From Clostridiaceae bacterium (GTDB lineage Bacteria > Bacillota > Clostridia > Tissierellales > Sporanaerobacteraceae): 64,000 bases of DNA. A program made the translations under genes and the position numbers. The DNA is taken from NCBI GenBank assembly GCA_019391515.1, contig JAHXQP010000025.1, positions 62,001-126,000 of the forward strand, read 5' to 3'. Below, one piece after another: positions 1 through 64,000 of this stretch; position 1 is the first letter of the stretch; every line of letters begins with the position of its first letter. The notes beneath the pieces were generated by a model that was not told where the DNA came from, searched no databases, and saw only the letters and a program-made list of their open reading frames with translations.

Positions 1-1727
1 CGTGGCTGAACTGGCCTATTATTAGAATCATGACCTTGAGTAAGGACTATCCTGTGAATAGTTGCTTCATTTGAAGAAGCACCCATGCTGTCTGAAATAG
101 ATAATGCAACGGACCAATTCTTGTCATTAAACTCTGGGCCCAAAGGTATCCACTTGTTAGAAGGAGCTTGCCCATCTGCCCCTGCTATAAATTTTATAAT
201 CTTAGTCATATAATGATATTGTTTCCCGGTTCCACTATCATATCTCATTAACCCTTTTGAAGATAACTCAGTATAACTACCATTATCATGTGTAAATTTT
301 AAATGCTCTCCATTTATTTCTGCTCGGCTATTAATAGCGTTCCAGTATGATTTTACAAATTCACTAATATTGCCAACTAAGTTATTGACATTAACATTAA
401 TTAGGTTAACATCGCCATTTTCTGCGTCTAGAGTTCCTCCTAAAAGCCCTGCTGATACTTTTTCTAATCGCCATATAGTTCCATCAAATCTATATAACTC
501 CGTTTCTCCATCTCCTACCGGTTTATACCAGAGATCATTTTCACTCATTCCAGATGCAGGTTCCTCAGCTCCACGAAATACTCTATTCTTTCCGTTAGCA
601 GCTATTTGGATTAAATTGATTTTTTCTTCAACTCTTTCAACTTTACCATCAACTATAGTATTTACGCTATCTGAAAGGCTCGACCTAGTTTCTCCTATCT
701 CAATTGAATCATACCTATCTAACAATACATCCCAAACCGTTTTAATTACTTTTGCTTTCTGCATTATGTCAAGCTTTTCAAAGTATACGGTAACCAAATC
801 ACATAAATTAATTTCTTCAACTAATTTTAAATTTTTATAATCAAGCGTTTTAGCTAAATCTATAAATTTAACTCTTAAATTAACTTTTGGAACTCCTACG
901 TCATTATCTGTAATATATCTTTGTGCTCTTACTCTCAACTGTGCAACAGTTTCAATTTCTTCATTACTAAAGTCTACAGTTAGAATTTTCCTTCTTGCAT
1001 AATTATCAACATACTCACTATCAATAAATCTTTCAGGTAGTGTTAATATCTTTTCATCATCATTCTCCCTAATAGTTACAAAAGGATATATAGATGTATA
1101 CGTGTTTGCTATTTCTTCTTCCTGTTCTAAATCGATTAAATTCTTACCATATGCTATAAGTGCACCTGAGTCATTTCCTCTTTGTGCATATAAACCTATG
1201 TGATAGTTATCAAATCTATATTCTCCACCGTAACTATCTAGTATTGAACCCTGCACTCCACCTAATGCCCTTCTTGCATTTTCTACTTCATTTATAACCC
1301 ATTTTCCACTTCCGATCGTTGAAATATTAGAATAAACATTGAATGGGTGATCGTCTACAATGTTATTTTTCCATATATTTAATGCAGTTAATGCATCGCC
1401 TGAATATTGCACCTCGGGCTCTAATGGTAAATCTTGAGTTAGATATGATACATGTTCTGCATATATTGTAATAAGTCCCTTAGCAGGTTTTGAGATTCTT
1501 ATAATTTTGAATCTTTGATTTTTTAAATTATTACTTGCATCTGCTTTTATCAACCTATCGTTTTTAATTTCTTTGAATAAAACACCATCTATTGGATACT
1601 TCATTTCTAACTCAAATATACCGTTTCTTTTCTCTGTCACAAGTGCAGAAACGGTATCTGTCAGTACTCCTAATCCTAAATGGGAAAAATCTGTCTCGTT
1701 AGCTTTATATAGTATAGGATAACTCAT
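1..1727 (-). CDS. Phage tail-associated endopeptidase / tail spike protein (partial, C-terminus off window)
   Basis: The frame opens at an ATG that overlaps the stop of the distal tail gene (ATGA) and stays open to the window edge, giving at least 575 residues. The N-terminus (MSYPILYKANETDF, then ...NGIFELEMKYP) is typical of the prophage endopeptidase-tail family (minor structural protein), which forms the baseplate hub and often digests cell wall on entry. Its position directly after the distal tail protein supports this. Around residue 370-420 it carries a segment with a LWYKP motif like those seen before host-binding or coiled regions. The catalytic status and receptor-binding end cannot be judged because the C-terminus is missing. 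Confidence 0.85.
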   Translation of the reverse strand, partial: MSYPILYKANETDFSHLGLGVLTDTVSALVTEKRNGIFELEMKYPIDGVLFKEIKNDRLIKADASNNLKNQRFKIIRISKPAKGLITIYAEHVSYLTQDLPLEPEVQYSGDALTALNIWKNNIVDDHPFNVYSNISTIGSGKWVINEVENARRALGGVQGSILDSYGGEYRFDNYHIGLYAQRGNDSGALIAYGKNLIDLEQEEEIANTYTSIYPFVTIRENDDEKILTLPERFIDSEYVDNYARRKILTVDFSNEEIETVAQLRVRAQRYITDNDVGVPKVNLRVKFIDLAKTLDYKNLKLVEEINLCDLVTVYFEKLDIMQKAKVIKTVWDVLLDRYDSIEIGETRSSLSDSVNTIVDGKVERVEEKINLIQIAANGKNRVFRGAEEPASGMSENDLWYKPVGDGETELYRFDGTIWRLEKVSAGLLGGTLDAENGDVNLINVNVNNLVGNISEFVKSYWNAINSRAEINGEHLKFTHDNGSYTELSSKGLMRYDSGTGKQYHYMTKIIKFIAGADGQAPSNKWIPLGPEFNDKNWSVALSISDSMGASSNEATIHRIVLTQGHDSNNRPVQP

Positions 1728-2470
1728 ATAATAGCCTCCCATCTTGGTTCTATTTTAATTTTTGTAACCTTGCCTTTCCATGTAATTGTATTTTCCCCAT
1801 GATTTAATAGGGGAAACATAGGTGTTAGAGTACTAATCATTTTGTCAAACTGTGGTCTAGTGCCTTTATATACGCTCATCATTTCAGAATCAACTGTAAT
1901 GGATCCGTCAATACTTCTTAACTCTAGCCATTCTTTCCCATTATTCTTAAGTGAAATATCTCCACTACCTTCGATTTTTATCAAAGGTTTAGAAGCTCTT
2001 ATTTCACGATTATATAAGCTCATTCCATTAGTTATTTCTACAGAATTACTATCAATCCTACGTTTATAAGGTTTTAGTCTAAAATTAATTACTGTTTTCC
2101 CATATTGTTTTAATGTTTCTTGTATGTCAAATTGTTCATAACACATAGCTATATACTCGTATCCTTTAAGTCCACTAAATCGTAAAGGATACCACCCTGT
2201 ATCAGATTTAAGCCATTCTGATATCTTTGTAGCCATAATATTAACATCAATTCCTTTAGGGGGCTTTAGTTGTACGGGTATTGGAAAATTAACACCTTTC
2301 AACCTTTCATTGTCAACTGCTAATTCTCCATCTCTACCTAATACCTCAATAAATTCAATATCAGCTTCAGGAGAAGGGAATGAAATGTCATTTACAATCT
2401 TTAAATACATGCTTAGAGAATTTATGCCTTTGTATTCAAACCAACCATCATCAAATTTAGTCTTAATCAT
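1724..2470 (-). CDS. Phage distal tail protein (Dit, Sipho_tail family)
   Basis: A 248-residue protein with the Dit-type N-terminal half (FIEVLGRDGELAVDNERL is the typical 'pGRdG' region) and a C-terminal half that would form the galectin-like domain. Dit hexamers join the tail tube tip to the tail-associated lysin. It sits between the tape measure gene (8-bp overlap) and the spike gene (ATGA overlap), which is the normal siphophage order. A GGAGGAGG ribosome site lies just before the ATG. Identification rests on sequence style and position. Confidence 0.85.
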   Translation of the reverse strand: MIKTKFDDGWFEYKGINSLSMYLKIVNDISFPSPEADIEFIEVLGRDGELAVDNERLKGVNFPIPVQLKPPKGIDVNIMATKISEWLKSDTGWYPLRFSGLKGYEYIAMCYEQFDIQETLKQYGKTVINFRLKPYKRRIDSNSVEITNGMSLYNREIRASKPLIKIEGSGDISLKNNGKEWLELRSIDGSITVDSEMMSVYKGTRPQFDKMISTLTPMFPLLNHGENTITWKGKVTKIKIEPRWEAII

Positions 2471-5400
2471 CTAACCTCCTCCTTTCTCTATCCATAATCC
2501 ATGCAGATTCTTCTAATACCCTTGGTACATCAGTGTCAGAATAATTTTCTATCTTTTCAATATGGATAGTTGGTTTATTGTTATTATTTATAGTTTTAGT
2601 AGTGTTGTTACTACTAAATTGAGATATTGTCGATGCATTCGCTCTCATTCCAGAAACTCCAAGAGCCATTTCAGGGGTTGAAAATCTCATCATATTGGTA
2701 CTCATTTTATTTAGAGCATTATAGACAACTGATTCCTTGTCCTCAATTCCTTCTGCTAAACCTTCGGGAATCCAACGCCCAACATCATCTTTCATAACTC
2801 TAGATGGAGAATGTATTCTTAATGCATTTTGCATGGTACTTGCTACACTATTAGCAATGCTCCGGGCAGTAGACATTACTCTTCCTCTGCCTGCATTTAA
2901 ACCAGCATTTAATCCACTCATCGCATTTCTACCTATAGAATTAAACTTTGATTGCAAACTATTAAATGGGCTAACTAAATCTTTTGATAGCTTTCTCATT
3001 GCTTGTGTTTGCTTGCTTGCACCGGATTTTAAACGTTCAAGCATATTCTTCATTATTTTCTGGGTGATTTTAGGTAGTTTTTCTAACGTTTTTTCAATAT
3101 TTTTTACAGTGTTATCGTAATCTTTGGTAATAGTCTTGAAACTGTTGGCTGAATCAACCTGCATACTCTTAAACATCTTTTGTATAGCTTGCATAACTTT
3201 ATTTGTTCCATCATTTATACCGAGTGCCAGTCCATCTGTAATATCTGTTCCAATTCGTTTAAACACCCTTGATGGACTATGTGTTTCTGATTCATCCCTT
3301 GCGGCTTTTTCTGTTGCTTTCGCCACATTTTTAGAAGCAGTTTCAGCATTCTTAGAACCATCTTCTATTCCTTTAGCCAAACCATCTGAAACATCTTGCC
3401 CTACACTTTGAAAGTCTGCTTCTTCAATTTTCTGCCTTAAAGAGCTTTCTGTGCCTGCGACTAAACCACCGACTGCTTCCATGACTCCTGATTCTTCAAT
3501 CCCTAATGATTTACTTAATGCACTTGTAGCGGTATCTCCACCTTTAGCAAACACTTCGCTTAGATGTGATAGTTCTTCATTTGAAGCATTTACAAGAGCA
3601 TTGACATGTCCCGCTGATGATGGTCCTGCTTCTCTTAATGTATCAAGTAGACCTTCATCTACTCCACGCTCTGCTAGTATAGCTATATTTTCAGCCCACT
3701 CACCTATAATTCTTTGATTTTCTTCCATGTTTGCTGTCATTTCTTGTACTGTTATGTCTGTTTTATCAGATAATGTATCAAACATATTGGTAGCAGCCTC
3801 TTGGTAATCTTGCCAAGTGGATTTCATATCTTCTATTGTTGCCTTCTGTTTCTCGTTTAATCTGTCATAATCAATCAATTGACTATTGACGCCATTTTTA
3901 GTAGCTTCAGTGATAGCATTCATTGCTGTAGTCATTTTTTCCTCTGTTTCTTTTTGTTGTTCTCCTAAATCAGCACTAGTTTGCTTTAAATTATTTTCCT
4001 GTTCATTTAACTCTTCGGTTCTTTTCTTGAGTTCACCTCTAGAGATTGCATCTTCGTCATGCAATCTAATGTTTTTTTCTCTCAACTCATTAATTTCATC
4101 AAGTTGTTGGTCTATTTCGTTCTGTTCTTTTGCAATTTCAACTTGTCTTTCTAAAGCTTCATTATATGAGGTTTGTTGTTCCATTAAGTCAATTCTTGCT
4201 TGTATTTTTTCACTTGACATATTTAATGCATCAGCTTCTTCATTGTAAGATAAATTCAGCCCATCAACAGATTCATTTAATTGTCCTATATAATCATTTA
4301 ATAGTTGTTTTTCCGATGCTGATTTATTTTCCTTTTCTGCTAAATCTGCTATTTTATTAGCTAATTCACCATTTGCCGTTGCTGTAGCCTTAATTTCTCT
4401 TTGACTATTTTTATATTCATCTGTATTGCCCTTTATTGAATCTGTTAATGTATTTGTAGATTCTCCTAGTTCACTTGTTTCTTTTTCTAGTTTTTTAGAT
4501 TCTTCGGTACTACGTTTGAACCATTTGACAATTCCAATAGCTGCAGTTACTAATGCACCTAAACCAATTACTACCCAACCAATTGGACCAGTTAAAGCCT
4601 TTAATGCGCCGCTTAAAACTACAACAGCTTTTGTTTTTAATGCTGTTGCGGCTGCCGATAAAGTCATTTGCCTAGTTAATACTCCTAATAATATGTTTTT
4701 GATCGTCATGGCTTTGGCATTCGCTATTGTAGCAACAGTATCTGAATTAGTTGCCGTACTTTTTAACAGTTGAGCTGTCGTCGCTTTACCTAATTCTGCA
4801 GTTAATAATTTAGTCGCTGCATTTACTCCTTTCATAGTCTTAGAAAATTTCTCATGCCATTCTATTACGTTAGATATTATCTGAAAAGCTAAATAAGCTG
4901 TTGTCAATCCTACAATAACAGGCGTTAATGCTTCTACAACAGAAATAGTCCCTTTTACCACTACGCCAAACATTTTAAAAACTGGTGTAGTAGCTTCTAT
5001 AATTTTCTGAATAGCACTAAATGAAGCATTAACCACAACTTTCATACTATCAATATTCTCAGATATTTCCTTTCCAGTAACTTCTTTTGATAACTTGTTA
5101 AAAGAATCAATAATATTTGCTATCCCTTTAGCAGCAGCATTTTTTAAATTAGTGAGAGATGTAGCAATACCTAGACTGTTTTCTTTTGCTAGTTCTGCCA
5201 TTACCCCAGTTCCAGTACCGACTTCAATTAACTTATCATTAAATTCATCAAGGGTTATTGTCCCATTTTGCAAGGCTTTATATAAGTCATTTTTAGCACT
5301 TTTACCAGCATAACCAAATCCTTCAGCAATTTTAATTAATCCTACATCCATTGTTTCAGACAATGTGTTCCACATCATCATATCAACTTTGCCTGTCTGT

Positions 5401-6317
5401 AATGCTTTGCTATACTGTTGTGTCCCCCTTTTTGCTTGCTCAGCACTTGCACCAGATCCTAGTAAGGCATTATTAAGTGCAACAGCGGTATCAGTTGCTT
5501 TATCCATATCATTAAAAGATGTATACATTTCTTGTGCACTTGCCGCTATATCATCAAGAGTCGTTGGTAAGCCTTCAATTCCATCACTTAACTTTTGCAT
5601 TGCTCGTTCAGAGTCTTCGGCTGATACGCCTAATGCTTGCAACACTTTAGGGAATTGGTTTAACGTATCAAACCTGCTTATCGCTCCATCTAAAGACGCT
5701 TTTAATACATCAAAAGCAGCTGAAGCTATTTTTACAAGTCCAAGAGATACTGCTAAATCTTTTACACTTGATGAAGCTTTCCTTGTCCCTTCGCCAACTC
5801 CTTCAGTCTCTTCTTTAGCATTTTTAACTCCATCCGCTGCTTCATTTGCACTATCCGACATACCATCAAAGTTATCAGCTGCTTCTTTCATTCCTGAGCT
5901 TGCCTTAGAACTGCTATCAGATATACCATCCATAGCTTCATCAACGCCACCTAATTTCTCACCAGTTTTTGAACTGCTATCACTTAAGTTGTGTAAACTA
6001 TCAGATGTACCCTTTATTCTAGATGATGCATTAATACTACTATCTGACAATTCACCCATAGCATCATCAGTGCTTTTTAAATCTTTTCCTGTCTTTGAAC
6101 CGCTATCACCCAAATCATCCATAGAATCTTTAGCACCTTTGACACTAGCACCAGCTTTAGCACTACTATCGCTAAGATTATCTATACTATCCTCAGCTGC
6201 TTTGATTCCTTTACCTGACTTAAGTCCTGCTTCTTCCAATTTATCTAGTTCCTTAGAAGCTACATTGACTTCTTTTCCATCTACTTCAATTACTATCTTA
6301 ATGGATCCATCTGCCAT
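2463..6317 (-). CDS. Phage tail tape measure protein
   Basis: A 1284-residue protein, the largest in the window, which sets tail length and is threaded in the tail tube. The start chosen is the ATG reading MADGSIKIVIEV, with AGGTGA six bases upstream; a GTG three codons earlier has no site of its own. In order it has an array of 21-residue repeats (about residues 20-187), a conserved tape-measure N-terminal domain (around RFDTLNQFPKVLQALGVSAE to LDEFNDKLIEVG), hydrophobic segments near 440-640 (DNA-injection pore region), long Glu/Lys/Gln-rich coiled coil near 650-900 and two copies of a THSPSRVFK / IHSPSRVMK motif near the C-terminal third. Followed by the distal tail gene with overlap. Confidence 0.95.
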   Translation of the reverse strand: MADGSIKIVIEVDGKEVNVASKELDKLEEAGLKSGKGIKAAEDSIDNLSDSSAKAGASVKGAKDSMDDLGDSGSKTGKDLKSTDDAMGELSDSSINASSRIKGTSDSLHNLSDSSSKTGEKLGGVDEAMDGISDSSSKASSGMKEAADNFDGMSDSANEAADGVKNAKEETEGVGEGTRKASSSVKDLAVSLGLVKIASAAFDVLKASLDGAISRFDTLNQFPKVLQALGVSAEDSERAMQKLSDGIEGLPTTLDDIAASAQEMYTSFNDMDKATDTAVALNNALLGSGASAEQAKRGTQQYSKALQTGKVDMMMWNTLSETMDVGLIKIAEGFGYAGKSAKNDLYKALQNGTITLDEFNDKLIEVGTGTGVMAELAKENSLGIATSLTNLKNAAAKGIANIIDSFNKLSKEVTGKEISENIDSMKVVVNASFSAIQKIIEATTPVFKMFGVVVKGTISVVEALTPVIVGLTTAYLAFQIISNVIEWHEKFSKTMKGVNAATKLLTAELGKATTAQLLKSTATNSDTVATIANAKAMTIKNILLGVLTRQMTLSAAATALKTKAVVVLSGALKALTGPIGWVVIGLGALVTAAIGIVKWFKRSTEESKKLEKETSELGESTNTLTDSIKGNTDEYKNSQREIKATATANGELANKIADLAEKENKSASEKQLLNDYIGQLNESVDGLNLSYNEEADALNMSSEKIQARIDLMEQQTSYNEALERQVEIAKEQNEIDQQLDEINELREKNIRLHDEDAISRGELKKRTEELNEQENNLKQTSADLGEQQKETEEKMTTAMNAITEATKNGVNSQLIDYDRLNEKQKATIEDMKSTWQDYQEAATNMFDTLSDKTDITVQEMTANMEENQRIIGEWAENIAILAERGVDEGLLDTLREAGPSSAGHVNALVNASNEELSHLSEVFAKGGDTATSALSKSLGIEESGVMEAVGGLVAGTESSLRQKIEEADFQSVGQDVSDGLAKGIEDGSKNAETASKNVAKATEKAARDESETHSPSRVFKRIGTDITDGLALGINDGTNKVMQAIQKMFKSMQVDSANSFKTITKDYDNTVKNIEKTLEKLPKITQKIMKNMLERLKSGASKQTQAMRKLSKDLVSPFNSLQSKFNSIGRNAMSGLNAGLNAGRGRVMSTARSIANSVASTMQNALRIHSPSRVMKDDVGRWIPEGLAEGIEDKESVVYNALNKMSTNMMRFSTPEMALGVSGMRANASTISQFSSNNTTKTINNNNKPTIHIEKIENYSDTDVPRVLEESAWIMDRERRRLDD
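5757..6260 (-). repeat. Eight tandem 21-residue (63-bp) repeats in the tape measure N-terminus
   Basis: Eight consecutive segments of exactly 21 codons (504 bp). The core pattern is D-S/A-M-D-x-L-S-D-S-S-S-K-T/A-x-x-x-hydrophobic-K-G; the first unit (A-S-K-E-L-D-K-L-E-E-A-G-L-K) and the last are degenerate. 21 residues equal three heptads, so a continuous helical rod is expected. DNA-level copies are diverged, so the array is old and held by selection rather than a recent slippage product. Confidence 0.85.
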
Positions 6318-6345
6318 ATTCTTCACCTACCTTTTTAGGCATAAA

Positions 6346-6372
6346 AAAGACATCTCATAATGAGATGTCTTT
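6346..6372 (-). terminator. Rho-independent terminator after the lipoprotein gene
   Basis: A 12-bp perfect stem (AAAGACATCTCA / TGAGATGTCTTT) with a 3-base loop, followed on the minus strand by a run of T. It lies between the lipoprotein stop and the tape measure start, so full-length tail transcription must read through it or restart. Confidence 0.8.
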
Positions 6373-6417
6373 AAATATTAATTTTAGTTTTTTATATTAT
6401 TAGTTTAATTCTAATTT

Positions 6418-7578
6418 CTAATTATTTTTAAAATGATACAGTAAATTAGATAAATCATTTTTTATACCATTAAACGATTTGATTGTTTCTATTGCTTTTA
6501 TATCAGTATCTGTCAATGTGTAGTCTAAATCTCCTTTTTTACCTTCAAACCGCATACTAATTTCATCTGCATTTATAATATTTTCTATTAATTCTTCGTC
6601 ACAATTCGTATCAATATATTCTTCTCGTATCCTACTTCCACCTAAGGTGTTTCTATCAAAATTCAATGTTCCATATAATTTTTTTTCACCATCAATGTTA
6701 AAATATATTTCTTTTGAAAACAGCCATCCATCTTTTTCAAATCCAATTAGTAAATTCATTTTATTGTCTTTAGTGGATATAAAAGGAACAATATAATTAT
6801 TATTACTAATGTCATTTAACCCTTTGTAATGTATAGTAGATTCATTATCAAAATCATCGTATTGTACATCTACATTTTCCATTAAATCTTTAACTGGTTC
6901 TAGTATATTCATAATATCATAAGCGGAATCATGCCCCTTAATATTGTTTTCTTTTATATGTAAATTTGCTCTTTCATATAACTCTTTGTATTTTGCTTGA
7001 CTTAATGATTCATTAAAAAATTCTATATTATTTTCATTCAAAAAGAAATCATTGATTGCTATATCTGAATAAAAAATCGGTAAATCTGTTATATCATGTT
7101 CTTCATTGAAAACTATTCCTATCGTAATACAATCTTCTTCATCTACACCTGGAACAATTTTAGCAAAAGGATTAACATCTTCATCTAACAAAGCAGCTAT
7201 ATCAGACATAACTTCAACAGCTTCTTTATTTACAATTTCGACTGCATTTGTTTTAGCAACCACAACAGAAGGATATTTATCATTTTCAAATGTGTACATA
7301 TATAAATACAAAAGACCAGATCTATCTATTATATCAATTTTAACATCATCAGTTTCGTATGTTTTCACATTTGAATATTCATCGATTTTATTTTGTATGC
7401 TTTCAACTTTTATAACGTCCTCAATTGTAATTCCTAATTTTTTTTTGTTATCTATCTTGTGAGTTGAACCATTGTCATTTTCTTCTTGGTTTGAACCAAC
7501 ATTAACATCTCCTTTACTTTCATTCCCGCAAGCCGTCAGTAGAAATACGCACAAGATAAGCATTAGTATTTTCTTCAT
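6418..7578 (-). CDS. Prophage-encoded lipoprotein of unknown function (moron)
   Basis: 386 residues. Start chosen at MKKILMLILCVFLLTACGN, preceded by GAGGAGGGG; an upstream in-frame ATG nine codons earlier lacks a site. The N-terminus is a clear lipoprotein signal with lipobox L-T-A-C, so the mature protein is anchored outside the membrane. After a polar Asn/Gly/Glu linker there is no motif I recognise; the rest is acidic with alternating hydrophobic strands. It interrupts the tail operon between the tail-chaperone gene and the tape measure gene and ends in its own terminator, which is the usual look of lysogenic-conversion cargo. Known phage lipoproteins in other systems block superinfection; that role here is inference. 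Confidence 0.8.
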   Translation of the reverse strand: MKKILMLILCVFLLTACGNESKGDVNVGSNQEENDNGSTHKIDNKKKLGITIEDVIKVESIQNKIDEYSNVKTYETDDVKIDIIDRSGLLYLYMYTFENDKYPSVVVAKTNAVEIVNKEAVEVMSDIAALLDEDVNPFAKIVPGVDEEDCITIGIVFNEEHDITDLPIFYSDIAINDFFLNENNIEFFNESLSQAKYKELYERANLHIKENNIKGHDSAYDIMNILEPVKDLMENVDVQYDDFDNESTIHYKGLNDISNNNYIVPFISTKDNKMNLLIGFEKDGWLFSKEIYFNIDGEKKLYGTLNFDRNTLGGSRIREEYIDTNCDEELIENIINADEISMRFEGKKGDLDYTLTDTDIKAIETIKSFNGIKNDLSNLLYHFKNN

Positions 7579-7626
7579 AAAACCCCTCCTCACTTTATTA
7601 AACACATTTTATCATATGGAGGAATT

Positions 7627-8187
7627 TTATTCTAGTTCTTCCTTTTCATCTAGAGCGTATACTTTCTGCAACTTCCTCATATTTTCCTTATACTCACTTG
7701 ATTCATGCTTAGAAGGTTTCCACATTCTTATCTGAATAATCCTTTGCATAATAGTATTGCTCGGTAAGCCATTAAGAAGAGCCTTAAACTCATACCAATG
7801 CAACTTACCCTGTTGTTCATATAAATCAATATTATAAGCTTGCATAAATGATGCATATATATATTCTGCGTCTTTATCTAAATCAATAAAGCTATCATTT
7901 TCTTCGTCTTGTATAGGCATGGGGTTTCCTTTTAAATCGTATTCGATATACTGCTTACTTTTTACTTCAATGAATTCCTTATAGATATAATTCCAAATCC
8001 CAATTATATCCTCTTCTATATGTTCATCTAATAACAATTCTAATGCTATTTCAGCCTTTTCATTATTTCTTAATGTATCATCATTTAATACATCAAACAC
8101 ATCTAATACATTATCAAATGCTAGATCTATAGTATATTCTTTTCCATCATAAATAAAAGAGGTGATCAAAGGGTCATTTAACCTCAT
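7627..8187 (-). CDS. Phage Gp15-family protein, putative tail assembly chaperone
   Basis: 186 residues with the Gp15 pattern: a short N-terminal segment (DPLITSFIYDGKEYTIDLAF), an acidic helical middle and a C-terminal MW-K-P-S-K region. Gp15 proteins sit between the major tail and tape measure genes in Gram-positive siphophages, at the site where others make the frameshifted GT chaperone, and are thought to guide tail assembly. It follows the 153-residue gene after 8 bases. An in-frame TAA stands right before its ATG, so it is translated separately rather than by frameshift fusion. Confidence 0.75.
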   Translation of the reverse strand: MRLNDPLITSFIYDGKEYTIDLAFDNVLDVFDVLNDDTLRNNEKAEIALELLLDEHIEEDIIGIWNYIYKEFIEVKSKQYIEYDLKGNPMPIQDEENDSFIDLDKDAEYIYASFMQAYNIDLYEQQGKLHWYEFKALLNGLPSNTIMQRIIQIRMWKPSKHESSEYKENMRKLQKVYALDEKEELE

Positions 8188-8195
8188 TTAATCAC

Positions 8196-8657
8196 CTACT
8201 TCTTTTTGGCTTTTTTCTTTAGATATTCTTTTTTCTTTTTATCAAATTCTTTTGCTCTTTCAGATTCTAATTCTTCAATTCTATTAGCTATAGCAATTCC
8301 TATAGGATCTAATGCTTGATCTAAAGCTATAATATCGGGATATTGTTTATAAATCTTTTTAAATGCCCCGTCACCAAAAATAATATCATATTGAGCTGCT
8401 ATAAACTCCTTATTTACATCAAATGCAGCATCGATTGTTTCTACATCAATATTTTCAATATCATTTACATCTATATTATCTGGAAAATGAATATACTTAG
8501 CTTTTTCTTGAGCCTCTTTAAGTTTTTCTTGTGCTACTTCTTCTATATTAAAAAACGTCCTTAAATTTTCTAGTGAGCTATCAAACCATAATTCTAGATT
8601 CCCAATTTTAACTGGGAATCCTGTTCTTTTTATATCAATTTTAATTCCTTTCGACAT
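8196..8657 (-). CDS. Putative phage tail assembly chaperone (first gene of the pair)
   Basis: 153 residues, with an N-terminal beta-like part (GFPVKIGNLELWFD) and a helical, strongly Lys-rich C-terminus (EYLKKKAKKK). It occupies the G position between the major tail protein and the Gp15 gene, and size and composition match that role. I do not recognise a catalytic motif. Its C-terminal A-rich codons could look like a slippery site, but the minus-one frame hits a stop before reaching Gp15. Function is from position only. Confidence 0.65.
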   Translation of the reverse strand: MSKGIKIDIKRTGFPVKIGNLELWFDSSLENLRTFFNIEEVAQEKLKEAQEKAKYIHFPDNIDVNDIENIDVETIDAAFDVNKEFIAAQYDIIFGDGAFKKIYKQYPDIIALDQALDPIGIAIANRIEELESERAKEFDKKKKEYLKKKAKKK

Positions 8658-8692
8658 GATATCATCCTTTCATATCATCTTTCACTGAAGTA

Positions 8693-8716
8693 AAGAGAGG
8701 TGATGCAACCCCTCTT
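8693..8716 (-). terminator. Hairpin after the major tail gene, possible attenuator
   Basis: Stem AAGAGGGG / CCTCTCTT (one G-U pair) with an 8-base loop, overlapping the tail gene's stop codon. Only a short T stretch follows, so partial termination to make excess tail tube over downstream genes is more likely than full stop. Confidence 0.4.
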
Positions 8717-9170
8717 AACCTTCTGGTGTTACTTCTTTTTCTTCTGGTAATCTGTCAAATCTTATATTACAGCTAAATGTTTCATATGCTGATGCATCTC
8801 CTGCACCTGCTACAATAGCAGAAACTGTTGCCCTACCTATCCATTCTTTTTTGCCATCTGCTGAAACAACCTTATGCCAAATCTTTCTACCATCACCAGT
8901 TTTATATTTTAATCCTGCAATCAAAGCTTGTGCTGGATCCTCAGGATCATAAAAACCTTCTGGAGTATACGCCCCTGCAACAGAAATAACATCTGTTTCT
9001 GGTGTACCATCTGAATCATAAAACGCTGTATCCTCTGTTTCTTCTTGAGTATCATCACCGATAGTAGATATCCATTTTGCTAGCTCTAACCATTCATCAC
9101 CAGGAGTCTCTTGCCCTGGCTCATAAGCCTGTACGAAATGACCTCTTAATGCATTTTTCATTCTTGCCAT
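8715..9170 (-). CDS. Major tail (tube) protein
   Basis: About 151 residues starting MARMKNALRGHFVQAYEP; this ATG is 12 bases after AAGGAGG, whereas an ATG four codons upstream abuts that site directly. The protein is acidic with the pattern of a beta-rich tail tube subunit (YDSDGTPETD, YTPEGFYDPEDPAQALI, ...YETFSCNIRFDRLP). It would polymerise into the tube around the tape measure. It follows the head-tail connector genes and precedes the chaperones, the expected slot. Ends with V-T-P-E-G, like the capsid protein's V-E-G-T-P-E-G, a style common in this phage group. Confidence 0.8.
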   Translation of the reverse strand: MARMKNALRGHFVQAYEPGQETPGDEWLELAKWISTIGDDTQEETEDTAFYDSDGTPETDVISVAGAYTPEGFYDPEDPAQALIAGLKYKTGDGRKIWHKVVSADGKKEWIGRATVSAIVAGAGDASAYETFSCNIRFDRLPEEKEVTPEG

Positions 9171-9174
9171 TGTT

Positions 9175-9579
9175 TTATTCATCCTCCTTAAATACTGTTA
9201 TTCTTGCTTGTATATCTAACAAAAAAACAAACCAACCTTGGTTATCTAATTGATTTATAAATGGTTTGTTAGTTATAATTAGCTCTTCAAATTCAAAGCT
9301 TCTATCATAGCTATTTAATTCCTGTAATTTCTCTAATTCATTTTGTACTAACCAAAGTGTAGTATGAATCTTTCTTTGAGACTTTGATTTCATAGCAAAC
9401 TCAAAATTTAACTGTTGATCGCTTGTACCATCCATGAATTTACTAGTAATCTTAGAACCAGGCAATGGATATAATACAAAAGATTCATCTGTTCCTAAAT
9501 ATCCCAATTTAACTGAAATTGGAATATTAGGTATTTGGTTTACTTTATCTGATAGTCTTTCTATAAAATCCATTACCAT
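9175..9579 (-). CDS. Phage minor capsid protein / tail terminator-like (Minor_capsid_3 type)
   Basis: 134 residues. Third of three overlapping small connector genes; in phages of this layout the protein in this slot is the tail terminator or tail completion protein that caps the tube where it meets the head. The sequence (PISVKLGYLGTDESFVLYPL, ...SQRKIHTTLWLVQNELEKL) fits the Minor_capsid_3 family as I know it. It overlaps the gene upstream by 7 bases, a sign of translational coupling. Confidence 0.65.
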   Translation of the reverse strand: MVMDFIERLSDKVNQIPNIPISVKLGYLGTDESFVLYPLPGSKITSKFMDGTSDQQLNFEFAMKSKSQRKIHTTLWLVQNELEKLQELNSYDRSFEFEELIITNKPFINQLDNQGWFVFLLDIQARITVFKEDE

Positions 9580-9920
9580 TCAGCTCCTTTTATGAAAGCT
9601 TTTATCCAATCCTTCATATATGTTGCTTTTGCTCTCAGGTCCCATCTTCGACTTGTTCCAGGAGTAGTGTAATTATATACACGATACCCATCTTTACCTA
9701 CAAATCCATAAAATTGAGCTTTAGCATAAGGAGTGTCCCAACTTATACTTTTTCCATCATCTGCTACAGTTCCAGATATTCTCAAAGGATCTTCTTTAAA
9801 TGGGACAAACTGATTCATATCTGCTAGTGCCTGGTTTGATAATGTATATTGGCCCTTATCAATGCTATTTTGAGACATTTTTTGTTTAGGTACTTTTAAA
9901 TCTACTATTACCTTCATCAA
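9573..9920 (-). CDS. Phage minor capsid protein (Minor_capsid_2 / HK97 gp10-like)
   Basis: 115 residues. The conserved middle and end (WDTPYAKAQFYGFVG, ...GTSRRWDLRAKATYM) are the recognisable marks of this family: an aromatic-rich strand then a W-D-x-R-A-K helix. Proteins here act as the neck component between the head closure protein and the tail terminator. It overlaps both neighbours by 4-7 bases. Confidence 0.75.
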   Translation of the reverse strand: MMKVIVDLKVPKQKMSQNSIDKGQYTLSNQALADMNQFVPFKEDPLRISGTVADDGKSISWDTPYAKAQFYGFVGKDGYRVYNYTTPGTSRRWDLRAKATYMKDWIKAFIKGAEW

Positions 9921-10258
9921 ATCACCTCTAATTCGTACGAATAAATGACTTTATCGTATGCTTCATAGATTGGTATCACTTTAGTTACAATATGCTCTGT
10001 ATCGTCAAATACAAGTTTTGATTGAGGTTTGAATTTAGGCAGCGGAGTTGTAATGCCTTTATAACAGAAAACTATTGCGTTATATAGCAATTGCTTTCCT
10101 GATGTTGTTGAAGTGTATTCTGCCCCTCTATCTATTCTACAATATTCTATTGTAATAGGTTCATCATACTGGGGTTCAGACCAGTTATTATCACCTATAT
10201 ATTCTTTATACTTAAATGAATCAATACAAAACTCCTTTGGGGGTTTAGGCATTACCAT
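9917..10258 (-). CDS. Phage minor capsid protein / head closure-like (Minor_capsid_1 type)
   Basis: 113 residues starting MVMPKPPKEF. P-x-P at the N-terminus, a central strand pair and a TTPLPKFK motif are typical of the Minor_capsid_1 family, which takes the head-closure (stopper) place after the gp6-like connector. Overlaps its upstream and downstream genes by a few bases. No enzymatic residues are expected. Confidence 0.7.
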   Translation of the reverse strand: MVMPKPPKEFCIDSFKYKEYIGDNNWSEPQYDEPITIEYCRIDRGAEYTSTTSGKQLLYNAIVFCYKGITTPLPKFKPQSKLVFDDTEHIVTKVIPIYEAYDKVIYSYELEVI

Positions 10259-10650
10259 ACACTCACGGCTCTGTTTAATAAGCCTGTTCCTTCCAGGTAG
10301 ATATAAACATCCTCAGCAATTAAAGACTTTGTTTCATTCTCCCCTGATAGATTATGTCTACTTGCATTAGATACACTTGTACGACCTGCAGTAAATGTTT
10401 GTGGGGTGCTATTGATTCCTTCAAATGTAGTAGCCCCTAACTCATTAAAGTATTCTATTTGACTACATAAAGCCTGTTTAAATTTCTTTACTCTCCATGT
10501 GTTATCTTTTTCCATGTCATTTTTAACATAGAAATGATTTGTGATATTGTCTAAGATAGCAGAAGCTTTCAGTAAAAGCTTATTAAAAGTCTCTTCGTCC
10601 ACATCTGCACTGTTTAATTCTTTAAATTCTTTATATGTGAGATAAGACAT
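10252..10650 (-). CDS. Head-tail connector protein (gp6-like adaptor)
   Basis: 132 residues, helical N-terminus MSYLTYKEFKELNSADVDEE then ...FNKLLLKASAILDNITNHFY, the arrangement of gp6-like connectors that form a ring under the portal. Gene order (capsid, small protein, this, three minor capsid proteins) agrees. Its ribosome site AAAGGGG lies in a small hairpin (CCCTTT / AAAGGGG with a bulge, 10657-10674), which might damp translation. Confidence 0.7.
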   Translation of the reverse strand: MSYLTYKEFKELNSADVDEETFNKLLLKASAILDNITNHFYVKNDMEKDNTWRVKKFKQALCSQIEYFNELGATTFEGINSTPQTFTAGRTSVSNASRHNLSGENETKSLIAEDVYIYLEGTGLLNRAVSVW

Positions 10651-10680
10651 AATCTTCCCCTTTCATGAAAAGGGAGGGGA

Positions 10681-10878
10681 TTATTCGTCCTCTCCCTCTC
10701 CCTTTTCTTCTTCATCTTCCTCATTATCAATGCGCTCTAAAAAACCAACATCGTATATCTTTAGGTTTTTCATAGCTTCATCAGCACGTTTTACCGTCAT
10801 TTCTATTACTTGCCCTTCTTCATATACTTCCTTTGTATATTTATCTCTAAATGTTTTTAAAACTTTATATTGAGCCAT
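10681..10878 (-). CDS. Small acidic phage protein between capsid and connector genes
   Basis: 65 residues, MAQYKVLKTFRDKYTKEVYE then a sharply acidic tail (NEEDEEEKGEGEDE). The N-terminal half looks like a small beta barrel seen in YqbF-type phage proteins found at this spot. It may be a head decoration or DNA-mimic protein; neither is shown by the sequence. Separated from the capsid gene by 18 bases with a ribosome site. Confidence 0.6.
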   Translation of the reverse strand: MAQYKVLKTFRDKYTKEVYEEGQVIEMTVKRADEAMKNLKIYDVGFLERIDNEEDEEEKGEGEDE

Positions 10879-10896
10879 TTATATTATCATCCTTTC

Positions 10897-11832
10897 TTAG
10901 CCTTCTGGTGTTCCTTCTACTACTTTAATAACAGCCTTTTTATTAGCTGGTAGAATGAATTCTCCTGCTTTACCAGCACCTTGGAAAGCTACTCCATCGA
11001 AATCTTCGGATTCAATTGTTCTAGCTGTATTTATTCCAGTGAATTGCTTTCCAACTCCTACAATAGATACATAAGCAAGTTCACCTTCTTGGAATTTAGT
11101 TTCTGGTACTTCTTTTATTTGGAATCCTTTAAATCTTAGTATTCCGTTTTCATCTATATTTGCACCCGATTTCTTAGCACTTGTTGTCAATGGATGATCA
11201 ACTATAGCATTATATAGTACTGGCTTCACCCATGCCATTCTAGTGCCAACTGCTTCCATATTTGTATATTCGGTAGATAAGTCATTGAACAGTTTTAATA
11301 CTGAATCATTGTCCAATGTAGCTATTTCTAAAGCTTTACTTGCAACTTTTGAAATAAATAATCCACCTTTATCATCAAACAATTGAACTTTTGCTTGTGC
11401 TTGAAGTTCTGTACGATCTGCAATTGTTGCTGCAAAGTCATTATTGACTGTGTGACGGTCAATACCTTCATGAAAAGTCCATTCCCAGTCATATGGAACT
11501 GGTGTATCTATATAGATTATCTCTTTACGTGGGCCAAATCTTGTTGAATTACCTGTACCACTTCCAAAACCTACGTCAGAACCTTTGTTGTATTCAGTAC
11601 CTACAACAACTGGGATGTCACTTGTCTTAATATAAAAAGCAGTTTCATTGTGGGTAACACCATCTAAAGCTTCAATTCCTCCACCGAAGAATTCACGGAA
11701 ATAAGCTTGCTTTTTAAATACCGCCTGCAGCAACTCTTTGAATTGCTTTTGATAACTGCGTACGTTTTGATTGTTGTTTTCTCCTGCAAATAACTGTAAA
11801 TTAAAATCAAACATTCTTTTGTTTTTAACCAT
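10897..11832 (-). CDS. Major capsid protein
   Basis: 311 residues. The N-terminal FDFNLQLFAGENN peptide is a common lead of Gram-positive phage capsid proteins. The middle carries a HK97-fold-like stretch (GTEYNKGSDVGFGSGTGNST, ...PYDWEWTFHEGIDRHTVNN) and the C-terminus has the short beta strands of the axial domain. It lies directly after the scaffold gene and before connectors. No protease gene is present nearby, which agrees with a separate scaffold rather than a cleaved delta domain. Confidence 0.85.
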   Translation of the reverse strand: MVKNKRMFDFNLQLFAGENNNQNVRSYQKQFKELLQAVFKKQAYFREFFGGGIEALDGVTHNETAFYIKTSDIPVVVGTEYNKGSDVGFGSGTGNSTRFGPRKEIIYIDTPVPYDWEWTFHEGIDRHTVNNDFAATIADRTELQAQAKVQLFDDKGGLFISKVASKALEIATLDNDSVLKLFNDLSTEYTNMEAVGTRMAWVKPVLYNAIVDHPLTTSAKKSGANIDENGILRFKGFQIKEVPETKFQEGELAYVSIVGVGKQFTGINTARTIESEDFDGVAFQGAGKAGEFILPANKKAVIKVVEGTPEG

Positions 11833-11846
11833 ACTATTTCCTCCTA

Positions 11847-12410
11847 TTAATTATATTTTGCTAATTTTGCAGCGAATGGGTCATCTGGTTCATTGCTGCC
11901 ACCATCTGGATTGCCTGGATTAACAATCTGTGGTGAATTTGGGTCTTTTTCTTCTTCAAATAAATATGGATCGCTTTCTTTCAAACCTTTTAGTTGGTCA
12001 TCTAATCCTAGAAGTGCATCTCCATCCAATTTTATAGTATCCATATCTAATAACGCCTTTATAGCCTTTACATTTTTAACCTTTGCACCACTTAATGTAG
12101 TTTCTAATTTATGCTCAAAGGCTTGTTTTTGAAGTTTATCTTCATACTCAGTCTTAGTTGTCTTATTTGTTTCTTTTAATTGCTCAATTTCAGCAGTTAA
12201 TTCTTCATTATCCTTAACTTTCTTTGCTAAGTCTTCTAACTGTTCATCTCTCTCAGCTAATTGGCCTTTATAGTCTTCAATTTGACTTTCAAAACCATCA
12301 ACTTTATCAGCTTTTTCTTTTACTTCATTTAGTGCTTTTCCATGACTAACCATTACCCTATCTATTTGCTCATCTGTTAAACCTAACACTTTTAATTCTT
12401 CTCTTGTCAT
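11847..12410 (-). CDS. Phage scaffold protein (GP20 minor structural family)
   Basis: 187 residues. Starts MTREELKVLGLTDEQIDRVM, the hallmark opening of the GP20 family, followed by a Glu/Lys coiled coil (residues about 30-110), a conserved small domain (ETTLSGAKVKNVKAIKALLD) and a Pro/Asp-rich tail ending DDPFAAKLAKYN, which may bind the capsid subunit. Scaffold proteins shape the procapsid and leave before packaging. It stands between the structured leader at 12420-12573 and the capsid gene. Confidence 0.9.
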   Translation of the reverse strand: MTREELKVLGLTDEQIDRVMVSHGKALNEVKEKADKVDGFESQIEDYKGQLAERDEQLEDLAKKVKDNEELTAEIEQLKETNKTTKTEYEDKLQKQAFEHKLETTLSGAKVKNVKAIKALLDMDTIKLDGDALLGLDDQLKGLKESDPYLFEEEKDPNSPQIVNPGNPDGGSNEPDDPFAAKLAKYN

Positions 12411-12419
12411 TATTTATTC

Positions 12420-12573
12420 CTCCTACATTGTTTTTTACGTGGTATAGTCCACGATTGGATTAGCTATTTTACGCATAGCTACGAATTTTTACATAATAAA
12501 TAAACCTTTTAATGACTTGTTCAGGTCAAGTAGCTAACGCATGCTACCAACGAGATGTGTGGATCACCTCCTA
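12420..12573 (-). ncRNA. Predicted structured RNA / leader in front of the scaffold gene
   Basis: About 150 bases without a sizable ORF between two tightly packed head genes. On the minus strand it begins with AGGAGGTGATCC, an extended complement of the 16S rRNA 3' end, and then shows four inverted repeats in order: GTAGC/GCTAC, CTTG/CAAG, TAGCTA/TAGCTA and CGTGG/CCACG. Hairpins one and three share ATGCGT in the loop. The last hairpin stands close before the scaffold ribosome site. A 13-codon ORF (M-R-K-I-A-N-P-I-V-D-Y-T-T) spans hairpins three and four. A cis leader or a trans-acting phage RNA are both possible. Confidence 0.5.
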
Positions 12574-13740
12574 ATCTTTATAACTAAAATCCTTTAAAAG
12601 ATTATCTAGTGGAATATATACTTTTTCACGTTTATAATTACGACTTAAATAATCTCCATTTTCTTTTAAGTGCTCTCTCATAGCCTTTTGCCTTCTACCG
12701 ACCATCATCTTCCAATAGTCGGCTTTATCACTACCTAATTCCTTGGCCACCATATGATTTTTCTTATACTTAACTATTTCTCTTTCAATCCTTCGTTGCT
12801 TATCTCTTGCTTTAGCAACTCTTTCATTTAGTTCAGAATCAAACTTTGGTTGATTATTGGTATTAACACCTGGAATAAAAGGTATATGTAGGTGCCTACA
12901 ATTTACACCCCTATGTCCTCCAGGTGTGCCATATTCTGCTTGCCAGTAAGGGTCATATATACTTTTATATGGCCAATCATGTGGTAACTCTTCTGGTCTT
13001 CTTAAATCAACAACATTACCTTGAATTTTAGAACATGCTTTTCTTGCACCTGCATGACTTGTAACTACAACAGTATGAATTCCATAATCAGCCATGCGTT
13101 CTTTTCTAACTTCATCATAGGTATTTCCTAGGGTAGACTTCAAAACAGTCCGAGTATAACTTTCTAGATTCCATGTGTGACCACTTTTGTCTATAAAGGT
13201 AGAGCTAATACCTTTTTGCGCTAATTCTGTAATGGATCTTTCAAGAGAATCCTCAAATGTATACATTCCAGTATTGAACATTGCTGATGTTCTGTTCAAT
13301 ACATCTTGATATGCTCTTGCAGCTGTACCATGTCCATAATGAGTTGTCACTAGTGTTTGATTAACATAGTTATCAATTTCACTCCACACTTGACCCTGAT
13401 AACCTCTCATTACCTGGTCTATATTATTAGAAATAGGCTTTGTATCATAAGGCATGATATTATCAATGTCTTTTATAACTCCAAATCCTGTATCTTCTAA
13501 CATTCGCTTTATTTCAGCCTCAGCTACTTTTGTTACTTCTGACAGCAATCTTGTGACATCACTATTAAATAATCTTAATTCTTGTAACTTTTCAGCTTGC
13601 CATTGGAGAATATCCTTATGACCCCTGTTTAATCTTTTAATTAAAATACGTATTATTTCACCTTCAAGTGAATTGTATAAGTCTGACATGTTAGAGCTCC
13701 ATATATCTAATTGATAAGGAGTGACTCTCGGTTTTCTCAT
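12571..13740 (-). CDS. Phage minor capsid protein 2 (MuF-type head morphogenesis)
   Basis: 389 residues. The C-terminal region has the MuF-type metal-like signature: a CSKIQG segment, WPYKSIYDP, then GTPGGHRGVNCRHLHIPF, with the Cys and His residues characteristic of the family. The N-terminus is helical. These proteins enter the procapsid in few copies next to the portal and may be ejected with DNA. The gene overlaps the portal gene by 4 bases, and its stop abuts the structured element that precedes the scaffold. Confidence 0.85.
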   Translation of the reverse strand: MRKPRVTPYQLDIWSSNMSDLYNSLEGEIIRILIKRLNRGHKDILQWQAEKLQELRLFNSDVTRLLSEVTKVAEAEIKRMLEDTGFGVIKDIDNIMPYDTKPISNNIDQVMRGYQGQVWSEIDNYVNQTLVTTHYGHGTAARAYQDVLNRTSAMFNTGMYTFEDSLERSITELAQKGISSTFIDKSGHTWNLESYTRTVLKSTLGNTYDEVRKERMADYGIHTVVVTSHAGARKACSKIQGNVVDLRRPEELPHDWPYKSIYDPYWQAEYGTPGGHRGVNCRHLHIPFIPGVNTNNQPKFDSELNERVAKARDKQRRIEREIVKYKKNHMVAKELGSDKADYWKMMVGRRQKAMREHLKENGDYLSRNYKREKVYIPLDNLLKDFSYKD

Positions 13741-15275
13741 TCTTCATCACCAAACAATTGTTCAGATGCTCTATAATTTATATTACTAGGGTCTATTTCT
13801 GCTTGTTCTTCTTGTATTTCTTTTAACCATTGCTCACCCGTTTCCTTGGGCACTTTAAATACTTTTTGAATGATTTCAACAGTAGGAATAAGCCCAAACA
13901 TCTTAGCCTTTCCATAAAAGCTTAACAATGCATTTCTGTCTTGAAATACTCCATCATCAAAATCTACTCCTATATGTTCAAAAGTAGGGATTTCGCCGTC
14001 AAATAATTTATACGCTTTGGCCAATTCTAATACAGACACAATCAATCCCTTAATAAACTTCTCTACTTCATTTACATGATTATTTCTAGTCCTATAAGTA
14101 AGACTATTCTCACTAACGACTTCTGTGGCTGTTTTTACTGACCTACCATCAAATGAGAGTGTTCCAACGGATAATTGTAAATCCATCTCTAATGTTTTTA
14201 AATGGTGGTTTATAGCAGAGATATATTGTTCTGTTCTAATGTCAGTAGTAACATCCTTAACCATTTCCTCATCATTAGCCATTCTCATTGACTTAAATAC
14301 ATTCGTATCAGGGTCAAATATTTGCCTTGGTGGCAAGCCATCTTCGCTTGGTAGTATTTGCAGCATATAGTCGCTTACAAATACCGTCCGTTGTCCCATC
14401 TGTATTTCCCAGTTAAATTGGTCAAATGTATCATTAATTTGTTTTAAAGTTGGCTTGCAATTATCTGTAATTCCTAAGCCTAAAGGACTATGAGGGTTAA
14501 TATTGTTAAATCCTGCTGGTTTTAGATAATTAAATAAAGGTCTTGATAGCCCTATTATCTCTGTTCTTTCTTGTAAGTCCTCATATAGCTCATTAAGAGG
14601 TACAGGCTTTCCTATTTCCCCTTTATTATCAGATTTATATAATTCATTTGTTATTACATACGTTTTATCTTCCCATTCATGGAATTCTAATAGGGTATAA
14701 TATATAGTTTTCTTCTGCTCCATCTTTGTTGTAACTGACTTAATGACACCCTCTGTAATCCCATTACTATTAGATCTTAAAGGGAAGAATGAGTTGGCTA
14801 ATGCCCATGAGAATTCAACTTCACCAGTTTCATTTACATAAGGTCTAACTGCTATTCCACCAATTGCAAACATAGGTTCTAGATATCTCATTAAGTTCTT
14901 TTTAAAATCGTTATGCTCAAATACATGTTGTATAAAGTCATTAGCCTTATTATATGTGTTTTGTGACTGTTCATTATCTGCATCTGATACAATAATTTCA
15001 CATTGTTCGTTAAACACTAATCCTGATAATAATTCCGATGTTAATTTCATCATATTTAAATACATATAATCACGTTCACGCAACTCTCCCATAGAATTTC
15101 TATATTTAATCTCAGGATATTCACCTCTATACTCTGCAAAGTTTCTTTCAATTCTTGCTAATTCGTTTGGATCTATATTCACTTTAGGGTGATCATTGAT
15201 TGTTTTTAGTGTTTGTCCTGACAAAGCATACCCTCCCCTCTTAAATAAATTCTTAATGCTTTGAATTAATCCCAC
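13737..15275 (-). CDS. Phage portal protein (SPP1 Gp6-like)
   Basis: 512 residues. The N-terminus (NHPKVNIDPNELARIERN) followed by LRERDYMYLNMMKLTSELLS is typical of the A118/SPP1-type portals; later RSVKTATEVVSENSLTYRTR is the conserved crown helix with E-x-x-S-x-x-Y. Twelve copies form the DNA entry ring on which terminase docks. It sits just after terminase large subunit with an 11-base gap and overlaps the MuF-type gene. Confidence 0.9.
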   Translation of the reverse strand: MGLIQSIKNLFKRGGYALSGQTLKTINDHPKVNIDPNELARIERNFAEYRGEYPEIKYRNSMGELRERDYMYLNMMKLTSELLSGLVFNEQCEIIVSDADNEQSQNTYNKANDFIQHVFEHNDFKKNLMRYLEPMFAIGGIAVRPYVNETGEVEFSWALANSFFPLRSNSNGITEGVIKSVTTKMEQKKTIYYTLLEFHEWEDKTYVITNELYKSDNKGEIGKPVPLNELYEDLQERTEIIGLSRPLFNYLKPAGFNNINPHSPLGLGITDNCKPTLKQINDTFDQFNWEIQMGQRTVFVSDYMLQILPSEDGLPPRQIFDPDTNVFKSMRMANDEEMVKDVTTDIRTEQYISAINHHLKTLEMDLQLSVGTLSFDGRSVKTATEVVSENSLTYRTRNNHVNEVEKFIKGLIVSVLELAKAYKLFDGEIPTFEHIGVDFDDGVFQDRNALLSFYGKAKMFGLIPTVEIIQKVFKVPKETGEQWLKEIQEEQAEIDPSNINYRASEQLFGDEE

Positions 15276-15286
15276 TTGTTCACCCC

Positions 15287-16639
15287 CTAGACTTTTAATC
15301 GGAAGTCCCTTGCATTAGATACACATAGATATTGAAAATCATCACACGTATGGTCTTCCTCTTTGATTACCTTAGGATCATCTGATTTTAATGTTTTTTC
15401 ATCGAATTGATATTTTTTATGTTCTTCTATGAAAATATCGTTACTATCACAATACTTAAGACCTGTTTTATAAGGTTTTTTGAAATAATAAAAACGTCCC
15501 TGTGCTAATAAGTCATGGACGTAATCAATCATATCTATTTTCTTTTTCTTGCTAACTGGTGTCCAATGCTGTCCAAAATCCTTGAAGTATTGATTTCTTA
15601 ATGCAGCTTCTGCACTGTCAATAGTCCTTTTCATTATCCTAGCACCTTTCCAATGTTCGCAAGTAGAAGTTCTCTTTATAAACTCATAAATATCCTTTGA
15701 TAATTCACTTGGTGCTTTCTTTCTTACTTGTCCAGCAGGGCTATAGTAATATCCATTTAATCTAATTACTTTGCCCCTAGCAGTCAATCCATAACAACCA
15801 CATGATGTGGCCGACACACTATGTCCTGTGTCCATGGAATAATAAAGTGCTATTATCCTATCGTCATCAGGTAATTCCTCTAGTGGTTTAAATAAATTCA
15901 TATTATATACATTGTTACCAAGCCCTACAGGCTCACCTAAATATATATACCTGTAGTAATCAAAGTCATTATTCTTTATTCTCTCTATATCAGCTAACAT
16001 TTGAGCAGTGATAAATCCTAGAATATCATCTTTATAACTAGAACTATGAACTAGATAATCATCTTCACCAACCATACTATCTGACCATTCATTTATCCAG
16101 TGATATGGATTCCTCGGTGGATTATAGGACCAAAATATTTTAACCACATCAGCTAAAGGTTGTTTTTGTCTCATAAATGTTATATTAGTTTGATCGAACT
16201 CTTCTGCATTCTCAAACTCTGCAGCCTCTTCGTACCATACAGCTATAAGATTCCCTATGTCGTTAGATTTAAGCTTTGCAAAGTCATCTTGTCCATAGAA
16301 GTAAAATGTACTTCCAGTTGCCTTGTGTTCTAGTTTGAATGGTGCTACTGTCATTTTAAATTGATCTAATAGTCCAAACTTTTCTAATGCCCATTGCATT
16401 TTAAGATAAACTGAATCCCTTATTGTATTTGCTACTTTTCTTATTACTACTACGTTAGCTTTTTCTCCTTGTTGCAGATAAGGTATCATCATATAAACTA
16501 GTTTTAAAGCTACAACTGATGATTTAAAGGAGTTTCTACCACCCTTGAGGATATTGTAAGGTTTTTTAGTAGTCCATACTGGTCTAAAGTGAGGATTAAC
16601 TTCTTTCTGTATGTTTATAGTAACTTGTTTACTCATCAT
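15287..16639 (-). CDS. Terminase large subunit (PBSX family)
   Basis: About 451 residues. The start is one of two adjacent ATG codons (MMSKQVTIN) five bases after GGAG, overlapping the small-subunit stop. The packaging ATPase has Walker A GGRNSFKSS, Walker B-like LIAVWYEEAAEF, and a nuclease part with D residues in YYSMDTGHS and TIDSAEAAL. Terminase cuts concatemeric DNA and drives it through the portal. The order small subunit, large subunit, portal is standard for pac-type PBSX-like phages. Confidence 0.95.
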   Translation of the reverse strand: MMSKQVTINIQKEVNPHFRPVWTTKKPYNILKGGRNSFKSSVVALKLVYMMIPYLQQGEKANVVVIRKVANTIRDSVYLKMQWALEKFGLLDQFKMTVAPFKLEHKATGSTFYFYGQDDFAKLKSNDIGNLIAVWYEEAAEFENAEEFDQTNITFMRQKQPLADVVKIFWSYNPPRNPYHWINEWSDSMVGEDDYLVHSSSYKDDILGFITAQMLADIERIKNNDFDYYRYIYLGEPVGLGNNVYNMNLFKPLEELPDDDRIIALYYSMDTGHSVSATSCGCYGLTARGKVIRLNGYYYSPAGQVRKKAPSELSKDIYEFIKRTSTCEHWKGARIMKRTIDSAEAALRNQYFKDFGQHWTPVSKKKKIDMIDYVHDLLAQGRFYYFKKPYKTGLKYCDSNDIFIEEHKKYQFDEKTLKSDDPKVIKEEDHTCDDFQYLCVSNARDFRLKV

Positions 16640-17501
16640 GATCACTCCACGAATCAATGATATTAATAATAGGTGGAGATTGTTCTTTGTTTTCTGATTC
16701 TATTTTTTCTTTTTCTAGTTCTAGCTTTTCTTCTTCTATTCTACGTTTAAACTTATCCGGCAATAAATCAAAGTATAACTCTAATTTTTCTAATGCTTTC
16801 ATTTTGTCGGCTAATTTAACCTTAACACCGTCCCTGCCCTCTGATACTTCTGTTAATATCGAACCGTCTATAATACTACTATCCTTTAGATTTACAACAT
16901 TAATTTTTCTTTTTATTGGCCTTCCCTCTGGATCTGTATCAATAGTAATTTCTTCTTGGCCAAAACTCACATAATCAGTTATATCTGCAAAAGCTATTTC
17001 TATATATTTGTTTAATACATCTATGGCATCTATAAATATATCTTGCTGCATATTACCCTTTAGTCTTTTTATTTCAGCTTTAACCTTATCATTTCTTAGC
17101 AATCTATAGCCTTCTACATGGGCACTATTCTTTGCATATCCTGCTTTTATGGCCGACATAGTAGCGTTGAAAGATTTTATATAATACAAACAAAAAAGAC
17201 GCTGCTTTTCTGTTAAGTCAGCCTCTTCTAATTTTTCTACCGCTTCTATTTTCTTTTCTACTTTTTCAATTTTCTTTTTCTTTTTTTCTGTTGCAACATC
17301 TTTTGGTTTTGTTGCATCATTTTTTATTTTCGTTGCAACAATATTTATTTCTTCATCCCACTTTTCTCTATTCTTCCTAGATCTTAATGTTGAATACTTT
17401 ACTCCATGTTTTTCTGCAAATTCTTTTAATTTTACTTCTCCATTTAATTTAATATAATCTGCTTTAATTAAATTCCAGTCTGGACTTCTAGCCCTAGCCA
17501 T
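16629..17501 (-). CDS. Terminase small subunit
   Basis: 290 residues. N-terminal helix-turn-helix (EFAEKHGVKYSTLRSRKNRE) that would bind the pac region, a Lys-rich linker, then the terminase_2 domain (LTEKQRLFCLYYIKSFNATM through ADKMKALEKLELYFD). It recognises phage DNA and activates the large subunit. The Lys/Glu linker is unusually long, giving a size above the usual 150-200 residues of single-domain small subunits. The final 11 bases overlap the large-subunit start region. Confidence 0.9.
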   Translation of the reverse strand: MARARSPDWNLIKADYIKLNGEVKLKEFAEKHGVKYSTLRSRKNREKWDEEINIVATKIKNDATKPKDVATEKKKKKIEKVEKKIEAVEKLEEADLTEKQRLFCLYYIKSFNATMSAIKAGYAKNSAHVEGYRLLRNDKVKAEIKRLKGNMQQDIFIDAIDVLNKYIEIAFADITDYVSFGQEEITIDTDPEGRPIKRKINVVNLKDSSIIDGSILTEVSEGRDGVKVKLADKMKALEKLELYFDLLPDKFKRRIEEEKLELEKEKIESENKEQSPPIINIIDSWSDHDE

Positions 17502-17548
17502 CTATCACCACCCCATTGCTAATTGCATTTGTCTATTTTTATTGCATG

Positions 17549-17585
17549 AAAAAACACTTCCAAATAGACTATCTATTTGGAAGTA
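17549..17585 (-). terminator. Terminator between the 100-residue gene and the terminase genes
   Basis: Perfect 12-bp stem ACTTCCAAATAG / CTATTTGGAAGT, followed on the minus strand by G and six T. It isolates the small gene at 17616-17918 from the terminase operon. Confidence 0.85.
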
Positions 17586-17615
17586 TCATATCACCATTGA
17601 TAAGCTCTTTTTTAT

Positions 17616-17918
17616 TTACTTTGTTAGTTTGAAAGAACTATTACTTTTAATGAATTCTTTTTCTACATCAAACCCAGCCATTTGCAAGATTTTAAGCGTT
17701 CCTGTTGGACCCTCTCCTCCATAACCTGATCCAAGTTCTCCTTCGAATTCTATTTCTTCCCCTCTGTCATTTGCCAACTTAAATTTATAATCTCCCTCAG
17801 ACGTGTTCCCAATCATTTCTGCACTTATAACATTTCCAAAAGCTTCTTTATATGTTGTGTAAAATTCTAGTGCAGATTTTGTAGAACAAGGATTATTAAT
17901 TTTAATTGAAATAGCCAT
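17616..17918 (-). CDS. Hypothetical phage protein, 100 residues
   Basis: MAISIKINNPCSTKSALEFY with a Gly-rich loop (GELGSGYGGEGPTGT) and a short basic end. I recognise no family. It has a good ribosome site and its own terminator, and stands between the packaging genes and the late activator. It may be transcribed as a separate unit. Confidence 0.6.
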   Translation of the reverse strand: MAISIKINNPCSTKSALEFYTTYKEAFGNVISAEMIGNTSEGDYKFKLANDRGEEIEFEGELGSGYGGEGPTGTLKILQMAGFDVEKEFIKSNSSFKLTK

Positions 17919-18010
17919 TACATCCTCTCCTTTCCCTTACTACTTCTACAAGAAAAGAGAAAATCCTTCTTTATTCTCCACTATCCCCACTTAACTTGAT
18001 TTATTGCATA

Positions 18011-18037
18011 AAAAAGGGCCTTGTTAATAGACCCTTA
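18011..18037 (-). terminator. Terminator overlapping the stop of the 18024-18326 gene
   Basis: Minus-strand stem AAGGGTC / GGCCCTT (one G-U) then six T. The stop codon of the upstream gene is inside the loop. Confidence 0.7.
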
Positions 18038-18326
18038 GAACGTTTTGTCTTTCTCTATTATATTGAATCTCCTTAAATAGCTTAAATGCTTTTATAATAC
18101 CTAATAAATTATAATGAGCTGTAGCTTTATTCCTAAATGCATTCTCACTTTCTTTTACAAACATTTTAGTCAATTCACTATTTGGGTAGTTTAGTTCTAG
18201 ATATCTAACACATTTTGCAATCCATAATGAATATTCTTCTCCTTTTAAACTCCCATTTGTTCTTGCACCTAACTGTTCAATATACTGAGTTAATTCTTCT
18301 CCTTCTTGTATCAACTTATTTAACAT
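18024..18326 (-). CDS. Hypothetical phage protein, 100 residues
   Basis: All-helical protein (MLNKLIQEGEELTQYIEQLG ... LFKEIQYNRERQNVLRVY). Resembles small helical phage proteins near the terminase module, but no family is recognised. Ends inside a terminator, so it is probably its own transcription unit or the end of the late-activator transcript. Confidence 0.6.
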   Translation of the reverse strand: MLNKLIQEGEELTQYIEQLGARTNGSLKGEEYSLWIAKCVRYLELNYPNSELTKMFVKESENAFRNKATAHYNLLGIIKAFKLFKEIQYNRERQNVLRVY

Positions 18327-18402
18327 TATATCTCCCCTCCCCTTTATTTAATTCTATAGAGAGGAAGGAAAGCCTTTTACAATCATGCTACATTATTTTA
18401 CA

Positions 18403-18570
18403 CTATTCCCAATTAATCTGCCTAATTCTTCTCCCCTGCCTCCTGTATGAATCATGTCTCATTAGCTTCTCAGTTTTATCTCCTAATTTAATCTTTTTAT
18501 TTCTACTTATGTTCTTCAATTTTCTATATGTAATAGGATCTGTCTCCTTAATAACATTCTCTATCCTCAT
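18403..18570 (-). CDS. Small basic phage protein, 55 residues
   Basis: Starts MRIENVIKETDPITYRKLKN and ends RRQGRRIRQINWE, strongly basic. Short proteins with V-I-K-E-T-D-P-x-x-Y-R-K-L and an M-x-H-D-S-Y-x-R segment are frequent in clostridial phages near the terminase genes, so this is very likely real. GAGGTGAG precedes the ATG. Function unknown; nucleic acid binding is a guess from charge. Confidence 0.65.
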   Translation of the reverse strand: MRIENVIKETDPITYRKLKNISRNKKIKLGDKTEKLMRHDSYRRQGRRIRQINWE

Positions 18571-18591
18571 TTTCTCACCTCATTTTTGCAT

Positions 18592-18633
18592 AATAAAAGG
18601 ACATACCCCTGAATAAGGTATGCCCTTTTTTAG
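18592..18633. terminator. Bidirectional terminator
   Basis: GGACATACC / GGTATGCCC stem with A-run before and T-run after, so it can stop transcription in either direction. It lies between the 55-residue gene and the activator-site region. Confidence 0.65.
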
Positions 18634-18747
18634 GTCTATTCTAATTAAATAGTAATAGCCTTAATTCATTATATGTCCTTGCTCTATTAAGTTTCCTGTA
18701 GCTAAAATTTCTTCCAATACCATATTAACATACAAATATATAATTTT

Positions 18748-18776
18748 TGTCCCATTCTTGTCCCATTTCTGTCCCA
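18748..18776 (-). promoter_or_regulatory. Three TGGGACA sites at exact 11-bp spacing, putative late-activator operator
   Basis: On the minus strand TGGGACA occurs three times, starting every 11 bp (18776, 18765, 18754), one helical turn apart. The array stands 15 bp downstream of the stop of the RinA/ArpU-like activator gene and upstream of the whole packaging and structural block. An A+T-rich stretch with TATAT and TTAATAT follows, which could hold a -10. Alternatively the region encodes a 39-residue peptide (MVGQKWDKNGTK...). Confidence 0.5.
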
Positions 18777-18790
18777 CCATTTATTACCAA

Positions 18791-19297
18791 TTACTTTATT
18801 TCCTCTATTAAGAACTTAATTATTCTATCTTTTTTTCTCTGTATAGTGCTTCTAGCCATAAATAATTTTTGTTCCATCTCTCTATAATTCATTTCTTCTG
18901 CATATTTAAGCTCTACTATTTCTAACTCTTCATCTGTTAGTTTTTCTAATAACATATCTATATTCTCTATCTGCTTTTCTAAATTCATTATTTTATTTTT
19001 AAGCTTATACTTTTGTCTTATATTTATTCCTAATTCTTTAATAAGTTTATCTATAGCTATTTCAAGTGACTTCTCTATGTTAGATATAGTGCTGCTTGTT
19101 TGTACTCTATCTTTAGAATAGTCTATTGCCTGTAATGTATCTTCCAGCTCTACATTGCACTCTCTTATATCTTTTCTTAATTTATATATTCTTTCTTCAG
19201 TTCTAGCAAGTCTAATTCTAAGGGTATGTATTTTATTTTTCTTTCTATAATGACTATATAGCATTCCTTCTACTCTTCTATACATATTTATATTCAT
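18791..19297 (-). CDS. Phage late-gene transcriptional activator (RinA/ArpU-like, sigma-70 region 4 fold)
   Basis: 168 residues. Long helical N-terminal part and a C-terminal helix-turn-helix (LTDEELEIVELKYAEEMNYR then ...ARSTIQRKKDRI) typical of sigma region 4-like phage activators. Such proteins switch on packaging, structural and lysis genes. Its place immediately before the late block, and the phased repeats just after its stop, support this. Overlapping none of its neighbours; the gene upstream ends 3 bases before its start. Confidence 0.8.
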   Translation of the reverse strand: MNINMYRRVEGMLYSHYRKKNKIHTLRIRLARTEERIYKLRKDIRECNVELEDTLQAIDYSKDRVQTSSTISNIEKSLEIAIDKLIKELGINIRQKYKLKNKIMNLEKQIENIDMLLEKLTDEELEIVELKYAEEMNYREMEQKLFMARSTIQRKKDRIIKFLIEEIK

Positions 19298-19299
19298 AT

Positions 19300-19629
19300 C
19301 TATTCACCTCTTCTCTCTGCCTGTAATTGATTATCTATTATTCTTAACTCTAATTTTGTAGCCTGTATTTTCTCTTTAGTAGCTTCATGTAGTGTTTCAT
19401 AGCTGTCCCTTTTAAGTTTTAAGCCAGCTATATTCTCATTACCTTTTACAATGTCATTTATTATAGTTACAGGCGTACTCTGGCTTCTTTGAATTAATAT
19501 TTCTTTTGCTAAAGCAATTCTATAGTTGTACTCGCTCTTTGCTTTGTTATATCCTAATTTCTTTAACTCATTTACACTATCATTTAATTGTTTTCTTAAC
19601 TCTTTTACTTCTGTAATCAACTCTTGCAT
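19300..19629 (-). CDS. Small coiled-coil phage protein, 109 residues
   Basis: Nearly all helix with heptads (MQELITEVKELRKQLNDSVN ... IDNQLQAERRGE). Placed directly before the late activator with a 2-base gap, so the two are co-translated. No family recognised. It could modulate the activator or be an accessory structural factor. Confidence 0.55.
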   Translation of the reverse strand: MQELITEVKELRKQLNDSVNELKKLGYNKAKSEYNYRIALAKEILIQRSQSTPVTIINDIVKGNENIAGLKLKRDSYETLHEATKEKIQATKLELRIIDNQLQAERRGE

Positions 19630-19640
19630 TTAATCCCTCC

Positions 19641-19681
19641 TAAAAATAAAAAGCCCAAGGATTTTAATTTCCCTGGGCTTC
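19641..19681 (-). terminator. Terminator overlapping the end of the zinc-ribbon gene
   Basis: AAGCCCAGGG / CCTTGGGCTT stem on the minus strand followed by TTTATTTTT. The stop codon of the upstream Com-like gene is in the loop. It would separate the early transcript from the activator gene. Confidence 0.75.
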
Positions 19682-19795
19682 TAGAGCCTCTGTATCATAT
19701 TTATTTTTCCTTTTACATCTAGGACAAACTATTTCTGCTTTACCTTCTATTTCTCCTAGTTTTTTTCTACAATACTTACATCTGACTTCCTCCAT
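19664..19795 (-). CDS. Com-like zinc-ribbon protein, 43 residues
   Basis: MEEVRCKYCRKKLGEIEGKA then EIVCPRCKRKNKY: two CxxC knuckles (C-K-Y-C and C-P-R-C) in the layout of the Mu Com family of translational or transcriptional regulators. AGGAGG overlaps the stop of the preceding gene and serves this ATG. A regulatory, RNA- or DNA-binding role is inferred from the family. Confidence 0.7.
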   Translation of the reverse strand: MEEVRCKYCRKKLGEIEGKAEIVCPRCKRKNKYDTEALEAQGN

Positions 19796-19805
19796 AGCTA
19801 ACCTC

Positions 19806-19886
19806 CTATTTCCTTGTTAAGCCTTGTTTTATTCTTACTAATGTTATTACTACTGCTAATATGATTAATCCATATATAAACTTCAT
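19806..19886 (-). CDS. Tiny membrane peptide, 26 residues
   Basis: MKFIYGLIILAVVITLVRIK and a short polar end. One transmembrane helix with positive residues after it. AGGAGG stands 6 bases before the ATG, strong support for translation. Function unknown. Confidence 0.5.
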   Translation of the reverse strand: MKFIYGLIILAVVITLVRIKQGLTRK

Positions 19887-19895
19887 GCTTTCCTC

Positions 19896-19994
19896 CTATT
19901 GTTGCTTGTCCTTCATATTTACTAAAGAAAATATAGCTAATGCAAAACTAAACATTGCAGCACAAGTTGAAATTATGAAAAATATTGTTACCAT
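19896..19994 (-). CDS. Tiny membrane peptide, 32 residues
   Basis: MVTIFFIISTCAAMFSFALA then IFSLVNMKDKQQ: one hydrophobic helix and a charged tail. AGGAGG precedes the ATG. Lies 9 bases ahead of the 26-residue peptide gene; the pair and the zinc-ribbon gene look like one small operon. A holin-like role is possible but not shown. Confidence 0.5.
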   Translation of the reverse strand: MVTIFFIISTCAAMFSFALAIFSLVNMKDKQQ

Positions 19995-20079
19995 TCTATT
20001 CCTCCTTACTTAACTGTTTTTATATTAATCATATAAAATCGCTAAGTTATTACTCTAAATTTTAGATATATTTCTACTT

Positions 20080-20112
20080 TTGATAACGCTTATTAAACAT
20101 AGGTAATATAAT
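20080..20112 (+). promoter_or_regulatory. Possible sigma-A promoter of ymaF
   Basis: TTGATA, 18 bp, TAATAT (with an overlapping TATAAT). About 80 bp before the ymaF start on the plus strand. Confidence 0.4.
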
Positions 20113-20192
20113 GTAGTGTAAACTGAATAGGCGACAATAAGCATTAGCCCTATATATGCAAGTTTACAAATTATAAATAATGAGGTGAAATC

Positions 20193-20543
20193 ATGTTCAA
20201 TTCAAATAATTATGAGCGTCCTTCTTACTCTGACGAAGAACACGTTCATGAATTTCTAGGTAGTACAAAACTAGCAGGAGAAGGTGAGAGATGTCACAAT
20301 CACCGCTTTGCAGGCGTTACAGGTGAAGCTATCCCAATAATGGGTGGCAATCATACTCATAAACTATTTACAAATACTGATTTCTCCAAAAAACACTATC
20401 ATGAACTTCCTGCTGAAACTGGTCCTGCCATTCCCGTAGGACAAGGAAGGCATGTGCATTTTGTTAGAACAAGGACTACATTTGATGCTGGCCACTTCCA
20501 TTTAGCTATATTTGCTACTTTAATTGAAGATCCTTTGTCTTAA
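20193..20543 (+). CDS. ymaF: YmaF family protein
   Basis: 116 residues, rich in His (HVHEF, CHNHRFAGVTGE, NHTHKLF, HYHEL, GRHVHFV, GHFHLAIFATL). This run of H-x-H and G-H-x-H units over three repeats of about 35 residues is the pattern of Bacillus YmaF, whose function is not established. The repeats could bind metal. It runs against all neighbouring phage genes and has its own promoter candidate, ribosome site (GAGGTGA) and terminator, so it is likely cargo rather than a phage core gene. Confidence 0.85.
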   Translation: MFNSNNYERPSYSDEEHVHEFLGSTKLAGEGERCHNHRFAGVTGEAIPIMGGNHTHKLFTNTDFSKKHYHELPAETGPAIPVGQGRHVHFVRTRTTFDAGHFHLAIFATLIEDPLS

Positions 20544-20553
20544 GAATTTATAC

Positions 20554-20600
20554 AGGCAATTTGTCTTATATAGTGATTTATAAGGCATATTGCCTTTTAT
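20554..20600 (+). terminator. Terminator of ymaF
   Basis: Long stem starting AGGCAATTTG and closing CATATTGCCT, then TTTTATTT. Placed 11 bases after the ymaF stop. Confidence 0.8.
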
Positions 20601-20613
20601 TTATATACTTGTC

Positions 20614-20784
20614 TCATTTCTCCACCTTCTCAATTTCTTCATTCAACCAACCTATGAATCTCTTGTGTGTTTTTAATTTTTCAATCGAATGATCCATATG
20701 TGGACCTACAAGGTCTAATACTTCATACATTACAAAATTTATTAAACTTAACCTACTTCTTGTTATCCGTTCTTAATTAGTCAT
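20614..20784 (-). pseudogene. Small phage gene with a stop at codon 4
   Basis: Reading from an ATG that follows GGAAGGGATAAG directly after the RusA gene gives M-T-N-stop(TAA)-E-R-I-T-R-S-R-L and then an open frame to LNEEIEKVEK (56 codons plus stop). The amino-acid style stays coding-like on both sides of the TAA. Either one base change ended the gene, or translation starts inside at M-Y-E-V-L-D-L-V-G-P, which lacks a ribosome site. Confidence 0.5.
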
Positions 20785-20785
20785 C

Positions 20786-21193
20786 TTATCCCTTCCAGCT
20801 CTTTATTGATACTTCAGCTCTCGGTTCTTCACTGTAATACTTATAAGCATGTATTTCTACTATTTGGTTATCATCTTTATAGGCTATTTCATTTAATGCA
20901 TCTGTTATGCTTTTTATGCAATTATCAATATCTGGCCTTTTATTATGCATGATTTTTCCCTCTATCATTTGTTTTCTTTTCTTTTTGCTAGTAGACTTAG
21001 GAATTTTAAAATAAAATTTTATTTCTATAGCTAAATCATCCTCTAGTATTTCTTTTCCTTTGTGTTCCCCAATGTAACTAAACTTCACTAGATTTTCATA
21101 GTTTACAGTTTTTTCTGGTGTGTAGGCCCCCCATCTTGTAACTTTTGGTCTGCCTTTAGCTACAGGTTGTCCTGGTATTGTGAACTTTATCAT
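20786..21193 (-). CDS. rusA: RusA-family Holliday junction resolvase
   Basis: 135 residues from MIKFTIPGQPVAKGRPKVTR, a hallmark opening with P-x-x-K-x-R-P. The catalytic Asp cluster is in RPDIDNCIKSITDALN and YKDDNQI (D-x-D-N and D-D). RusA dimers cleave four-way junctions made during phage replication and recombination, and debranch DNA before packaging. The start chosen is the ATG 12 bases after AGGAGT; an ATG eight codons earlier has no site. Confidence 0.9.
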   Translation of the reverse strand: MIKFTIPGQPVAKGRPKVTRWGAYTPEKTVNYENLVKFSYIGEHKGKEILEDDLAIEIKFYFKIPKSTSKKKRKQMIEGKIMHNKRPDIDNCIKSITDALNEIAYKDDNQIVEIHAYKYYSEEPRAEVSIKSWKG

Positions 21194-21233
21194 TTGTTTT
21201 ATTTCACTCCTATTCATTTAATATTTTTAAGTT

Positions 21234-21359
21234 TCAATTCATCACCTTCTTCTTTAAACATTCTTTTGCTCTTTCTATAGCTTCCTTTACACTTACATTC
21301 TCATTAAAATATATCTCTACAGACTTTATAGCTATAGCTAATTTCTCTTTATCTGTCAT
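21234..21359 (-). CDS. Small helical phage protein, 41 residues (copy A)
   Basis: MTDKEKLAIAIKSVEIYFNE then NVSVKEAIERAKECLKK. GTGAGGAAAA precedes the ATG, which overlaps the end of the gene upstream. It is clearly related to the 41-residue product at 21936-22061: same length, D-K-E at the start, I-Y-F-x-E-N and E-A-x-E-x-A-K-E near the end. Function unknown. Confidence 0.6.
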   Translation of the reverse strand: MTDKEKLAIAIKSVEIYFNENVSVKEAIERAKECLKKKVMN

Positions 21360-21543
21360 TTTTCCTCACCTTCTTTATAAACCTTTCAGCATATCTAAAT
21401 TGTTGTTTTATATAAGAATCTTCAATACTTCCACCACTTGCTAACCAATCTCCTATTCTTTTATCTATGTCAACTAAAACCACATGAGGTAATAGGTGTC
21501 CATATCGAAATAAATCTTCCATGTTGCCTATTGAAATATTCAA
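21349..21543 (-). CDS. Small phage protein (DUF6877-like)
   Basis: Up to 64 residues. The conserved part is MEDLFRYGHLLPHVVLVDID then RIGDWLASGGSIEDSYIKQQ, known from many clostridial phages without assigned function. The first possible start is a TTG after GAAGGAAAA; an ATG seven codons later (MEDLF) is as likely. It overlaps copy A downstream. Confidence 0.65.
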   Translation of the reverse strand: MNISIGNMEDLFRYGHLLPHVVLVDIDKRIGDWLASGGSIEDSYIKQQFRYAERFIKKVRKNDR

Positions 21544-21574
21544 TTTTCCTTCACCCTTTCTTTATATTTCTGTA

Positions 21575-21603
21575 CACACTTTTTGGACATATAACATAAT
21601 CTA
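21575..21603 (+). promoter_or_regulatory. Sigma-K-like promoter of Cys-tailed peptide 1
   Basis: -35 CACA, 16-bp spacer, -10 CATAATCTA. Sigma-K consensus is mACm and CATAnnnTA with 16-17 bp between. Located 40 bp before the ATG at 21643. Confidence 0.5.
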
Positions 21604-21642
21604 TAGTAGGCACCAAATATACCTTATTCAGGAGGTGTAACT

Positions 21643-21765
21643 ATGACTGATATAGCTTGTGATGATAGAAGAGGCAGAAGACGTAGAGATTGTCATTTTG
21701 ACGACTCACTACTATTCTTCTTTTTATTACTAGTAGTAATATTCTGTAACTGTGACCATTTCTAA
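21643..21765 (+). CDS. Cys-tailed single-pass peptide 1, 40 residues
   Basis: An Arg-rich head (MTDIACDDRRGRRRRDCHFD) then D-S-L-L-F-F-F-L-L-L-V-V-I-F, one short hydrophobic helix, and an end C-N-C-D-H-F. AGGAGGTGTAAC precedes the ATG. Two sibling genes follow at 22163 and 22423. Small hydrophobic Cys-ended proteins of this look are common in spore-forming clostridia, and the promoter suggests late mother-cell expression. Not a known phage function. Confidence 0.65.
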   Translation: MTDIACDDRRGRRRRDCHFDDSLLFFFLLLVVIFCNCDHF

Positions 21766-21779
21766 TAAATGTGTCTATT

Positions 21780-21808
21780 AAGCCGGGGATTGTTCCTCGG
21801 CTTTTTTA
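21780..21808 (+). terminator. Terminator of peptide gene 1
   Basis: AAGCCGGGGA / TCCTCGGCTT stem then TTTTTAT. Confidence 0.8.
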
Positions 21809-21952
21809 TAATTCTTCTATTTTACATTTATCTGAAACTAAGTATTTAATTATTGATGAAAAGTCAATATGTCTGCTTCTAAGTTTTCTGCTCCATTCCA
21901 TAACTTTTCATTGTTCCTCCAAGATGGTTGGAGTTTTAACTTTCGTAAACAT
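21806..21952 (-). pseudogene. Small phage gene with TGA at codon 15
   Basis: Strong AGGAGGAATG site, ATG, then M-F-T-K-V-K-T-P-T-I-L-E-E-Q-stop(TGA)-K-V-M-E-W-S-R-K-L-R and on to KYLVSDKCKIEEL-stop (49 codons in all). The part after TGA reads as plausible protein in the same frame. A TGG to TGA change is the simplest explanation. It overlaps the end of the 21936-22061 gene in another frame. Confidence 0.4.
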
Positions 21953-22061
21953 CTTTACATTCCTCCTTAGCCTTCTCAACTGCTTCCATAGCACTTAAAT
22001 TTTCTTCAAAATATATTCTTTCCGCTTTTCTTAATACTTTTGCTATCTCTTTATCATCCAC
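21936..22061 (-). CDS. Small helical phage protein, 41 residues (copy B, GTG start)
   Basis: Reads (GTG)DDKEIAKVLRKAERIYFEE then NLSAMEAVEKAKEECKD. Paralog of the 41-residue product at 21234-21359. The two copies flank Cys-tailed peptide gene 1, so a segment with both gene types was probably duplicated. No function known. Confidence 0.55.
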   Translation of the reverse strand: MDDKEIAKVLRKAERIYFEENLSAMEAVEKAKEECKDVYES

Positions 22062-22094
22062 TCACTTTCACCTACTTTTTAATGATTTTACACT

Positions 22095-22122
22095 CACACT
22101 TTCTGACGCCTAACATAACCTA
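22095..22122 (+). promoter_or_regulatory. Sigma-K-like promoter of Cys-tailed peptide 2
   Basis: CACA, 15-bp spacer, CATAACCTA. 41 bp before the ATG at 22163. Confidence 0.45.
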
Positions 22123-22162
22123 ATATAGAGCTTTAAATTATACTTGTTTGGAGGTGTAAGTT

Positions 22163-22285
22163 ATGGATGAAAACAAAAAGCATGGATTATTAGGCGGTAT
22201 ATTAGGTGACGATTGTGACAATAATTCTTTACTGTTCTTTTTTCTACTTTTGGTAGTTTTATTCTGTAGTTGTGACAGATGGTAA
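22163..22285 (+). CDS. Cys-tailed single-pass peptide 2, 40 residues
   Basis: MDENKKHGLLGGILGDDCDN then N-S-L-L-F-F-F-L-L-L-V-V-L-F and the end C-S-C-D-R-W. The head differs fully from peptides 1 and 3, while the hydrophobic core and C-x-C-D end are conserved. GGAGGTGTAAGTT precedes the ATG. I see no clear terminator after it; transcription may run on to peptide 3. Confidence 0.65.
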   Translation: MDENKKHGLLGGILGDDCDNNSLLFFFLLLVVLFCSCDRW

Positions 22286-22350
22286 ACTTTTACTATTTCT
22301 ATTTAGCTTAGATAATACTTTTAAAACAAATTCCTTTTAAAATTTACACT

Positions 22351-22379
22351 AACACTTTTTAGATATATATCATAAACTA
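22351..22379 (+). promoter_or_regulatory. Sigma-K-like promoter of Cys-tailed peptide 3
   Basis: AACA, 16-bp spacer, CATAAACTA. 44 bp before the ATG at 22423. Shares ACACTTTTT with the peptide 1 promoter. Confidence 0.5.
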
Positions 22380-22422
22380 TAGTGAGTCTTGGACTCTCCT
22401 TAATAAATCAGGAGGTGTAATT

Positions 22423-22533
22423 ATGGGTGATATAGCTTGTAGAAAAGATAGAAATTGTGGTTTTGATGACTCACTACTATTCTTTTTCTTACTACTAGTA
22501 GTAATATTCTGTAACTGTGATAATTGGTGTTAA
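22423..22533 (+). CDS. Cys-tailed single-pass peptide 3, 36 residues
   Basis: MGDIACRKDRNCGFDDSLLF then the same hydrophobic core and C-N-C-D-N-W-C. Nearest to peptide 1 at both protein and DNA level, including the ribosome site AGGAGGTGTAA and a similar terminator. The Cys residues at both ends of one short helix could allow cross-linking or metal binding in a spore layer; that is inference. Confidence 0.65.
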   Translation: MGDIACRKDRNCGFDDSLLFFFLLLVVIFCNCDNWC

Positions 22534-22544
22534 GTTAGTATATT

Positions 22545-22573
22545 AAGCTAGGGAGCAATCCCTGGCTTTTTAT
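22545..22573 (+). terminator. Terminator of peptide gene 3
   Basis: AGCTAGGGA / TCCCTGGCT stem then TTTTAT, alike in design to the peptide 1 terminator. The T-run overlaps the stop of the opposing 62-residue gene. Confidence 0.75.
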
Positions 22574-22758
22574 ATCTCTTCTGCTTTACATTCACCTGTT
22601 GCAAAATCTGCCTTTAGAAAACATTCCTTGAACCCTTTTCTATGCTGTAAAATATAAAATTCCTTTTCTTCTGCTATGCATATCCCTTTAAATTTCGTTC
22701 CCTTTCCACCTTTTCCTTTTCCAAATGTTGTAACTTCATATCTTTGGCCGATATTCAT
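22570..22758 (-). CDS. Small phage protein, 62 residues
   Basis: MNIGQRYEVTTFGKGKGGKG then KFKGICIAEEKEFYILQHRK: a compact beta-type protein with a Gly/Lys loop. Overlaps the end of the replisome organizer gene by 23 bases and has GGGAGG before the ATG. Similar short proteins follow replication genes in clostridial phages. Function unknown. Confidence 0.6.
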   Translation of the reverse strand: MNIGQRYEVTTFGKGKGGKGTKFKGICIAEEKEFYILQHRKGFKECFLKADFATGECKAEEI

Positions 22759-23641
22759 GATATTCCTCCCTTTTCTTCTCTCTCAATTTTCTTAGATGTT
22801 CTTCTCTCTTTCTTTCAACTATACTTTCAAGAGCATCTTCACTATACTTGTCCGTCCTCTGTTCAAAGTTGTGAAACTTGGTTTTCTTAGGCTGATTATA
22901 TTGCTTATTTTGATATTGTTGCTGTTGTTTTCCTTGATGTATATTTTCGTTTAAATAACCTTCAAATTTGTTTCCAAACAGTGTTTCAGGTCTTAAATAC
23001 TTCTCCATATCAGTCCCTAACCATTGGCTACACTTGATATCAATTACTTTTATAAAATCATCTATAGCAAATTTCTCTTTCAACCTAGTATTAATTAATG
23101 ACTGTGTTTTTTTAGTTGTGTATTTAAAATTTTTATTAGCTTTTTGATTTAAATACTCGACTATATTTATATATATATTCTTATCATTCTTTACATTCTT
23201 TTCATTCTTGTTTGTGTCTTTTCGTAGTTCTTTTGAAGTTCCTCCATGGTTTTTCTCTGGTTCTTCTATGGTTTTTTGTTGGTCTTTTTCTGGTTTTTCT
23301 ATGGTTTCATCACTCTGGTAAAGCTCGTATTTTACTATCTTTATAGTGGTCTTTTTTGAATCTGGCACCTTTATAATCATACTTTCACTTTCTAATAGAT
23401 TTAAAAAATTTCTTACTTTAGTTTTTGACCAATTCCAACGATCCATAAGTTTCAGTTCAGAAGTAATGAAACTACCTCTTTTAACTTCTATTAATTCATT
23501 CCCTAATAGAAACTTATTGTTTTTATGATTGGCCATCATTATCATGTCAACCCATGCTTCAAATTTGCTAAATGTTCTTTTTTCTTGAAATAACCAATGC
23601 TCTTGAATACTTCTATGAAGTTTTATCCATCCTTTATCCAT
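22736..23641 (-). CDS. Phage replisome organizer / replication initiation protein
   Basis: 301 residues. N-terminal winged-helix region (MDKGWIKLHRSIQEHWLFQE ... DRWNWSKTKVRNFLNLLE), a low-complexity linker with repeated E-K-P-E-K / E-E-P-E-K-N units, and the conserved phage C-terminal domain (IVEYLNQKANKNFKYTTKKT ... LRPETLFGNKFEGYLNE) that matches the DnaD-related family of phage replication proteins. It binds the phage origin and recruits host helicase and loader. No separate DnaC-like loader gene is seen next to it. Confidence 0.85.
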   Translation of the reverse strand: MDKGWIKLHRSIQEHWLFQEKRTFSKFEAWVDMIMMANHKNNKFLLGNELIEVKRGSFITSELKLMDRWNWSKTKVRNFLNLLESESMIIKVPDSKKTTIKIVKYELYQSDETIEKPEKDQQKTIEEPEKNHGGTSKELRKDTNKNEKNVKNDKNIYINIVEYLNQKANKNFKYTTKKTQSLINTRLKEKFAIDDFIKVIDIKCSQWLGTDMEKYLRPETLFGNKFEGYLNENIHQGKQQQQYQNKQYNQPKKTKFHNFEQRTDKYSEDALESIVERKREEHLRKLREKKREEYHEYRPKI

Positions 23642-23684
23642 ATAATCACCTGCTTATTTAAGACCAGGAGCTAAAGCTCCTAGC

Positions 23685-24476
23685 CTAAAATGGTACTTCT
23701 TCATCTTCATCCCAAGGAAGTTTTTCCTCATTTACTTCCTCTACTCCATCTACCTTTGATCCCTTGCTACTACTTTCTTTTTTAGCTCCATTCAAAACCA
23801 TGTTCGCTGCTTTCTTTACTACTTCTTGCTTTGCTCTTTCTGCTAACCATCTTATATAGCCTTCATCAGTTGAATATATCTCCTTTATTGTTTTTCCTCT
23901 ATGCTTGCCAAAGTTAATTTTCATGTTTTCAGCATCATCTATAGTTAAAGTCTCTATCCTTTCAGATTGCTCAAATTGAACCATATCTTCTAAATCTTGA
24001 GTAAATATATTGCTAAGGCTTCCAACTGTTAATGCTGCGTCTACCTGGGCCCTTTTCTTGGCCATCTTTAAGCATGTATTTCCTAACATATATTTATCTT
24101 GCTTATCGCTCTCATATTTCTTTTCCTTGGAGTTGCAATGTCCTAGACCTTCTGTAACCACTATTCCATTCTTTGTTAAAATACATCTGATTGTATATGC
24201 AAAAAAGCCTTCTTCATAGTTCTGGATTTGCTCTATTATTTCGTATTGGCTACTTAGCCCCATTAACATCAATATTTTTTCTGCCCCTGGCTTTAATAAG
24301 CTTGGCTTGCTGCTTCCATAGAAAGCTTGTCCATAGTCATGCCCTTCTACCAATTGTGATTGTATAACTTGTTGGAATTGATTTATCTTGCTCATAGAAT
24401 CTGCAACTCTATCTAGTTTCAACCCCTCAATTATCATCATAGGATTACTTTCTTGGACCATCATTTCATTACTCAT
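23685..24476 (-). CDS. Phage recombination-type protein with exonuclease-X-like C-terminal motif and SSB-like acidic tail
   Basis: 263 residues. The N-terminal 140 residues (VEGHDYGQAFYGSSKPSLLK, PGAEKILMLMGL, ...LKMAKKRAQVDAAL) belong to a widespread phage and plasmid family without a firm function. Then INFGKHRGKTIKEI through YIRWLAER, a motif shared with exodeoxyribonuclease X C-terminal regions. The last residues, WDEDEEVPF, mimic the acidic tip of bacterial SSB (D-D-D-I-P-F), which binds many replication proteins. No separate SSB gene is seen in the replication module. Annealing or ssDNA-binding activity is inference. Confidence 0.6.
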   Translation of the reverse strand: MSNEMMVQESNPMMIIEGLKLDRVADSMSKINQFQQVIQSQLVEGHDYGQAFYGSSKPSLLKPGAEKILMLMGLSSQYEIIEQIQNYEEGFFAYTIRCILTKNGIVVTEGLGHCNSKEKKYESDKQDKYMLGNTCLKMAKKRAQVDAALTVGSLSNIFTQDLEDMVQFEQSERIETLTIDDAENMKINFGKHRGKTIKEIYSTDEGYIRWLAERAKQEVVKKAANMVLNGAKKESSSKGSKVDGVEEVNEEKLPWDEDEEVPF

Positions 24477-24494
24477 TTATACATCCTCCTTTCA

Positions 24495-24767
24495 TTAATC
24501 CACATAAGGTTTAGTTAAAATAAATTCAAATGTTCTATCGTTCTTTTGTTTTATTTCATAATAAAGTTGATACCAATGTCTACCTTTTAAATTTTTGTTG
24601 ACAGCTCCTGGATATAAAAAACCAAAGAAACCTTCTATAAAATCCTTAGAATACTTTATATCTGAATTATTTTTTATAATTATCCTTTCAACTGTATCTC
24701 TATATTTTCCGCACGCTAACGTTTCAGTAACTACTTCAAAATTGTAATTTTTAAAAGTAACAGCCAT
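24495..24767 (-). CDS. Hypothetical phage protein, 90 residues
   Basis: MAVTFKNYNFEVVTETLACG ... GRHWYQLYYEIKQKNDRTFE. Mixed alpha/beta with aromatic residues. No family recognised. It follows the zinc-ribbon gene without a gap and precedes the recombination-type gene by 18 bases, so it is part of the early operon. Confidence 0.6.
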   Translation of the reverse strand: MAVTFKNYNFEVVTETLACGKYRDTVERIIIKNNSDIKYSKDFIEGFFGFLYPGAVNKNLKGRHWYQLYYEIKQKNDRTFEFILTKPYVD

Positions 24768-24908
24768 TTATTCTTCCTCCTTACTCAAATTAAACACTTG
24801 CAACTTCTTATTTATCTCAACTGCCAGCAACTTTGCCCCGCACTGGCAGTTATATAATTCATGTTTCTTTAGCTTTCCTACTTCTTTATAGCATTTAGGA
24901 CATTTCAT
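24768..24908 (-). CDS. Zinc-ribbon protein, 46 residues
   Basis: MKCPKCYKEVGKLKKHELYN then CQCGAKLLAVEINKK: knuckles C-P-K-C and C-Q-C. AGAGGA lies 9 bases before the ATG inside the end of the gene upstream. Its TAA ends one base before the next ATG. Likely a nucleic-acid-binding early protein. Confidence 0.6.
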   Translation of the reverse strand: MKCPKCYKEVGKLKKHELYNCQCGAKLLAVEINKKLQVFNLSKEEE

Positions 24909-25110
24909 ATAAAACATCCTCTATATCTAATTGACCATCTAACTGTTTAACTTGTCCTATTTCTTCTGTATGTTTTGTTTCTTTTGGTTCTTCTGTATCT
25001 CTCTTTTCATCTAATCCAATTTTTCTATAGCAAGCGGGACCATATCCACGACGCCTGCTTGTCTCACTTTTTAACTTTCTTCCACATCTTTTGCACACTA
25101 AAGAATACAT
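24895..25110 (-). CDS. DUF6011-type zinc-finger protein
   Basis: 71 residues from MYSLVCKRCGRKLKSETSRR, chosen because AAAGGAGAATAAAA stands before this ATG; a longer frame upstream has no site. C-x-x-C-G-R-x-L and R-R-G-Y-G-P-A-C-Y are the marks of the DUF6011 domain, a small treble-clef finger found in phages. The C-terminal half is acidic. Function unknown. Confidence 0.7.
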   Translation of the reverse strand: MYSLVCKRCGRKLKSETSRRRGYGPACYRKIGLDEKRDTEEPKETKHTEEIGQVKQLDGQLDIEDVLYEMS

Positions 25111-25164
25111 TTTTATTCTCCTTTCAGCCTCTATTATGTTATAATAGAGATAACTCATTGTTTT

Positions 25165-25299
25165 TTAATTTTTGACCTTTTTGGCCTGCCAGCCAAACTG
25201 GTCTTTTTTTATCCTTTTAATCATTTTTTCTGTTTCTTTTCTAGCTCTTTCAGCCTCCACTCTTGCACTTCTTTTATAAGCTCTATCACGCTTTGACAC
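25165..25299 (-). CDS. Small basic helical protein, 44 residues
   Basis: Most likely from GTG (MSKRDRAYKRSARVEAERAR ... GWQAKKVKN) 7 bases after GGGGGG; an ATG seven codons upstream is possible. Very high Lys/Arg. No family recognised. Confidence 0.45.
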   Translation of the reverse strand: MSKRDRAYKRSARVEAERARKETEKMIKRIKKDQFGWQAKKVKN

Positions 25300-25312
25300 T
25301 TGTCCACCCCCC

Positions 25313-25417
25313 TTAATCATTTTCCCTATACATATCTATAGCTAAAAGTATCAAATAAGTTATACCTAATATAAAAGCTATTGCAGGACTTAAAGGGCTA
25401 CATACAAAACTATTCAT
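25313..25417 (-). CDS. Tiny membrane peptide, 34 residues
   Basis: MNSFVCSPLSPAIAFILGIT then YLILLAIDMYREND: one helix with an acidic tail. AAAGGAGG is 8 bases before the ATG, and the gene begins right after the excisionase-like gene ends. Confidence 0.5.
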   Translation of the reverse strand: MNSFVCSPLSPAIAFILGITYLILLAIDMYREND

Positions 25418-25747
25418 CTATTTGGCCTCCTTTCTTAATTCATTTTGTAAATAATCCATATAACTCCTTTCATCTTTATAGGTAATTGATTCTTCTTCTT
25501 TTACTGTTATCCACTCATCCAAAGCCTTCTTTCTGAATAGATATCTTGTACCATTTCTAAAGTGTTTTACTTCTCCATCTTTTGCAGCTTCTATAATCAC
25601 CGCCCTTCCAACTCCCACATAATCTGCTGCTTCATCTGCAGTAAATGTGGTCCTTTTAACTTCGTTTGATGTATCTATAGACTTAACTACTTCTATAAGA
25701 TCCATCATTGTTTTCTGTAAGCTCTCAATTGATTTTTCGAGTGACAT
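25418..25747 (-). CDS. Excisionase-family DNA-binding protein
   Basis: 109 residues. A helical lead, then FTADEAADYVGVGRAVIIEA and GEVKHFRNGTRYLFRKKALD, the winged-helix 'helix_turn_helix_17' pattern of excisionases. Such proteins bend DNA at attachment sites or act as small regulators. It lies far from the integrase, so an early regulatory role is equally possible. AAAGGAGG before the ATG. Confidence 0.7.
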   Translation of the reverse strand: MSLEKSIESLQKTMMDLIEVVKSIDTSNEVKRTTFTADEAADYVGVGRAVIIEAAKDGEVKHFRNGTRYLFRKKALDEWITVKEEESITYKDERSYMDYLQNELRKEAK

Positions 25748-25778
25748 TTTTAGACCTCCTTTTTAGGTTTGTCCCCCT

Positions 25779-26453
25779 TTGTCTAATGTGGTAAAATTTT
25801 CTTCAAAGGGGGTGAGTCTTATTAATTTCAGAGAATACTCCGAGCTTATAAACCAAATTGGTAAACAACTAGAAGAAACCCTTATTCCAATAACCATTGC
25901 ACAAAATCAAATGGAACAAGCTTTTAAACCATTTATTAACTTCCAAGATAGAATGGCAGAAACATTGGTTCCCATTATAAATATTCAAAAAAATATCTCA
26001 AAAATGTTTGAACCTATATATTCAATTTTCGAAAAATATAACGATATGATACAAGTATTTAGTGATAATATTTTGATATCTATTCAGGCTCAGCAAGATA
26101 TTTTAATTGATATTATGGATATTGACCCTAAGTTAATGGTAAAAAGTGTCTCTGATGAAAGTTCAAAAGCCATTACCCAAATTTCTTCTGAAACTATTAA
26201 TAAATTTGATTTTTATGATTATCCAGAAGAAATAAGCGAATCAAGAGAAACTGCTATTGAAATATCTAGACAAAAGTCTCAACTAACGTGGGAACAAGTT
26301 ATGACTATAATTACTTTTATAATTACAGCTATAATGTTTATACAAGCCCAGATGCCTAATAAACAACTAACAAATCTAGAGGATTCTGTACAACAATTAA
26401 TTGAGATTGAAGTTGAGGAACTAAACATTCTCAAGAAGCAACTCGACGAATAA
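25779..26453 (+). CDS. Membrane-anchored coiled protein of unknown function (cargo)
   Basis: Up to 224 residues. The start is unsure: TTG at 25779, GTG inside AAGGGGGTGAG, or ATT shortly after it are possible. The N-terminal 150 residues form amphipathic helices with repeated phrases (LIPITIAQNQMEQAFKPF, LVPIINIQKNISKMFEPI) of about 25 residues. One transmembrane helix (VMTIITFIITAIMFI) near residue 185 is followed by a short acidic coil. It runs opposite to the early operon and its 3' end overlaps the opposing gene by 23 bases. A superinfection or defence function is a guess. Confidence 0.65.
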   Translation: MSNVVKFSSKGVSLINFREYSELINQIGKQLEETLIPITIAQNQMEQAFKPFINFQDRMAETLVPIINIQKNISKMFEPIYSIFEKYNDMIQVFSDNILISIQAQQDILIDIMDIDPKLMVKSVSDESSKAITQISSETINKFDFYDYPEEISESRETAIEISRQKSQLTWEQVMTIITFIITAIMFIQAQMPNKQLTNLEDSVQQLIEIEVEELNILKKQLDE

Positions 26454-26607
26454 CTTCATCTAGTATGTTTATTAGTTTATTAAACCTTGTAGATAAAGTA
26501 ATTATTGCAAGACTTATCAACATTAATGAAATCCATATGAATCGTATTGTTTTACGCTGTTCTTGAATTTGCCCTTCAAGAGCAGCTACTCTCTTTTCCG
26601 AGTCCAT
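26431..26607 (-). CDS. Small membrane protein with N-terminal coil, 58 residues
   Basis: MDSEKRVAALEGQIQEQRKT, one transmembrane helix (IRFIWISLMLISLAIITL) and a basic tail. The layout resembles XhlA-type phage proteins. ATG chosen after GGGGGTGAGAGGT. Convergent overlap with the plus-strand gene. Function unknown. Confidence 0.55.
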   Translation of the reverse strand: MDSEKRVAALEGQIQEQRKTIRFIWISLMLISLAIITLSTRFNKLINILDEVIRRVAS

Positions 26608-26619
26608 ACCTCTCACCCC

Positions 26620-27399
26620 CTACATCACTTTTTCAATATCTTCTTCTATTGTTGGTAATATTCCATTTTCTTTTAGTAAGTCATATAAAAACAATCTTCC
26701 TTTTTGGGTCCACTTTGTATTCATCTTTACATCTGGAGTTCCATCTTTTCTTACTATGTCTATTGTTTGTGAATGGGTATATCCTTTACCTTGATGGTCT
26801 CTATATAAGAGCCATTGACCACTTTGCTTATATTGAACTTTTAAATCATGTAGTAAGTTATTCATTGCCTGCCCACTCATTCCATAGTCTTTTGCTATTT
26901 GTGTTATAGTAACTAAACCTTTATTCTTGAGTATTCTATCTACATAATCTGCCTTAGGCTGAAGCTCTCCTATTATTTGTTGTTGTCTTTGATTAGTTAG
27001 TGCTAGTTTTTGTTTTTCTTCCTGCTCTTTTATCCAAGCTTTAGCCCTTTCCACAGGATCCTCTATCATGTAACTATCCCTAGGTTGTTGAAGTGCATTT
27101 TCCATATCATGAAATTTATTAATGTATCGTGCTGTGAAAATTGTTCCTTTCTTACCAGTAAGTTTATTCGCTATAAATTCACAACCTTTTCTAGTAATTT
27201 GGTAGTTAGGTAATTCTTTATTTTGACTGCTTATATATGTGCCTGGTATAAAGAAAACTTGAGAGCTGATTTTTGAGCCTTCCAAATACTGTATATAAGT
27301 TCTAATATCCGCCAATAAATTTTTGTGCTTCTTCTCTACCATCTCTGCTACTTCTCTACTATCCAAAGTTAAAGTTTCTTTTACTTGTAAACCTTTCAT
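26620..27399 (-). CDS. Phage antirepressor, Rha domain plus KilAC domain
   Basis: 259 residues. N-terminal Rha-type region (LDSREVAEMVEKKHKNLLAD ... YQITRKGCEFIANKLTGKKG, R-Y-I-N-K-F-H-D-M-E) and C-terminal ANT/KilAC domain (KADYVDRILKNKGLVTITQI ... GQWLLYRDHQGKGYTHSQTI). Antirepressors inactivate the CI-like repressor or regulate early genes during induction. First gene after the Cro-like regulator on the early transcript. Confidence 0.9.
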   Translation of the reverse strand: MKGLQVKETLTLDSREVAEMVEKKHKNLLADIRTYIQYLEGSKISSQVFFIPGTYISSQNKELPNYQITRKGCEFIANKLTGKKGTIFTARYINKFHDMENALQQPRDSYMIEDPVERAKAWIKEQEEKQKLALTNQRQQQIIGELQPKADYVDRILKNKGLVTITQIAKDYGMSGQAMNNLLHDLKVQYKQSGQWLLYRDHQGKGYTHSQTIDIVRKDGTPDVKMNTKWTQKGRLFLYDLLKENGILPTIEEDIEKVM

Positions 27400-27421
27400 T
27401 ATCTTTAGCCCCCTTTATTAT

Positions 27422-27640
27422 TTATGATTTTATTGCTTTGCTAACTGTGAATCTAACTGGTAAAAAAATTTCCTCTATCTTTACATTTAATATCTCCGCT
27501 ATTTTTATAGCTATATCATAAGGAATATTTCTCTGTGAATTTTCATATTGGTTATATGTTGAAATCCCGATGTTAAGTTCTTTAGCCATTTGTTCTTGAG
27601 TTTTATTTTTATTACGTCGTATAGTTGCTAAATCTTGCAC
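27422..27640 (-). CDS. Cro-like XRE-family regulator
   Basis: 72 residues from GTG (after GGGGGTGAGATAGG). Helix-turn-helix KTQEQMAKELNIGISTYNQYE with the usual N-x-x-x-Y-D-I-A-x-K-I-A end. Faces the repressor gene across a 169-bp control region, the normal Cro position. Its last codons contain the 15-bp sequence TTTGCTAACTGTGAA that recurs in the control region. Confidence 0.85.
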   Translation of the reverse strand: MQDLATIRRNKNKTQEQMAKELNIGISTYNQYENSQRNIPYDIAIKIAEILNVKIEEIFLPVRFTVSKAIKS

Positions 27641-27688
27641 CCTATCTCACCCCCATTGTTTTTGCTAACTGTGAACTTCTATACTTAT

Positions 27689-27717
27689 ATTATAGTTTCT
27701 CACTTAGCAAAAGTCAA
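27689..27717 (-). promoter_or_regulatory. Early (lytic) promoter
   Basis: TTGACT, 17 bp, TATAAT on the minus strand, one base from consensus. It drives the Cro-like gene and early operon. The spacer holds CTAAGTGAGAAAC, related to the other half-sites nearby. Confidence 0.8.
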
Positions 27718-27724
27718 GAAATAT

Positions 27725-27789
27725 TTTCACTTTTTGTGAAATATTGTTTTCATATCGTAAAATTTGGTATATTATATTCACATAGTGAG
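27725..27789. promoter_or_regulatory. Repressor operator sites in the lysis-lysogeny switch
   Basis: A palindrome TTTCAC-TTTTT-GTGAAA (27725-27741) and TTCAC-ATA-GTGAG (27777-27789) lie between the divergent regulators, near the likely repressor promoter (TATATTAT at about 27769-27776). TTCAC/GTGAA half-sites recur. Confidence 0.6.
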
Positions 27790-27809
27790 AAATCAGAGGA
27801 GGCTATTCA

Positions 27810-28208
27810 ATGAATACTATAGGTAAGAGAATAAAGATGCTAAGAGAAGATGAAAGGCTTAATCAAAAAGAACTTGCTAAAGCTTTAAATATAAGTAATA
27901 CAACTTTATCTCAATATGAAACAGGACAACGCACTCCAAGCGATGATATAAAAATAAAACTAGCTAATTTCTTCAACGTATCAACCGACTATCTTCTAGG
28001 CAGAACAGATATAAAAAATCAATCAGAAAAAATATCTAATGCAGTAGAAGACGATCCAGAATTAATAGAATTTTGGAACGAATTAAAAGAAAGAGAAGAT
28101 TTACAGCTGCTATTTAAGCAGACAAAAAATCTATCACCTAAAGATATTAAGCAGATAATTAGAATAATAAAAGCTATTGAAGATGAAGAAGATATGATAG
28201 ATCAATAA
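27810..28208 (+). CDS. CI-like prophage repressor (XRE family)
   Basis: 132 residues. Helix-turn-helix NQKELAKALNISNTTLSQYE and TPSDDIKIKLANFFNVSTDY are typical. The C-terminal half is acidic and helical, without the S24 peptidase fold, so loss of repression probably depends on the ImmA-type protease next door rather than RecA-driven self-cleavage. GAGGAGG stands before the ATG. Confidence 0.85.
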   Translation: MNTIGKRIKMLREDERLNQKELAKALNISNTTLSQYETGQRTPSDDIKIKLANFFNVSTDYLLGRTDIKNQSEKISNAVEDDPELIEFWNELKEREDLQLLFKQTKNLSPKDIKQIIRIIKAIEDEEDMIDQ

Positions 28209-28233
28209 CACAGTTCAAAAGGGGGAGATTACT

Positions 28234-28578
28234 ATGAGTATAGATATATTAGATAAATCTTTACTTAAATCACTTATAGATGGAAGTATTTCTTTTCATG
28301 AAGTAATGAATGCATATAATATTAGAACTTCTATAGCATGTAATATTTCTTCTAATGTACTAGGATTTGTTTATGTTAGTAGAAGGGGAATTTATCATTT
28401 AATACTGAATGGTAACGTTAACTATGAGACTCAATGTAAAACTTTTATACATGAAATTAAACATATTACATATGACTTGCCTAGCATGGGGTATATTATT
28501 GGTTTGGACATGCAGCATACATATTTTGAGGGTGAAGCCGATAAAGTTGCTGAATATATAGCATATTATAACTTTTAA
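28234..28578 (+). CDS. ImmA/IrrE-family metallopeptidase
   Basis: 114 residues with the zinc motif H-E-I-K-H (in CKTFIHEIKHITYD) and E-G-E-A-D-K-V-A-E-Y as the downstream Glu helix. It is co-transcribed with the repressor (25-base gap, GGGGGAG site) and would cleave it on induction, as ImmA does for ImmR. It is a short form of the family. Confidence 0.85.
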   Translation: MSIDILDKSLLKSLIDGSISFHEVMNAYNIRTSIACNISSNVLGFVYVSRRGIYHLILNGNVNYETQCKTFIHEIKHITYDLPSMGYIIGLDMQHTYFEGEADKVAEYIAYYNF

Positions 28579-28791
28579 AAATTATAATTTATTTAGTTTA
28601 AGTATTTGCCTAAGTCTATGCTTATTGATGGCTAGTACATGTCCTATTTGCAATAGTTTCTATGTTTTTTCAAGTTAACAATATAGTAACATATCATCTA
28701 AAACGTGCTAACCATGGGCTTTGTAGTGACTTTAATCAATACAAATATTGTTTTGACTATAAAATATTTATACATAAAGGAGATGATTAAC

Positions 28792-29958
28792 TTGTCAAGT
28801 GATTTAAAAGAACAAATATCACTATTAAAAAAACAAATAGACAGTAAAAAATATGGATTATATGTAGATTCTTATCCCATGTCATTATTAGAATTAGTTA
28901 ATTTATATTCAGAAGGTGACATTAACTTAAAGGCTCAGTATCAAAGAAATTTTAAATGGACAGATGAACAGAAAACTCGACTTATCGAATCTTTATTTTT
29001 AGGGCTACCGATTCCCCCGATCTTTTTATACCAGGATGAAAATGCTATGTGGGAAGTTGTAGATGGAATTCAAAGGCTATCTACTGTATTTCAATTTTTC
29101 GGCAGATTAAAGAAAAATGATAAAGAATATTATGATCCTTTGCAATTAACAGAAGCTCCTGAACTCACTTATTTAGAAAATCTAACTTATGAAAAGCTAC
29201 CTAAAGAATTACAAAGAGAATTTAAGAAACTAAGATTTGATCTAATCATAATTTCAAAGAAAAGTGATCAAGATGTAAAACTAGAAATTTTTAGGCGTTT
29301 AAATGGATTTGGAACAAAACTCACTCCTCAAGAACTAAGAAATGCATTAATAATTTTAGCTAATCCTGATTTTTTTGATTTCATTGATGAGCTTAGTAAT
29401 TTTGAACCATTTCTAAATTGCATAAGCCTTAATGAAATGCAAGAAAATGATAAAAAGAAAAAAGAAAAAATTGAAGAGCAAATAAAAGATAAAAAACATT
29501 ATGAATATGTTATTAGGTATTTAGTTTTAAGGGAAAAGAATGTTCTACTTAATTATCCATCAAAATCAGATGACAAAATTAATGAATTATTTGATAAGGC
29601 TATAATAAAAATAATAAATGAAAATCTTATAAATTTTTATGAAGAAAAAAAGCTATTTAAAGACGTATTTGTATTCCTAGATGAAACATTAGGCTCGAAT
29701 TCTTTTAAAAAATTCTATCATGATAAAGGTAAATATCAACAACAGACCAGAGAATCTATATTTGAAGTAATCGTACCTGGTTTGGCCCAAAACTTAGATT
29801 ATTATAAAATTTATCCAGATACATTTGAAGCTAATGTAAAAAAATTATATTTGGAAAATAGTCCTTTTGAATTAACACTAAAACCAAATCCTAGGGTTAT
29901 AGATAGAATGAAAAAATTGATTGAAATTAGCGAGGAAATATTCAACAAAAATGAGTAA
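28792..29958 (+). CDS. DUF262 (GmrS/ParB-like) protein, first gene of cargo
   Basis: 388 residues from TTG, chosen because AAAGGAG is 9 bases upstream; an earlier in-frame ATG abuts the same site. N-terminal DUF262 domain: YQRNFKWTDEQKTRLIESLF, L-P-I-P-P-I-F-L-Y and V-V-D-G-I-Q-R-L-S-T, where D-G-x-Q-R is the nucleotide-handling motif of GmrSD-type and other anti-phage proteins. A charged helical C-terminal half follows. The next gene, a HEPN protein, overlaps its stop by 8 bases. DNA here is more A+T-rich than the phage genes, which suggests separate transfer. Confidence 0.85.
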   Translation: MSSDLKEQISLLKKQIDSKKYGLYVDSYPMSLLELVNLYSEGDINLKAQYQRNFKWTDEQKTRLIESLFLGLPIPPIFLYQDENAMWEVVDGIQRLSTVFQFFGRLKKNDKEYYDPLQLTEAPELTYLENLTYEKLPKELQREFKKLRFDLIIISKKSDQDVKLEIFRRLNGFGTKLTPQELRNALIILANPDFFDFIDELSNFEPFLNCISLNEMQENDKKKKEKIEEQIKDKKHYEYVIRYLVLREKNVLLNYPSKSDDKINELFDKAIIKIINENLINFYEEKKLFKDVFVFLDETLGSNSFKKFYHDKGKYQQQTRESIFEVIVPGLAQNLDYYKIYPDTFEANVKKLYLENSPFELTLKPNPRVIDRMKKLIEISEEIFNKNE

Positions 29959-30622
29959 ACTAGAAAAAAAAATTAATATGAGTGCTCATAACAGAATATT
30001 AGAAATTAACTACATGTTTTCTAAAATAAATAGTTTTGATAACCCTATTGATAAATATTTCTTTTCTAGAACTGTGGTTGTTTTTACATACGGAACCTTA
30101 GAAAAATTTATAAAAGAATCTACAGAAATCGCTATAGGACTAGCCATAAAAAATGAATACTATAATAACAATCATATTCAAGAGCTTATGCAAGCTATTA
30201 ATTACAAAAATAATCCATCAGAACTACTTGATCTAATTTTGTTTTATAAGCTTAACAACTATTATAGAAATGAATTTATCACCGCAAAAGATAAAGGCTA
30301 TTTTTCTCGTTTTGGCAGAATTGATTCAAAAGCAATCGCTACTATAATTAATACATTAAACTTGAATAGATTTGAACCTAGAATTAAAATTCCAAAACTT
30401 TCAATAGATAACATTGCAAAAAAAAGAATGGATTTTGCTCATGGGGATTATATACGTGATCTACAAAGATTTTCTGTATTAAGAGGTGACTTATCAATAG
30501 AAGAAGTGGACAAATATATTAATGAATCTTTGTACCTAAATTCTACTACTAGAAAAGAAATTGTTGATTTTATTACTGATTTTAAGAATAAAATAATACT
30601 TTTTATATCTGACATTAAATAG
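29951..30622 (+). CDS. HEPN-domain protein (MAE_28990/MAE_18760 type)
   Basis: 223 residues from the ATG that overlaps the DUF262 stop. All-helical, with a conserved F-T-Y-G-T-L-E-K-F-I-K-E opening and a C-terminal R-x4-H motif (A-K-K-R-M-D-F-A-H-G-D), the HEPN ribonuclease signature. MAE_28990-type HEPN proteins are, as I recall, often next to DUF262 proteins, and the translational coupling here supports a two-protein complex. RNA cleavage on phage infection is the likely role but is inferred. Confidence 0.75.
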   Translation: MSKLEKKINMSAHNRILEINYMFSKINSFDNPIDKYFFSRTVVVFTYGTLEKFIKESTEIAIGLAIKNEYYNNNHIQELMQAINYKNNPSELLDLILFYKLNNYYRNEFITAKDKGYFSRFGRIDSKAIATIINTLNLNRFEPRIKIPKLSIDNIAKKRMDFAHGDYIRDLQRFSVLRGDLSIEEVDKYINESLYLNSTTRKEIVDFITDFKNKIILFISDIK

Positions 30623-30690
30623 CTATAGAATTATTATCATATCTATAGTAATATATAATATAGAATTACTACATTTGAGGAGCGAATTTT

Positions 30691-32205
30691 ATGATGAAAA
30701 CTTTAATTGGTTTAATTGAACAACAACAAATTGAATATTCCACTACACAAAAAAAAGAATATCTAAAAAATAACTCTCAGTTTTTTACTCCATATAATAT
30801 TGCTCTAAAGATGGTAAATACTATAGATATGGAACAATATTATAATAAAAATACCTTATATATCTTAGAACCTTCCGCTGGGTTTGGAATTTTAATTGTA
30901 TCTCTAATTAATTATATTATAAAATTCAATAAAGATACTAAGCTTAAAAAAATAGTTATAGATGCTTATGAAATAGAAAAAGAAATATCTACAACTTTAA
31001 ATAAAAATTTAAAGTTACTTAAGCATATGATAGAAAGTGATTACAATATATCACTAGAATACAAAGTTATAAATAAAAACTTTATATTGCACAATAAAGA
31101 CAAATGGAAATCTGATAATATCAACTATAAATACGATATAATTATTTCTAACCCTCCATTTGACAAAATAAATCAATCTTGTGAAGAAGCAAAGATTATG
31201 AAGAACATAATACATGGGCAACCAAATATATATACACTATTTATAGCTATGTCTTTAAAACTATTAAAACATAGTGGAACATATGTAGTTCTTAGCCCTA
31301 GAAATTATCTAAATGGAACGTATTCTATAAAACTCAGAAGCTTTATCTCTAATAATTATAGCTTAGTCCACCTACACTCATTTGAAAGAAGGACTATTTT
31401 TAATTTAGTTTTTCAGGAAATTATAATATCCACTTATATAGGAAAAAAATCAAACAATAATAACATTGAAATTTCCTATAATGGAACATCCAGCTTTACA
31501 ACAAAAATTGATAACTTAATTTCCGATAAAAAAACGAAGTCATTGATATTACCAAAATCAGAAAATGAGTTGGCTTCTTTTAAATCATTTTCAAAATTTA
31601 AATATAAACTAAAAGATATTAATTTAAAAGTTTCTGTAGGATCCGTAGTACAGTTTAGAGAAAAACATGTATATGATAATATTTATGCACCTAAAAAAAA
31701 TTACCCTCTATTAGTCAATGTAGATATTTTAGAAAACAATATAATAAATTATTACAATAGGAAAAACACAAGAAAAACTCACAAAAAATCTATTTCAAAT
31801 AAATCAAAAAGACTTATTAATAATTCTAATTACGTCATAGTAAGGAAAATAACTGCTAAAAACAGTAGTAATCTTCTTCTTGCTGCAGTACTACATAAAG
31901 ATTATTTTAATACAGATAAAATAGGTCTCGATAATAACTTGGTTTATTTCCATAAACTTAATAATAGTGAGTTAAGTATTAAAGAAGCTTATGGGATATA
32001 TTGCTTTATATCCTCTTCTTACTTTAAAAAAATGTATAGTCTAATTAATGGCACTCATACAATAAACATAAGTGATTTTAATAATATAAAATTTCCTTCT
32101 GAAAAAAAACTAATAGCTCTAGGAGAAGAACTTATAAAAGCTAATGAATTCACAGAAGAAAAATGTGATGAAATATTTGAAAAGTATTTTATTAGAATTA
32201 AATAA
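30691..32205 (+). CDS. Adenine-specific DNA methyltransferase (Eco57I/TaqI-like)
   Basis: 504 residues (MMKTLIGLIEQQQIEYSTTQ). Motif X-like NNSQFFTPYNIALKMV, SAM motif I L-E-P-S-A-G-F-G-I-L and catalytic motif IV S-N-P-P-F mark an N6-adenine gamma-type enzyme. The C-terminal half (from about 270) would be the target recognition domain. No restriction nuclease of a known type is next to it; the DUF262/HEPN pair ends 68 bases upstream. It could protect self DNA for that pair or be an orphan. The region is strongly A+T-rich. Confidence 0.85.
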   Translation: MMKTLIGLIEQQQIEYSTTQKKEYLKNNSQFFTPYNIALKMVNTIDMEQYYNKNTLYILEPSAGFGILIVSLINYIIKFNKDTKLKKIVIDAYEIEKEISTTLNKNLKLLKHMIESDYNISLEYKVINKNFILHNKDKWKSDNINYKYDIIISNPPFDKINQSCEEAKIMKNIIHGQPNIYTLFIAMSLKLLKHSGTYVVLSPRNYLNGTYSIKLRSFISNNYSLVHLHSFERRTIFNLVFQEIIISTYIGKKSNNNNIEISYNGTSSFTTKIDNLISDKKTKSLILPKSENELASFKSFSKFKYKLKDINLKVSVGSVVQFREKHVYDNIYAPKKNYPLLVNVDILENNIINYYNRKNTRKTHKKSISNKSKRLINNSNYVIVRKITAKNSSNLLLAAVLHKDYFNTDKIGLDNNLVYFHKLNNSELSIKEAYGIYCFISSSYFKKMYSLINGTHTINISDFNNIKFPSEKKLIALGEELIKANEFTEEKCDEIFEKYFIRIK

Positions 32206-32210
32206 AGCCG

Positions 32211-32242
32211 AAAGCTAGTATTCTCTTACTAGCTTTTATTTA
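32211..32242 (+). terminator. Terminator of the cargo genes
   Basis: AAAGCTAGTA / TACTAGCTTT perfect stem with a 6-base loop, then T. It isolates the methyltransferase from the integrase. Confidence 0.85.
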
Positions 32243-32340
32243 TTATATTTTTTGAATATAATAAATATATAAATACCAATGACATGATATTGTAAAAATA
32301 GCTATCTACTCCAGTAAATTTAAATAAGGAGAGTGATAAT

Positions 32341-33492
32341 ATGGCCGGATCTATAGAAAAGCGTGGCAAGAATAAATATAGATTAACTGTATCTATAGGA
32401 AGCGGAAAAAATAGAAAAAGATACAGAAGGACTGTAGAATGTAAAACTAAATCTCAAGCAGAAAAAGAATTAGCCAAATTTGTAGCTGAAATAGAAGGCG
32501 ATAATTTTATAGAGCCTTCTAAATTAACATTTAAATCATACGCTAATAAATGGCTAGATGATTATGCAAGGCCCAACCTAGCACCTAAAACCGTATATGA
32601 ATATGAAAGATTGTTAGAACTACGAATATTGCCTTTCTTTGGCCACATGAAACTAAATAAAATTAAACCCATTCATATATTAGACTTCTACAAAGCACTA
32701 CAAAGGGAAGGCACGCTTTCTAATAACTCAATAATGCATTACCATAGACTATTAAGAAAGATGTTTAATGACGCTGTTAAGTGGCAAATATTAAATGATA
32801 ACCCTGTTGTGAGAGTGGATCCTCCAGCAACAACTAAACCAAAGGCTAAATATTATGACGAAGAGGATATTGATAAACTAATGAAAGCCTTAGAAGGAGA
32901 ACCTACTAAATATGTATGTGCTATACTTGTAACTATGGCATCCGGGTTTAGATTAGGAGAATTAATGGGTTTGCAATGGAAGCATATTGATTTTAAAAAT
33001 AACACTATAGAAATAGAACAATCAAACCAATACTTGCCAGGAGAAGGAACCTTTACGAAAGATCCCAAAAATGAAAATTCAAATAGAATAATATCAATAC
33101 CAGAGCCAACTATGAGAATTTTAAAAATACATGAAACCAATGAAAAAGAGAAAATGCTTAAATGTGGGGAGTTATGGGAAGGAGGAGACTTCCAAAATAA
33201 TTTTATATTCACCCAATGGAATGGAAAACCTATGCACCCTGGGACACCATCAAAATGGTTTTCTCAATTTATAGAGAGAAAAGGATTAAAGAAAATAACA
33301 TTTCATCAATTAAGACATACATCAGCTACTATGTTAATACATGCAGGACTAAATATAAGGGCCCTATCTGCCAGGCTAGGACATTCAAATACCTCTACTA
33401 CACTAAACATATATTCACATGCCTTAAAATCTGCTGATAAAGTAGCAGCAGAAAAAATGAAAGATATAATGTTTGGAAGTGAAAAAAAGTGA
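32341..33492 (+). CDS. int: Phage tyrosine recombinase (integrase)
   Basis: 383 residues. N-terminal arm-binding domain (GSIEKRGKNKYRLTVSIGSG), core-binding domain (LTFKSYANKWLDDYARPNLA) and catalytic domain with Arg in GFRLGELMGLQW, H-Q-L-R-H-T, and the Tyr in NTSTTLNIYSH. Integrates at the 3' end of the adjacent tRNA-Arg, 118 bases downstream. AAGGAGAG before the ATG. Confidence 0.97.
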   Translation: MAGSIEKRGKNKYRLTVSIGSGKNRKRYRRTVECKTKSQAEKELAKFVAEIEGDNFIEPSKLTFKSYANKWLDDYARPNLAPKTVYEYERLLELRILPFFGHMKLNKIKPIHILDFYKALQREGTLSNNSIMHYHRLLRKMFNDAVKWQILNDNPVVRVDPPATTKPKAKYYDEEDIDKLMKALEGEPTKYVCAILVTMASGFRLGELMGLQWKHIDFKNNTIEIEQSNQYLPGEGTFTKDPKNENSNRIISIPEPTMRILKIHETNEKEKMLKCGELWEGGDFQNNFIFTQWNGKPMHPGTPSKWFSQFIERKGLKKITFHQLRHTSATMLIHAGLNIRALSARLGHSNTSTTLNIYSHALKSADKVAAEKMKDIMFGSEKK

Positions 33493-33517
33493 GAACGAAA
33501 ACACAAAATAACTTAAA

Positions 33518-33536
33518 ATGTCCCCAAAATGTCCCC
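33518..33536 (+). promoter_or_regulatory. Two ATGTCCCC repeats 11 bp apart, candidate integrase arm sites
   Basis: ATGTCCCCAAAATGTCCCC lies between the integrase stop and the tRNA. Direct repeats of this kind next to an attachment core are the usual targets of the integrase N-terminal domain. Confidence 0.5.
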
Positions 33537-33565
33537 AATATCACATTATGTAAACTAATTTTAAG

Positions 33566-33601
33566 TAAAATAAAAACCCTGCAACCATTAAGATTGCAAG
33601 G
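33566..33601 (-). terminator. Terminator of tRNA-Arg
   Basis: Minus-strand stem CCTTGCAA / TTGCAGGG followed by TTTTTATTTT. Since it stands on the phage side of the junction, the phage supplies the terminator for the tRNA. Confidence 0.75.
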
Positions 33602-33609
33602 CTTCAACA

Positions 33610-33686
33610 TGGCACACCCTGAGGGACTCGAACCCCCAACCGACTGATTCGAAGTCAGCTACTCTATCCAATTGAGCTAAGGGTGC
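33610..33686 (-). tRNA. tRNA-Arg (anticodon TCG), prophage attachment site
   Basis: Cloverleaf with acceptor GCACCCT / AGGGTGT, anticodon loop C-T-T-C-G-A-A, T-loop GTTCGAGTC and encoded CCA. The integrase gene ends 118 bp from its 3' end, so the phage attachment core is in the 3' part of this tRNA. The gene remains complete. Confidence 0.95.
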
Positions 33687-33741
33687 ATACTTTCTACCCT
33701 TTTATATTATAAATATAAATAGATATATAGTCAAATTCAAT

Positions 33742-33912
33742 TTATTTAATCTCTATGGCTTTGAAAGGACAAATTGTCACACAAGTCTTACATTTTATAC
33801 ATCTTGTTTCATTTATTTTAGGAATATCCACCATTTCTATTATACCAATAGGACATACTTCAACACATTTGCCACAACTTTTGCATCTATCATAATTTAT
33901 TTTGATTAACAT
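33742..33912 (-). CDS. 4Fe-4S ferredoxin-like protein
   Basis: 56 residues from MLIKINYDRCKSCGKCVEVC; an earlier start lacks a site, while GGAGATGATTGT precedes this ATG. Two C-x-x-C-x-x-C-x3-C-P clusters (CKSCGKCVEVCP and CIKCKTCVTICP) bind two 4Fe-4S centres. A small electron carrier of anaerobes. It stands alone after the tRNA. Confidence 0.9.
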   Translation of the reverse strand: MLIKINYDRCKSCGKCVEVCPIGIIEMVDIPKINETRCIKCKTCVTICPFKAIEIK

Positions 33913-33981
33913 ACAATCATCTCCATATAAAATAATAATATACAATTATATTATATATTATTTTAAAATTAAATAAAATAT

Positions 33982-34018
33982 AAAAGTCCCAGATTATCAA
34001 AGACAATCTGGGACTTTT
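33982..34018. terminator. Bidirectional terminator
   Basis: AAAAGTCCCAGATT / AATCTGGGACTTTT, a perfect 14-bp stem. It ends the subtilase transcript. Confidence 0.85.
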
Positions 34019-34097
34019 CCCCTTTAGTCAAATTATTCTACAATGATATAGGAACAGGCTTTATTTACTTAACTATAATACTTTTATTTACTTTATA

Positions 34098-35264
34098 CTA
34101 CCTATAATAATTAATAGCATCAAGAGCTTGCACTAACCCTGAGCCGTAATGATTTGTATTTCCTAACCCTTTAGCAGTTCTAACTAAACTTTCACGAACT
34201 TGAATATTAGTTAATCTTGGATTTGCTCCCCAAACTAATGCAGCAGAACCAACTACATGCGGACAAGCCATTGATGTCCCACTCATAGTTGTATATCTAT
34301 TGTTCGGGTAAGTGCTATAAATATCTACTCCTGGAGCTGCTATTTCAATAGCTGGTCCATGAGCTGAAAAAGAACCACGTTTATTGCTAGAATCTGTTGC
34401 TGCCACTGCTATAACTGAAGAGTATCTTGCAGGATAATCTACTGTATCTCCAGTTCCTGATGGATTACCGCTATTGCCTGCAGCTGCCACTACTAAAAGA
34501 CCTGAATTATATGCAAGATCACACCAATCTTTTAGTATTGATGAATGACTAGAAGTTCCTAGACTCATATTTAGAATGTCCATATTATTTTTTATAGACC
34601 ATTCTATACCTTTAGCAATTCCAGAAAGAGAACCTGAGCCATAACTATTCAATACTTTTACTGCATATAAATCTACATTATATGCTACACCTCTGACACC
34701 TATTGAATTATCAAGAGCAGCTATTGTACCTGAAACATGGGTACCATGTCCATTTCCATCACTATAAGGACTGTCATTAAATACTGAATATCCACCTCTA
34801 ACATTTAAATCGCTATGTCTATTATCAATACCTGTATCAAGAACTGCAACCTTAACACCTTTTCCTGTATAATTATATTTATGAGCATCCGTTGCTTGAA
34901 CTCTGCTAATTCCCCATGGTATTGTTTGTGCTGAGGCTTTAAACTCAATATTAGGTTCAACATTTTTTATATTGGAATCTTTTTTAAGAGCTTCTACTTG
35001 TTTTTCATCTAGTTTTAAACAATAAACTGGGAGTAAATCATAGGTTTCTAAAATATCTTTTTCTTGCACATTAATAGAATTTAAAATACTCTTTTCTTTA
35101 GCCATAATACTAGCTTTAGATAAATTTTCTACACCTGGAATATCAAACTGTACTAAATATTCTTCTTTTGCTGAACTTATGTTTCCCAAAGCTGCATCTG
35201 CTTGAAATCCAATAGTTCCTAAACATATTAACAAACTTAACAGTACCGCTAAAAATCTCTTCAT
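34098..35264 (-). CDS. Secreted subtilisin-like serine protease (S8)
   Basis: 388 residues. Start MKRFLAVLLSLLICLGTIGF after GGGGGG; signal peptide ends near Q-A-D-A. Then an I9-type propeptide (about residues 35-105, EEYLVQFDIP ... NVEPNIEF) and the catalytic domain with D (V-A-V-L-D-T-G-I-D), H (G-H-G-T-H-V-S-G) and S (S-G-T-S-M-A-C-P-H). A typical extracellular protease, probably for peptide scavenging, which fits the oligopeptide transporter further on. A second, longer subtilase is at 61846. Confidence 0.93.
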   Translation of the reverse strand: MKRFLAVLLSLLICLGTIGFQADAALGNISSAKEEYLVQFDIPGVENLSKASIMAKEKSILNSINVQEKDILETYDLLPVYCLKLDEKQVEALKKDSNIKNVEPNIEFKASAQTIPWGISRVQATDAHKYNYTGKGVKVAVLDTGIDNRHSDLNVRGGYSVFNDSPYSDGNGHGTHVSGTIAALDNSIGVRGVAYNVDLYAVKVLNSYGSGSLSGIAKGIEWSIKNNMDILNMSLGTSSHSSILKDWCDLAYNSGLLVVAAAGNSGNPSGTGDTVDYPARYSSVIAVAATDSSNKRGSFSAHGPAIEIAAPGVDIYSTYPNNRYTTMSGTSMACPHVVGSAALVWGANPRLTNIQVRESLVRTAKGLGNTNHYGSGLVQALDAINYYR

Positions 35265-35286
35265 TTTAATTCCCCCCATAATATAT

Positions 35287-35313
35287 ATTCTAAATTTTCT
35301 ATTAATTTAGAAT
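35287..35313. repeat. Inverted repeat upstream of the subtilase
   Basis: ATTCTAAATT / AATTTAGAAT around a short A+T loop, about 25 bp before the subtilase start. It could be an operator or a weak end for the upstream gene. Confidence 0.35.
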
Positions 35314-35355
35314 ATTATAATTGTAGATCTCCATTCCTTTTTTTGCGCCTGTTCC

Positions 35356-36234
35356 TTATTTAGGGATGAAATAATTATGAAAAATATATACTGTTATTAT
35401 TATAATAACACAAAAAATGGAATTGTAAATAGTTTTTGCCATTATTTTTATCAAGATATTGCTTATTTGAACCCTATTTAAAAATCGAATAGGGAGTACA
35501 CTATTTCCTAATCCACTATCTATATACAATATAGAATTTTCTAGATCAAACAGTCCTTTATCATATCTAGGAAAATATCCTTGGCCTGGAGCTACTACTG
35601 CTCCTATTATTGGCAATCTTACTTGACCACCATGAGTATGACCAGAAAGTATTAAATCTTCTCTTCCATTTAAATATTTTAAAGGCCTATTTGGAGAATG
35701 GGAAAGAATTATATTAAAATCTTTTTCATCTATTCCTTCTATAGCTCTATTATAACCTTTCTCATCCATAAAAAAATTAAGTCCAATAATATTTATTTCA
35801 TTATTAGCTATTTCGTACTTTATGTTTTCATTGTTTAACACAATAACTCCTATGTTTTTCAATTCTTCTACAAATTCTTCTCCCTTAGTATTTCTAAGTT
35901 CATGATTTCCCCATACAAAATATATTTTTTCTGTAATATCCATTAAATCTTTTACGATATTTAATGAGTAACTAAAATCTTTTGTTTTACCATCTATTAT
36001 ATCACCTGTTAAAAAGATTACGTCTGGGTCTATATTTTCTATTTCTTCAATTAATCTATTCTTATTTATGAGCTTATTATTATGAAAATCTGTAATCTGG
36101 ACTATATTTAAATCATTAGATATTTTATCATTATTCAATACTACTTTATTAATTTTAAAATATTTAATTTGAATCAATATATATATTAAAAATATTATTA
36201 TGATGGATAACAAAATATATGTCTTTGTTTTCAT
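35356..36234 (-). CDS. Membrane-anchored metallophosphoesterase (YkuE-like)
   Basis: 292 residues. N-terminal transmembrane helix, then calcineurin-like motifs in order: ITDFHNN (D-x-H), FLTGDIIDG (G-D), VWGNHEL (G-N-H-E), and LSGHTHGGQV (G-H-x-H). A second hydrophobic helix is at the very C-terminus, unusual for the YkuE group. Such enzymes hydrolyse phosphodiesters outside the membrane, for example in lipid or cell-wall turnover; the substrate is unknown. Confidence 0.85.
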   Translation of the reverse strand: MKTKTYILLSIIIIFLIYILIQIKYFKINKVVLNNDKISNDLNIVQITDFHNNKLINKNRLIEEIENIDPDVIFLTGDIIDGKTKDFSYSLNIVKDLMDITEKIYFVWGNHELRNTKGEEFVEELKNIGVIVLNNENIKYEIANNEINIIGLNFFMDEKGYNRAIEGIDEKDFNIILSHSPNRPLKYLNGREDLILSGHTHGGQVRLPIIGAVVAPGQGYFPRYDKGLFDLENSILYIDSGLGNSVLPIRFLNRVQISNILIKIMAKTIYNSIFCVIIIITVYIFHNYFIPK

Positions 36235-36266
36235 CCCATAATTTTCCTCCCATTTTTTTGTAAATA

Positions 36267-36290
36267 AAAAAATTGGCTTTCGCCAATTTT
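36267..36290 (-). terminator. Terminator of the tRNA operon
   Basis: AAAATTGGC-GAAA-GCCAATTTT on the minus strand with more T after. Four bases after tRNA-Leu. Confidence 0.85.
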
Positions 36291-36293
36291 ATC

Positions 36294-36377
36294 TGGTGCG
36301 GGAGAGAGGACTTGAACCCCCACGTCAATGACACTAGATCCTAAGTCTAGCGCGTCTGCCAGTTCCGCCACTCCCGC
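36294..36377 (-). tRNA. tRNA-Leu (anticodon TAG)
   Basis: 84-base class II tRNA: acceptor GCGGGAG / CTCCCGC, variable arm, anticodon loop C-T-T-A-G-G-A, CCA encoded. Last in the five-tRNA operon. Confidence 0.95.
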
Positions 36378-36380
36378 AAG

Positions 36381-36457
36381 TGGTGACCCATCGGCGACTC
36401 GAACGCCGGACTCCCTGATTAAAAGTCAGGTGCTCTGCCAACTGAGCTAATGGGTCA
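36381..36457 (-). tRNA. tRNA-Lys (anticodon TTT)
   Basis: Acceptor TGACCCA / TGGGTCA, anticodon loop C-T-T-T-T-A-A, GTTCGAGTC T-loop and CCA. Three bases before tRNA-Leu. Confidence 0.95.
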
Positions 36458-36460
36458 AAA

Positions 36461-36538
36461 TGGGGTGGATAGTGGGATTCGAACCCACGACCTCCAGAGC
36501 CACAATCTGGCGCCCTAACCAACTAGGCCATACCCACC
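36461..36538 (-). tRNA. tRNA-His (anticodon GTG)
   Basis: Acceptor GTGGGTA / TATCCAC with an extra 5' G opposite C73, anticodon loop T-T-G-T-G-G-C, CCA encoded. Confidence 0.95.
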
Positions 36539-36560
36539 ATAGTATTTAATTTGTTCATCC

Positions 36561-36637
36561 TGGTGCACCTAGGAGGATTCGAACCCCCGGCACACGGATT
36601 AGAAGTCCGTTGCTCTATCCAACTGAGCTATAGGTGC
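36561..36637 (-). tRNA. tRNA-Arg (anticodon TCT)
   Basis: Acceptor GCACCTA / TAGGTGC, anticodon loop C-T-T-C-T-A-A, CCA encoded. A different isoacceptor from the prophage-target tRNA-Arg. Confidence 0.95.
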
Positions 36638-36647
36638 GTTATACTTT

Positions 36648-36721
36648 TGGAGCGGGTGAAGGGAATCGAACCCTCGTAGCTGGCTTGGGAAGCCAGTGCT
36701 CTACCACTGAGCTACACCCGC
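36648..36721 (-). tRNA. tRNA-Gly (anticodon CCC)
   Basis: Acceptor GCGGGTG / CACCCGC, anticodon stem CTGGC / GCCAG with loop T-T-C-C-C-A-A, CCA encoded. First in the operon; reads GGG codons, which are rare in such A+T-rich genomes. Confidence 0.93.
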
Positions 36722-36808
36722 AATACATTTAAGATTGCAGTAACTCCAAATACTACACCCGCGATTACTTCCCAAGCTTTCGTCAAGCTTTCTTGCTGAC
36801 AATTTAAA

Positions 36809-36837
36809 ATTATAGCAGATACTAGTATGATTGTCAA
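36809..36837 (-). promoter_or_regulatory. Consensus sigma-A promoter of the tRNA operon
   Basis: TTGACA, 17 bp, TATAAT, a full match to consensus, about 85 bp before tRNA-Gly. Confidence 0.9.
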
Positions 36838-36845
36838 TAGAATTT

Positions 36846-37334
36846 TTATTTTATTTTAATTATTTTTCTTTCTATTTGTTTCCCTACATCTAAAAAGCCA
36901 AAACTTTTACCTTCTGTTCCCTTAGGAAATGAAGCACTTCCAGGATTCATAAACAAAATACCTTTCTCTTCAAAAATTAATGGAATATGTGTATGTCCAA
37001 ATAAAACTATATCTGCTCTCTCTTCTTTAGCCCTATAAAATAAATTTAATATATTCATTTTAACATGATATATATGACCATGGGTAATAAATATTCTTTT
37101 TCCATTTAAATTTAAGATTTCTTCTTCTTTTGTTTTTCTTTTATCTAGAAAATCACAATTTCCCTTTACTACAATTGTATCTATTCCCATTCTTTTTTCT
37201 ATTTTATAACCATCTTCTGCATAATCCCCTAAATGTATAATAAAATCTGGTCTATCTAATTGTTTTACAAAGCTTACAAATTCATCAATATCTCCATGGG
37301 TATCACTTACTGCAAATATTTTCACATTAATCAT
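36846..37334 (-). CDS. YfcE/MJ0936-family metallophosphodiesterase
   Basis: 162 residues. Motifs VSDTHGD (D-x-H), HLGDYAEDG (G-D), VKGNCD (G-N-C-D, as in this family), GHIYHV and LFGHTHIP (G-H-T-H). A soluble two-metal phosphodiesterase of unknown natural substrate. It overlaps the rdgB gene by 8 bases and follows it in a conserved clostridial cluster with rph, which suggests a role in nucleotide or RNA clean-up. Confidence 0.9.
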   Translation of the reverse strand: MINVKIFAVSDTHGDIDEFVSFVKQLDRPDFIIHLGDYAEDGYKIEKRMGIDTIVVKGNCDFLDKRKTKEEEILNLNGKRIFITHGHIYHVKMNILNLFYRAKEERADIVLFGHTHIPLIFEEKGILFMNPGSASFPKGTEGKSFGFLDVGKQIERKIIKIK

Positions 37335-37938
37335 CCCCTGCTAGCTTTTCCAATTCTTTTTTTAATTTTTCCAATGCTTTAGCTCTATGACTTATTTTAT
37401 TTTTTACTTCTTCGCCTAACTGAGCAAAAGTTTTTCCATAGCCATCTACTATAAATAATGGGTCATATCCAAATCCTCTGCTTCCTTTAGTTTCAAATCC
37501 AATTCTTCCTCTACATTCTCCATAAACAGTTTTTATTTTTTTATCTTCTGTAACTATAGTAATGACAGTTTCAAATTTAGCAGTCCTTTCTTCTAATGGT
37601 ATCCCTTCTAACTCTTTTAACAACTTTCTATTATTATCTTCATAAGAAACATCTTCTCCTGCATATCTAGAAGAATATACTCCTGGAGCACCTTTTAATT
37701 TATCTACAAACAATCCTGTATCATCAGCTATAACTATTCCATCTACTCTTTCTGAAATAGCCATGGCTTTTTTTATTGCATTTTCTTCTAAAGTATCCCC
37801 ATCTTCTTCTACTTCCAAACCTCCAAAACCTACCTCCTTCTTTGAATATATAGAAAAAGGTAAATCTTTTAAAATATCTTTTATTTCTTCTATCTTATCA
37901 ATATTTCCTGTAGATAGTATTATCTTCTTATTCTTCAT
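37327..37938 (-). CDS. rdgB: XTP/dITP diphosphatase
   Basis: 203 residues from [20 protein letters not shown], chosen because GGTGA lies 9 bases upstream; the frame extends 12 codons further into rph without a site. S-T-G-N-x-x-[12 protein letters not shown][12 protein letters not shown] and [11 protein letters not shown] are the HAM1/RdgB signatures. It removes inosine and xanthosine triphosphates from the pool. Overlaps the end of rph by 11 bases. Confidence 0.95.
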
Positions 37939-38704
37939 TTTTATTTTCACCTTCGACTTTTTCAATTTTTCCAATCAATCCAGCAATTTCTCCTAAAGCT
38001 TCTTTTTGCTTTACAATAATTTCTTGATTTCCCTTCTTAGCTAAACTTAAAAGTGCATCCAACTCATCTATTGAAAAAGTACTTTCTTCTCCTGTACCTT
38101 GTATTTCTACAAATTCATTTCTATCAGTCATAACTATATTCATATCTACTTGAGCTCTATAATCTTCTTCATAACACAAATCTAAAATAGGTTCTCCTTC
38201 TAATATACCCACACTTACTGCAGATATAAACCCTGAAATCGGAATATGTGGTATTTCACCTTCTATGTATAATTTATTTAAGGCATCTACTAAAGCTACG
38301 AAGGCCCCTGTAATCGAAGCAGTCCTTGTGCCTCCATCTGCTTGTATAACATCACAGTCCAGCCATATAGTCCTTTCACCAATAGCCTTTAAATCTACTA
38401 CTGCTCTAAGGGCTCTTCCAATAAGTCTTTGAATTTCTTGAGATCTTCCTTCTATTCTTCCCTTAGCTGAATCCCTAATCTTCCTCTTTATAGTTGAACC
38501 AGGCAACATAGAATACTCAGCTGTTATCCAACCAGTATCAGTTCCTTTTAAAAACGGTGGTACCCTATCTTCTATCATGGCTGTACATATTACCTTGGTT
38601 TCTCCCATTTCCATAAGTACAGAACCCTGAGGATGTTTTAAAAAATTTCTACTAATTTTTATATCCCTTAATTCATTATGTTTTCTTTTGTCTATTCTCT
38701 TCAT
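37928..38704 (-). CDS. rph: Ribonuclease PH
   Basis: 258 residues. Phosphorolytic 3' exoribonuclease that trims tRNA 3' ends. The sequence [29 protein letters not shown]-type start ([15 protein letters not shown]), [20 protein letters not shown] and [20 protein letters not shown] are strong family marks. First gene of the rph-rdgB-yfcE-like operon, next to a tRNA cluster. Confidence 0.97.
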
Positions 38705-38742
38705 TTAATCCATCTCCTATATCTAATCTTAAACTTAATAAT

Positions 38743-38777
38743 AACAAAAAAAGTTTTACTTTTCCACAAGTAAAACT
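38743..38777 (-). terminator. Terminator upstream of rph
   Basis: AGTTTTACT / AGTAAAACT stem on the minus strand with a 7-T run. Second of two stops between the GerMN gene and rph. Confidence 0.7.
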
Positions 38778-38823
38778 ATAACACTATTAATATTCGCATA
38801 TTTATTTTTTATTATTAATAAAT

Positions 38824-38843
38824 AAGCTGCCTTAAGGCAGCTT
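38824..38843 (-). terminator. Hairpin at the end of the GerMN gene
   Basis: AAGCTGCC-TTAA-GGCAGCTT, touching the stop codon. Confidence 0.65.
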
Positions 38844-39859
38844 TAATACTCATTTGCAAATGTAGGTATTGATTCATCATATTCAAAATCCACTCCAGCT
38901 TCTTCTAAGGTTTTTCCATCTATTAATAATTCTACTTTTCCTATCTCATCAAATTGACTTAAAGTAAGGCCTACACTTTTAGATACTTCTTCCAATACAT
39001 CTTTCTTATTGCCTTCTAACGAATCAAAGGATAAATCTACATATGCTATTCCCTCTTTTACCTCTACCCCCTGTAATTCGGCTACTTTATATACACCTGA
39101 AGAAAGCCCTGCGTTCTCAGGAGGTCCTTGAAATAATTCTTCTAGTGCTGTGAATACATTAGGCATAGGCGCAAGTGTAGGAACTGTAACTGGCACAAAA
39201 TATTCATATTCTTCATTGTCTTCACCTTTAAAATAAACTACTACCTTAGATCTAGCTCCTTCTAAGTTCTTTACAAGATTAATATCTTCTCTTCTTAGAC
39301 TATCCTCTACTTGAGTTCCATACTTCATTGTAGAAATAGCTTCCCCTTCTACAAATATCTGTACCTCTCTAATTGTTGGAAACTCGGTTAGAGTATATAC
39401 TACACCTTTAATTAGATTGCTCTCATCTTTTTCAGATTCATAGTTTAGAAATTCATTATTAAAATCCACCTTACAAACTCCTGTATCTTCATCTATAGTC
39501 ATTCCCCTTATCTCTGTACCTACTGGAATTATAGGTGCAAGTCCCGTAGAATTTAAATTTTCTCTTAATGTGGGGGTATCTATCATATTTTTTAAAGCTA
39601 TTTTGGCAATACCTTCTTCCCAAGGTAATTTCCTCATTACTGGAACTAGAAATCCCTCGCTATTTTTAAAATACATAACAGTATTCCTTAACCCATCTTC
39701 TTCAGTTATTTTTAACTCCTCTTCATCACTTCTTATTATTTCTACATTGTCATCTTTTTTGGAAAATAGTTTTTTAAAAGCATCTTTTCCTTTACATCCA
39801 CCTATATTTAGGCTAATAGATAATATAAGTACTATGAGTAAAAACTTTTTAACATTCAT
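38843..39859 (-). CDS. GerMN-domain lipoprotein
   Basis: 338 residues. Lipoprotein signal MNVKKFLLIVLILSISLNIG with lipobox N-I-G-G-C. Two GerMN domains in tandem (about 60-190 and 200-330), each with a V-x-Y-F-x-x and a D-x-N/S-F pattern (VCKVDFNNEFLN and IAYVDLSFDSLE). GerM-type proteins act in spore morphogenesis or germination, and related ones sit at the cell envelope. Upstream of rph as in many clostridia. Confidence 0.85.
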   Translation of the reverse strand: MNVKKFLLIVLILSISLNIGGCKGKDAFKKLFSKKDDNVEIIRSDEEELKITEEDGLRNTVMYFKNSEGFLVPVMRKLPWEEGIAKIALKNMIDTPTLRENLNSTGLAPIIPVGTEIRGMTIDEDTGVCKVDFNNEFLNYESEKDESNLIKGVVYTLTEFPTIREVQIFVEGEAISTMKYGTQVEDSLRREDINLVKNLEGARSKVVVYFKGEDNEEYEYFVPVTVPTLAPMPNVFTALEELFQGPPENAGLSSGVYKVAELQGVEVKEGIAYVDLSFDSLEGNKKDVLEEVSKSVGLTLSQFDEIGKVELLIDGKTLEEAGVDFEYDESIPTFANEY

Positions 39860-39922
39860 CCTCTACTCTACCCCCTCTTTCTACTCCTAATACATTATAT
39901 TAAGGGATAGAGAATACTATGA

Positions 39923-40446
39923 TTATTTCTTTTTAACCGATGTAAAATATCCTCCACTAATAGGCTTTGTAGTATTCACTGTAATAAAAGCGCTACTATC
40001 ATTTTCCTCTAATATCTTTCTTAAAACATCTAAATCTTTCCTATTTAATGTAATATTTAAAACTTCTCTACTACCTTCTTTTCCATATCCTTGTAATACT
40101 GTAACTCCGAACCCTTTTTCTCTCAATATATTTATTAACTCTTGGTTTTACTACTTTTTAGTATTACTTGAGCAGTTAAATTCCCTAAAGCTATTTTCTC
40201 TTCTACAAATATTCCTATATAATTTCCACAAGCAAATCCGAATGCATAGGCAATTAAATTGCCCATATCATTTAAACCACTAACAACTTTACCTAATGCT
40301 GTTACATATATAATTACTTCAAAAAAACCTATAATAGCTGCTTGTTTTCTCCTTCCCTGAACTACCATTAAAGTTCTCATTGTAGCCAATGAAACATCTG
40401 ATATCCTAGCAATAAATATAAGCAAATACCCTAAAACTTGATTCAT
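39923..40446 (-). pseudogene. DUF2179 / UPF0316 membrane protein gene split by a one-base shift
   Basis: The first part (MNQVLGYLLIFIARISDVSL ... GNLTAQVILKSSKTKS) has the N-terminal membrane domain; the second part (LREKGFGVTVLQGYGKEGSR ... KPISGGYFTSVKKK) is the DUF2179 domain in the minus-one frame. Adding one A to the AAAA run at 40146-40149 joins them as S-S-K-N-Q-E-L-I-N-I-L-R-E-K-G-F, a normal family sequence. Either a real inactivating deletion or a homopolymer sequencing error. Confidence 0.8.
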
Positions 40447-40471
40447 CTTTATCCCCCCAACTTTATATATA

Positions 40472-40502
40472 AATAAGCGGAGAATTAATCCCCGCTTATT
40501 TA
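40472..40502 (-). terminator. Terminator after the AIR-synthase-like gene
   Basis: AAATAAGCGGGG / CTCCGCTTATTT stem, located between that gene and the DUF2179 gene. Confidence 0.7.
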
Positions 40503-40592
40503 TATATTATATAATATTTTTCCTATTATATATCAGTATTTCATCTATTATATTTTCTTCATATTAAACACTAAATAATCTTTTTCTAATAT

Positions 40593-41594
40593 TTATTTTG
40601 TATTTATAGAAAGTGCTGTATATAGTTCATCACTTGAAGGCGGTTCTATCTCTTCTAAACCTTCACCTTTCTCTATATAAATTCCATTGTCGTCTATTAT
40701 CTCCCCTATAACAGTCACTTTTATCCCCTCTTCCCCTAACCTCTTTTCTATAATATCTGTTTTTTCATTCTCTGCAACTATTAGCATGCTTCCACTAGAT
40801 ATAAGTCTATATGGATTTATATCTAGTATTTTAGATATAGCCTTTGTTGATGCCTTCATCGGTATAGATGGTTCATATATTTTAATACCTTTTTCAATCA
40901 CCTTCCCAGCTTCCCATACTGCTCCCAATACACCGCCTTCCGTAATATCATGCATATATTTAACCCCTATATTACCACAGATAATTCCTTCCTTTACTAC
41001 ACTAATCTTCTCTCCAAGCCCTATAGCTTCATCTAATAGCTCTTTTGTTATTTTTCCACTAAGACTATCTTTTATCTCTTTTGCTATTATAGATGTTCCT
41101 TCGATGCCTGTCCATTTTGTCATAAGTACTTTATCTCCAATTTCTGTGATTGTAGGATCTATAAGTTCTCCTTTGGGAAGTTTGCCTACTACAGTAGTTG
41201 AAATAACCGTTCTATTTACAGCATCTGTTATTTCTGTATGGCCTCCCATTATTTCTACATTTAACTCAGAAGCAGCTATTCCAGCTTCCTTCATAATATT
41301 ATTTATATCATCTTCAGTAGTGCTTGGTGGAGCCATAATAGTCATAAGTACACCTATAGGCTCCGCTCCACTACTTGCTACATCATTACAAGATATATGT
41401 ATTGCCAAATACCCTATATCCTTAGCAGTTCCCGTTATAGGATCTGTAGAAAGGACGCATACATCTTTACCAAAATCCATTATAGCATTGTCCTCTCCTA
41501 CAGCTGACCTTACAAGAACCTCTTCTCTTTTGTTTTTTATATTATCAAATACTATTTTTTCAAGTACGTCATTTGGTAGTTTCCCTATTTCCAT
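40593..41594 (-). CDS. AIR synthase-related protein (HypE/PurM-like fold)
   Basis: 333 residues. VLVRSAVGEDNAIMDFG at the N-terminus, STDPITGTAKDIGYLAIHIS, NDVASSGAEPIGVL and MHDITEGGVLGAVWE are PurM/HypE ATP-binding features; GGHTEITDAV is also typical. The C-terminal Cys of true HypE (ending P-R-I-C) is absent (ends TALSINTK), so it is not the hydrogenase maturation enzyme. Clostridial proteins of this kind have no proven substrate. Two bases after the upstream gene, so co-transcribed. Confidence 0.8.
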   Translation of the reverse strand: MEIGKLPNDVLEKIVFDNIKNKREEVLVRSAVGEDNAIMDFGKDVCVLSTDPITGTAKDIGYLAIHISCNDVASSGAEPIGVLMTIMAPPSTTEDDINNIMKEAGIAASELNVEIMGGHTEITDAVNRTVISTTVVGKLPKGELIDPTITEIGDKVLMTKWTGIEGTSIIAKEIKDSLSGKITKELLDEAIGLGEKISVVKEGIICGNIGVKYMHDITEGGVLGAVWEAGKVIEKGIKIYEPSIPMKASTKAISKILDINPYRLISSGSMLIVAENEKTDIIEKRLGEEGIKVTVIGEIIDDNGIYIEKGEGLEEIEPPSSDELYTALSINTK

Positions 41595-41596
41595 CC

Positions 41597-42259
41597 TTAT
41601 CTGTCCCCCTTAAATATTGACTTCCATTCATTTATAGTAAGCATCTTGTGATCAGATACTATATATAATGGTATTATATCTTTAGGCTCAATGGAATGGA
41701 ATATTAAAACTTCTTCATCATAATCTTCCCTTTTATCCATCCTTTTAGAAAGATTATCCATAAAGCTTAAAGATGTTTCCCAATATTGTCTTCCTTTTTT
41801 AACTCCTGCATTTTCAATATATTGTTTTGCAAATTTAAAGCCTTTTATATCCTTTAAAACTAATGGTTCATACAAAGAATTAGCTAGATTTTCATTTGCT
41901 ATCCAACATTTATTTATATCGACTTTTAATCCTAATACTACACTATGAGAATGAAAATAATGTTCTTTTTTGAAATTCATACTAGCAAATATGGCTTTCT
42001 GTCTAATAACCCAATCTGGTATATAGTCTGGCTTTAGTGAATCAAAAAACCTATGGAATTCTATATATCTATCCCTATAAGTTGACTTATGATTATATGT
42101 TATCCCTTTTTCAAGTATCTCCTTTAAATCATTAATATTAGCAATATGATAAACTAATCCAGTAGAATTATAATCTTTAAAAAACAAATCTAATCTCCTT
42201 TCCCAATCTTCATTATATATTAATATATATTTTACCAGATATTTAGCTTTTTTACACAT
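41597..42259 (-). CDS. Hypothetical protein with ADP-ribosyltransferase-like N-terminus
   Basis: 220 residues. G-L-V-Y-H-I-A-N-I-N-D-L-K-E-I-L-E-K-G-I resembles the first strand and helix of DarT/ART-type folds ('vYHit...nl..IL..Gi'). Downstream R-x-R-Y-I-E-F-H-R-F-F and AIFASMNF could be part of the same fold, but I cannot place a catalytic Glu with certainty. Start uncertain since no good ribosome site is seen. Forms an operon with the AIR-synthase-like gene. Confidence 0.5.
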   Translation of the reverse strand: MCKKAKYLVKYILIYNEDWERRLDLFFKDYNSTGLVYHIANINDLKEILEKGITYNHKSTYRDRYIEFHRFFDSLKPDYIPDWVIRQKAIFASMNFKKEHYFHSHSVVLGLKVDINKCWIANENLANSLYEPLVLKDIKGFKFAKQYIENAGVKKGRQYWETSLSFMDNLSKRMDKREDYDEEVLIFHSIEPKDIIPLYIVSDHKMLTINEWKSIFKGDR

Positions 42260-42320
42260 TATAATTTAAAACTTAATGGACAAAATATATATACAAATTA
42301 ATTTAGGAGGTATCCTACCT

Positions 42321-42461
42321 TTGATTATTAATTGTTCAGAGAATTGTATATATGAAAATGAAGGAATGTGTAATTTAAAGCATGTAACTTATTCATCTGG
42401 AACTCCATCAAAGGATTGTCCTTATTTTAAAGAAAAACAAAAACATAAAAATAGAGGTTAG
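42321..42461 (+). CDS. Small Cys-rich protein, 46 residues
   Basis: From TTG (MIINCSENCIYENEGMCNLK ... SKDCPYFKEKQKHKNRG), preceded by TTAGGAGG. Pattern C-x3-C-x-Y-x-x-x-G-x-C-x-L and D-C-P-Y-F recurs in small proteins of clostridia and suggests metal binding. A longer frame from 42276 lacks a site. Divergent to the ART-like gene. Confidence 0.65.
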   Translation: MIINCSENCIYENEGMCNLKHVTYSSGTPSKDCPYFKEKQKHKNRG

Positions 42462-42484
42462 AAAATCTCTAACCTCTGTTTTTG
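42453..42484. terminator. Shared bidirectional terminator
   Basis: AGAGGTTAGA / TCTAACCTCT stem, T-run on the plus side and A-run on the other. It serves the small Cys gene and oppA, which converge here. Confidence 0.8.
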
Positions 42485-42494
42485 TTTTAAAGTT

Positions 42495-44198
42495 TTAATG
42501 TTCTATTATATATGCCCATTTATAATCTGTATCTGCTCCTACTGGGAATCTAGCAATACCTTTTACATGTGGTTTTTCAACAAAGTTTCTTGCATTGTAA
42601 TAAATAGGTATTATAGGTAATTCTTCAGCTAGAACCTTTTCCGCTTCAATCATTGCGTCTATTCTTTCATCTCCTTCACCTTCAATAGCTTTCTTTATAG
42701 CTTCATCATATTTTTCATTACCCCAACCTGTATCATTGTTTCCTCCATCTGTTACCCATAGATCCATAAATGTTAGTGGATCATTATAGTCTCCACCCCA
42801 GCCTGCAAAAGTTGTAGTATAGTCCTTACGATTGTATCTATCGATACGGATCTTAAATGCAACAGTTTCAATTTCAGCTTCTATACCTAAATTTTGTTTC
42901 CACATATTTTGAATAGCTGCAGCTTGTTTCTTAGCTACATCTGATTCACCAGTTAAGAAAGTTAAATGCTTTTCTAACTCTTCTTTAGTAATTCCTAACT
43001 CTTCTAATCCTTTGTCAAGATACTCTTTTGCTTTTTCTGGATCGTATTTTGGTAATATATTTCCACGGTTTTCAGCAAATTCTTTTCCATCTTTTCCTGG
43101 CAATAGTGTAGGAGTTAATCCTTCAGCAACTATAGAGCCATTTGCTAATACATTGTCAACAAAACTTTGTTTATCTATAGCTAAGGATAGTGCATATCTT
43201 AAGTTTTGATTCTTTAAGTATTTGTCTTCACAATTATATTGTATATACCAAGTAGTAGCTTCTGCTAAGTTTTCAAACTCCTCAGAATCCTTATAATTGT
43301 CTAAGAATTCAGGTGCAACACCTGTTACATCTAAATCTCCAGTTTCATATAGGTTAATAGCAGTATTATTTTCTGTAATCATATCTCCATGAATTTCTTC
43401 AAGTTTTACATTTTCAGCATCCCAATATTTTTCATTTTTCTTTAAGTTCAATTTTTGTTCATGTTCCCATTCACTTATTACAAATGGTCCACTATATACC
43501 ATTTTATCTGCTTCTGAAGCAAATGCATCTCCAAATTCTTCTAATGCAGCTTTTTGTGCTGGTATAAATGTTGGGAAAGATGTTAAGCTTAAGAAAAATG
43601 GTATATCCCTTTCAAGTTCTACCTCAAATGTCTTCTCATCTACTGCCTTAATTCCTACTTCCTCTTTATCTTTAATCTCCCCTGCAAAGAACTTAGCTGC
43701 ATTCTTTATTCCAGCAGTATCAGTTAATTGATAAGAATACTCTGCCGCAACTTCTGGATCTATTGCTTTAAACCAAGAATATTCAAAATCTTCTGCAGTT
43801 ATTGGTGTTCCATCAGACCACTGTGCATCTCGTAAGTGGAATGTATATTTTACTCCACCATCTTCTGTTTCTTCTTCATCCCATTTTTCAGCCAATCCTG
43901 GTTGTACATTTCCATCTGCATCTAATCTTACAAGTCCTTCATAAGTAGCATTTATAATCCAAAATGAAACTTGGTCTGTAGTAGTTTGTGGATCTAAATC
44001 TGGTGGTTCCTGACTCCAATTCACCCTAAGTATTTGCTCTTCTGCTAACTTCTCCTCACTATCACCTTTAGCTTCTTCCTTTTGATTATCATCAGTTGCG
44101 GCTGGCTCAGGTTTGTCTTGCTTACCACAACCAGTTAGAGCTAAAGATAGTGTAAGTACTAATACCAATAATAATAATAGCCACTTTTGTTTTCTCAT
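42495..44198 (-). CDS. oppA: Oligopeptide ABC transporter substrate-binding lipoprotein
   Basis: 567 residues. Signal with lipobox L-T-G-C, Glu/Asp-rich linker, then the SBP_bac_5 fold: LRVNWSQEPPDLDPQTTTDQ, FHLRDAQWSDGTPITAEDFE (family signature), NDNTAINLYETGDLD-type region and the C-terminal lobe ending DTDYKWAYIIEH. Binds peptides outside the cell and hands them to OppBC. It is the last gene of the opp cluster and has its own promoter. Confidence 0.95.
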   Translation of the reverse strand: MRKQKWLLLLLVLVLTLSLALTGCGKQDKPEPAATDDNQKEEAKGDSEEKLAEEQILRVNWSQEPPDLDPQTTTDQVSFWIINATYEGLVRLDADGNVQPGLAEKWDEEETEDGGVKYTFHLRDAQWSDGTPITAEDFEYSWFKAIDPEVAAEYSYQLTDTAGIKNAAKFFAGEIKDKEEVGIKAVDEKTFEVELERDIPFFLSLTSFPTFIPAQKAALEEFGDAFASEADKMVYSGPFVISEWEHEQKLNLKKNEKYWDAENVKLEEIHGDMITENNTAINLYETGDLDVTGVAPEFLDNYKDSEEFENLAEATTWYIQYNCEDKYLKNQNLRYALSLAIDKQSFVDNVLANGSIVAEGLTPTLLPGKDGKEFAENRGNILPKYDPEKAKEYLDKGLEELGITKEELEKHLTFLTGESDVAKKQAAAIQNMWKQNLGIEAEIETVAFKIRIDRYNRKDYTTTFAGWGGDYNDPLTFMDLWVTDGGNNDTGWGNEKYDEAIKKAIEGEGDERIDAMIEAEKVLAEELPIIPIYYNARNFVEKPHVKGIARFPVGADTDYKWAYIIEH

Positions 44199-44444
44199 AA
44201 AGCTTTCCCCCTTATCATTATTTTTAAATATTAAAATAAAAATTAATTTTATGAGATAACTTTTATTTTAATATTTTGATAACTTAATATATTATTATTA
44301 TTTAAATAATTCTATATCCAATTAAACACTCCTTCAATTTTCTAAAAATTAAAAATAAAACAATAATTATGTTTCGACTTTTTTAAAAAAATAAATTACT
44401 TTATTGTAATTAATCGTCCTTTATCTTTACATCTTGTTAATAAA

Positions 44445-44473
44445 AGTATAAAGAAATTTTAATATATTGTCAA
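44445..44473 (-). promoter_or_regulatory. Promoter of oppA
   Basis: TTGACA, 17 bp, TATACT. The transcript would start near 44438, leaving a leader of about 240 bases before the oppA ATG. The 330-base gap between oppF and oppA otherwise holds no gene and no hairpin I would trust. Confidence 0.75.
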
Positions 44474-44529
44474 GGCAAAGTAATTACTCAATATACTTTA
44501 TGTTATAAACTTTCATTAAATTACTTTTT

Positions 44530-45495
44530 TTATTTAACTATATGGCAAGCTACAAAATGATTCTTACCTTTTTCCTTGAATTCAGGAGTAACTTCTCTGC
44601 ATATAGGCTTAGCATATTTACATCTACCTTGGAATTTACATCCCGGTGGTGGATCAATAGGGCTAGGTACATCACCTTCCAGTATTATTCTCTGTCTACT
44701 CTTTTCTATATCAGGATCTGGTATAGGTACTGCTGAAAGCAATGCCTGAGTATATGGGTGAAGAGGCTCTTCATATAAATCATGGCTATCGGCAAGTTCT
44801 ACCATAGCACCTAGATACATTACAGCTATCCTATCAGATATATGTTTTACCATACTTAGATCATGGGCAATGAATAAATAGGTCAAACCTAAATCATCTT
44901 GTAAATCTTCCAGTAGATTTACAACCTGTGCTTGAATAGATACATCCAGGGCAGATATAGGCTCATCACACACAATAAATCTAGGTTCAATAGCAAGAGC
45001 TCTTGCTATTCCTATACGTTGACGTTGCCCCCCACTAAATTCATGAGGAAAACGACTTGCATGTTCTCTATTAAGTCCAACTACCTCTAAAAGATCATAT
45101 ATCCTTTTTTGTCTTTCTTTTCCTTCATAAAGCTCATGAATATCTATACCTTCCCCTATAATATCTGTAACAGTCATTCTAGGGTTTAAAGAAGCGTAAG
45201 GGTCTTGAAATATCATTTGAGCTTTTCTTGCAAAATGCTTTTTCTCTTTTTTGTTCAACTCTCCCACATTCATGCTATCAAATATTACTTCTCCATCTGT
45301 AGCTTCATAAAGTCCTACAATAGTCCTTCCAACAGTAGATTTACCACAGCCGGATTCTCCTACAAGACCTAAGGTCTCCCCTTCATGTATAGAAAAAGAT
45401 ATACCATCAACAGCTTTAACAACCTGACCTTTACCTATATCAAAATATTTTTTTAAATTTCTTGCCATCAACAATGTTTTTTTATCTTCAGCCAT
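44530..45495 (-). CDS. oppF: Oligopeptide ABC transporter ATP-binding protein
   Basis: 321 residues. Walker [10 protein letters not shown], signature [15 protein letters not shown], Walker [14 protein letters not shown]-loop F-I-A-H-D-L. C-terminal oligopeptide-type extension with C-x-x-x-G-R-C ([16 protein letters not shown]), an iron-sulfur-like cysteine cluster found in Opp/Dpp ATPases. Starts one base after the oppD stop, so coupled. Confidence 0.95.
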
Positions 45496-45496
45496 A

Positions 45497-46531
45497 TTAG
45501 TTAGTCCCTCCTTCTGCTACAGGATGTTTAACTTCTGGTGCCATTTCATGTTGTAACCAACAATGTACATGATGAGTATCTGTAATTCCAAACTTCTGTG
45601 GATACTTTTCTTTACATATTTTCATAGCATAATCACATCTTGCCGCAAATGGACATCCTGATGGCGGTGAAAATAGATCTGGTGGTGTACCATAAATAGG
45701 AAGTAATCTTTCCTTGCGCTCTAAATCAAGTCTAGGCACAGATTTTAAAAGTCCCCAAGTATAAGGATGTTTAGGTTCGTAAAATATTTCATCACTAGTA
45801 CCACTTTCAATTATTACACCAGCATACATAACTGCTATCCTATCAGCAATCTTTGCAACTACACCTAAATCATGGGTAATAAGTATAATAGCTGTATCCA
45901 ATTTAATTTGTAAATCCTTCATAAGCTCTATTATTTGAGCCTGAATAGTTACATCAAGAGCTGTTGTAGGCTCATCTGCTATTAAAAGTTTTGGATTACA
46001 AGCTAGTGCTATAGCTATCATAGCTCTTTGTCTCATTCCTCCACTAAATTCATGAGGATATTGTTCTGCTCTTTTTTCCGGTGTAGGAAGTCCTACTAAT
46101 TTCAACATTTCAACAGCTCTTTTTTTAGCCTCTTCTTTAGACATTTTCTGATGTTTAATAAGCCCTTCCATTATCTGTTTTCCTACTTTCATTGTAGGAT
46201 TTAAAGAAGTCATAGGATCTTGGAAAACCATACTTATTTCCTTCCCTCTAACAGATTCCATCTTTTTATCACTGTACTTTGCTAAATCATTGCCGTCAAA
46301 AATTATACTGCCCTTTTTAATCTTTCCTGGCGGCATAGGAATTAATTGCATTATAGTCTGAGCAGTTACTGATTTACCACATCCCGATTCACCAACTATA
46401 GCTAATGTTTCCCCTCTATTTATATGAAAATTAACACCTCTAACAGCCTTAACTTCACCTGCATAAGTATCAAAAGATACATGTAGATCTTTTACTTCTA
46501 ACAATAATTTATCTTTATTTAATTTTTCCAC
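45497..46531 (-). CDS. oppD: Oligopeptide ABC transporter ATP-binding protein
   Basis: 344 residues from GTG (after GGAGGGAAAAAGA). Walker [11 protein letters not shown]-loop FQDPMTSLNP, signature FSGGMRQRAMIAIAL, Walker B LLIADEPTTALD. C-terminal CPFAARCDYAMKICKE cluster as in OppF. Partner ATPase of the heterodimer. Confidence 0.95.
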   Translation of the reverse strand: MEKLNKDKLLLEVKDLHVSFDTYAGEVKAVRGVNFHINRGETLAIVGESGCGKSVTAQTIMQLIPMPPGKIKKGSIIFDGNDLAKYSDKKMESVRGKEISMVFQDPMTSLNPTMKVGKQIMEGLIKHQKMSKEEAKKRAVEMLKLVGLPTPEKRAEQYPHEFSGGMRQRAMIAIALACNPKLLIADEPTTALDVTIQAQIIELMKDLQIKLDTAIILITHDLGVVAKIADRIAVMYAGVIIESGTSDEIFYEPKHPYTWGLLKSVPRLDLERKERLLPIYGTPPDLFSPPSGCPFAARCDYAMKICKEKYPQKFGITDTHHVHCWLQHEMAPEVKHPVAEGGTN

Positions 46532-46544
46532 TCTTTTTCCCTCC

Positions 46545-47492
46545 TTATTGTCTTAGCCTTGGATCTAAGGAGTCTCTAAGCCCATCTCCTAAAATATTAA
46601 AGGCAAGCATAGTAATAGAAATCAACAGTGCAGGATAGAGTAGTTGGTATGGATGAATTAAAAGCATCTTTGTACCTTTTTCCGCTAATGTACCCCAACT
46701 AGCTGTAGGTTCAGGAATTCCCAATCCTATATAGCTCAGCATAGCTTCGGTAAATATAGCCCCGGGTACTTGGAATGTTAAATTTATAATAATAGGACCC
46801 ATAGCATTTGGAACTAAATGTTTTAAAATAATTCTTGAAGTATCTGCTCCCAATGTTTGAGCCGCAAGGACAAATTCCATCTGTTTCAATTGAAGTACTT
46901 GGCCTCTTACTATTCTAGCCATCCCACCCCATCCAGTAATGGATATCGCTAAAATTATAGTACCTAAACCTTGCCCTAGTACTACCATAAGTAAAATTAC
47001 CCACAACAATACTGGTATTGAGTATATTATTTCTATAATACGCATCATTATTAAATCTGTCCTACCACCAACATAACCTGATATTCCTCCATAGATAACC
47101 CCTATGGTTACATTTATAATTGTAGAAATCAACGCTACAAATAAAGAGATCTTTGCACCATCCCAACATCTTACAAATATATCTCTTCCTAAATCATCAG
47201 TTCCAAACCAATGTACACTATCTGGTGCTTTATTTATCGCAGTAAAATCTTGATCATCGTAAGCCCACGGTCTCATAAAAGGGCCTATAAATGCCATAAC
47301 TACAACAACTATTAGTATAATTAAACTCATAATTGCTAATTTATTTTCTTTAAGCCTTCTCCATGCATCTGCCCAATAAGTCAAACTAGGTCTAACTATT
47401 TTATCATAATCTTTTTCATCTTTTCCTATCCTTTGAAACATATCTTCATTAAGTTTCAACTCTTCCACTTGTTCTGTTTTAACTTCTGACAT
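46545..47492 (-). CDS. oppC: Oligopeptide ABC transporter permease
   Basis: 315 residues from MSEVKTEQVEELKLNEDMFQ (GGAGGGAAGAGG before ATG); the frame reaches further upstream into oppB without a site. About six membrane helices, N-terminal OppC domain, periplasmic-loop signature HWFGTDDLGRDIF and EAA loop ILAAQTLGADTSRI-type (EFVLAAQTLGADTSRIILKH). Forms the pore with OppB. Confidence 0.95.
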   Translation of the reverse strand: MSEVKTEQVEELKLNEDMFQRIGKDEKDYDKIVRPSLTYWADAWRRLKENKLAIMSLIILIVVVVMAFIGPFMRPWAYDDQDFTAINKAPDSVHWFGTDDLGRDIFVRCWDGAKISLFVALISTIINVTIGVIYGGISGYVGGRTDLIMMRIIEIIYSIPVLLWVILLMVVLGQGLGTIILAISITGWGGMARIVRGQVLQLKQMEFVLAAQTLGADTSRIILKHLVPNAMGPIIINLTFQVPGAIFTEAMLSYIGLGIPEPTASWGTLAEKGTKMLLIHPYQLLYPALLISITMLAFNILGDGLRDSLDPRLRQ

Positions 47493-47505
47493 CCTCTTCC
47501 CTCCT

Positions 47506-48423
47506 CTATTCAAGTCTGATTCTTGGGTCAACAATACCATAGAATATATCTATTAAGAACATCATTACAACCAATATGACAGCATAGAATACTGTTGTTC
47601 CCATAATTAGAGTATAATCTTGATGGGTTATACTCTGAACAAAATGTTTACCTATACCAGGTATAGCAAATATATTTTCTATAACAAATGAACCTACTAT
47701 GATTCCTGCTATAGAAACACCTAGTATGGTAACTATAGGAAGAATTGCATTTCTTATAGTATGCCTCCATGTCACTTGAGTACTAGAAAGACCCTTAGCT
47801 CTAGCAGTCCTTATATAGTCTTGGTTTAATACATCAAGCATACTTGTCCTCATCATCCTAGCTATATAAGCCACATACCCTATACCTAATGCTAAAACTG
47901 GCATTACATAATGGGCTGGTGTTCCCCATCTAGCCACAGGAAACCATTTTAATTTAACACCAAAAACATATTGGAACAAGGCCGCAAATACAAAACTCGG
48001 TACAGAAACCCCAATTACTGCTAATATTATGACTAAAAAGTCAAAAAATTTAGCTCGATTTAATCCAGCTATAGTTCCAAAGGTTATTCCCACTACAGCC
48101 GCAAATATTATGGCTAACATCCCAACCTTAAAAGACACTGGAAATCCTTCCTCTATTATAGTATTCACTGATCTATTCTTATACTTCATAGAATCTCCCA
48201 GATCTCCCTTTAATATGTTCTTAAGATATCTTCCATATTGGACTACAAGGGGTTGATCAAGTCCATATTTCTTCTCAAGTTTCTCCATAATCTCTGGTGG
48301 AATTTTCTTTTGATCTGTAAATGGATCACCAGGTATAGAGTTCATTAAAAAGAAAGTAATAGTTACTACAACCCAAATAGTAAGAATTGCCATCAAGGCT
48401 CTTTTAAAAGTATACTTTAACAT
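47506..48423 (-). CDS. oppB: Oligopeptide ABC transporter permease
   Basis: 305 residues. Six helices, N-terminal region NSIPGDPFTD, EAA loop YIRTARAKGLSSTQVTWRHT, and C-terminal YGIVDPRIRLE. First gene of oppBCDF. Preceded by a sigma-A-like promoter about 200 bp upstream. Confidence 0.95.
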   Translation of the reverse strand: MLKYTFKRALMAILTIWVVVTITFFLMNSIPGDPFTDQKKIPPEIMEKLEKKYGLDQPLVVQYGRYLKNILKGDLGDSMKYKNRSVNTIIEEGFPVSFKVGMLAIIFAAVVGITFGTIAGLNRAKFFDFLVIILAVIGVSVPSFVFAALFQYVFGVKLKWFPVARWGTPAHYVMPVLALGIGYVAYIARMMRTSMLDVLNQDYIRTARAKGLSSTQVTWRHTIRNAILPIVTILGVSIAGIIVGSFVIENIFAIPGIGKHFVQSITHQDYTLIMGTTVFYAVILVVMMFLIDIFYGIVDPRIRLE

Positions 48424-48620
48424 TTAATCTAAGCCACCTCCATGTTTAATTTTTGGAATATTGCGATTATTATATTTCTTCCCTCCCTTCTAAATTTTTA
48501 GAATATATTGTTTTGATTAAAGGGTTTCCTCTCTTCTTTTTGTAGAAGCTTGAGCAAACCCTAATCTAAAACTTCCTTAATTCTAATTTTCTGAATCTTT
48601 CTATTTTTCCAAATTAGTCA

Positions 48621-48649
48621 TTAGTATTAATAATACTTAATACTTTCAA
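48621..48649 (-). promoter_or_regulatory. Probable promoter of oppBCDF
   Basis: TTGAAA, 17 bp, TACTAA on the minus strand. The leader contains GGGTTT ... AAACCC, able to form a weak hairpin (about 48522-48561). Nothing else is seen between gatB and oppB. Confidence 0.5.
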
Positions 48650-48711
48650 TTTTTACAATTACAAAACCTTTAAATTTTCATTAATTTTTTGTAACATTAG
48701 AATAGATAATA

Positions 48712-50142
48712 TCACTTTTCGTCAATTATTTCAAGTATTAATTTATTTGCTAATTGAGGATTAGCTTTTCCCCTTGTTTCTTTCATTACTTGACCTACCA
48801 AGAATCCTAGGGCTCTATCCTTTCCATCTTTATAATCTATTACCGACTGTTCATTTTTCTCTATAACTTTTTCGACAATTTCTTTTAAAGCTCCCTCATC
48901 ACTTATTTGAATAAGACCTTTTTCTTTTACTATTTTATTTGGAGATTTTCCTGTATCAAACATATCTCTCAATACCTTTTTTCCAATATTATTACTTATT
49001 TTTCCTTCTTCAATAAGTTCTAATAAATCCCCTAAATCTTTTGGTGTGAATTTTAAATCTTTAATACCTAATTCTTCATCATTAATTCTTCTTAAAACAT
49101 CTCCCATAACCCAGTTACTTACTTGTTTTGGATCTTTAGAATATTCAACTGTTTCTTCATAAAAAGCTGCTAAAGCTTTTGATTGAGTAAGTACCCCTGC
49201 ATCATATTCTGGAAGATCATATTCTTTCATGAATCTTTCTTTTTTATCATGAGGAAGTTCTGGTAAATTACTTTTTATATCTTCAATCCATTCTTCTTCT
49301 ATTTCTAATTTTATTAAATCTGGTTCAGGAAAATATCTATAGTCAGCTGCCCCTTCTTTAATTCTCATAACTATAGTTTCATTATTTACTTCATCCCATC
49401 TTCTAGTTTCCTTTAGATTTTCTTTACCTTCTTTTAATAGGGATATATGTCTCTTTTCTTCATATTCTAAGGCCTTTACAACGGCTCTAAAAGAATTTAG
49501 ATTCTTCAATTCACTAATGCTAGTCTTTTTCCCTGTATCTTCATCAACTACATTAATATTTACATCACAACGTAAAGAACCTTCTTCCATCTTTACATCA
49601 GATACTTCGATATATTCAAGAGTAGCTTTTAATTTTTCTAAAAACTCTTTAGCTTCCTCTGGAGAGTTCATATCTGGTTCTGTTACTATTTCTATTAGAG
49701 GCACTCCACTCCTATTGTAGTCAAGCAAACTTCCACCATCTTCTGAATGTAATGATTTTCCTGTATCTTCTTCAATATGAATCCTTCTAATCCTTATTTT
49801 TTTAGGTCCATCTTTTTTTTCAATTTCTACAAATCCTCCACTACAAAGAGGTATATCATCTTGGGATATTTGATATCCTTTAACTAAATCTGGATAAAAA
49901 TAATTTTTCCTATCCATCTTAGTTTCTCTAGCAATTTTTGAATTAAATGCAAGCCCTGCTTTTATACCATATTCTACTACCTTTTTATTTATTACTGGTA
50001 ATGCCCCAGGAAGTCCTAAACATACTGGACAACAATGAGTATTCACATCTCCACCAAATTCTGTAGTACAATTACAAAATATTTTAGAATTTGTCATAAG
50101 CTCTGAATGTATTTCAAGACCTATGATAGTTTTATAAGCCAT
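48712..50142 (-). CDS. gatB: Aspartyl/glutamyl-tRNA amidotransferase subunit B
   Basis: 476 residues from [20 protein letters not shown], with AAGGAG 8 bases upstream. Signatures [20 protein letters not shown] (zinc Cys), [17 protein letters not shown] and [10 protein letters not shown]-terminal YqeY-like tail. Binds Glu-tRNA(Gln) or Asp-tRNA(Asn) and phosphorylates it for amidation. Overlaps gatA by 11 bases. Confidence 0.97.
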
Positions 50143-51619
50143 TTTCTTCACTCCTTAAACTTGGTATTTTCATGTCAATACCTCTGTTCTTTTCATAGTT
50201 ATAAGCAAGTTTTAATATCTTCTCTTCTTCAAATTCATTACCTATTACTTGAAGTCCTACTGGCAGTCCATCTACATATCCACAAGGTACTGATAATGCA
50301 CAAGCACCTGCTAAATTCACTGATACAGTAAGTATATCTGACATATACATAGCCAATGGATCATCTATTTTTTCTCCTATATTGAAAGGTAGTATTGGTG
50401 ATGTTGGAGCCAATATAATGTCATATTTTTCAAAAGTTTTGTCGAAATCATTTTTTATTAAGGTTCTTACTTCTTGGGCTTTTCTATAATAAGCATCATA
50501 GTATCCACTACTTAATACATAAGTACCTACCATTATTCTTCTCTTTACTTCTTCTCCAAAACCTTCACTTCTAGAGTTTGTATACAACTCTTCTAAATTT
50601 GAATACTCAGCTGATCTATATCCAAAATTAACTCCGTCAAATCTTGACAGATTAGAACTAGCTTCTCCATTTGCTATTATATAATAACAGGCTAATGCAT
50701 ATTCTGTATGAGGAAGTGAAATTTCCTCAACTTCTGCTCCTAAATCTTTCAAAACTTCTACAGCTTCTAATACTTGAGCTTTCACTTTTTCATCTACGTA
50801 TTCAGTAAAATATTCCTTTGGAAGCCCTATTTTCATTCCCTTAATATCTTCTATCAACCCTTTAGTATAATCAACTTTTTCCCTGAAAATAGATGTAGAG
50901 TCTTTATTGTCATATCCTGCTAATACATTTAATAAAAGGGCTGCATCTTCTACATTTTTTGCAAAAGGTCCTACTTGATCTAAAGATGAAGCATAGGATA
51001 CAACTCCATATCTAGATACTAATCCATATGTAGGCTTAATCCCTACAACACCACAAAAACTAGATGGTTGTCTGATAGAGCCACCAGTTTCTGAACCTAA
51101 GGCTAATGGAACATCACAAGCTGCCACAGCTGCTGCAGAACCACCGCTAGAACCACCTGGTACCATATTTAAATCATATGGGTTTTTTGTAGTTTTAAAA
51201 TAGGATGTTTCAGTAGAAGAACCCATAGCAAACTCATCCATATTAGTTTTCCCAATTATAATACCGTCTTCTTTCCTTATGTTTTCAATCACTGTAGCAT
51301 CATAAGGTGGTATATAGTTCTCCAACATTTTAGAACCACAGGTAGTCTTTAAGCCTTTAGTTGAAATATTATCCTTTATAGCTATAGGTATTCCTGCCAA
51401 CATACCTACTTTTTCACCATTTTGTATTTTTCTATCTACTTTTTCTGCAGCTTTAAGTGCTTCATCCTTATTTAATGTAATAAAAGCATCTATCTTATCT
51501 TCAACTTCTTCAATTCTATTTAAATAGCACTCTACTACCTCCTTGCTACTTATTTCTTTATTAAGTATCTTTCTTTTCAACTCAGTTGCTGAAAGATTTA
51601 TTAAATCCAATATACTCAC
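50132..51619 (-). CDS. gatA: Aspartyl/glutamyl-tRNA amidotransferase subunit A
   Basis: 495 residues, amidase family. Catalytic triad: Lys in IPIAIKDNI, cis-Ser and nucleophile Ser in [14 protein letters not shown] and [16 protein letters not shown]. Releases ammonia from glutamine and channels it to GatB. Four bases after gatC. Confidence 0.97.
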
Positions 51620-51623
51620 CTCT

Positions 51624-51908
51624 CTAGTCTAGTATTTTAGGCAATTTAAAATAGCCATATTGTTTATCTGGAGCATTTGAAAGAGCTTCCCCGTTAGAAA
51701 AACCTTCTTCTACTTTATCTTCCCTCATAAACTGAATATTAGGGTTAACTTGATAAGTAGCCTTTACATTCTCTGTATCTACCTCTTGCAATTTTTCCAC
51801 ATAGCCAATTATTTCTGAAAACTTTTCAGTAAAATCTTCAATTTCCTTTTCATCAAACTTAAGTTTTGCAAGATTTGCTACATGTTCTATTTCCACTTTA
51901 GAAATCAT
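51624..51908 (-). CDS. gatC: Aspartyl/glutamyl-tRNA amidotransferase subunit C
   Basis: 94 residues ([20 protein letters not shown] ... [12 protein letters not shown]). The belt-like subunit that stabilises GatA-GatB. First gene of gatCAB. Usual length for the family. Confidence 0.96.
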
Positions 51909-51952
51909 ATTTTCTCCTCCTTCTAATCTTACTTAAATGAGATTATGTCTCT

Positions 51953-51982
51953 ATTTTACCACTTATTTAAATAAAAAATCAA
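51953..51982 (-). promoter_or_regulatory. Probable promoter of gatCAB
   Basis: TTGATT, 18 bp, TAAAAT, about 45 bp before gatC. Confidence 0.55.
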
Positions 51983-52111
51983 ATGGGCAAATATTATTTT
52001 TATTTTATTAAGCATTTAATTCACTACTTTTTCACTATATATTGTCGATATATGTATTTGGGAGGTTTTCTAATTATACATCAAACTATTATATCAAGAA
52101 AGGGGATAGAA

Positions 52112-54109
52112 ATGAAAAGTATAAAAAATAAGATTATTATTATTCTATGCACAGTAACTATTCTAAGTGTTGTACTAACATCTTTTACACTGTACAATGT
52201 ATCATCCAAACAAATTACCAAAGAATCCTTAAATAAGGCCAAACTTTTATCAAACAAATATGCTCAAGAAATAGATAGGTGGTTTGAATATCAATTAAAT
52301 GCAGTAGATGAAATAACTTTTACCCTAGATCATATGAGAGATTTTAATTATGAATATCTTTGCAATTATTTTGTTAAAAAAAATAAAACTAATGAAGATA
52401 TAATGGGATATTACATAGCACTACCAGATAAAACAGTAGCCACCGGTACAGGGTGGATACCAGATGATGACTACGATCCAACCACAAGGCCTTGGTACCA
52501 AGATGCTGAAAATTCCAATGAATGTATAATTTCAAAACCTTATATTGATTTGAAAAAACAAACTATGATTTTTACAGTATCAAAATCTATTAAAAAAGAC
52601 AATAAAACTATTGGAGTAGTTGCTTCTGATGTAGATTCAAAAGTAGCTTCTAATATTATATTTAATAAAAAACCTATAAAAAACAGCTATGCTTTTTTAA
52701 TAGATAATGAGAATGATATCCTTATGCATCCAAAAAAAGAGTTTAATCCTGAAGGTGAAAGTGATTTTAAAAATTTAAATAAAATACTGGATGGTAGATT
52801 AAACAAAATATCTAAAAGTAAAAATGGAATTACTTTAGAAAAAGATTTTGATGGTAAAGAAAAGTATTTTATAGTATCACCAATTGAATCTTCAAGTTGG
52901 AAATTGTGCCTAGTAGTTCCTAAAAAAGAAATTACAGCACCACTAAATAAAATAATATTCCAGACTTTAACTATTATAATAATAACAATTATAGCTTCTA
53001 TCATCATTTCTTTATTTGTGGGAAATTCTATATCTAAACCTATAATAGAAGCCACAGACCATATAGAAGAAATTGCAAACTTAAATATTAAAAAAGATGT
53101 TCCAAAAGAAAAATTAGATAGAAAAGATGAAATAGGTCGAATGTTTTATGCTTTTCAAAATATTATAGACAGTTTAAGAGAATTTATTGGCCAAATATCT
53201 GACAGTTCTGATAAGGTAGCAATATCTGCGGAAGAACTTGCTATCACTTCGGAACAATCAACTTTAGCTTCTGAAAATATTGCAGAGGCTTCTACAAAAG
53301 TTTCTACACATAGCGATTTACAATTAGAGGAAATTCTAAATGTTACATCGGCTATGCAACAAATTTCAGCAAGTATTCAGGAGATATCTAGTAATGCAGA
53401 AGAAATTAACTCTTTAACTTATGAAACCTCTAGTAAATCAAATCTTGGAAAAGATAAAATAGAAAAAGTAATTGTTCAAATGGATAATATCTCTTATACA
53501 ACCAAAGAACTGCAAAATTCTCTTGATGAGATAAATAATAGTTCCAATAAAATAAGTGAATTCTTAAACGTTATTCAAGGCATTGCAGAACAAACTAATT
53601 TACTTGCCTTAAACGCTGCTATTGAAGCCGCTAGGGCTGGAGAATCTGGTCGTGGATTTGCAGTAGTAGCAGAAGAGGTAAGAAAGTTAGCCGAAGGTGT
53701 ACAAGATGCGGCAGAAAAAATTAGCCAACTTATTCAAGAAAATCATGTAGTATTGAAAAAAACTAATTCAGTAGTTGAAAACAATACAAAAAATGTTGAA
53801 AATGGCATCAAAGTCGTAAACGACAGTAGTGAAGCTTTTGTTGAAATAACAAATCTAGTGAACAAAGTAAATGAACAAATAGAAGTTATAACTAACTCTA
53901 TAAATGAAGTAGCTAAAGGCAGTGGAAATGTAGCAAGTTCCACATCAGAAATGGAGAGTATGAGCCAAAAAGTATCAGAAGAAATTCAAAATATTTCAGC
54001 ATCTACAGAAGAACAAACTGCTTCTATGGAAGAACTCTCATCAGCCAGTCAAAACTTAGCCCAAGTAGCTGACGAGCTTAAAAACTTTATAGACACAGTT
54101 GAATATTAA
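52112..54109 (+). CDS. Methyl-accepting chemotaxis protein
   Basis: 665 residues from [20 protein letters not shown] (GGGGATAGA before the ATG). Transmembrane helix 1, extracellular double-Cache sensor (about 35-275; [16 protein letters not shown] and [11 protein letters not shown] are typical dCache), helix 2 near 280-305, HAMP, and cytoplasmic signalling domain with the hairpin tip [19 protein letters not shown]. Divergent to gatCAB and convergent with the permease. Cache receptors often sense amino acids, in line with the neighbour; ligand not determined. Confidence 0.93.
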
Positions 54110-54111
54110 AA

Positions 54112-54139
54112 AATAGGTAGGAAAATTTTCCTACCTATT
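54112..54139. terminator. Shared bidirectional terminator
   Basis: AATAGGTAGG-AAAATTTT-CCTACCTATT between the convergent receptor and permease genes; it includes the permease stop codon. Confidence 0.75.
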
Positions 54140-55513
54140 ATATTTACCAAGTATCTGATAAGCTTGTTCTTCTTTAGTCATTCTTCCATCTTTATTTAGA
54201 ATGAAAAAATACATCGATATTCCTATAACAATCCACACCCCTAAAAGCACCCATTCTGTAGGCCAGGATAGTGAAGATGGAAAATACGGTATCAGAATTA
54301 TACTTAATATAAATAGGCATACAAAAGTGGCTATCCTTTTCATAAATAAATTTTCTTTTTCTAATTTAATAGCAGAGAGACTTATAGATAGCCAAGTTAT
54401 TACAAAAGCCAGTGCCCCTATATTTACAGCAGGTATAAGTCCAGACTTTCCAATAAAAGGCCCCAATATAGAAACAAATCCTGTAAATAATGCTGCTAAA
54501 TATGGAGTATTGTACTTTGGATGGAGTTTTCCAAGCTTATTTGGAAGCAATCCTCCTCTCCCCATAGCAAACAATATTCTAGTTCCTGCAAAAAAGCAGC
54601 CATTCCAAGTACTCAAAAGCCCTAAAATAGCACAAGACATAACTAGATTTTTAAATTTACTTCCAAAAGCACTAGTAAATGCATATAGAGTAGGCATAGA
54701 GCTACTTACAGTTTCCTGCCAAGGATTTATTAGTGAAGTAGCTAAAGTAGTTGTACAATAAAATAAAATCCCAACAGCTATAGCCAGGATAATTATTGCC
54801 CCTATTTTTTTAATGCTTCTATTATCTTTAGCTTCCTCTGCTGCCAATGGAATAGCATCAAAACCTGCTAAAAAAAATGGTACCATACTTAAGACTTTAA
54901 ATATAGAAATAAAATTATTTTCATCTGGTGCAAAATAAGGTTTTGTATTGTTTATACTGCCTTTATATATAGATAAAATTAAAAATACTATAACCAATAT
55001 TATAATTGTAGTACTTACAATAGTTTGGAAAACCTTTGTAAACTTAACTCCCTTATAGTTTAAATAAGTAAATAAAAGAGAAAGTAAAATTCCAACTATT
55101 AAAGATGGTAGATAAATGGTATACCCTCTTATTGTATATAGTGGCAATACTTTAAAACTTGGAAACATATATTCAATAACTAAAGATACTGAAATCGCCT
55201 CATAAGGACATACTATAATATAAGCTAGTGCTAAAAACCATCCTGTCATTGTTGCTATAAAAGGTCCAAAAGCCTTATAGGCAAAAGCAATCTCTCCTCC
55301 AGCTACTGGCATCTTAGATGTAAGGTCTCCATATACAAGGCCTATAGGCATAAGCATTAGACCGCAAATGATAAATCCTAGTATTGAAGCTATAGGCCCA
55401 TGTTTCAGCCATCCTCCAAGAGTCGTTATCCAAGCTGCTCCCCCATATATACCAAAGGCTAAGAAGAAATAGTCTTTAATCCCCATAGTTTTTTTAAGTT
55501 CTTTCCTCTTCAT
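54131..55513 (-). CDS. APC-family amino-acid permease
   Basis: 460 residues from MKRKELKKTMGIKDYFFLAF after AGAAGGAAAAAA. About 12 membrane helices. G-x-G-x-x-x-x-G-like first helix (FLAFGIYGGAAWITTLGGWL is unusual in being G-x-Y-G-G), KMPVAGGEIAFAYKAFGP, and FFLAGFDAIPLAAEEAKDN as in amino-acid/polyamine/organocation carriers. Substrate unknown. Follows ligA with a 21-base gap and may be co-transcribed. Confidence 0.88.
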   Translation of the reverse strand: MKRKELKKTMGIKDYFFLAFGIYGGAAWITTLGGWLKHGPIASILGFIICGLMLMPIGLVYGDLTSKMPVAGGEIAFAYKAFGPFIATMTGWFLALAYIIVCPYEAISVSLVIEYMFPSFKVLPLYTIRGYTIYLPSLIVGILLSLLFTYLNYKGVKFTKVFQTIVSTTIIILVIVFLILSIYKGSINNTKPYFAPDENNFISIFKVLSMVPFFLAGFDAIPLAAEEAKDNRSIKKIGAIIILAIAVGILFYCTTTLATSLINPWQETVSSSMPTLYAFTSAFGSKFKNLVMSCAILGLLSTWNGCFFAGTRILFAMGRGGLLPNKLGKLHPKYNTPYLAALFTGFVSILGPFIGKSGLIPAVNIGALAFVITWLSISLSAIKLEKENLFMKRIATFVCLFILSIILIPYFPSSLSWPTEWVLLGVWIVIGISMYFFILNKDGRMTKEEQAYQILGKYNR

Positions 55514-55534
55514 TTTTTTCCTTCTTTCCATTTT

Positions 55535-57520
55535 CTATATAATTGCCTTTAATTTTTCTTCATCTATTATTTCAATTCCTAATTCTAATGCCTTTTCATA
55601 CTTTGAACCAGGATTCTCTCCTACTATTACATAGTCAGTTTTTTTACTTACGCTTCCTGTCACTTTACCTCCCATATTCTCAACTATATCCTTTAAATCT
55701 CTTCTTCCATATCCATCTATAGTTCCAGTTATAACTATAGTTTTTCCACTAAAGAAAGAATCTTCTACTATTTCTTCTCCTTCATAAACAGGCTTTACTC
55801 CTTCATTTAGAAGCTTATCTATTCCTTCTAAAAGCTTAGGATCATGAAAAAACTCTATAATACTTTTAGCTATTATATCCCCAATATCTGGAATAGTTAT
55901 AAGTTCTTCATAAGTAGCATTAATTATATTGTCTAATGACTTAAAATGTTCTGCTAAATCTGAAGCTGTTCTCTTTCCTACATTAGGTATTCCCAATGCA
56001 TATATAAAAGAATCCAATGTAACATTCTTGCTATTTTCAATAGCATTAAGTAGATTATTAGTCTTTTTGTCCCCAAACCTTTCTAAGTCAATAAGGTCTT
56101 CATACTTTAATTCATATATTTCTGGTATATCCGTTAAATTCAATTCTTCAAATAACTGTTCTGCAGTTTTTTCATTGAATCCTTCTATATTCATTGCATC
56201 CCTACTAGCAAAATGTACCATTCTAGATACAAGTTGAGGTTTGCAAGTTAAAGAATTTGTACAAAACAGATGGACTCCCTGATGAGCCAATTCACTACCA
56301 CAAGCAGGACAATATTCTGGCTTTTCTATTGAGTAAGTTTCTTCTTCAGTTTCCATAGTTCCCATTATTTCAGGAATTACATCATTAGATCTCCTAATTA
56401 AAACCCTAGAATTCAACCTTACTTTTTTTCTCAATATATCATCCCAATTATTTAAAGTAGCCCTTCTAACTGTTACCCCTCCAATTTCCACTGGTTCCAA
56501 TATTGCTGTAGGTGTCACCTTTCCAGTACGTCCTACATTCCACTGTACATCTAATAATTTAGTAGTAGTCTCTTCTGCTTCAAATTTATAAGCAATAGCC
56601 CATCTTGGAAACTTTAAAGTATATCCTAATACTTCCCGAGTCCTCATATCATCTATCTTTATAACTACACCATCTGTTAATACATCTAGTTCTTTCCTTC
56701 TTTTATCTATTTTTTCTATTTCTCCAATTACTTCATCTATAGAATTGCATATTTTAAAATAGTTATTTACAGGAAGTCTATTTTCTTTTAGAAAATCTAT
56801 CATTTCTATATGGCTTTCAAAACTTCTACCTTCTATATATCCAATATTATAAAAGTAAGCTATAAGATTCCTTTCCTTTGTAACCTTTGGATCCAAATTC
56901 CTAAGAGCACCAGCGGCAGCATTTCTTGCATTTTTTAGTGGATCTTCATGGGTTCTATTATATTCTTCCAATGCAGATAGAGGCATCAGTCCCTCTCCCT
57001 GAATCTCCATTGTACCTTTAAAAGGTATCTTCAATGGTATAGAGCTTATGGTCTTCACTTGGGGCAATATAGCTTCTCCAACTACACCATTCCCTCTAGT
57101 AGCCCCTTGAACAAGCTCCCCATTTTCATAGGTAAGATTTATTGTTAGTCCATCAAATTTATATTCTGTAACATAAGTAGGTAGCGGAAGTTTATCCTCA
57201 TGCTCCCTATTATAATCACCAATCAACCGTCTAACTCTTTTATCCCAATTCTTCAACTCTTCTATACTTTGACTTTTGTCTAAACTCCAAAGGCTGCCAC
57301 GATGTATATACTTTTCAAATTTTTCAAGCGGCTCTCCCCCTACCCTTTGAGTAGGGGAATAAGGAAAAACTATTCCTGTTTCACTTTCAAGCTTTACTAA
57401 TTCATCATAAAGTACATCGTATTCTTTGTCACTTACCTTTGGATTGTCCAATGTATAGTAATGATAGCTTAAATCATCTATTATATCTATAAGTTCTTTA
57501 ATTCTAGCCTTCTTATCCAT
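55535..57520 (-). CDS. ligA: NAD-dependent DNA ligase
   Basis: 661 residues from MDKKARIKELIDIIDDLSYH (GAGGTGGTG before ATG). N-terminal Ia domain (YYTLDNPKVSDKEYD), adenylation Lys in TEYKFDGLTI, OB-fold, four-Cys zinc finger (CPACGSEL ... CTNSLTC), helix-hairpin-helix repeats and a C-terminal BRCT domain (FFSGKTIVITGTIDGYGRRD). Seals nicks in replication and repair. Paired with pcrA, as in many Firmicutes. Confidence 0.97.
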   Translation of the reverse strand: MDKKARIKELIDIIDDLSYHYYTLDNPKVSDKEYDVLYDELVKLESETGIVFPYSPTQRVGGEPLEKFEKYIHRGSLWSLDKSQSIEELKNWDKRVRRLIGDYNREHEDKLPLPTYVTEYKFDGLTINLTYENGELVQGATRGNGVVGEAILPQVKTISSIPLKIPFKGTMEIQGEGLMPLSALEEYNRTHEDPLKNARNAAAGALRNLDPKVTKERNLIAYFYNIGYIEGRSFESHIEMIDFLKENRLPVNNYFKICNSIDEVIGEIEKIDKRRKELDVLTDGVVIKIDDMRTREVLGYTLKFPRWAIAYKFEAEETTTKLLDVQWNVGRTGKVTPTAILEPVEIGGVTVRRATLNNWDDILRKKVRLNSRVLIRRSNDVIPEIMGTMETEEETYSIEKPEYCPACGSELAHQGVHLFCTNSLTCKPQLVSRMVHFASRDAMNIEGFNEKTAEQLFEELNLTDIPEIYELKYEDLIDLERFGDKKTNNLLNAIENSKNVTLDSFIYALGIPNVGKRTASDLAEHFKSLDNIINATYEELITIPDIGDIIAKSIIEFFHDPKLLEGIDKLLNEGVKPVYEGEEIVEDSFFSGKTIVITGTIDGYGRRDLKDIVENMGGKVTGSVSKKTDYVIVGENPGSKYEKALELGIEIIDEEKLKAII

Positions 57521-57535
57521 AAACACCACCTCAGA

Positions 57536-59719
57536 TTAAATTATTTCTATTGGGGCTACAGAAAGTAATAATTTCTTTATCCCTTGCTCCTTAAATGCTA
57601 CAACTATTTCCATATCTCCACTTTTTTCTTTTACTTGAACTACAGTACCTTCTCCCCACTTTTTATGTCTTACTTTTGAACCAATACTTACATTTTGTTT
57701 ATTTTTATTCATTCCTCTTAACTTATCTTTCTTTCCTATTTCCCCGAAACTTAAATTGGAAGTTTTAAATCCTTGGGTATTTAGTCTTTCTTCATCTCCA
57801 TCTTGAATAATAGCCCTAGGCATTTCTTTTAAAAATCTAGAAGGTAAACTATAAGTTGTATTTCCATATATAGTTCTTAAATTAGCATAAGTTATATATA
57901 ACACTTCTTCTGCCCTAGTTACAGCCACATAACAAAGCCTTCTTTCTTCTTCTAACTCAGATTCACTATCTAAGGCCCTGCCCATAGGGAATAGACCTTC
58001 CTCCATACCAACTAAGAATACTACTGGAAATTCCAATCCTTTAGCACTATGAACTGTAAGCATAGTTACAGACTCATCAGCTTCTTCCATATTGTCTACA
58101 TCGGATAATAATGAAATATCAGCTAGAAAATCTTCCAATGTACCTTCTTCATTGATCATTTCAAAATCTATAGCTACAGAAATAAACTCTTTAAGGTTTT
58201 CTATTCTTGTTGTAGCCTCAATAGTATCTTCCTTCTCCAATTCATTTATATATCCTGTGTCATTGACTACTTCTTCTATAAAATCCTTTAGATCCATAAC
58301 TTCCTTCATAGCAATAAATTCATTTATCATGTCAGTAAATTTAGTTAGATTATTTGTAGCTCTCTTTGAAAGACCTGGTATATCTTCTACATCCAATATA
58401 GCGCTATATAAACTTTCTCCAGTTTGAGAAGCATAGTTTTCAATCTTCTCTATTGTAGCTGCGCCTATTCCTCTCTTAGGTACGTTTATAACCCTTCTAA
58501 AAGAAATATCATCTACTGGATTTTGAATAAGTCTTAAATAAGCAATTATATCCTTTATTTCTTTCCTGTCATAGAATTTCAATCCACCAACTATTTTATA
58601 AGATATATTTCGCCTCATAAATACTTCCTCAAAAGAACGAGATTGAGCATTGGTTCTATAAAGAATTGCACATTCTGAAGGTTTATGCTTTCCGCTATCA
58701 ACTAGTTCCCTTATAGTTTCAGCTACAAAATTAGCTTCATCCCTTTCATCAAAGGCTTTATTAAGTATAACTGGACTTCCATCTATATTATCTGTCCAGA
58801 GTTTCTTATTTTTTCGTTCATTATTATTCTTAATTATAGAATTAGCTACAGTCAATATATTCTTAGTAGAACGATAGTTTTGCTCTAATTTTATTATTTT
58901 AGCATCTGGAAAATCCTTCTCAAAATCAAGGATATTCCTTATATCAGCCCCTCTCCACCCGTAAATCGACTGGTCATCATCTCCTACCACACATAGATTT
59001 TTATATCTTTCAGAAAATAGTTTTATAAGTTCGTATTGAGCTTTATTTGTATCTTGGTATTCATCTACAAATATATATCTAAACTTCCTTTGATAAAATT
59101 CTAATACATCTGGGTTTGTCCTAAGTAGTTGAATAGTTTTTAAGATTAGATCATCAAAATCTAGTGCGTTGTTCTTCCTCAATTTTTTTTCATAAAGATC
59201 ATATATTTTTCCGACAGTCTCATTATAATAGTTTCCTTCATTAGCTTTAATATAAGTATCTGGACCTTTCATTTTGTCTTTTAATGAGCTTATTATACCT
59301 AATATAGTCTTTTCCTTAAACATTTCCTTATCTACATTCTGCTCTTTTATACATTCTTTTATAAGAGTCTTTTGATCTGCCGTATCATATATAGTAAAAC
59401 TTCTATCATATCCTATTTTATTAATATTCATTCTAAGAATTCTTACACATATAGAATGGAAAGTTCCTATCCAAATATCTTCTATCTTATCCCCTACAAG
59501 ACTGCCTACTCTTTCTTTCATTTCATTAGCAGCCTTGTTTGTAAAAGTAATAGCTAAAATATTGTTTGGAAAAACTTCCTTTTCCTCTATCATATAAGCT
59601 ATTCTATGGGTAAGTACCCTAGTCTTTCCCGAACCTGCTCCTGCCAATATAAGAAGAGGCCCTTCTGTATGTAGCACAGCCTCCTTTTGTCTATCATTTA
59701 GTCCTTCAACAAAACTCAT
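57536..59719 (-). CDS. pcrA: ATP-dependent DNA helicase PcrA
   Basis: 727 residues, UvrD/Rep family. Walker A LAGAGSGKTRVLTH, motif II FVDEYQDTNKAQ, motif III VGDDDQSIYGWRGAD, motif IV LEQNYRST, motif V TVHSAKGLEFPVVF, motif VI CYVAVTRAEE. C-terminal KKWGEGTVV tudor-like domain that meets RNA polymerase. Acts in repair and plasmid or phage rolling-circle replication. 15 bases upstream of ligA. Confidence 0.97.
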   Translation of the reverse strand: MSFVEGLNDRQKEAVLHTEGPLLILAGAGSGKTRVLTHRIAYMIEEKEVFPNNILAITFTNKAANEMKERVGSLVGDKIEDIWIGTFHSICVRILRMNINKIGYDRSFTIYDTADQKTLIKECIKEQNVDKEMFKEKTILGIISSLKDKMKGPDTYIKANEGNYYNETVGKIYDLYEKKLRKNNALDFDDLILKTIQLLRTNPDVLEFYQRKFRYIFVDEYQDTNKAQYELIKLFSERYKNLCVVGDDDQSIYGWRGADIRNILDFEKDFPDAKIIKLEQNYRSTKNILTVANSIIKNNNERKNKKLWTDNIDGSPVILNKAFDERDEANFVAETIRELVDSGKHKPSECAILYRTNAQSRSFEEVFMRRNISYKIVGGLKFYDRKEIKDIIAYLRLIQNPVDDISFRRVINVPKRGIGAATIEKIENYASQTGESLYSAILDVEDIPGLSKRATNNLTKFTDMINEFIAMKEVMDLKDFIEEVVNDTGYINELEKEDTIEATTRIENLKEFISVAIDFEMINEEGTLEDFLADISLLSDVDNMEEADESVTMLTVHSAKGLEFPVVFLVGMEEGLFPMGRALDSESELEEERRLCYVAVTRAEEVLYITYANLRTIYGNTTYSLPSRFLKEMPRAIIQDGDEERLNTQGFKTSNLSFGEIGKKDKLRGMNKNKQNVSIGSKVRHKKWGEGTVVQVKEKSGDMEIVVAFKEQGIKKLLLSVAPIEII

Positions 59720-59790
59720 CTTTTCACCTTCCCATTAAAAATAATCATATCCTATCAATCATATATTCTATTACATTAGAAGACAAATAG

Positions 59791-59828
59791 AAAGACCATG
59801 TACTTAAAAACATACATGGTCTTTTTTT
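59791..59828. terminator. Terminator between small membrane gene and pcrA
   Basis: AAAGACCATGTA / TACATGGTCTTT perfect 12-bp stem; seven T on the plus side and a broken T-run on the minus side. Confidence 0.75.
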
Positions 59829-59862
59829 AAAATTATGTGTTGTTACTTTTATTTGATTACTA

Positions 59863-60036
59863 TTAATGTCCTGCAATTATTATATTTGAATAAGCTATAA
59901 GAAAAGATAGTAAAATACCAAGTAATATATTGATATTTGCCTCTTTGTTCTTTACTATTTTCTTTAGTAGAGATACAAAGTTTAGAAAAAATAATACTGA
60001 AAATATTATATGACCGAAAAGAAAAAAGGTTACCAT
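59863..60036 (-). CDS. Small membrane protein, 57 residues
   Basis: MVTFFLFGHIIFSVLFFLNF, a short polar K-K-I-V-K-N-K-E-A loop, then NINILLGILLSFLIAYSNII: two helices. GGAGGGATATAAA before the ATG. No family recognised. Divergent to the following small gene. Confidence 0.6.
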   Translation of the reverse strand: MVTFFLFGHIIFSVLFFLNFVSLLKKIVKNKEANINILLGILLSFLIAYSNIIIAGH

Positions 60037-60185
60037 TTTATATCCCTCCAAAAGTTGAATAACTATTAATTTTAAGTATATCAAGAAAATTACTTAAAAT
60101 ATATAATTTACAGATTACCATGACAGATTATGACAAACTTTACTATATACTCGTTATATAATTACTAGAAAAAGAGGTGCTTTAT

Positions 60186-60320
60186 ATGGGATATATAATA
60201 AGTACATTGGGTCTTTTAGGTAGTGTTTTTGAATTTATTAGCTATATAGTTTTCTTCATACTTGCCTATAGACTTCTACAAGCCATTAAAATATATATTG
60301 ATAAAAATAAGATGTTGTAA
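60186..60320 (+). CDS. Small membrane protein, 44 residues
   Basis: MGYIISTLGLLGSVFEFISY then IVFFILAYRLLQAIKIYIDK: hydrophobic over most of its length, amphipathic basic end. AAAGAGGTG before the ATG. Precedes the M50-type gene by 81 bases; a functional link is possible. Confidence 0.55.
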   Translation: MGYIISTLGLLGSVFEFISYIVFFILAYRLLQAIKIYIDKNKML

Positions 60321-60401
60321 GTCCTTCCTTCATATACTGTTTTTTTAATATTTATGATATAATTCTCAGTAGAAAATTTAGTCATAGGAGGTACTAGGAT
60401 A

Positions 60402-61556
60402 TTGAAAAATAAATCGCTAAAGAAAATATTTAAAACTATAGGCAGTATGCTCTTTGGAGCTATTGGAGGACTTGGAATTATAATGTTCATAGATAATATA
60501 GCTCAAGATATGGATATAGCTATATTTCCCATGTTAGCAATAATGATATTAACTTTTTATATTTCCATTACACTACATGAACTGGGACATTTTTTTACTT
60601 TCATTTTAAATGGAATACAGATAAGGATGCTTACCATTTCTATATTTTCTTTTATATTCGACGGAGAAAAATGGAAGTTAAGATTAAATCGTAATAATAT
60701 TGGAGTTGGTGGCATAGCAGTTCCAAATCTAACTGTCATTTCCAACGAAGAAGAATTTAAAAAAACACAAAGAGGTTATGCAAATGCTATAATTGCTGCT
60801 CCAATGGTTACCCTTACACTTGCAATAATAGGGGCTTTATTACTTTTAATTGGTTTTTTAAAACATGGAATAATCAACTCATATATATTAATATTCGGTG
60901 GAACCTTATTATTAGCTAATATATCTTTGTTCCTTGGTTGTTTTATAAAGTCTGATGCTGTATATGGAGATTTCAGAGCATATTCTTCATATAAAAATGA
61001 TGATTTTTTTGCTGCATTAATGATGTATCAATATGCTATGTTTTCAATAGATTATGAAAACACCCGTCTGAATAATAGTTATTTAAAGGAAATCCTGCTG
61101 AAAGGCTTTGAAGAAAGGGCAAAAGATAAACGAACAGACTTATTTACAGTTTCATGTGCAAATACCTTTATTGATGAATATCTTATTGGCATAATGGATG
61201 AATTGTCAAAATCAACAATAGATTATATAAATTATTATTATGAAAATAAAAATCAGATTATAGAAAAACAAGAAACAGAGCAACATAGATTATTGTTGTT
61301 ACATATAGCATATTATTTTGAAAAAGAAAAAGAGCATGAAAAAGCAGTAGATATATATGACAGTTTCATTAAAACACTATCCAAATCTCCCGTATTTGAT
61401 TATTGGAAAATTCAAGGGGAACAAATTATCTTTAAAAAAGATCATTCCAAATATTTACTTGATAAAAAAAATATCAAGCCAAGTTCAATATATAGTGTAT
61501 TTAAACAACTTGATGGCCTTTATCATGATGAATTAATATTGAATCAAATCCCTTAA
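60402..61556 (+). CDS. Membrane M50-type metallopeptidase-like protein
   Basis: 384 residues from TTG, 12 bases after GGAGG. N-terminal four to five membrane helices with H-E-L-G-H in the second-third helix (SITLHELGHFFTFIL), a site-2-protease-like zinc motif. The second metal-binding motif is not obvious; the D in K-S-D-A-V-Y-G-D-F is a candidate. The C-terminal 190 residues are soluble and helical (TPR-like). Regulated membrane proteolysis or peptide immunity are possible roles; target unknown. Confidence 0.7.
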   Translation: MKNKSLKKIFKTIGSMLFGAIGGLGIIMFIDNIAQDMDIAIFPMLAIMILTFYISITLHELGHFFTFILNGIQIRMLTISIFSFIFDGEKWKLRLNRNNIGVGGIAVPNLTVISNEEEFKKTQRGYANAIIAAPMVTLTLAIIGALLLLIGFLKHGIINSYILIFGGTLLLANISLFLGCFIKSDAVYGDFRAYSSYKNDDFFAALMMYQYAMFSIDYENTRLNNSYLKEILLKGFEERAKDKRTDLFTVSCANTFIDEYLIGIMDELSKSTIDYINYYYENKNQIIEKQETEQHRLLLLHIAYYFEKEKEHEKAVDIYDSFIKTLSKSPVFDYWKIQGEQIIFKKDHSKYLLDKKNIKPSSIYSVFKQLDGLYHDELILNQIP

Positions 61557-61610
61557 ATTGCCTTGTATGAATAGATATATTATGTAAAAAATACATATGA
61601 GGTGATAGTT

Positions 61611-61766
61611 TTGAAAGAAAAACAGAAAAATAAAAAAAATGATAAGAATTTTTTCAAACAGATGAATTATGAAATAGCCGCTGAACATGGAGTAATTGAT
61701 AATGAAGATATGAAAAATAGTAGGAAATTAAAGAATAAGAATAGAAAAAAAAGTAGAAAAAAATAA
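61611..61766 (+). CDS. Small very basic protein, SASP-like
   Basis: 51 residues from TTG after GAGGTGATAGTT. FFKQMNYEIAAEHGVIDNED resembles the M-K-Y-E-I-A-x-E-L-G-V segment of small acid-soluble spore proteins, but the flanks are only Lys/Asn/Arg. It may coat spore DNA. The alpha/beta SASP second motif is missing. Confidence 0.5.
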   Translation: MKEKQKNKKNDKNFFKQMNYEIAAEHGVIDNEDMKNSRKLKNKNRKKSRKK

Positions 61767-61769
61767 ACA

Positions 61770-61807
61770 AAACCCTAGCTATTATAAGTCATCAATAGCT
61801 AGGGTTT
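61770..61807. terminator. Bidirectional terminator
   Basis: AAACCCTAGCTATT / AATAGCTAGGGTTT, 14-bp perfect stem between the small basic gene and the second subtilase. Confidence 0.85.
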
Positions 61808-61845
61808 ATCATCCTTACTAGAAAAGTTTTAATTTGATGGTTATA

Positions 61846-63183
61846 TTAACGACCTGATACAGCTATTAATGCTTTATATGCATCCACGATACCTGATCCA
61901 TATTCATATGGATTGCCTGCATAATTTGCAGTATTCTTTATAATTTCCTTAGCTCTACTTGCAGTTATATTTCTATCTGCAGACCTAATCAAACCTGCAA
62001 CTCCTGCTACATGTGGAGTAGCCATTGAAGTTCCAGACATATTTGCATATCTATTATTTAAAAAAGTACTATATATATTAACACCAGGAGCCATTACTCC
62101 TACTCCTCCTTTTCCATAATTGGAAAATTTTGCACGCAAACCATTAGAGTCAACTGCTCCTACTGCAAGAACACTGTCATATCTAGCTGGATAACCAATT
62201 CTACTCATATAATCGTTCCCTGTTGCAGCCACAACAATTACTCCTTTTGACTCCGCTGTTTTGCAAGCATTATCCATTCCTTCACTATAATCCCATCCTC
62301 TTATAGACATATTAACAACATCTACACCTTTATTTGTAGCATGTATTACGCCTTGCATTATATTATAAGTAGATCCTAAACCATCATCTCCTAAAATTTT
62401 TACTGGTACTAAAGTTGCTTCTTGCATTACACCCGATACTTCACCATAGCTTGCTATAGTACCTGCTACATGTGTTCCATGCCCCTGTCTATCCATAAAA
62501 TCATCAGCATCATTTGAAGTGAAATTTTTACCTAAAGACTTGTTTACATAATTTTTTAAGTTTTTATGATTATAGTCTATTCCTGTGTCAAGAACTGCCA
62601 TTTTTACATTCCTATTACCTGATGAAATTTCCCAAGCTTTAGGAATATTAATCATTCCATAGTGCCAAGCTTGATTTTCATGAATTCTTTCAGTTCCTGT
62701 ACTCCTAAAACATTGCAATTCATCTGTTTGTCCATCCATTTCGATTACATAATTAGGTTCAATTAATTTAACTTTCAATCCTTTTTCTGTAAGTTTGTCT
62801 TCTAATCTCTGTATTACTTTTTCAACACTTTCCCCAGTATCTTCATATTTAACTAAATATACATATCCTACTTCCTCCACTACTTCAGACATAAAATCAT
62901 TATTCTTACTACTTATCGTAACTTCTCCACCAAATACAGATGACAATAAAGAATCTTTAACTTCGAAACCTGTTTCATTCAAGATATCTATATGCTTTTC
63001 AACCTGATTATCAAGGCTTTGTATGGAATATTTGCCAACTGGTTTCTCTATTTTCTCTATAGATACAATCAGTTCACCTTCTACTACTTTTGAATCTTTT
63101 ATTGAAGATTTTTCAGCTGATACCGATACAGACAAAGTCATCAATACAACTACAATCATAAATAAACTTAAAAACTTTTTCAT
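61846..63183 (-). CDS. Secreted subtilisin-like serine protease (S8), long propeptide
   Basis: 445 residues. Signal peptide MKKFLSLFMIVVVLMTLSVS-V-S-A; a propeptide of about 150 residues; catalytic D (MAVLDTGIDYNHKN), H (RQGHGTHVAGTI) and S (MSGTSMATPHVAGV). The gene ends with no extra C-terminal domain. Only the catalytic core resembles the protease at 34098; the propeptide is longer and different. Extracellular proteolysis, or a role in spore or signal-peptide maturation, are possible. Confidence 0.92.
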   Translation of the reverse strand: MKKFLSLFMIVVVLMTLSVSVSAEKSSIKDSKVVEGELIVSIEKIEKPVGKYSIQSLDNQVEKHIDILNETGFEVKDSLLSSVFGGEVTISSKNNDFMSEVVEEVGYVYLVKYEDTGESVEKVIQRLEDKLTEKGLKVKLIEPNYVIEMDGQTDELQCFRSTGTERIHENQAWHYGMINIPKAWEISSGNRNVKMAVLDTGIDYNHKNLKNYVNKSLGKNFTSNDADDFMDRQGHGTHVAGTIASYGEVSGVMQEATLVPVKILGDDGLGSTYNIMQGVIHATNKGVDVVNMSIRGWDYSEGMDNACKTAESKGVIVVAATGNDYMSRIGYPARYDSVLAVGAVDSNGLRAKFSNYGKGGVGVMAPGVNIYSTFLNNRYANMSGTSMATPHVAGVAGLIRSADRNITASRAKEIIKNTANYAGNPYEYGSGIVDAYKALIAVSGR

Positions 63184-63521
63184 TCTTATTATCCCCCTGT
63201 TTTTTTATTATTGTTACTTTTAAAACAAATCTCCATCACTTAAAATTTAAAACCTATTATATTTCATACGAGCACTATATAGTTTTAAAAATTAATAAAA
63301 CAATGGTATCACCCCTTTAATATTAAAATAATACTTCTTTAAATATTATATATGTTTTATTACACCACATATTCCACTATAGTCTATAATATTTAAATTT
63401 TTATATAAATCTTTACCACTATTTATATGGATAGTAGGTATCAGTAGGCAGACCATCTCCTTGCAATTATTAAAAAATTAAAGTAAGAAAACTATTTTCA
63501 TAGCCTCTTACTTGTCCATCT
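63184..63521. other. Intergenic region between cutC and the second subtilase
   Basis: 338 A+T-rich bases. The right end holds the cutC terminator. A TATAAT-like -10 for the subtilase is present near 63256 but without a good -35. I see no gene here. Confidence 0.5.
63481..63513 (-). terminator. Terminator of cutC
   Basis: Minus-strand AAGTAAGA / TCTTACTT with a loop of 17 bases, then TAATTTTTT. Starts 9 bases after the stop. Confidence 0.6.
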
Positions 63522-64000
63522 TTATATCTTCTTTACTCTTGCTACAAATTTAATTGCTTCATGGTAACTTACTATATCATAATCTCTTTCATGGGGTGGT
63601 TCTCCATAAGCAAAAGAAATATTACCTATTGTAGTTGGATCTGTTCTCCAAGATTTACATGAACTATGATATTGAACAATACCAGTTTCATTAATTAGAT
63701 ATGAGCAGTTAGATGCATTAATACCGCTACCAGCTAATATTTCAATCTTGTCTCCATATTTATTTTGAAGTTTAGCCAATAAATCTACGCCTTCTACCGC
63801 CTTAGATTTTAGCCCACTAGTTAGTACTCTCTTAACTCCTAAATTAATTAATATTTCTATAGCTTCATAAGGATTTTTCACACAATCAAATGCTCTATGA
63901 AAAACTGCTTCTTTATTGCTATTATGAATAATCTCTATTATCATACTGCTTTTCTCTTTATCTATGTTTCCATCTCTATCTAAACATCCAAATGCAATAC
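63522..64000 (-). CDS. cutC: CutC family protein (partial, N-terminus off window)
   Basis: The frame is open to the window edge (159 residues). The sequence I-A-F-G-C-L-D-R-D-G-N-I-D-K, VFHRAFDCVKNPYEAIEIL, LGVKRVLTSGL, EILAGSGINASN and the C-terminal region are the CutC TIM-barrel family, once linked to copper tolerance but with an unproven role. An internal ATG at 63944 is not the true start. Confidence 0.92.
   Translation of the reverse strand, partial: IAFGCLDRDGNIDKEKSSMIIEIIHNSNKEAVFHRAFDCVKNPYEAIEILINLGVKRVLTSGLKSKAVEGVDLLAKLQNKYGDKIEILAGSGINASNCSYLINETGIVQYHSSCKSWRTDPTTIGNISFAYGEPPHERDYDIVSYHEAIKFVARVKKI

Follow-up and report, generated by a model that had tools for sequence, protein, structure and literature searches.

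What does the cargo between the repressor-type gene and the integrase gene of this prophage do? In the window, by which we mean the whole stretch of 64,000 nucleotides analysed here, this gap holds genes for a DUF262 protein, a HEPN protein and an adenine methylase, closed by a terminator (Table 1). According to the original prediction the three could be one system in which DUF262 senses DNA, HEPN cuts RNA and the methylase marks self.

The features on which this proposal was built are all present. The DUF262 gene has a TTG start behind an AAAGGAG-like ribosome binding site and encodes VDGIQR, i. e. the D-G-x-Q-R motif. It is overlapped for eight bases by the HEPN gene (ATG at 29951), which encodes R159-MDFA-H164 as the R-x4-H motif, and 68 bases past the HEPN stop codon begins the open reading frame of the methylase with its S-N-P-P-F. 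The terminator is as strong as had been described (fold z -5.4; 0 of 200 shuffles equally good). The set, three genes in 3.4 kb, is indeed more A+T-rich than the phage genes to its left, with a GC content of 0.23-0.28 versus 0.30-0.35 at 20.0-27.5 kb.

Table 1. Features of the cassette and its surroundings; positions are those of the window.
Feature	Position	Strand	Basis
Phage repressor-type HTH protein, upstream of cassette	27810-28208	+	PHROG transcriptional regulator 1.5e-28
Small ImmA-like protein (weak family evidence)	28234-28578	+	Sub-threshold Pfam; PHROG of unknown function 5.2e-5
Exchangeable cargo segment	28564-32322	.	Flanks ~94% identical to sister prophage
DUF262 protein (GmrSD_N / ParB-Srx fold), 388 aa	28792-29958	+	Pfam, PADLOC, motif, AlphaFold2 model
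Predicted HEPN protein, MAE_28990-type pair, 223 aa	29951-30622	+	Held-out profile, invariant motif, predicted fold
N6-adenine DNA methyltransferase, PstI/BsuBI type, Eco57I Pfam family, 504 aa	30691-32205	+	Pfam, PHROG, relatives, tree
Intrinsic terminator, cassette end	32210-32237	+	Fold and shuffle test
Tyrosine integrase, downstream of cassette	32341-33492	+	PHROG integrase 1.5e-84; Pfam Phage_integrase 1.1e-28
Likely attachment core in tRNA-Arg	33604-33658	.	Degenerate copy elsewhere; tRNA-Arg gene 33610-33686, minus strand

That the gap is a site for exchangeable cargo, as had been assumed, is supported by a sister prophage, which has a SIR2-type gene in the exact place of the segment; its flanks match positions 27958-28563 and 32323-36752 onward. 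The ImmA-like protein, which contains HEIKH, shows 94% DNA identity in the sister prophage. A degenerate copy of the likely attachment core lies about 40 kb away (contig C30:55179-55233, corresponding to L013 3180-3234); no tRNA gene was found in L013. Near both ends there are ATGTCCCC repeats.

The window DUF262 protein matched the Pfam family PF03235 (GmrSD_N) at 8.3e-27. Among the PADLOC profiles NsnA, which we take to be a Menshen protein, scored better (5.9e-53) than PD-T4-2_A (8.1e-23); relatives of the window protein matched PD-T4-2_A more strongly, at best with 3.5e-42 among the six tried. Its AlphaFold2 model (pLDDT 90.5) was matched best in VIA-align by BrxU (Z 8.7, rmsd 14.8 over 288) and SspE (Z 7.8, rmsd 3.9 over 141) and more weakly by DndI (Z 6.0). 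A profile of the DUF262 proteins found no match at the set limit among the sequences of solved structures. No HNH domain of the DUF1524 type was found in the window protein by Pfam, and the corresponding [DE]HxxP motif occurred in 0 of 113 DUF262 proteins, the window protein included.

The HEPN protein was harder to assign. It gave no useful match in Pfam, PADLOC, NCBIfam or PHROG (one Pfam row, E 0.17, is at chance level), and it lacked a match to PF18737, which like PF18735 was matched by 48 of the 50 aligned members. No PADLOC profile matched any of the five other HEPN proteins tried either. Four lines of evidence support the assignment nevertheless. A profile of 48 homologues, from which the window and L104 proteins had been held out, detected it with E 2.9e-5 (Z set to 5280) and the L104 protein, which is 47% identical to it, with 7.5e-9. 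Six residues are invariant across the 50 aligned sequences (R15, Y47, E51, R159, H164, G165); the catalytic motif is intact in the window protein and followed by G165, and Rx4HG is retained in 104 of 105 full-length proteins, the window protein included. The predicted fold (pLDDT 77) was matched best by the HEPN toxin 7ae6 (Z 9.9, rmsd 4.2 over 140), and eight of the nine top VIA-align rows were HEPN toxin or HEPN-MNT entries (Z 8.6-9.9), the other one being a designed helical filament (9.2). Foldseek returned nothing at E 0.001 for this model. Against the sequences of solved structures the protein itself had no match at the set limit, and the HEPN profile had two chance-level ones. A tblastn search with the window protein against phages and plasmids found none; it missed even the HEPN gene that a Terrisporobacter phage has at that place and is thus too insensitive to show absence. 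We predict that the protein cuts RNA.

The methylase carries the motifs PSAGFG and SNPPF and matched Pfam Eco57I (1.3e-13) and a PHROG DNA methyltransferase family (1.7e-119). Its relatives place it in the PstI/BsuBI type, whose usual partner endonuclease is missing here: a PstI-type endonuclease was found neither at the locus nor in the window's genome nor in the genome G031, with a search that was positive in five of five control genomes, two of which had contributed to the profile.

Do the pair and the methylase belong together? A search for the same gene order, which the original prediction had named as a check, found DUF262-HEPN-methylase again in five further loci: the Terrisporobacter phage TVCOM_ph1, Sporosalibacterium, two viral contigs and a Cetobacterium plasmid. 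Pair and methylase thus recur together, and the case in which a methylase never accompanies the pair did not arise. These comparisons drew on 11 of the 163 plasmid records in which a relative of the methylase had been found and on two of three phage records; L153, one of seven viral loci, had no methylase by profile. In a scan of 249 genomes from the same taxonomic order, four gave a match to the methylase query and six to the DUF262 query; both matched in two (G000 and G031), at one locus in each. Recurrence and co-location together indicate that the association is more than chance.

The 26 PstI-type methylase loci that came from methylase searches (the window counted, L147 and L148 being near-copies) divide into 17 with a BsuBI/PstI endonuclease, two with both this endonuclease and DUF262-HEPN, and seven with DUF262-HEPN alone. 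"Endonuclease only" was judged within the fetched stretch, which for L018 extends about 1.5 kb to either side, and L081 was labelled as DUF262-HEPN in the methylase tree though no HEPN gene was found there. A solitary PstI-type methylase occurred in none of the 26 within the fetched stretches. The window methylase falls into a clade of six rows (support 100/100), all with DUF262-HEPN only and in the order DUF262-HEPN-methylase; without the long-branched Cetobacterium row this holds for five of five (100/99; 96/97 in a second analysis). In this tree L166 (and L173) have long branches, and several rows, the window clade among them, have an odd letter make-up. In the pair of relatives L122/L123 dN/dS was 0.27 for DUF262, 0.14 for HEPN and 0.30 for the methylase, which therefore looks kept.

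Within the window clade the trees disagree. The DUF262 tree joins the window with L104 (100/100), and in the methylase tree of 30 rows L104 lies closer to L010 and L123 (89/88, 83/73). In AU tests the grouping of window and L104 was not rejected for the methylase (p 0.112); for DUF262 a single clade of all five was not rejected (p 0.183), but L104 with L010, L123 and L161 was (p 1e-5). This conflict could reflect either an exchange of the pair between methylases or fast divergence.

A broader view comes from the neighbourhoods of the DUF262 proteins. They were collected with a query alignment of five seeds, four of them methylase-linked; of 211 genome relatives the best 80 were kept, and 17 of 130 loci were removed as near-copies. 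L106 stops inside its HEPN gene, and in L097 neither a HEPN nor a methylase gene was recognised. Adjacent same-strand methylases were absent in 82 of the 112 DUF262 rows; the methylase thus belongs to particular lineages only. In this respect the three-part proposal has to be narrowed: the set is recurrent and the roles fit the comparative data, but most of the pairs do without an adjacent methylase. Methylase-like genes, assigned by profile or short motifs, were found at gene positions -1 (21/85), -2 (6/60), +1 (5/53) and +2 (3/48) and hardly farther out (-3, 0/47; -4, 1/37; +3, 1/42; +4, 1/37). By Pfam, 24 of the 32 methylase-type neighbours were Eco57I and three C5.

One alternative is that the cargo consists of two independent modules, a PD-T4-2-like DUF262-HEPN pair and an orphan phage methylase that shields the phage DNA from host restriction. 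Phages frequently carry orphan methylases, and the many rows without an adjacent methylase suit this explanation as well. However, the concentration of methylase-like genes next to the pair, the constant order in the window clade and the lack of solitary PstI-type methylases all argue against it, and we regard it as improbable.

In the tree of 112 DUF262 proteins (L023, L081, L133 and L145 omitted) one clade has restriction-modification genes, i. e. a methylase or an endonuclease gene, within 2.5 kb in 28 of 30 cases. Three of its positives (L151, L166, L174) came via methylase searches, were added to the tree and were entered by hand, here as in the count of adjacent methylases, for which L025 too was labelled by hand; without these three and the four methylase-linked seed loci (the window, L010, L089, L037) the count, made by hand, is 21 of 23. 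Outside the clade such genes were present in 14 of 82, six of the 14 being a second methylase-linked viral group. As the clade was picked after the tree had been seen, the Fisher value for the contrast of 28/30 to 14/82 is descriptive only.

These neighbourhoods suggest another explanation, in which DUF262-HEPN is a guard of restriction-modification that kills the cell once the guarded system becomes overwhelmed or is blocked, in the way PrrC does for its type I system; the window's copy would then be a remnant that has lost its endonuclease. Complete PstI-type systems are accompanied by the pair in varied layouts (methylase-endonuclease-DUF262-HEPN; methylase-DUF262-HEPN-endonuclease; a methylase/endonuclease fusion followed by DUF262-HEPN; convergent methylase-endonuclease and HEPN-DUF262). 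Elsewhere the neighbour of the pair is a different adenine methylase or a C5 methylase, which means that one type of pair serves unlike systems. Such a role was proposed for restriction-linked HEPN proteins in the available text of a 2013 survey (PMC3710099). Yet in six of six loci of the window clade, a Fusobacteriota plasmid among them, methylase and pair are retained and the endonuclease is lacking, so nothing would be left to guard unless the methylase itself is guarded. We consider a guard rather unlikely for the window cassette.

Very improbable, in our view, is an addiction module that stabilises the prophage, with HEPN as a toxin, DUF262 and/or methylation as its antidote and defence as a secondary effect. 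The overlapping genes, the toxin-like predicted fold and the place in the prophage immunity region would fit. But pairs of this kind are found on many genome contigs from unlike bacteria (80 loci, the best of the 211 relatives) and together with restriction systems, and DUF262, with 388 residues and an NTPase motif, would be a large antitoxin.

The interpretation that we favour, at slightly less than an even chance, is that the cassette is a relative of restriction-modification systems with the DUF262-HEPN pair as substitute for the PstI-type endonuclease: the methylase would mark self, DUF262 would read the mark or foreign DNA, and HEPN would arrest the cell by cutting RNA. For this interpretation speak the lack of solitary methylases, the uniform window clade, the two genomes in which the endonuclease was not found, the DUF262 clade rich in restriction-modification genes, dN/dS values below one in the relatives, the likeness of the DUF262 model to BrxU, SspE and DndI without [DE]HxxP, and the retained Rx4HG motif. 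In such a cassette the methylase would put adenine marks into a specific sequence on the DNA of the lysogen. DUF262, as an NTP-binding reader of the ParB/Srx type, would form a complex with HEPN and test DNA, and marked self-DNA would hold the complex off. Unmarked DNA of an incoming phage, or loss of the mark, would lead DUF262 to switch HEPN on; HEPN would then cut RNA, the infected cell would stop, and the lysogen population would be spared from other phages. What the sequences show is the set of genes with its intact motifs, the recurring order, a DUF262-HEPN pair at the place of the endonuclease of relatives, and dN/dS below one in relatives; complex formation, sensing of the mark, RNase activity and the abortive outcome are what we infer for this cassette. 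Put more generally, it might stand for a kind of restriction-modification whose effector cuts RNA and is gated by DNA methylation, so that a missing methyl mark causes RNA cleavage and growth arrest and no DNA break; this we propose only tentatively and with some doubt.

Several points count against gating by the mark. Among the DUF262-HEPN pairs examined, those with an adjacent methylase are the minority, so a mark is not needed for the pair to work. Several loci hold a complete PstI-type system besides, for which a backup role fits equally well. The methylase is the last gene of the operon, and a promoter of its own was not supported by the shuffle test: 31 of 200 shuffles did as well as the 10-of-12 site of the window gap, a site that beats all 200 exists in the Cetobacterium gap only, and promoter-like sites in the region occur in chance number (30 versus 30.7). 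Finally, the precedents are split. In DndI the self-mark stimulates the ATPase and holds the enzyme away from self-DNA, and the protein is toxic in cells without the mark, in line with our reading; SspE, another DUF262 protein that reads a mark, shows no activity and does no harm when the mark is missing, the opposite of what gating would predict here (both from the available text of PMC11662687).

The combination is partly known. The original prediction could not name such a three-part system, but the combination is not without precedent: a table of the 2013 survey (Anantharaman et al.) lists the MAE_28990 HEPN "in operon with a ParB nuclease and DNA methylase genes", i. e. the same three gene types. 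This is one table line, and in the available text of the survey neither a replaced endonuclease nor a prophage setting appears (PMC3710099). With DUF262-HEPN pairs such as PD-T4-2 (HEPN families MAE_28990/RiboL-PSP) the window cassette shares both components, a matching DUF262 protein and a HEPN partner, here too divergent for Pfam; PD-T4-2 is described with DUF262 and HEPN domains and, in the accessible part of the source, with no mention of a methylase (PMC10952713). Menshen, to which the NsnA match points, combines DUF262 with an OLD nuclease (same source, same part), unlike the HEPN and methylase neighbours found here. Type II systems of the PstI/BsuBI family share the methylase and differ by their endonuclease, in whose place the window has DUF262-HEPN. 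GmrSD/BrxU, SspE and DndI share the DUF262 domain with DGxQR, and SspE and DndI also the reading of a self-mark proposed here (PMC11662687, in its available text). However, the window protein is not a DUF262-HNH protein in one chain as DndI and SspE are; it lacks the HNH motif and its effector would be the separate HEPN protein. The mark in the cassette would be N6-methyladenine and neither phosphorothioate nor a cytosine modification. Papers on BREX and CoCoNuT and restriction reviews, as far as their text was available, show HEPN, GmrSD or PrrC in other couplings. Literature searches, which covered few subscription papers and give a weak negative, found none naming DUF262, HEPN and methyltransferase together (the 2013 survey says "methylase") and none on HEPN, BsuBI and restriction; among the NsnA/NsnB matches listed, none was about defence.

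If the favoured interpretation is right, an RNase answers to a self-mark on DNA, and restriction-modification and abortive infection are joined in a minimal unit of three genes carried by phages. The cassette would then allow a direct test, in endonuclease-free form, of the 2013 idea that HEPN RNases are coupled to restriction systems, with a ready comparison set, since one methylase family is found with the endonuclease, with DUF262-HEPN alone, or with the two together. Were the effector gated by methylation, the cassette would be the methylation counterpart of the phosphorothioate-sensing DUF262 enzymes, and mark-reading by DUF262 proteins would extend from phosphorothioate to methyladenine.

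The DUF262, HEPN and adenine methylase genes lie in a tailed-phage prophage, most of which falls inside the window. Ahead of a tRNA-Arg gene, which is probably the end of the prophage, the plus strand carries a repressor, a small ImmA-like gene, the three-gene cassette and a tyrosine integrase, all in the same direction. The stretch 33604-33658 has a degenerate copy about 40 kb away (contig C30, 55179-55233), where no tRNA gene was found. The cassette has a higher A+T content than the genes on its left.

A sister prophage from the same genus (genome G001) is about 94% identical to the window over 27958-28563 and from 32323 rightward. Between these two flanks a SIR2-domain gene replaces all three cassette genes, and thus DUF262, HEPN and methylase act as one piece of cargo. 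In other phage-like records (L010, L104, L122, L123) the cassette genes are likewise flanked by an HTH or ImmA gene on one side and an integrase or recombinase on the other; L123 has a second ImmA-like gene between cassette and integrase. In the HEPN-methylase gap of the window, L010, L123 and a Sporosalibacterium locus (L161), a short box like CTATAGTA, a possible promoter or operator, was seen by eye upstream of the methylase.

Features of the cassette, the sister prophage (locus L011) and other parts of the window
Feature	Position	Strand	Remarks
DUF262 gene	28792-29958	+	first of cassette
HEPN gene	29951-30622	+	8-base overlap with DUF262 gene
Adenine methylase gene	30691-32205	+	last of cassette
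Terminator	32210-32237		closes cassette
SIR2-domain protein, 549 aa	L011 10294-11943	-	SIR2_2 6.4e-25; PADLOC candidate PDC-S25 4e-123
224-aa gene	25779-26453	+	strand opposite to neighbours; kept in sister prophage; top PHROG match only E 0.02
Match to C. difficile sRNA n00280 (Rfam)	57882-57979	-	67.2 bits, barely over the gathering score of 65.2

The DUF262 protein belongs to Pfam GmrSD_N and contains VDGIQR, a motif found in 111 of 113 DUF262 proteins; the [DE]HxxP motif is absent from it. Its confident structural model (pLDDT 90.5) was nearest to BrxU (Z 8.7, rmsd 14.8 over 288 residues), SspE (7drs; Z 7.8, rmsd 3.9 over 141) and ParB proteins. The HEPN protein, which had no Pfam match, is a divergent HEPN member with an intact Rx4HG motif: a HEPN profile that left out both this protein and its nearest relative picked it up at 2.9e-5. 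HEPN toxins were the best structural matches of its model (pLDDT 77), at Z 9.9 with an rmsd of 4.2 over 140 residues, and made up eight of the nine top rows; the same list contained a designed helical filament (Z 9.2). Foldseek alone gave nothing significant for this model. The methylase, assigned by Pfam to the Eco57I family, has intact PSAGFG and SNPPF motifs and counts the TaqI methylase among its relatives with solved structures.

The combination of HEPN, ParB nuclease and DNA methylase was already tabulated in 2013 (PMC3710099), and both DUF262 and HEPN domains are listed for the defence system PD-T4-2 (PMC10952713). In 106 of 113 non-redundant DUF262 loci a HEPN gene was next on the same strand, most commonly with a 4-base overlap; locus L022, where Pfam recognised the HEPN (PF18737, 3e-16), adds a 107th pair. 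Methylase-like genes occurred near DUF262 at positions -1 (21/85 loci), +1 (5/53), -2 (6/60) and +2 (3/48), and farther out at -3 (0/47), -4 (1/37), +3 (1/42) and +4 (1/37). Eighty-two of the 112 rows of the DUF262 tree were labelled as lacking an adjacent same-strand methylase, and 64 of them form two groups made up exclusively of such rows (34 and 30). The window falls in a group of 30 rows (SH-aLRT 97). Methylase or endonuclease genes lie no more than 2.5 kb away, counting both strands, in 28 of these 30 and in 14 of the 82 rows outside (Fisher 8e-14, descriptive only, as the group was chosen from the tree and kinship was not corrected for). The figure is 21 of 23 when the seed loci and the rows recruited through the methylase are taken out. 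A second group linked to methylases consists of six viral rows. From the tree grouping and this gene linkage, a restriction-linked branch of DUF262-HEPN therefore seems to exist alongside stand-alone, PD-T4-2-like pairs. This branch has several kinds of partner: PstI-type methylases and other adenine methylases (430-620 aa), some accompanied by proteins of about 1,010 aa. Five of 32 methylase-like neighbours matched the C-terminal Pfam domain of M.Eco57I. In L041, L047 and L059 a methylase of 541-615 aa and a protein of 1,009-1,022 aa adjoin the pair upstream of DUF262, an arrangement that resembles Eco57I type IIG systems.

The window methylase represents the M component of a PstI/BsuBI-type system. 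We scanned 36 loci, window included, with profiles for methylase, BsuBI/PstI endonuclease, DUF262 and HEPN. Among the 26 that came from methylase searches and held the methylase (window included), the endonuclease adjoined it in 17, endonuclease and DUF262-HEPN were both present in two, DUF262-HEPN occurred without endonuclease in seven (including the near-copies L147 and L148, with methylases of their contigs 97% identical), and the methylase was solitary in none. For the Cetobacterium locus, one of the seven, HEPN was called from position, size and an RTRVVH motif, without a Pfam family match. A tree of 30 methylases unites, with full support, those of the window, Sporosalibacterium, a Terrisporobacter phage, two viral contigs and a Cetobacterium plasmid, all with DUF262-HEPN only. 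Cetobacterium is a long branch, and the other five cohere without it. The partner labels need 7 changes on this tree versus 12.4 in shuffles. DUF262-HEPN without endonuclease occurs at one further place, L026, and perhaps at a second, L081. A profile search of the genomes of the window and of Sporosalibacterium (G031) found no PstI-type endonuclease; it did give matches in five genomes with a known enzyme of this type, two of which had sequences in the profile. Our literature search found no description of this endonuclease replacement or of the restriction-linked branch. Gene content, order, recurrence, replacement and intact motifs are direct observations.

In L026 (1-5503, Flavobacterium johnsoniae CI04) two DUF262-HEPN pairs diverge with a PstI-type methylase in the middle, and no PstI-type endonuclease was found within this stretch. 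In L081 (298-3481, a Terrisporobacter MAG) the DUF262 frame is split in two, and the neighbouring methylase, which is full-length, belongs to another branch; HEPN was not detected there. In L159 (G542:C6:562919-565242) the PstI-type endonuclease beside its methylase gives two separate matches with about 1.5 kb between them, a pattern like that of a gene split by an insertion.

Six rows of the methylase tree have both endonuclease and DUF262-HEPN. Such loci fit the main rival explanation, that HEPN is a second-line guard of restriction systems, as Anantharaman et al. proposed (PMC3710099). The endonuclease-less group fits it more poorly, unless the methylase itself is guarded, and we consider a guard role rather unlikely for the cassette. 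dN/dS of the three genes was 0.14-0.30 between L122 and L123, and 0.15-0.40 in more distant pairs (dS > 1). The window group has retained the methylase despite the loss of the endonuclease. The most economical reading is that DUF262-HEPN depends on the methylase in the way an endonuclease would.

A precedent exists among phosphorothioate-reading DUF262 proteins with HNH. According to PMC11662687, the self-mark raises the ATPase of DndI, which then leaves self-DNA, and DndI is toxic without the mark; SspE is a counter-example, being harmless without the mark, which it requires for activity. With HEPN in place of HNH and methyladenine in place of phosphorothioate, a mark-gated mechanism of DndI-like or SspE-like form would follow for the cassette. 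In L022 (405-3199, minus strand) a C5-cytosine-type methylase lies immediately upstream of the pair, so adenine is not necessarily the marked base. We give close to an even chance to the reading in which the methylase marks self-DNA, DUF262 tests DNA and HEPN cuts RNA; the steps would then comprise formation of a complex, marking of a given site, sensing, RNA cleavage and abortive infection.
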